A DNA stretch of 25,549 bases from Chromera velia (Eukaryota > Sar > Chromeraceae), in the NCBI GenBank assembly GCA_018398765.1, contig JAHBMJ010001293.1, positions 7,501-33,049 of the forward strand. Reading direction: 5' to 3'. Position 1 is the first letter of the stretch. The number at the start of each line of letters is the position of its first letter. The notes under the pieces are model-generated. The model worked only from the letters and a program-made list of their open reading frames with translations, ran no database searches and was not told where the DNA came from. The position numbers were made by a program, and so were the translations under genes. This document shows, in pieces, positions 1-25,549 of this stretch.

Positions 1-290
1 GAATGGGCGTTCGGGCAGAGAAATTCCGCGCAGTCTCTCTTCTGTATCCATCCATGCATCTCTGATCACACGTACGTCCTTCAAGGTCCAGCTTCCCTCA
101 TCTCTCTCTCTCTTCAAATATCTGACCATACCCATATCCCCTATTCCCCTTTTTCCTTGGCAGTACTTTCTGAACGATTTCTGCCGAAGACTTCAATGCC
201 CGATCAAAAAAGGAAGGTTATTCGTTTTGTCAATTGACAGTCCGTCTCTTCCTCCCTGCTTGCGTACCCTGCCTGCCTCCCTGCATACAG
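1..290 (+). other. 5' region with candidate first exon and intron
   Basis: Positions 1-163 are pyrimidine-rich and hold no clear ORF. An acceptor-like TTGGCAG ends at 163. The stretch 164-216 is open in two frames and contains ATG 196 followed by MPDQKRK. A GTTATT at 217 and an acceptor CATACAG ending at 290 would join this in phase 0 to the long exon, which is open from the acceptor onward. The open frame also reads back through 234, but without an ATG (it begins with TTG). A first exon outside the window is equally possible. No promoter motif was recognised. Confidence 0.3.
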
Positions 291-3200
291 ACAGACTTTG
301 GACCTTCTGTGTGCATTGCAGAGAGGCAGAAGCGGGAAGTCAGGACCCGTGAAGCGGGAGGGTCCGGCGGGAACTCCGTCCTTTTGCCGGAAGGCCAAGC
401 AGAAGGGGGCGGGGAGGTGATTCAGTCTGAGACACTCTTGCAGGAACACGAAGAGGCAGAGGAAAAATTCGGCCAGAACTGTGCCACTTCCAGTGGCAGT
501 CAGTCGAACGATTCCGTCTCCGTAACGGTCGGACAGAAAGGGCCCCTCCGCGCCCCTTCCACTTCTTTCCTCGCAGCTGCCTCTTCAGCCGCAGCCACCC
601 GATCCTCTTGTCCCAGTGACCGAAAGAGGCGGTTTCCCTCTCCCCATGAGAGAAGGAGGGCGGATGTGCCGAGGGGCCGATCTGTCGCCCCGAGGGAACT
701 GGGGGGGCCCTCGTCTCTCTCTCCGTTCCCCGCCACAGCGTCCCCTCTCTCTCGGTCCCCGTCTCCGTCTCCAGGCCGCCGCCGGAAGAGACAAAAGGGG
801 GACAAAAAAGGAGGGGAAGAAGGGGGGGAGCAGTTGGAAGAGACAGCTGACGTCTCCATGGCCCAACCCACAAATCCGATTTTCCACCATCCCAAGGGAA
901 AGGAGGAGGTGGAGAAAGAGGAAAAAGGAAAGGAGGAGAAATTTCTCTTCCCCTCTGTTTCCATGGAGCAGGGGGCAAAAGGAGAAGGGGAAGTGAGTGA
1001 GAGGGAGGGACAGGAGGAAGACGAAAAGGTGAAGGACCAAGCGGTTGTTCATGAAGACGATTCAAAAGAGAAAGAGAATGAGGCAGGGAAATGCATGAAG
1101 AAGGAAGAGACAGAGAAAACTGACGGCGAGCCTTCCTCTCTCTCTGCTCCTCCTGAATCTGCCGAAGGGGGGGAACCACCAAAGAAAGAAAAAAAGAAAA
1201 AAATGACTAGAGAGCTACAAACGCTTCACCAACCCTACGCATGGTGGGACCGAATGGAATTGGCTCAGAAGAGAAGGAGGGAGCAGAAAGCGGCCGCACA
1301 GATAGCTACACTAGAAGCTGCTGCTTCTGCAAGCTGCAGTCCGGAAAAGGGGGCGGGTGCGTCCAAGGCATTGACCTGCAAATCTCCAGAAAAAAAACGC
1401 GCAGCCTCGAAGAAGACTCCTACCCGTCCCTCTTCCTCGTCAGTCGTCCGCCGCCATCCCCGTTCTGCTTCTGCTCCCCCTTCCCCCCCAAAGAAGAACG
1501 GAGGGGGGCAAGAGAGAGAAGACGAATCCGAAGGAGAGGACGGAAGGGAGAAAGAAAAAACGAGAGAGGAAGAGGTGGCCAGCCAGCAGCCGAAGCAGCA
1601 CAAGTCTCGAATGCAACTAGAGCTTGAGAGCCTGATGAATGACCATCGCTATCATGACTGTGGTGGGCATGTGGCCAGTGTCAGTGGTGAAGGGGCGTGT
1701 GCAGCTGTCTCTCTCTCTCTCGGCAGGGGATGCAGAGAAAGAAAAGAGGGTGTGGCAAAGCGCCCCATGAGTAGTGTGCGGGTTGACAGCGGGATGAGGG
1801 AAGGAGGGGAGAAAGAGAAAGAATCTTCCCAAGTTGCCCCTCAGGGGTCTTCATCTTCCTCTTCTTCCAGTGCATCTGCTTCTCCGTCGTCTTCCTCTTC
1901 CTCCTGCACCCACCCATTGTCTGCGGCAGAGAGCACAGGAGCGAAGGAAGAAAAGGACGAAGCCCCGTCAGATGTGATTCAAAAAGAGGGGGCGGAAGAG
2001 GAAGGGGAGAAGGAGCTCAACAACAAGTCGGCGATCAGAGGGGTCAACTGGAGTGAGGCAATGCAGGCTTGGAGGGTATCCTACCAGGGGCGTCTGAATG
2101 TTTGGAGAAAGTTCGCCCCTGCAATGTCAGTCAGTCACTCCGTCAGTCAGTCACCTAGTACGTGAATGAATGTATGAATGAGTGAGTGAGGACCTGAAAG
2201 AAAGGCTTTAATTGTTTGATTTCTTTGGGGAGTCCTGGTGCAGATCACACAGCTTTCTACTTCTTGTTGTTGCCCTTTTTCAATTAGGCGAGATTTTTGA
2301 GTAGTTGATGGAAGCGGTCAAAGGGCGGGAAGGCAAGCGGATCGATCGAGAGAGAGAGAGAGAGTATTGTTTCTCGCGACGAACACACGCAGAAGAGGAG
2401 ACCCCGTCGTGCATCGACAATACAAAAAAAAAGTGTGCATGGTAAAATCTTCTCGATCGATCTGCATGTATCCTTTTCAGGTACGGAGACGAGAGAGCCT
2501 ATTTCCTGGCGGTCGAATGCAGAAAGGAAATGGAGAAAAGGGCTACGCTTGGCGTGGCATGGTCGGACGCGTGGCTTCTCCAGCTTCCTCATTTGAATGC
2601 CCAGGGAGGAGGAGGGGAAGATAAAGGGGAAGAGGGCAAAAACGATGGAGAGGACAGATCGGAATCGCAAGAAGAAGAGAAGAAGGCCGAGCCTGTCGAT
2701 TTCCAGACAAAATGTGTCCAACCGAAGACACAGAGTAGGTCTCCCTCTATGCAGAATCGATACACAGCACGTACACACCAACAGCTTCACGCAATGAGCC
2801 TGTCGGACGCCGTATAGATACATTTGCAGTCTTCTCGTTGTTGTTCTTGCGTGCTTTCCTTCATGTGGGCCTATAGATAGAATGAATGAATGAATGAATG
2901 AATGTTCTTTCCTGCCGGCAGTCATTTGGATTTGCCGTTTCCTCATCAGTCTCTCTCGCGATAGCTTCGCGCAGTACGCAGCGCAGCAGGAACGTGGCAA
3001 AACATGAGAAAGAGAAGCACCGATCCACTTCGCGTTTCCTCATTCAGCATCAGAAAAAAAGGATACCGTTCCATGCCTAGTCGTCGGTCATCCAGTCAAT
3101 GTCCTTTCGACAGGACACGCACACAGAATGTACACTTGAGCACATCCACTCGTGCTCGATCAAATATACAAACTGCTCTCTTTTTTTTGTTCCTACCTTC

Positions 3201-4602
3201 TTCATTCATGTCTTTCTCTCCCCCATTTCTTTCTCGCACGCGCTCTTTTCTCCTGTCTCCTTTCTTTCATTTATTCATCATTCCCGTGTGTCTTCCTTCC
3301 TTCCTGTGTGCCCTCCCTGACACACACCCTCACGATTTCCCGCCTGCCTGCCTGCCTGCCTGCCAAAATGCATGCAATGCCATGCATTGGGACGATGCCG
3401 CATGCCCTCAGGTGGCCTGAACATGTTGCTCCGGCGCCCCAACTGCGAACACGGGCACAGGCCGAGTAAGTGCGAGGCGTGTCTGTCCAAGTCCCTCTGG
3501 CGCCCCCGCTGCGAACACGGGTGCAGGCCGAGTAAGTGCGAGGCGTGTCTGTCCAAGTCCCTCCGACGGAGCTGCGAACACGGGTGCAGACCGAGTAGGC
3601 ACGAGACCTGTCTCTCTCGGGTGAATGGGACGGAGGGGCAGAAAGAGGATGTCCGAAGCCCGCGGATCCCCCCACCGATTCTCCCCGTACGGAAACAAAA
3701 CGACAAAGTGAAGAAGGGAGGAGGCAGACGGGAGAAGGAGCAGACCCGTCGGCGTGCGTCATTTGCAGGTCCGTCCGGACACACATGATACGAATGTCGT
3801 CCTCAGGATGGAAGAGAGCCTCAACTATTCAATGCGATTTCAAAAACATATGACGGACTGTTGAACAAGCAAAAAGCCAACGCTCTGGAACCTGTCTCGT
3901 CTTTTTCAAATCCCTCTGAAAAGAAAGTCTTGGACTCGCTTTCTTTACTGTCTGTTTGAGCGCCCCCCCTTTTTCAGGTCTCGTGGAGGCACGCGAAAAG
4001 TACGATCATGCATGCAAGCATGAAGCTTGGGATATTCCGTCTGATCGACTCAAGCTCGGTCTGGTCGATTTGCTGGTCGGTCTGTCCTAATTCAATCGGC
4101 CTGAGTTGAAGGTAACACAGACAGCAAACGATTCTTGCCATGCCTGCCGTGATCGAAAGAAAACGAGGATCTCGATGGCTTCCTTGTTCTTTCATACAGT
4201 GCATTACTGGATGAGCATACCCTTGAGAATCTGTGCGAGGGAGGAATTTGGTGTGATGGAGCCCGAGGCTGTTTTTTGCTTTGAAGGATACGTCGATCGA
4301 TGTTTGCGAGCTGAATCCTTTCCTTTCTTTTTGTTGACACTCTATAGCTGCAGGTTCTCGAGATGAAAGCCCGGCTGTGGAGATCACTCACGACACTCGG
4401 GCAGCTGCGGTGGGTGTGTCTGTGTCGTTTGTGTTTTGTTTGGTTGCGCGACATGTATCCTTGTTTGTTCGCTTCATTTCGATTCGTGTATCTCTCTTCG
4501 GAATAGAACGAATAGAAGGGGAACACACACAAAGAAAGGGATCTCCTTTCATCATGCAACTCGCTCCTCAGTTCCCGTGCCCCCATTTTTTTATATGCAC
4601 TC

Positions 4603-4673
<71 letters not shown>

Positions 4674-7600
4674 ACTGACGGCGCTCTGGTGTTGGATAAG
4701 GGAGTTCGTTTCGCATCCTCCATCTCAAATTCCCCCTCGTCTGTTTTCCCTGCGCAGACAGATCCTTCCCCAGCTGCAGCCTCACTGACTGGATTCCACC
4801 CTGTTCATGAGAGTGGGTGGATGAACGCGTGCAGTCAGGGGATGTTCGGGGGTCCGTTTCCCTCTCAGTACGACGAGGATGACGGAGACGGGATCTCGGG
4901 GCTGTCTGAGCACCACGGGGGTCTCCGATGGATAAAAAAAGAAGTCGGAGAGGAAGAGAGGGACGGGGCGTCATCGGGGGGAGGAGACGCCGAATTGAAC
5001 AGAGACAGAGATGACGGGAAAGGGGGGGAAGAAGGTTTCGTCAAGTGTCGCTGCTGTGGTGGCAGAAAGCACGGAGACTTTTGCTCCATGTGCGGCGATC
5101 AAGACGGGGGAGGTGCGCCTGCCTCCTCCCTCGTCCGGATCTGCATCAAGGCGTCTCCCGACGGGTCTGGACCCTCCATCGACCTTGCGTCTGGACAGGA
5201 GCTGGAAGGCATCTCCCCAGCGGCGTTCGGTCTCATCCGCCGCCCCTTCAGTTCCCCCTCTTCTGCTTTCGCCCCCCCTCCCGTTCCTACATCCAATGGA
5301 GCTAGGGGGTGTGTGAACCCAATGGCCAAGAAAAGGAGAGGACGGCCTCCGAAAGCGGAAGCGTTGAGAAGACAACAAGAATTGGCGGTTTCTTCCTCTT
5401 CCGCTTCCTCCTCATCTTCTTCGTCCTCTTCCTCATCTTCTTCCTCGTCAGATGCCTCCTTCTCGAGAAGGCTCGCGAGTGCCGGGCGCGGCATGCCCCG
5501 TCTGTCTACCCAGAAGGAAAGGGGGTTTGCCCGTCGTGGGGGGGGGGTCTGCGCGGCGGAAGAAGCAAAGAGGCCGGAGGAGAAGCCGAGGGCCCGGCGG
5601 CACCGGGGGAAAAAGGAAGCGAGGGCTTGAGCGGAGAGGTGGCTCCGAAGAGATGGATAAACAGATCGAAAGAGTTCAAACAGCAGCTCATTGCTGCTGC
5701 AAACATTCGACGCAAGAAGATTCAGTCAGTCAGTGATTGAGGATGAATGAATAGCGGAGATCGATGGAGGCGCTTAACACCGAAAAGGAAAAGCCGGACT
5801 AAGGTGTGCGTGCGAGTCGAATGAGCCCATGACGTACGCGAGTTGATGCGAATGTAGAAAGAGCATAAGAAGAATTGCAATCTAACGTCTCGTTCAGTGC
5901 ATATGTGGCCGTCCCGGAAGGGCCCTCATACCGTTTCGTCTTGAGACGACTCGACCGATCTGTCGATCTGTTTTTCGCCCCCTGCCTGCCAAAGGCTTCA
6001 GGTAGCCGTACGTCGCCACCCATTCCCATTTCTTTTTTCTGTCTGCATTGGCAGTGGAGTTTTGTGTTCATGAAGTCTTTTGTCAGGTTGCGCCTCTTCC
6101 GGACTCCCATTCGTCTTTTTGGCCTTTTCTTGTGCTGCGTTTCGTTCATACAATCGTGAATCGAACCGTGCCCGTGGTTTGTTTCCATCGCTGACTGTCT
6201 CCTTCCTTCCTTCCTTCCTTCCTTCCTTCCTTCCGCGTGCGTGCAGCCCCCCAGTCAACCAGATTCCGGGGGAATGGGTCCCGAAATGGCGGAGGATGAC
6301 CGACAGGACTCTCAGGGTAAAGAACAGAGACGCCCAACGTGAGTGAGTGAGTGAGTGACCGGATTCGCGACATGCGAAGGTGATCGCTGCGTCTCGATCA
6401 TGCATGCGTATCATGACGGGATCACTTATTGATTTCCTTCCACAGTGGTCAGATCATGCATAAGCTTCTCCCCCTACTCTGCAGGCAAGGGAGAAGAGAA
6501 CAAAAACTCTTGAGAGAGCAGTGCGTGTGGAAGAATTCGATGAATCTGCATGACGCATGACGCACTTCGTGAGAAAGAGGGGGGGTATGAGCGAAAGGGT
6601 GCGTGCGTCAATCATTCCGTCCCGATATGATTTTTTCGTTTCTCATAACGCTTCTGGATATCTTTCTGTGTGTCTGTATGTTTAAAAAGTGCATGCATGG
6701 GAAGTGTGTCTACATGTAAAGACCACCCGCATCCCACAAACGATCGACCGCATTTTCTGTACATTCTCCGACGCCACAAAGCGACTCGTCCCTTTTTTCT
6801 CCAGTTCATGCGTGTCAAAACACGTGCACACAATTAAGCATATGCCGGTGTACATGTAATGGCAGGCGACAAGATGGCGGGAGGTGGCCGCTCAAAAGCT
6901 GCCCAGAAAAGGGACCGATGGCTGAAGCCACAAGTTGTGAACGGGCGTGTGGCGGCTGTGGTTGGCGACGGTATCTCTCTGGACAAGTCAGTGGTTGCAT
7001 GCGCGCAGTTTCTCTCTCTCTCTGTGGAGCCCAAATCTCTCCGAGGCTTCCTCTCGGTCTCTCTGTGCGTCTGTGTCTGACTCCTTCCTCCGCCTCTCTC
7101 TCTCTCTCCCTCTCTTTCTCTCTCTCTCTCTCTCTCTACCTTCCTCTCTCTCTCTCTCGCCCTCCTTTCTCCCTCTGCCTCCTCCAGCTTCTCTCTCTGC
7201 ACATGTGTGCACGTGTGTGGATCGTTCGTTTGTCTCTTTGATCCGTGTTTGTGGATCCGTGTTTTGGGATCGACAGTGAGATGAGAAAGAACAAACTGAT
7301 CGATCATTCTGTAGGTTGATGAGCGTATATGTGTGTATGCGCACATCCATTCATGCAGCTCCACCTTGGGCCGCGACGTCGGGACCGGCGTCTTTGCAGA
7401 CCAGTGAGTCAGTGGATTCTTTCGAAGTATTTGTTTGAGTTCAGAGAAACTGCTGCTAGAGCTGGCCGAACACTTTATGAGAAAATTATCTGGGTTAGAG
7501 GGTGCGAATGCGTAGCGAGCGCGGGTGGATGTGAAGTCGAACAAGGGACTGCTGTTTTTTTCGAGCTTTCAGACCCTTGCATTGCAGCATTTCTGTTTTT

Positions 7601-9520
7601 TCGTCTGCCCCCTCGTACCGCGGGCTCACGCTTCAGAGGGCTTGCTTTGTTCGCACGTATACACGGGACCCCATGAATATTGTACGAAGGCTTGTAGTGG
7701 TTTTCTAAAATGTTCAGATCTTTCATCCTCAGTTCGCGTGCCGCAAAACGAGATCGAAACTTGCTTTGGTGCTTCCCACAAACTGTTTTTCTTTTGTCTT
7801 TTTCTGTGCTTTGTTCTCTTCTTATCTGTCTCTCTTTCTTTCTTCCTCTCTTTTCTTTCTTTCCTTTGTTTTCTTTCTTTGTTTCGTTCGTTCTTTCATT
7901 CTTTCTTCCTTTTGACAGCTTGGCTGAGTGACTGGCAAGAAGGGGCTTGAAGGGCTCCCGGAGTTGTGCGAATGGACAGGTAGCCTCTTTGGACGGACCG
8001 TGTGGTGTTGGCTTGAGTCAGACACACAAACAAACAAACAGACAGATAGCAGCGCTTTGCCAGTATGCATTTGTATGCTGCACGTCTTCGTGTTGCGCAC
8101 AGGGTGTTCGAGAGAAGAGACGTGATCACAGAGTACTGCGGCTACGACATCGACAGGGAGACAGCCCTCGAACTGCGCTGGGAGGGAAGGGACACCCACA
8201 TAATGTCCTTGAAGAACGGCGGCGATTGCTTGGACGGAAAGGTCAGTGAGTCTCTCTATTAGTCAATGAGCCAGTCAGCAGTCAATGAGTGAGTGAATCA
8301 GTCAGGAGGAGCTGAAGAGACTTCCTGTCCGTCGGCGCGCTCACATGTCGACTTCTGTCTTTTTACTTCCTGACTGCCTGCACTGATTTGTGAGTCTGAC
8401 CATCCAGGGTTTTTTTTTCCTAAGAAGAATTTGTGAACCTCCTTTTGTTCTTGGTCCACCTGCCTGAACAAGTAGAAGGGGAAAGAGAAGATATCCGTCT
8501 GTGAGTTACCCCCCCCCCCCTCGCTCTGTTGTGTGTATGGACGCGAACGCCATCCGTCTTGGTTGGCTGCCTCAACATGATTATGTCATGTGCAGGCGTA
8601 CGCATTTCTCTTTATGTACGCATGAATCACGAACATTGATGAGTGAGTGCAGCTTGTCGGAGGCGCTGTTCAGGGTCTCCCGGGTGGGCAGTTTGCGAAC
8701 GACGGGAACAGGAAAAGCATCCTCGATGATCCGGCAGAAAAGAAGGAGAACAAGAACAACGCCGAGAAGATCTGGGTCTGGGATCCCACCATCGTTCGTT
8801 CGTTCGTTACTTCCTTTGTCTCGCTCGTTTTCTTTTCTCCATTCTCTTTGGTTCAATCAGGTATCTTATCTTCAAGAAAGACAGTCACTCACTCACTCAC
8901 CTTTCTTTCTTTCTTTCTTCATTTATTTATTTACTTATTTATTTACTTATTTATTTACTTAGTTATTTACTTAGTTATTTACTTATTTATTTACTTAGTT
9001 ATTTACTTATTTATTTACTTATTTGCATCTCCTTACCGAATCAGTGAGGCAGGGCAGAAGGCTAGGCAGCCATCAAAGCACACGTAGACACGCTCACAGG
9101 AAACGAAGCAGCCATTCAGCAGCCGAACAGGCATGCAGACAGGGCGACCAGCTAAACAGGCAGGCAGCGACGGCGTCCTCGGCGCGAATACAGACGTTCC
9201 GATCGCCTCTGCAGCAGAAAATTCGTTTTGTTTTTTTCTTTTGTTTTGATATGCATGCCTTAATTTGGACGGTGTAGGCATTTTCTTTCATACAGAATTC
9301 TTTTTCAGAATTCTTTCTGTATGAAAGAAAATGCATGCATTATTTTGATATGCATGCCTCAATTTGGACGGCGTGAACCGAAGGAACCAAAAACTTATGT
9401 GCCTTCCTTTCTTGACTGATGCCCCTGCTTCAACCGAATTGACCCTGGGTCGAGTGCCCCTTTTTCCTTTCCGTTTTCTGTTCAAGGTCGCGATCTTCTC
9501 TTCAATGCGCTCACACACAC

Positions 9521-9582
<62 letters not shown>

Positions 9583-10451
9583 TCTCTCTTTCTCTCTCTC
9601 TCTCACACACACCGACTTGCACGCAAGTTTGCAGGGCAAGACCAGGGTCTTCCTCAGAGCGACTCGGCGCATCGAGATCGGAGAGGAAATATTCGCCCCG
9701 TGAGTCAGTCCGGATCAGTCACTCACACTCGCTCGGTTTGATTTTTCTTTCATTGCATTTTTTATCTCAGTGACACCGGTTTCCAATGATCTCGGGGATG
9801 TCGCCAGACTCGCAGATTGATTGAATCTCCTACGGCATTTTTGCGTATGGCGTGTGTCTCTCTCTGCCTTTCTGGCTGTGTTTTCTTCTTTGGTTGCCTC
9901 CATTTCGACATTTCGTCTCATCTTGCAGAGGCTGTTTTTTTCTTTCTTTCTCTCTCTTGCTTTGGGCTCGAGTGCAGAAGTTGGGCCTTAATTGGCAGGC
10001 CCTTTTCCTGACCTTTTTTTTTTCGTGACTCAGCGCTTCGTTTCCATGCTTCCAGCAGCTGTTCGTTCTTGTTTCTTCCTTGACTTTCTTCTCTCCGACT
10101 GTCTGCTCAGTTTGTCAGTGAGTGACTGGAAATTAATTAAGCGGGACGGTCGAAAGAAGATTAAATCGAGTAGCTTTCCACTCCGTCATTCTGATCAAAA
10201 TTGAGAGACCGCTACGCAGAGAGGGATCTGACTGTTAAATTTCGTCATTTTTTGAAGCCGCCTGGTACCAACCCAGCCGGTGATGCCCTTTCCTTCATGA
10301 CCTTTCCTTCCTCTTCTTTTCTGTCTTCGCCTGAACTTCATCTGTGCGGCTGCGTGCGTGTGCGTGTGTGGGGGNNNNNNNNNNNNNNNNNNNNNNNNNN
10401 NNNNNNNNNNNNNNNNNNNNNNNNNNNNNNNNNNNNNNNNNNNNNNNNNNN

Positions 10452-10504
<53 letters not shown>

Positions 10505-11035
10505 ATGTGTGCGTGCGTGTGTGTGTGCGTGTGTGCGTGTGTGTGTGTGTGTGTGACTCTGTGTGTGTGTGTGTGTGTGCGTTCCTTGGGGCAACTGTTC
10601 GGCTGACTTCTGGGGGCGGAAAGAACATCTGTTTGTCTGTTTGTCCCTGTGACTCTTTGTCATCTGTCTGTCTGTTGGTGGTTTTCTTTTTGTTTGTTTG
10701 TGTGCAGGTACGACCGACGCTACTGGGAGATTGAGGACGAGTGGACTCTGAGGGAAATGGAGCGGATCGACGAAGAGAACCTGCTGGAAGAGGAGGCGGC
10801 AGCCAGGAGAAGGGAGGAGGCAGCCAGGAGAAGGGAGGCTGCCGAAGCGAGGAGAAGGGAGGCTGCCGAAGCGAGGAGAAGGGAGGCTGCCGATGCGAGG
10901 AGAAGGGAGGCTGCAGAAGCGAGGAGAAGGGAGGCTGCCCAAGCTAACCGAAAGCGGAAGGCAGAAAACGCCGGAAAGGACAACAGGACGGTGAAGAAGG
11001 GACGGGTTGGAGGGCAGCAGAAGAAGTCTTCGTGA
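196..11035 (+). CDS. AP2 domain / AT-hook / SET-domain protein, multi-exon (about 1,528 aa)
   Basis: Proposed nuclear chromatin regulator that binds DNA (AP2, AT-hook) and methylates protein lysines (SET). Exons by eye: 196-216 (tentative), 291-2125, 2481-2734, 3412-3768, 3978-4058, 4354-4409, 4674-5724, 6247-6338, 6866-6986, 7359-7403, 8103-8241, 8653-8793, 9635-9699, 10708-11035 (TGA). Phases agree at each junction. With one base added at the G-run 5538-5547, the coding length is 4587 nt, a multiple of three. Approximate residues: AP2 586-640, CxHx6CxxC repeats 713-775, Cys/His cluster 990-1005, AT-hook 1085, poly-Ser 1106-1130, SET 1285-1430, repeat tail to the end. The start is uncertain: ATG 196 needs a weak donor (GTTATT, 217), and the true first exon may lie upstream of the window. 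Main doubts: exon 4 could simply end at TAA 4088-4090, which would make two genes, and the frame change in 4674-5724. The AP2 and SET assignments are firm; the single-gene fusion is an inference from phase. Confidence 0.62.
291..2125 (+). other. Exon 2: charged low-complexity N-terminal region and first half of AP2 domain
   Basis: Long exon rich in Lys, Glu and Ser with several basic clusters (RKRQK, KKEKKKK) and poly-Ser runs near 1850-1910. Such low-complexity regions are common in ApiAP2 proteins. The last ~35 codons hold the start of an AP2 domain: IRGVNW, then WRVSY, then RKFAP. The donor GTCAGT at 2126 cuts after two bases of a codon. No other domain was recognised in the first ~580 residues. 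The matching ORFs on the opposite strand here are purine/pyrimidine shadows. Confidence 0.75.
2023..2559 (+). other. AP2 DNA-binding domain split by intron 2126-2480
   Basis: AP2/ERF-fold domain of the ApiAP2 kind. The first part, up to 2125, gives SAIRGVNW...W+V...+RKFAP. After splicing (phase 2, donor GTCAGT, acceptor TTTTCAG) the second part, from 2481, reads YGDERAYFLAVECRKEMEK. The order RGV-x-W, W, R..F, YG..A..LA...R+E matches the family pattern of three beta strands followed by a helix. Splicing rebuilds the motif without any gap, which is the best evidence for this intron. The family binds short DNA motifs; the target here cannot be predicted. Confidence 0.85.
2481..2734 (+). other. 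Exon 3: end of AP2 domain and acidic/basic linker
   Basis: Completes the AP2 helix and continues as a Glu/Lys-rich linker (GGGGEDKGEEGKNDGED, then QEEEKKAEP). The donor GTAGGT at 2735 is phase 1 and meets the phase 1 acceptor at 3411. Without splicing, the frame would run on to a stop at 2817. The following intron (2735-3411) carries a (GAAT)n tract and a long pyrimidine-rich section. Confidence 0.6.
2881..2904. repeat. (GAAT)n microsatellite
   Basis: Six tandem AATG/GAAT units inside intron 2735-3411. Confidence 0.9.
3412..3768 (+). other. Exon 4: three CxHx6CxxC zinc-binding-like repeats
   Basis: Three tandem copies spaced 22 and 21 codons apart: CEHGHRPSKCEAC, CEHGCRPSKCEAC, CEHGCRPSRHETC. 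Each has the ligand pattern C-x-H-x6-C-x2-C. In the third copy the second Cys is His, which could still bind zinc. At DNA level the units at about 3437 and 3503 are nearly identical over ~60 bases, so the array grew by recent duplication. I recall similar CEHG-type repeats in stramenopile and other algal proteins of unknown role. A zinc-binding function is an inference. The rest of the exon is basic (KVKKGGGRREKEQTRRRA). Confidence 0.65.
3978..4409 (+). other. Exons 5 and 6: short linker exons joined across an ambiguous intron
   Basis: Exon 3978-4058 (or to 4079) reads LVEAREKYDHACKHEAW and joins the previous exon in phase 1 (G|GT). It can use donor GTCTGG at 4059 or GTCTGT at 4080, both phase 1. 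If neither is used, the frame stops at TAA 4088-4090. The next exon, 4354-4409 (SRDESPAVEITHDTR), also needs phase 1 at its acceptor CTGCAG and leaves in phase 0 at GTGGGT (4410). This matching phase is the only link between the AP2 half and the SET half. Intron 4410-4673 ends in a (CT)n(GT)n tract directly before CAG. Confidence 0.45.
4605..4670. repeat. Compound (CT)n(GT)n microsatellite at an acceptor
   Basis: CT repeats to 4635, then GT repeats to 4670, immediately followed by CAG at the 3' end of intron 4410-4673. The tract probably serves as the polypyrimidine tract. Confidence 0.9.
4674..5724 (+). other. Exon 7: Cys/His cluster, AT-hook, poly-Ser; contains an apparent frameshift
   Basis: Opens in phase 0 with TDGALVLDKGVRF. 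Around 5041-5095 a Cys/His cluster reads KCRCCGGRKHGDFCSMCGD (four Cys plus His), a possible small zinc site. At about 5323-5350 lies an AT-hook, KKRRGRPPK, whose core GRP inserts into AT-rich minor grooves in known proteins. A poly-Ser run follows (5389-5450). The frame then ends at TGA 5628, but the frame one base back, from the G10 run at 5538-5547, stays open and gives RWINRSKEFKQQLIAAANIR. That frame leaves in phase 2 at donor GTCAGT (5725), as the next exon requires. A one-base assembly error in the G-run is the simplest explanation. Confidence 0.6.
6201..6234. repeat. (CTTC)n microsatellite
   Basis: Tandem CCTT units just before the acceptor GCGTGCAG (ends 6246) of intron 5725-6246. 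Confidence 0.9.
6247..6986 (+). other. Exons 8 and 9: region leading into the SET domain
   Basis: Exon 6247-6338 reads PVNQIPGEWVPKWRRMTD. Exon 6866-6986 continues to WLKPQVVNGRVAAVVGDGIS. Entry is phase 2, the internal junction phase 1 (C|GC, Arg) and the exit phase 2 at GTCAGT (6987). No pre-SET cysteine cluster is visible. An ATG at 6859 lies just before the acceptor, so a separate start for a SET-only gene is possible but not needed. Confidence 0.6.
7093..7170. repeat. (CT)n-rich tract
   Basis: Nearly pure CT dinucleotide and TCTC-rich sequence in intron 6987-7358. It creates long false ORFs on both strands. Confidence 0.85.
8921..9023. repeat. ATTT/ACTT tetranucleotide array with 12-base higher order
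   Basis: Inside intron 8794-9634. TTAT/TTAC/TTAG units are arranged so that ACTT or ACTTAG recurs mostly every 8 to 12 bases. It follows a (CTTT)n run. Confidence 0.85.
9244..9374. repeat. Hairpin flanked by direct repeats (MITE-like)
   Basis: Two 32-base direct copies (9244-9275 and 9343-9374, two mismatches) flank an inverted repeat with exact 18-base arms (9278-9295 and 9317-9334). The loop itself contains two GAATTC sites. It lies in intron 8794-9634. The form suggests a small non-autonomous element or a duplicated hairpin. No transposase is present. Confidence 0.75.
9523..9612. repeat. Compound (CA)n(TA)n(CT)n microsatellite
   Basis: CA to about 9550, AT 9551-9580, CT to about 9603, then a short CA run. 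It lies just upstream of the acceptor at 9634. Confidence 0.9.
10375..10451. other. Assembly gap of 77 N inside intron 9700-10707
   Basis: The run of N is followed by a (TG)n tract from 10452 to about 10580 and preceded by TGTGTG. The gap therefore sits in a dinucleotide repeat and probably hides no exon. Confidence 0.95.
10452..10580. repeat. (TG)n microsatellite
   Basis: Near-pure TG with a few GC and TATG interruptions, in intron 9700-10707. Confidence 0.9.
10708..11035 (+). other. Last exon: end of SET domain and coding minisatellite tail
   Basis: The exon starts with the conserved SET end (Y-DRRYWEIEDEW). From about 10795 to 10945 a 24-base unit repeats in frame about five times and encodes the octamer AEARRREA with small changes. 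This should form a charged single alpha helix or coiled coil. A basic end follows with likely nuclear signals (NRKRK and VKKGR), then TGA at 11033-11035. Confidence 0.8.
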
Positions 11036-12314
11036 GCGAGAGAAGAGGGGACTCCTGGAAGGAAAAGGAAAGGAAAGGGGCAGACGGGAAGATAAGCAAG
11101 GGAAAGGAAAAGAAGGGAAGGGAAGAAAAGAAGCGATGCAGTCTTTTCCTCGAACAGAATCCAGTGAAATGACTCGGGGAGATACGAGAAGGCCAATTGA
11201 GTGCACCCATGAACGATGCGCCTGCTGGCTGTCTTCTTTTCTTCCTTTCTTTGCCTTTTTTCCTCTTCATTGACCGCATCGGCCTTCTATCCTTCCTTTT
11301 TCTCTTTTCTCATGTCCCGATCGACGAATCGACGCTCCGCTGTTCTTGAAACATGACCAAAGAAGCTGGGGGTCCTTTTTTCTCCCCTTCCTCCCTCCCT
11401 CCCTCCCTCATACCGTCCCTCATGGCTGTGCACTGCACACGTCCTTCCGATTTCAGACAGGAAGGACGTGTGTGCGCGCAAATCTCATTGTCATTGTGTG
11501 CGTTTCTGTGTGTGTGTATTTAACCACCCCCGTTTTGATGGAGGGCTTTGACATAGGCCTGGCCTTCGTACTCTCCGCGGGGGGGGTGGCGAGGGGATGC
11601 AAATCATCGTGTAGGGAAGGGAAGAGATAGGGGTTAGACGGTCCATGGAGGGGTGCATGGGGTGCTCAGGGGAGGGAGACTGACGGGAAGGGATGGTCGG
11701 TATGTCGTTCATGCATTCATCTCTTTGTACGTCTGTTCACATGCTTTGAAGTTGGTAGACATCCATCTGCATGTCTTTGTGTACAACAAGTCTTCCCCAT
11801 TCTCCTCCTCACTGCTTTCCTTTCCTGCTGCGCCCTCATCTGCCCATTCTGAACCTCCGTTCCGGATGCTGTGTGTAAATATCTGCATGAACGCATTTTT
11901 GTAGGTGTCTGGATCCTCCGGCCACCTGGTGTGCGTCCTTCTTTCCTTGTTTGCTGACGGCATTACAATCGATCGATCGAAGGGGGTCTGTGCATGGCAG
12001 AAGAGCACCGCATGGTGGTGAATGTTTTCCCTTCATGCATCTGTTCTTTCCCTTCCCGTTCCTTTGAATTCTTCTCTACAAATCCGCCCCTAACTCGTCT
12101 TTCGTTCCTCATCGATGAATCTCATGCAGCCTTCTTCTTTTTCCTCTTCACTCTGTCATTTAATTTTCTTCCTGCAATCATTCACGCACATCTGGCGGCT
12201 CCTCGTCTGTCTGTCTGTCCCTCGCTTCCTTCAATCTTCTCGTTCCTTTTCACTCATTCGACTGAGAGACAGAACAAGAGACACAACTCGACCCAATGAC
12301 AAAAAAAGGGTGAA
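11036..12314. other. Intergenic region
   Basis: Nothing firm was found. It opens with a purine-rich stretch (11036-11140) and then becomes pyrimidine-rich. A short ORF starting MEGFDIGLAFVLSAGG at 11538 and an acceptor-like TTTTTGTAG followed by open sequence near 11905-12020 were noticed, but neither joins to anything. This probably includes the 3' UTR of the AP2/SET gene. Confidence 0.5.
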
Positions 12315-12845
12315 ATGAGTGCCATGGGGCAGGATGGGAAGGAAGCACGAGAAGCAGCACCGCAGAAACTGAATTTGCTTGGGTCCCTCGCTCTCTTTCT
12401 TTTCTCTAATCCTCGGAAAGGGCGTAGAGGACTGCAAACACAAAGGATCGAGTCTGGGGCGTACTCATTGCATACAAACTTTTTGGTTGTATGCCATTCT
12501 TTCTTCAGGAGGACGGAACAGTCTGCGGTTTCGTTTTTTTGTCTTTACTTCCTTTCCCCCAGCTTCTTTGTCTGCGTACGCCTCTTCAATTCTTCCGCTT
12601 GCATGCGACTGAATCCACCCATACCGATCGATGCGAAGACCGAAGCAGTGAAGTACGGATGTGTATCGGGCCCCATCCCATCTTACTCTAGCACGAACAA
12701 GCTCCGGGAGTTTGAGTCTGTCCGAGAGAAGGTTGGAAGGCCCACAGTGAGGGAAGGGAGAACGAAGAGGGTTCTGGAGGTGGTCAGGGAGACAGAACAG
12801 CTGCAGGAGAGTATGAGAGAACGCAGACTCTCTCTCAACCTCTAG
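12315..12845 (+). CDS. Hypothetical protein, doubtful (176 codons)
   Basis: Single open frame from ATG to TAG. The start (MSAMGQDGKEAREAAPQ) and the last 80 codons (from Met at 12603: RLNPPIPIDAKTEAVKYG, then a charged helical end with REFESVREK and VVRETEQLQESMRERR) look protein-like. The middle (12390-12600) is pyrimidine-rich, with runs of Phe, Ser and Cys. That middle could be an intron, with an acceptor TTCTTCAG ending near 12509. No family was recognised. The opposite-strand ORF over the same area looks less plausible. Confidence 0.3.
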   Translation: MSAMGQDGKEAREAAPQKLNLLGSLALFLFSNPRKGRRGLQTQRIESGAYSLHTNFLVVCHSFFRRTEQSAVSFFCLYFLSPSFFVCVRLFNSSACMRLNPPIPIDAKTEAVKYGCVSGPIPSYSSTNKLREFESVREKVGRPTVREGRTKRVLEVVRETEQLQESMRERRLSLNL

Positions 12846-13414
12846 CCTCCTGTGTGACATTCCAGACACGCACGGACAAAGAGACGGAGGGGCAGAGAGA
12901 GAAGCAGGAGATGCACGGAAGAAAACAACGATCGATAAATCGAAACACTCCAGGTGAAGGAAAAAGGACACCGTGCCAGAAAATCTTACGAAAAGTCGAA
13001 AAGAAGAGGGGGGTGTCGAAATCCACGTTTTCTTTCCCTGAGCCTGGCGCGAGAGAGTAAGGCTCGAGAGACAAACCTGACAGCTCGAGACAGACAGCGA
13101 GAGAGACAATCTCTTGAAGAGATCGATGCATGAGACGCGGTAAGGACTGTCAGTCTTCTCCGAGTGTGCAGTCGGACCTTATTTATATATTTTCTTCCTT
13201 AGGGCAATCGACCAACTCGTTGCGGGCTCTGCTGCTGAGGGTGGTCCAGACAGGTTGTTGCATGAAGCAGCGACTCTTGTGATGTGACGGGAAAAGAAAG
13301 AAACAGACTGTCCGTGTCTGCCTGTTCCTGCTTCGGGCGCGGAAGAGAGAGGGAAAGAGTGCTCCCTGAGGGGGGGAATCGATGCGTCAAAAACAAAAAA
13401 AAAAGCAGCGAGAA

Positions 13415-13461
<47 letters not shown>

Positions 13462-14239
13462 GACCGACAGGCACAAAGTGAACGAATGAAAGAAAGAAAA
13501 GAGCAGAAAAGGAAAACAAAAATAAGAGACAAGGGAAAAGAAGGAACCAGCCACGGAGACAATGCATCTGAGTGAGACTGGAGTTCCGAATGAGAGAATG
13601 AAACAAGGAAGGGCAGAAAAAAAGAACAGACAGACAGGCACACACACACAAGAAAGAAAGCAAGTAAGAAAGAAAGAAAGAACGAAAGAAAGGGCAGGAA
13701 AGGAAGGACGGAAGGAAGGAAGGAACTGAATACGGAGCCGAGACAGAGAGAGCGAGATCTGCCTGGCAAACACATAGACAAACAAGCTGACAGCTAAGGA
13801 GAAGCAGATGGGAGAAAAGGAAAAGAAAGAAACAACGAATGAGAGAGGAAAGAACACAGAGTGGGTTTTGAGGAGTGGGTGCTGGTGCATCGCTCCCCCC
13901 TCTTTTTTTGCCACAGGCAGGAAGGACTTCTTCTGCTTCTTCCTTCCTTCCTTCATGTACGTGCATGGATGGATGGATGGTATGCAGTCCTCCCCTTCTT
14001 CTCTTTGATGGACACACAGCCCTCTTCTCTTGATCGAGCCCTCCGGCGTGATGGGTAAATGTCCTCTGACGACAACGACCAGACTGATCGATTCTTTCTG
14101 ACAAAACAGGGAAAGGGGGAGAGAGAGAGAGAGAGAGAGAGAGAGGGCGAATGGCGATCCATGAAAAGACCTTCACGACTTACTGCCCAAAAATGGGAGG
14201 TCCCTAACACCCAAAGTGCCAACGCAAAACGCGTTTGCG
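12846..14239. repeat. Purine-rich intergenic region
   Basis: From about 13297 to 13870 the + strand is mostly A and G, with (GA)n, (GACA)n, (GAAA)n and (GGAA)n segments. A (GA)n run recurs at 14119-14145. Long opposite-strand ORFs here (for example 13199-14176, Ser/Leu/Phe/Cys-rich) follow from this composition and lack domain features. A small open frame at 12854-13060 is charged but unsupported. Confidence 0.6.
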
Positions 14240-15010
14240 TCATTAAAGTATGATTTAACTTTATATATTAAAATTATATTTTTTCCAATGATGCATGACT
14301 ACATGAAACTTGTTTTAAATCTTTTTTTATAGGAAAGCATAAAGAAAAATTAATAAAAGGTTCCTTTTTTAATCATCGGCACTCAAGCCTAGCAATTAAG
14401 CATATATATTAAATTCAAACTGCCAGTGCAAACATCTTAAATGATAATGAAAAGGGAATTCTTAGGAAGTACAAGCAGGGAAGAGGATGACGTTAGAGGT
14501 GGCGTGGCGTGGCTGGCAGTCAACATCACATGAAGCAGCTTCACTTATGTGCAAGCACGCCCTACCAGAAGTGGAAGAGTTTGAGAAGAAATGCAGCTGT
14601 TAAGCTAGTTGCCAAATGAGGGTCCATCATTTAACAATCTGCCTTGCGTGTCGTGGCTTGCCGAACGCAATAGACGCCTATTATGGGCCGATAGCGATGG
14701 CGTATGATGATGATGATAAAAAAATTTATAATTATATTCATTCATAAAATAGTCAAGTAATCTAGCACGTAATTTATACGATAATCGCTGTATCAATTTT
14801 AATTTTTTCTATATCAGTCAATAAAGTGTAAACCGAGGTTACCGAGTATGAACAAGTCTTTGTTTTTTATTTATTTTCCTGCAAGTCCTAGTGCAAGTCT
14901 TTTGACAATTTTCCTAGAAAGCCTTTTACGTATCAATTTTTGTTTTCCACGAGTCCTTTGACTTTTGTATGACTTTAATGCCTTCGAGATCAGTCAATAA
15001 AGTTTTGTAG
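14240..15010. other. AT-rich island of different composition
   Basis: A+T rises abruptly at about 14240 after a near-palindrome (14221-14239) and falls again after about 15010. The island contains TATATATT runs, an ATGATGATGATGATAAAAAAA stretch at 14703-14725, and two copies of a 15-base motif containing AATAAA (14813-14827 and 14989-15003). A more GC-balanced core (about 14480-14705) ends at the ATG-repeat/poly-A, which resembles the 3' end of some LINE retroposons. No coding domain was found. It could be a degraded insertion, an organelle-derived piece or foreign sequence. Confidence 0.45.
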
Positions 15011-15160
15011 AAGTCATGATTCCTCATGCTGTCTGAGCGGTAGTCCTTTTTCTTTGTTTCCACATTACTCCCAGTCCTCCGCTCATTTTCTTTGTGACTC
15101 CGTCACGAGTTCAGTTCCTTCCTGCCTGTTCGTGACAGGTGTCTTACTCTCATCGAAGAG

Positions 15161-15901
15161 TCACTCTCTGCGGTTGCTGCTAGGGCTAAAGGTATGAATA
15201 ACGTGCTTCATCACTCTTTGCATCCTTGCGGTCACCGAATTGCCTCCTTGCTCCAGATCTGTTTGGAGTTCTTCTCCAGACCCGCTTCGTTGGTGCTGCG
15301 CCTGAAAAGAAAGAATCTGATTCCCCCAAGAGGGAAAGAAGGAGGAGGACTGCTGCTGCTGCTTGTGGGGATGAGAAGGGGTAAGGGAGGGAAGGGATCG
15401 CTCGGATCGTTGGTGGGAAGCTGCTGGACGGGAGCGGGAGGGGCTGAGGGGCTGGATCTCGAGAATAGTGTCAGGCTCCTCTTCGTCTTCTTCGTCCTCT
15501 TCCATATCGTTCTTCTCTTCCTCTGCCTCACTGCCCCCAGTACCTTCGTTGAAATTCATTCCACGCCCACTGACAGATTCCTCGACATCTACTCCCAGTT
15601 CCCCCCAGGCTCGACGAGATGTTCCTGGTCCTTTGTTGGAGGTTTCGTCGTTTTCACGTTGGCCCAGAGAGCCGCCTTCTCCCCCGGCTCTTCCTTCTCC
15701 CTCTTCACCGCTGTTCGCGTTGACAGCTTCACTGTCATCTACGAGAAAGACAGAGCTTCCGAAAGAAGCGTCTCTTTCGTCAACCTCGGAGCCCGCCTCT
15801 GCGTCGCCAGAGGCAAACGTGTTCTGCCGGGAGGCTGAGAAATGGGAGAGCTCAGGGAAGCCGGAAAGCACTCTGACTGCCAGACGCGACTTTCTGCGGA
15901 C
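15161..15901 (-). other. Last exon: acidic cytosolic tail of the receptor
   Basis: 247 codons including the stop. Basic juxtamembrane start ([11 protein letters not shown]), then Ser/Gly/Glu-rich disordered sequence with an acidic run ([13 protein letters not shown]) and a poly-Gln (QQQQ). TGA at 15161-15163. No channel domain and no clear docking motif were recognised. Confidence 0.75.
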
Positions 15902-18543
15902 CTGCAGTTGAAGGGCGAAAAAAGAATTAAGATTTTAGACCAGGAAAAGAACATCAACAAAACCGGGGGCTACCGAGGACGGCTATCACGCACGGGAAAT
16001 GGTAAGAGAAAAACGAAGGGACTTGGAAAGAGAGAGCTGAACCTGCATGACAACGCCTTTTGGGTTCGCAGACGGAAGCAAGGGATTGCAGAAGGTAGTG
16101 AGAGAAAAAAACCAGTAAACGGCGTGCGAGTAAGGAGGAGCTTCAACCATGCGAAACACAAACGTGTAGAAAGAAACCCCAGTGCACGGCTCAAAATGGG
16201 CAACGGATAGGGAAAGAAAAGACCGACGCACCAATGCCCGCACAAGAGCGGTCGTTACAATCGAGATGGCGAGCGGACGGAAGAACGACTCAATCAGAAA
16301 AGCAAGCCCTGCGGAGGTCAGGAATCCTTCCAGGTCCCCAACGGTTGCCGCATAGACGAGAGAGAACATGTACAAGTAGTAGGACGACAGGGAGAAAATG
16401 GCAACCGCCAAAAGTCTCCCTGTCCATTGCAGAAACAGCGCTCGCTTCATATACTGTTCTCTCTTGTCGATGGGAAGAAGCCAGAGCTTCTTCGAGCGTG
16501 AGTGTCTCTGTGAGACGTCATGCTGCTCTTCGCGACCTTGCTCGTCGCTGAGAGGATCGCTGTAGGATCGATCCCTGTCGGGCCTGAGATGCTCTGAGGA
16601 GGCCGCCATTCGCATTTTCGACTTGAAGGTTGAAGAGAGGTGGGCCCTCTCTCTGGTCAACTGCCGGGGCCTCTGACCGGAATAATTTGGTGTGTTCGCG
16701 TGGTCCTTGAAAGGTTTCACCTTCTTCCGCTCTCCACTGTGTGCTGCGTACTGTTTTCCCCTCCCTCGAACGGACTTCTGTAGAAGCACAACCTTCTCCG
16801 ACACCGAACTGCATGAGGCAGGCAGAATGAGTGTGAGGGTGAGCGTGAGCGTGCACATCTTACTCTAAAGAAACAGCTAGGCACACTTGAACGGAGTCAT
16901 TTGACAAAGCAGAAAAATGTACACTTGAACGGAGTCATTTGACAAAGCAGAAAAATGTACACTCCTTAGAGGAGCAGACTGACGTTTTGGGCAGGTTCTG
17001 AGCGAGGAGATGAGAGGAGGAACAATCCATTGCGGCACGCGCACTTCAAGAAAGTGCAATTTGAAAAAAAGGACAGATCCGTCATGCATGCCTCGCATAA
17101 GAAGTCATCAATCTTCATAGGCTTGAACACTGGTGCGCTCAAAATTGATGAATGATCGAGTGTGTCTCCTCGTTGACTTACCTGATGAATCTTCCAGTAG
17201 CCTGTTGCAGGGAAAACTTCTGTTTCCTCTCTTCATCTTTGACCAGAAGAAATTTGACTTTTGACATCTTAATTTCCTTCCCTGTCTGGAGATCTTCCAG
17301 AAGGGGCACGAAGGGAGGGATGAAGGGAGGGCGGCGGTAGATCAACCCCTCTATGATGGTCAGTGGGATGACCGAACAAATCTCTGAAAGAAACGTTGCA
17401 AAAATGACTCGAAAGTTCCAGGAGATGACGGAAGAGAAGACACCGAGGAGCGCTGCAAGAACCTCGTCGATCGCAAGGTCGCCAGGCTTGTAGTCGCTGC
17501 TTTGCCCATCGGCCCCAAAAAATAAAGCGATCACCTGCGTGAATGCATGCAGTTACATCCAGTTAGACAGACAGACAGACAGACAAACACAGAATCAGAC
17601 AGAGGCATTGACAGAGTAAGAGAGAGAAAGAGAGAGATTGAAATTCAGATTTGGCTTCTTTCCACAGCTTTCTCGCTCTCATTGCACCGAAGTCCGTCGA
17701 CTGACTGACTGACCGACCGCGAGGGTGAATGCAGTGTCAGCACAGATCACCAACGCCTTGTCGACTCGCGACACGCCTTCCTCTGCACAGTTGACTAGGT
17801 AGACAAACGGATGGTCACGGGCGAAGGACTTCCAAAATGCTCGTGGAGTGTCCCACAAAGCAAATTGGATTCCTCTTGCTACTTTTTGAGCGACACTTTC
17901 TCTTCGTCGCCACTGCACAGGTCTTGTTCCCATTGAGCGCTCTCTCATCCTCTTCAATCGTCCCGAAAGCTCCGTAGCAAAATTTTGAAGTTCGGCCGAC
18001 GATTTTTCTTCTTCGTCTTCGTCTCTGTCCGTGCCATTCTGATTGCGCATTTGCAGAACAAAGCGGCAATCTCCTATTTTGCAGAAGATTTGAACCACAC
18101 ACATCTCCCTGCAATTGCTGACGGCACAATCGCTTGAGCTACACCTAGCCTCTCTTTCCTCAGCGTCATTCGCCTCTGCTCTCCTCTGTGAGATTGAGCT
18201 GGAGGGTTCACCTTCATTTGACGAACAACTTTGCCGAAGACCCTCCTTCCCTCTCTTTTCCCCTTCTGGGTCTTGTGGGCTTTTCTGGCCGACTAGAAAA
18301 ATACAGGAGCGGACGTGAAGAATGCGGGTAAACGGGACGAAGGCTGCGTCGTCACTCTGGAACACCAAGGGACGCACACGCGGAGGCAACGCGGATGTCA
18401 CTTCTCCTCTACCGCTTCTTCGAGTTTCCGGCCCCCTCTCTCCCTGAGATGCGACAACCAACTGCAAGAATTAACGAAAGAAAGTTGACGTCAACATGAA
18501 ATCAGTTAGACAGACGACAAATCAGACGACAAAGAAAGAACGA

Positions 18544-18574
<31 letters not shown>

Positions 18575-20484
18575 GACGAACGAACGAACGAACGAACGAA
18601 CGAACGAACGAAAGAAAGAAAGAAAGAAAGAAAGGAAGGAGGAGCGAGACGATCGAGACAGGAGAATCTTGAAGAAGATGCACAAATTCCTTCAAGGATC
18701 AAAAAGTGCGGCCAGGCACTCTTCCTCCTGATAGAGTCCGAACCATGTTACAAAGGAAGTTAAAGAGTGGGCAAGTGCATGTGTAAAAGTCCCAGCGATA
18801 CGCAAAGAGAAAAAATCAGCGAGGTCACTACCGAATGATTGCAGCAAATGGCGGGCGCTCAGCCAGACTGACTGAGTGAGGCGGTATGGAAGGAAGGCAA
18901 TAAATTAATCAGCTAGGCTGACAAACAGACAGACATACCCGGATGCCCGATTCGATCATCAGTGAGGCTGAGATTAGAATTTCGCGACCTCGGTCAACTT
19001 CTTCTTGTTCCTCTCGCATACCCTCACCACCACGGGAGTCCTCTGATTCTTCTTGTCTTCTGTCCGTCATGGAAGGGACCTCCCAGCCAGGAGAAGACCA
19101 TACCGAGGCAGGCAAGGCAAAACCTGCCACACGCACAGTGACTGTCTGGCTTATCTCGGCAGGCGCGGAACTGGGACGCTCGTCTGCCTCAGCTGAAAGG
19201 TCAGGCGTTTTCTCGTAATCGATCGTGCTGCTTCGTAAGATTTGTCCAAGGGAAAGTTTGTTTGGATCACTATCGAGGGGTGAAACAACAGAACATTGGT
19301 TGGAATGAAGAGCGGATGAACGATGGTGATGGGGTGTGTGGAAGTTCTTCGACTTGAAAGGGGGCGAATCTTCCCCTGGGTCCCCCTCAAATTCTTCCTC
19401 GCTCTCATCATCATCCTGCTGCTCTGAGCGGGGGGAGACGGCAGGGAGGGGGACGGGGGTCTCCCGGGTGTCTGGATCCTCCGAGGGTCTCACATTCTCT
19501 ACGCCGACTGTGAGGGACCTTCCTTCGTCTGCATACATCTGCTCCCTCCGGGCCTTGAACCTGAGAACCATCCGGCGGATCCACGTGCGGATGAGAATCG
19601 CAGCCTGCAACTCTCTCCGAAGCTTTGCGCGTTCTCTCAGTCTCATGAGTTCCGCGAAGGTCTCAGAGTTAAAGAGACGCTTCATGATCCTCTCTCTCAA
19701 CAGAAGGTCCTCCGATACTCTCGGGTGTGGAGGACGGAATCGGGAGACCAGGACGTCACTCTTCTTCCACTCATCCCAGGAAATGGGGGGGGAGGCTGTT
19801 GAGGTTGTACCCAACAGTGCTGTGCGAGGATGGGGTTGAGGCTTGAGCGCGCTGACCGAGCTCTCACGTAGAATGCTTGGATTTGATTCTGCTCTGGTGA
19901 AGCAGAACTGGGGAAGAAATTCCATCACGACACCGGTTTCTTCCCCGAAGGCTAGGAAAGAGCCGTCGGTGCACAGAGCGATCTCTGTGTCCGCATGAGT
20001 CATCCCTGCAGTCATCGCACTCGTTGCAGCGTTTTGCAGAGTTTCGATGGTGGAGACTTGGACGCTTCTGTCGATGTCCTTCACGTCTTTCTTTTTCGCG
20101 TGCTGCTTTGCAATCAATTCTTGGAACCAGTTCCGTTTGCGCCACTGATTCAAATTCCTCAGGTTCTTGCGGAGGCCCTTGCACTTGCAGCAAGCGGACC
20201 CAACTCTGGAGGGGTGCCATGTGGGGGGGCCCTCCATCAGTCGCCCTGCATCAATCAATGAATAAGTACATGCATACAAATAAGGATCTAAGTTAAGGCT
20301 CAGAAGCGAGAGGAGATCAAGGGTGTGGACGTACGTACTGTGGACTTGTGAGTGCGTCTCCCACCGACCGGCCGGGCACGCATGTCTGCAGGCTCTCTTG
20401 CGTGTGGGAGAAACGACTCCGGATGACCACGGAAAAAGGCAGCTTCGCACAGTCCACAGCGAGGATTCAACGAGCGTGCACACA

Positions 20485-20519
<35 letters not shown>

Positions 20520-23500
20520 CGAGGGCGGCGGGAGGAGAGGGGCGGGGAGGGGAGGGGTGCCACGGGAGAGAGAAAGACATCCTGACAAAAAAGTACAGAG
20601 AGGCAGCGAAAATGGGGTGGCGGGTTTTCTCCCTGACCCAAAATGGCATCATTTCCAACCAAGGTGTCCTCTTTCGCCTCTGTGTGCTGATCAGAAAGAG
20701 GACGAAAACGGTCGAGCAGCACTGCCCTCAGCATTACGAACGCACAGTACGCAATTGTCACTGTCACCAGCCACATTGTGATGTTGCCTGCGTGCAAGTT
20801 TTCTGCGGCTTTTCCGAAGTCTGACAGAACGCCGTAGTTGAGGCTGGATACTACGGCAAGGGAGTCTCCCCGAAAGGATGCGAAGTCTGTCAGGTGAGTG
20901 CACCTGCAATGGAGGTGCGTGCCATTGCTTCCCAGCCCTGTACAGCCGTCCGAGGCCCAGCGGCCCGACCCCACTTCCCAGAAGTGGCACCCCTGCAGGC
21001 ACAAATTCGGGCAGCAGAAAGGCGGGGAGTGAGGACTTTTGGAGAATTTCAGAAGAAAGAAAGTCCAAGCGACAGTAACACTCTGGCAGAAGTCGAATCC
21101 AAAAAACAGAGGGCCTGTCTTCATGCAATCAAGCACGGTGCACGAAATACAAGAAAAAACAGAATCCAGCACATTAATGGAGACCTTGAGCAGAAAAACA
21201 CAACAAAGAAATCACGCACAGGAAGAAGAGATCTCATCAATTCTTTCGTATTCAGCTGACCTGCCCAAAGTCGAATGGTTGTCCTAGAGTTTTGTCCGCT
21301 TCTCTGTTTGAAGGCAACATGAGTTCCACTACAAAGTCGGCACTCCCGGAAGAAGAGGACAACGCCCTCCTCTCTTTTTGAATTTCTGTTCCAACTGTCC
21401 CTCTTTCCAATCTTCTTCTGCTTCTTGACGGCATTTGCACAGTCTGCCCACACATCCTCAGAGTGACGGTCGAGGTTTCGCCTGTGACTTTCCTACTCCC
21501 GACAGAAAAGTCCCAAGGACCGACCGCCCAGTTCACCAAAGTCAAAATAGGAACAGCAGCGGCCCCTGAAGCGCAAAGTGGGGACAAACCGTTTGCTTCC
21601 AACAGGGCGTCTACAAGCTCTCCTGCTCCACCCCCCTTCTTGTCTGAAATTTCGATGCGCGCACCTTGACGGAAGGGAAGATCTATTCCAAGCACCTCCC
21701 TCCCTCCTTGTCCACTTCTCGCCTGTTGATTCTGCAGTCTGTTGACAGCGATGAGAATCTCATCTGACTCCATCGACGCACCGTTTGCCGTTGTCCCCTC
21801 AATGTCGCTGCCATCCGACTCAAGCTGTACCTCAACAATCTCAGCTGCATGACATTGTGCAGACAGCAGTGGAGAGTGAGGGACTAAATAAAAGATCTTT
21901 CACCATTTTTTCACGTTCCTCAGAGCACGTCAGAGAAATCATGTCTCTCTCAGTATCTCTCTTTCAATACAATCCGGCTAACTCACTCCCATCCTCATCA
22001 ACCACGAAAGACTTGAAGGAATTTGGATCCAGTGACTGATCGAGTGCTTTAGTCAGTCACCCGATCCATTCATGCACATATGCATGCAGTCAAAGTAGGC
22101 AATCATGACACCGGTCTTGGCCACTTCGTTTCTTCGTGTTCTGACTCCACGTCGCATTTAAGGGTGACAACAGTGCGGAAAAAGCTTGACTATTCAAAGA
22201 GACGAATAAAAGACCCAGACAGAGTTAGAAAATGGATCAGAAACGACGCGGAAGAGAAGTAGACAGGCAGAGTCAAAGATGCAAAACAGACGCTTTCCCT
22301 CAGCGTCAAACGACGGGAGCGGGGCGGATGATGAAAGCTAAGGAGAGACGAGCGTCTGTGAGAGTCCGACTCCCTCTGCGGACTGACTGACTGACTGAAA
22401 GCATCCACTGCTTTTATGACGTTCAGACTAAATCTCTCGAGACCCCTTTCCCTTGACGCCGCCACATCTTCGGATTCCTCCACCTGGGCGGACTCGACTG
22501 CCTGTTTTCCCGTGCCAGCCAGTTTGGTCAGGCGGCCGAGAGAGGAGGACAGTCTTCGAGTTGCGTACCAAAGGTCCCCGACGGCTTCTTGGATGTTCGC
22601 GTCGTCCTTTAAAGTTGATGGAGAGAGGCGTGAAAGGTCCCGCACACGGCCAGTCAAACCAGCCACCACCGCCGCCACCTGCATGCGCGGATCGAAAATA
22701 AAACGGAAATGGCCAAAATTCAAATTTGATGCCGGTGCTGGAACGTAGAAAGGACGGAGCATACTGCCATGCATTGGAACGCCGTAGTCCGACTGAGGGC
22801 ATTAGAAGGTTGTGTATGAGAAGGACAAATCCGAGGAGTAAGTACACAGAAAGAGAGTAAGAGCGAAGGCAAAAGAGAGAGAGAAGAAGAGAGAGAGAAG
22901 GACAAATCCGAGGAGTAAGTACACAGAAAGAGAGTAAGAGCGAAGGCAAAAGAGAGAGAGAAGAAGAGAGAAGAGAAGAGAAGAGAAGAGAAGAGGAGAC
23001 AAACCTTTTCCTCCGTCGCTGCTTGTTTGTTCACAGCTGTGGTCCTCTCCCCTTGTCCGTTTTTCCCAATCTCCTCTACTGCCTCCTCGACTTTGGGGAG
23101 TGTGGAGGCGACTTCCTCAACCACAGACCGAGAGAGAGCGGAGAGTTCTCTCAACGTGGCAGGAGGAACAGATCCGCTCCCAGCGATCTGCTCGTCTAGT
23201 TTCTCGTCAACAGATGTGACCAGATCCTCTGCCTGTGTACGGGCGCTCTGTGAAGAGAGAGGAGAGGGAGCGGTCATCGAAAAAGGTCCGTCTTCTTTCA
23301 GATGCCACAAGATCGACAAGTCGGTTTGTGCACACATCCGCCTCCTGTGCACTCATGCGTATGTCACAAAAGAAAAAGACTACATGAATGAACATTACCA
23401 TCATCAGCGTACAGACATGCGGAGACCTAGGTCAAGAGGCACAGATGGCAACACAAAATCCTTAAGTGCCAGAAGTAACACGCACGCCGGTTGAATAGGC

Positions 23501-25549
23501 GGTGTGCAGGTTTGTCTCCCTGTCCCTCTTCTCTGCCCGCCTACCTCCAGAATTCCTTCTGCCACCTGCGCGCTCTCACTGGCGACTTCCTGCCCAGTCG
23601 TTTCCTCGCTGTTTTCTGAACTGTTGTCCTGTGGGGAGCCGATCACAGCATCCTCTGCAATACATCCACACTCAGGAAAAGTATATGAATACCCACACGA
23701 AGCTTGTCTGATCTCCCTCGCATATTTTCTGAGTTGAACAGAAACAAACAAAGCACGGACGCAGTCAAATGATCAATCTCTGCACGGACGCAGTCATTCA
23801 TGCATGCATGAAAATCCGCTACAAGTGCTCACATCGGCCGGGCAACTTCTCTCTCGGTATTACAGACCCACCGCTGCAGACCGTGACGCCGTCACCAAAG
23901 AAACCTGAATTGCACGTGCAGGAAAAGGAACCGGCAATGTTCGCGCAAGTCGCGTTACCCTGACAGTTGTGGATTGCCCCTTGGCATTCATCAACATCTG
24001 CAAGCACTCAGCACATGCAAAATATGAATTAATGTGTTGGCAAGCGCATACTTGCATGCAGAAATCAAAAGGGGGCGGGAAAAACGGACGCAGTGACGCA
24101 AACAATGTCCATTTCTTCAGAGAGTCAGCTCGGCACAGGCACGAAGGAAAGACCCACCGGAACATGTGAGGCCCCCGCCAGTGAATCCGGTGTTACATGC
24201 ACAAGAAAACGAGCCTGCAGTGTTACTGCACGAAGCCTCGCGATGACAGTTGTGAGTGGTTCCTCCGCACTCGTCGATGTCTGCAAGCATTCACAAAAGG
24301 AGACAGACAATGGATCGAGGGGGCCTTTTCCTTGTGCCTCAGTGGAAGCCAAACAGAACAGCTTCGCAAACAAAGAAACAAACAGAGAGTTCTTTATGCC
24401 AAACAACTGCTGACCTGCACACGCCACCCCCGACCCGGAGAAGCCCGTGTTGCACGCACAAGAGAACGACCCGCTGTTGTCGGTGCATGTGGCGTCTGCG
24501 TGGCAGTCGTCGGCGGATGTGCCGCACTCGTCAATGTCTGCATTCAAAAGACAACGTGGACATGCAGGCAAGCGTGCAGGATGGTTGTTTCCATTGAACA
24601 GCACGACGATCTCTTTATCCATGCAGTCATCTTTAGTGAGACACGCTCACAGGCGTCTCAGACCTCTCCAGCCAGTCACCGAAGGAATTCAGGCTTTTGC
24701 CCTTCTATGCTCACTCACTCGTGCACGCCACTCCAGTGCCGCTCCAGCCGGCGTTGCACGAACATGAGAAGCTTCCGGCAGAGTTTCCGCACGCAGCATT
24801 GCTGTTGCAGTCGTGTGCCGCCGTGCCGCACTCGTCGATGTCTGCAGACATGCTCGTGCACATGCAAGGGGGGGGGGATCGATAGAGGGGGAAAAGGGGG
24901 CTGGTAATTAAGATGGGTTGCGTAGCAGCAGCCCATGTGAGAAAGACAGACAAAAGGCAGCCAATTTGGAAAAAAGCTGTGGCGATAAAACTCCGATCAG
25001 CAGCCCTCGCCACTCAATCCCAATCACACAGGGGGCACTCACTCACTCAAGCAGGCAGGCAGGCAGGCAGGCAGGCTGACCAGAGCAGGAGACCCCCAAC
25101 CCAGAGAAACCGAGGTTGCACGCGCACAGAAAGGACCCCGGCATGTCCGTGCACGCCGCGTCCGCGTCACAGTTGTGAGCCACCGAAGAGCACTCGTCGT
25201 GATCTGCATGCGAAGGGAGCGAGGAGACGTCGACGTCAGAACGAAACGACTCATGACGACCATCGCCAAAAAGCCATGCGTAGAGAAAGCGGGACGAAAA
25301 GAATCTTTGACAGGAACAAGCATGGGAAGAGGCACATGAAGACGCACAAAACCACGGGGAGAAGACGTAAGTGTGCATGATGATTGCCGGGGTTCTTACC
25401 ACTTCTTTCTCCCTGTATCACGGTACTGCAGGATTCTCTCAGTGCCCCCATGTATGTCATTCTTTTGCACCCACTTCCTACCCCCTCCGTCCTCTTCCCT
25501 TCCCTTTTCCTTCCGCTCTTCTCTTTTCTTTTCTTTTTCCTCCACGGAC
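15161..25549 (-). CDS. EGF-GAIN/GPS multi-pass membrane receptor, 5' partial (about 1,990 codons in window)
   Basis: Likely a plasma-membrane receptor. Exons, 5' to 3' on the - strand: about 25460-25400 (right boundary unresolved), 25203-25081, 24841-24719, 24537-24415, 24280-24158, 23997-23872, 23654-23545, 23247-23005, 22678-22388, 22035-21987, 21844-21261, 20992-20638, 20245-18939, 18461-17718, 17534-17182, 16808-16232, 15901-15161 (TGA). Phases match throughout; exons from the first EGF on sum to 5972 nt, which with the split base is 1,991 codons. Domains: five calcium-binding EGF modules, helical then beta-rich GAIN-like region, GPS, TM1, long cytosolic loop, about four further TM segments like the polycystin/LOV-1 core, acidic tail. 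No PLAT and no PKD channel domain were seen. The N-terminus and signal peptide lie beyond 25549. Ligand unknown. Confidence 0.75.
16232..16808 (-). other. Fourth and fifth transmembrane region exon
   Basis: A basic cytosolic stretch is followed by [20 protein letters not shown]. Then come TM4 ([20 protein letters not shown]) and TM5 ([20 protein letters not shown]). The pattern 'W..P ... W ... SF...RPL' recalls the LSSLLTSxxQPxKV-type segment of polycystin-1-like proteins. Exit is phase 0 at GTGCGT (16231), so that ALVRAL joins VRRKSR. Confidence 0.75.
16883..16958. repeat. 38-base perfect tandem duplication
   Basis: Two identical 38-base copies (16883-16920, 16921-16958) plus five further bases, in intron 16809-17181 of the receptor gene. 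Confidence 0.9.
17182..18461 (-). other. Second and third transmembrane region, two exons (18461-17718, 17534-17182)
   Basis: The first exon is mostly cytosolic, with an acidic DEDEEEKSS patch. It ends in [20 protein letters not shown] and a hydrophobic start, ADTAFTLA. The second exon completes the segment ([10 protein letters not shown]) and adds a long one ([21 protein letters not shown]). The order HPF...SR...ALFFG matches the region before the channel part in polycystin-like proteins. Phase 0 at GTCGGT (17717), phase 2 at GTAAGT (17181). Confidence 0.7.
18531..18640. repeat. (GAAA)n / (CGAA)n array
   Basis: GAAA units, then about eight CGAA units, then GAAA again, in receptor intron 18462-18938. 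Confidence 0.9.
18939..20245 (-). other. Long cytosolic loop exon (435 codons)
   Basis: It starts [12 protein letters not shown], then a basic [20 protein letters not shown] helical segment near the middle ([20 protein letters not shown]) resembles a degenerate IQ/calmodulin-binding helix. The second half is acidic, Ser/Pro-rich and disordered. In polycystin-1 the PLAT domain sits in this loop; none is evident here. Exit is phase 0 at GTATGT. Confidence 0.65.
20478..20519. repeat. Compound (CA)n(GA)n microsatellite
   Basis: In receptor intron 20246-20637. Read on the coding strand it is (TC)n(TG)n, the same compound type as at 4605-4670. Confidence 0.9.
20638..20992 (-). other. GPS autoproteolysis motif and first transmembrane segment
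   Basis: The GPS reads [12 protein letters not shown]...GC...CRCTHLTDF. It has the paired Cys, the two Trp and the HLT tripeptide where known GAIN domains cut themselves between Leu and Thr. About 45 residues later comes TM1 ([21 protein letters not shown]), then a basic stop (DRFRP). Donor GTCAGG at 20637 gives phase 1, which matches the next acceptor. A phase 0 GTTGGA at 20659 does not. Confidence 0.85.
21261..22035 (-). other. Beta-rich extracellular region before GPS, two exons (22035-21987, 21844-21261)
   Basis: A 49-nt mini-exon ([16 protein letters not shown], phase 0-1) leads into a 584-nt exon ([11 protein letters not shown] ... FDFGQ, phase 1-0). Alternating hydrophobic strands ([29 protein letters not shown]) suggest the beta-sandwich subdomain B of a GAIN fold, which in known proteins carries the GPS at its end. 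The mini-exon is needed to keep phase only if the phase 0 donor at 22387 is used. A direct phase 1 splice skipping it is also possible. Confidence 0.55.
22388..23654 (-). other. Helical extracellular region, three exons (23654-23545, 23247-23005, 22678-22388)
   Basis: Phases 1-0, 0-0, 0-0. Typical segments are [20 protein letters not shown], then [19 protein letters not shown], then [17 protein letters not shown]. The sequence is mainly amphipathic helix with few Cys. Its place before the GPS fits the helical subdomain A of a GAIN domain or the equivalent region of polycystin-1-like proteins. That assignment comes from position and composition, not from a clear motif. Confidence 0.55.
22819..22972. 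repeat. 77-base tandem duplication
   Basis: The unit containing AAGGACAAATCCGAGGAG recurs 77 bases apart (22821 and 22898), followed by an (AGAAG)n run to about 22990. It lies in receptor intron 22679-23004 and forms pyrimidine-rich sequence on the coding strand. Confidence 0.85.
23872..23997 (-). other. Calcium-binding EGF module 5 (single exon)
   Basis: 126 nt, phase 1-1, one codon longer than the other four. It reads [12 protein letters not shown]...[15 protein letters not shown], with an Asn-Cys-Gln insert and potential N-glycosylation at NAT. Donor GTGGGT, acceptor TTGCAG. Confidence 0.88.
24158..24280 (-). other. Calcium-binding EGF module 4 (single exon)
   Basis: 123 nt, phase 1-1. 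It reads [12 protein letters not shown]...[14 protein letters not shown]. Donor GTGGGT, acceptor TTGCAG. Confidence 0.88.
24415..24537 (-). other. Calcium-binding EGF module 3 (single exon)
   Basis: 123 nt, phase 1-1. It reads [12 protein letters not shown]...[14 protein letters not shown]. Donor GTCAGC, acceptor ATGCAG. Confidence 0.88.
24719..24841 (-). other. Calcium-binding EGF module 2 (single exon)
   Basis: 123 nt, phase 1-1. It reads [12 protein letters not shown]...[14 protein letters not shown], with six Cys and the GSFSC turn. Donor GTGAGT, acceptor CTGCAG. Confidence 0.88.
25051..25076. repeat. (GCAG)n tetranucleotide run
   Basis: About six GCAG units directly downstream of the donor of EGF exon 25081-25203 on the coding strand. 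Confidence 0.9.
25081..25203 (-). other. Calcium-binding EGF module 1 (single exon)
   Basis: Exon of 123 nt, phase 1-1. It begins DHDEC and ends [14 protein letters not shown]. Six Cys and the Asp/Glu calcium motif are present, though the second residue is His where Ile or Val is usual. Acceptor ATGCAG, donor GTCAGC. The donor opens onto a (CCTG)n repeat. Confidence 0.85.
25400..25460 (-). other. Candidate upstream exon of the receptor
   Basis: The open frame ends TVIQGERSG at a good donor (GTAAGA) in phase 1, as the next EGF exon needs. The right boundary could be the acceptor CTGCAG just before TACCGTG (exon start 25426), or the exon may run further right. No domain was recognised. From 25460 to 25549 only a pyrimidine-rich stretch is visible. 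Confidence 0.4.

Follow-up and report, generated by a model that had tools for sequence, protein, structure and literature searches.

On the forward strand of a 25,549-nucleotide stretch of the Chromera velia genome (C1291:7501-33049; the whole stretch analysed is called the window here), an AP2 DNA-binding domain is followed by a SET methyltransferase domain. This raises the question whether both are made as one polypeptide, as had been claimed in a preliminary description of the sequence. Comparison of the window with the rest of the genome (177.8 Mb in 4040 contigs) leads us to the view that the window probably represents one gene for an AP2-SET protein, and that six loci of this kind exist in the genome, the window included. 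For the family as a whole, the gene models make the fusion highly probable.

The two domains of the window

All exons described here lie on the plus strand. Exon 1, with a provisional 5′ end, is read as 324..2125, within an open frame at 174-2165 whose first in-frame ATG is at 858. It has a coding score of 0.43 per codon and encodes a low-complexity acidic/basic region, followed from position 2028 by the first part of the AP2 domain. The second part lies in exon 2 (2481..2734) and extends to 2538. The domain thus covers 2028-2538 and contains one intron, between the exons ending at 2125 and starting at 2481; taken singly, both part-exons match weakly. Against the Pfam model PF00847 the domain scores 22.6 bits (E 1.4e-4), below the cut-off of 33.3 bits. 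A second profile was made without the window, from the remaining AP2 domains of the loci studied. Here the joined exons reach 44.0 bits and fill all 53 profile positions; of 2000 shuffles, 1983 were scored, and the highest value among them was 9.1 bits. By this profile, the AP2 domain, previously placed at 2023-2559, is regarded as real. Pfam matches in the whole genome amount to at least 56 for AP2 and to 58 for light-harvesting proteins, a combination that fits a photosynthetic relative of apicomplexans.

The SET side starts with a linker exon that carries a PG-W motif (M2, 6247..6338) and lies behind a phase-2 intron, an arrangement shared with the paralogues described below. It is followed by a pre-SET exon (6866..6986) with the motif RW..P....G..(V)AVVGDG at 6916-6986, and by SET exons at 7359..7403 (GTGVFA, the GxG motif), 8103..8241 (ITEYCG), 8653..8793 (FANDG...NA, at the place of the N-H-S-C motif) and 9635..9699 (RVFLRATRRIEIGEEIF). 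In the last exon (10708..11035), YDRRYW at 10709-10726 marks the end of the domain; the C-terminal tail that follows, up to the stop codon at 11033-11035, is charged and repetitive. A run of 77 N (10375-10451) is located in the last intron, beside long GT repeats. Including the pre-SET motif, the SET region covers 6916-10726 in six exons, which extends the earlier assignment of a SET domain to 7359-10740. That assignment is borne out by scores of 30.9 and 32.5 bits against PF00856, above the cut-off of 22.4 bits.

A Pfam SET match at E <= 0.01 was obtained for all five aligned members of the family, and G32, G34, G52 and N101 are invariant in these five; the tyrosine preceding G52 is replaced by phenylalanine in C1740. 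The terminal YxxxYW is found in all four SETs whose last exon was located. GxG, YxG, the asparagine at the NHSC place and the final tyrosine are presumably the cofactor and catalytic motifs of SET proteins. By its domain match and motifs, the window SET is of the SET-domain lysine methyltransferase type, with activity and substrate as predictions. Among solved structures, a profile of five SETs matched vSET, KMT2C/D, EZH2 and SETD8 (E 1.4e-4 and weaker), the best being PBCV-1 vSET and the KMT2C/D SET domains (PDB 1n3j, 5f59, 4z4p; E 1.4e-4 and 1.8e-4). The vSET and KMT2C/D matches are remote and mostly confined to short stretches, so that specificity is not transferable; PBCV-1 vSET also ends in YGxxYW, comparable to YDRRYW in the window. 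The single window SET gave nothing better than E 0.53 in the same kind of comparison, and its top match was not a SET protein.

The same domain order at five further loci

With the window SET as a genome query, SET exons were detected on C1232, C1325, C1740 and C1754, and a second SET query added C2407, C4013, C3470, C1502 and C619. In five of these nine loci (C1232, C1325, C1740, C2407 and C1754), AP2 lies upstream of SET on the same strand. By the own-genome profile, C1232 has 11 AP2 domains, C1325 10, C1740 9 and C2407 7, and C1754 has one at 36 bits and a weak one. The Pfam model itself recognizes nine AP2 stretches in C1232, eight in C1740 and three in C2407, with scores of the respective open frames of 180.5, 179.9 and 119.1 bits; in the C1754 frame it recognizes none at E <= 0.1. 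The distance from the last strong AP2 domain to the pre-SET motif is 1.6-2.1 kb at the five loci and 4.4 kb in the window. According to a rough estimate, which takes the 178 Mb to contain some 30 AP2 clusters, such a cluster would be met by chance in a 6-kb same-strand neighbourhood in about 1 of 2000 cases.

The SETs of these paralogues are 44-54% identical to that of the window. Positions 1-12000 of the window share no DNA similarity with C1232, C1325, C1740 or C1754 at E <= 1e-10, and the adjacency of AP2 and SET is therefore not due to recent duplication. As the loci are old but related duplicates, they represent one retained arrangement and not independent fusions. A search with whole-domain Pfam models revealed no contig with both domains (at least 27 AP2 contigs and at least 21 SET contigs), in our view because introns split these SET domains.

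Gene models link the two domains directly. For C1232 (1774 aa), C1740 (1596 aa) and C1325 (1478 aa), one open frame of eight exons, free of internal stops and of N, can be assembled that begins with the leading AP2 domain and runs through to the stop codon behind SET. The C1325 frame needs the donor GAT/GTACGT, which was picked for keeping the frame, while TAC/GTCAGT four bases further on leads to stops. In C2407, a GTCAGT donor in phase 2 at the end of the AP2 frame fits the M2 exon. The phases of the seven SET-side introns (2, 1, 2, 2, 0, 0, 2) agree between the window, C1232, C1325 and C1740, and the six SET-side introns of C1754 agree in phase with these four modelled genes. For the paralogues, the first phase 2 was set by the way their first exons were trimmed, and it was confirmed from the AP2 frame in C1232, C1740 and C1325. 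Moreover, SET-side exon lengths of 45, 139 and 65 are constant across the modelled genes. In C1754, a change of frame separates AP2 from the linker module M1, a motif with which the AP2 frame of the paralogues ends on its 3′ side and which is also present in the window (5663-5722). Leave-one-out profiles of M1 had their own locus as top match in four of five cases (E 0.035-1.3), and those of M2 in five of six loci, the window being the exception.

Relatives of the SET domain without AP2

The remaining loci C1502, C619, C3470 and C4013 encode pre-SET and SET, without AP2 in the 9.5-9.9 kb examined at each. Nine further relatives match SET in one intronless stretch: C2021, C639, C2070, C528, C489, C3552 and, partly, C1248, as well as C3818 and C1429, which contain internal stops. 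None of the nine is located on a contig among the Pfam AP2 matches listed. Neither the viral contigs (36 pattern stretches) nor the prokaryote genomes (212) yielded a confirmed relative.

In a SET tree of 15 rows, with C489, C1248, C3818 and C1429 left out, all ten multi-exon SETs fall into a single group (support 100/99). C1740 and C2407 are sisters (96/98) and also share AP2 types. The window SET pairs with C1502 (90/81), a locus without AP2 across the 7.5 kb examined upstream of SET, and nothing else speaks as strongly against a secure link of the window to AP2 as this pairing. On the best tree the AP2 carriers are not a clade and three changes are needed; a single clade was not rejected (p-AU 0.123).

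From AP2 to SET in the window: repeats, splice routes and a frame change

Exon 3 (3412..3768; coding score 0.28 per codon) encodes three cysteine repeats of the CEHG type at 3444-3620, the third of which lacks one cysteine. They matched no Pfam family and nothing else in the genome at E <= 0.001; 48 weak genome matches have E values of 0.013-0.99. Such weak matches occur in many open frames across the genome, for instance in C571, C372, C1886 and C3686. A simple CEHG pattern had eight matches in real frames of the loci studied and none in shuffled frames. By this pattern, repeats and a SET domain share an open frame in C2021, C639 and C1248, and the repeats of the window gene thus fit other SET genes of this genome.

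The large exon 6 starts at 4674 behind an acceptor of 12.3 bits. Its first frame (4674..5537) contains a CxCC..CxxCG motif at 5046-5096 and an AT-hook core at 5328-5354. The zinc-type repeats and the AT-hook noted before between AP2 and SET can thus be traced, with the reservations that the third repeat is incomplete and that the AT-hook scores 14.7 bits, below the Pfam cut-off of 17.4. At a run of ten G (G10, 5538..5547) the reading frame changes, and the second frame of exon 6 (5548..5724) holds M1, which is weak when taken alone.

In a control of 137 held-out intron windows, the 95th percentile of the coding score was 0.1 per codon and the highest value 0.21. The first frame of exon 6 scores 0.21 as a whole and only 0.04 over its first 200 bases, a possible exon 4 (3978..4075) has almost no coding signal (0.02), and an alternative exon 5 (4354..4409) scores 0.25 over 18 codons. 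The other window exons range from 0.17 to 0.85; in two of them, 6247-6338 and 9635-9699, a different frame has the better score.

Without splicing, exon 4 runs into an in-frame TAA at 4088..4090, a possible end of an AP2-only product. As the link past this stop, donors at 4059 and 4080 had been suggested earlier. These we have to reject: in comparison with 36 donors of five modelled genes, scored leave-one-out and with 2.3 bits as lowest value, 4059 (GTCTGG) has -5.8 bits and 4080 (GTCTGT) 1.5 bits, so that both fall below all 36. The reference donors have G at +5 and T at +6 throughout and in no case T at +4. Two other routes are in frame and stop-free up to the G10 run, and in both the TAA is intronic. 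The first joins exon 4 in phase 0 from the donor CTG/GTCGGT after 4075 (9.1 bits) to 4674; the same nine letters form SET-side donors in C1740 and C1754. The second skips exon 4 and uses exon 5, from 3768 to 4354 and from 4409 to 4674, with donors of 8.8 and 6.5 bits and acceptors of 6.4 and 12.3 bits. Exon 5 as an obligatory exon was discarded, since it is dispensable once exon 4 ends at 4075.

None of the introns that could bridge the G10 run is convincing. The best candidate, from 5499 to 5637, was rejected for its weak donor (4.3) and weak acceptor (2.1). Partial duplications of window positions 4488-5807, including the intron, are found at C3608:3000-12999; they are 86-92% identical and their frames are broken. 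The C3608 copy of exon 6 lacks the G10 run, yet is out of frame at the same place. C3608 was considered as a further AP2-SET locus and dismissed, with neither AP2 nor SET beside its duplications. Phase-consistent splicing, as assumed originally, therefore holds up to G10 and again from there to the stop codon at 11033-11035, but not across the frame shift itself.

One gene, two genes or a decaying copy

The claim that AP2 and SET form one polypeptide is well supported by the common order at five further loci, four of them modelled with the same gene structure. It is less firm for the window than for the family due to the break at G10 and to the lack of AP2 in the 7.5 kb upstream of its nearest SET relative. 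The same two points, together with the in-frame stop at 4088-4090 and the low coding score of exon 4, could also be explained by two neighbouring genes, one with AP2 and cysteine repeats ending at the TAA, the other a SET gene further downstream, whose start could for instance be ATG 4821 in exon 6. We regard this as unlikely, as five loci with diverged SETs have the same order, strand and a similar spacing, three of them with a single open frame from AP2 to SET and phase-matched introns, and as the window offers two in-frame splice routes with good donors past the stop.

The frame change without a convincing intron, and the broken state of the C3608 duplicates of exon 6, would also be expected if the window were a decaying copy, that is a former AP2-SET gene now broken at G10 and yielding no full protein. 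Homopolymer length errors are common in genome assemblies. Furthermore, the SET exons are all stop-free with conserved motifs and splice sites, and these as well as exons 1, 3 and 6 score as coding, which makes decay quite improbable. With a single AP2-SET gene as the preferred reading, there is still a minor chance that two isoforms are formed, an AP2-only protein ending at 4090 by read-through of exon 4, and the AP2-SET protein by splicing at 4075 or skipping of exon 4. Both outcomes are permitted by the sequence, while the weak coding signal of exon 4 speaks against such isoforms; they are compatible with the AP2-SET gene.

Possible function and AP2 arrays

The product of the window gene would be a nuclear protein with AP2 at its N-terminus, a central region of cysteine repeats and AT-hook, and a SET lysine methyltransferase domain at its C-terminus. 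AP2 may provide sequence-specific DNA binding and, aided by the AT-hook, could bring SET to chosen promoters, where SET would use S-adenosylmethionine to methylate nearby histone or other lysines. AP2-guided lysine methylation is thus a plausible mechanism, judged from domain content. The prevailing view of apicomplexan AP2 factors is that they act as partners of chromatin enzymes, which they recruit to DNA. An AP2-SET family in a free-living relative would offer a way to test whether AP2-targeted lysine methylation predates parasitism.

The four loci C1232, C1325, C1740 and C2407 carry arrays of 7-11 AP2 domains, which are on average 38% identical within a locus (157 pairs) and 34% between loci (584 pairs). 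In C1232, domains 6 and 8 are 94% identical and lie in an array stretch of about 0.7 kb that is repeated with 88-89% DNA identity (at about 3010-4580 of C1232:12000-21999). From these repeated blocks it follows that at least the C1232 array has recently grown by tandem duplication. The domain 6/8 pair differs by one silent and three changed codons, too few for a selection test.

In animals, PRDM proteins, PRDM9 above all, combine sequence-specific DNA-binding domains (C2H2 zinc fingers) and a SET-type methyltransferase in one protein. The Chromera paralogues resemble them in joining DNA binding to SET, four of them with AP2 arrays, and the tandem growth in C1232 is PRDM9-like. The likeness is one of layout: AP2 takes the place of the C2H2 zinc fingers, of which the window pieces scanned gave no Pfam match, and SET is C-terminal. 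It is conceivable, though we put this forward tentatively, that the genome possesses a family of array-guided methyltransferases with 7-11 tandem-expanding AP2 domains and a C-terminal SET, an independent counterpart of PRDM9-like proteins, with targets that would shift with the array. The window gene would then belong to this family with one AP2 domain only, the place of the array being taken by cysteine repeats and an AT-hook. The AP2 arrays could in this case be a second example, beside PRDM9, of repeat arrays that steer a methyltransferase.

Comparison with described proteins

The preliminary description regarded the AP2-SET architecture as unfamiliar. As a pairing it is already known in one apicomplexan: the Toxoplasma AP2 factor TgAP2VIIa-7 (TGME49_202490), found with the bromodomain proteins TgBDP1/2/5, is described as carrying PHD and SET (PMC10470533), and the same gene is listed with a SET domain elsewhere (PMC5963570). 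Going by its description rather than its sequence, TgAP2VIIa-7 has ApiAP2 and SET in a single protein like the window gene, but differs by a PHD finger. No PHD was found in four pieces of the window (E <= 1) or in exon 1 (E <= 0.1), a scan that left the C-terminal tail aside. At the AP2-less SET relative on C4013 (39500-49000), a weak PHD_2 match lies upstream (E 0.002, below the cut-off), and PHD with SET recalls the corresponding part of TgAP2VIIa-7.

According to the chromerid genome paper the apiAP2 set is expanded; the words SET domain do not appear in its main text (PMC4501334). AP2VIIa-7 is named, and AT-hooks in Plasmodium ApiAP2 proteins are mentioned, in PMC6631176; in the portions covered of this paper and of PMC12246861, PMC9487757 and PMC3598677, no AP2-SET protein is described. 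The literature searched, with supplementary annotations outside its scope, contained no chromerid AP2-SET protein, array form or multi-gene family. What looks new is accordingly the multi-gene family of AP2-array-SET proteins in a photosynthetic alveolate.

Another gene of the window

On the minus strand of the window, four open frames at 23819-25417 each contain an EGF domain (Pfam EGF_CA or EGF_3) and make up an EGF-repeat gene.
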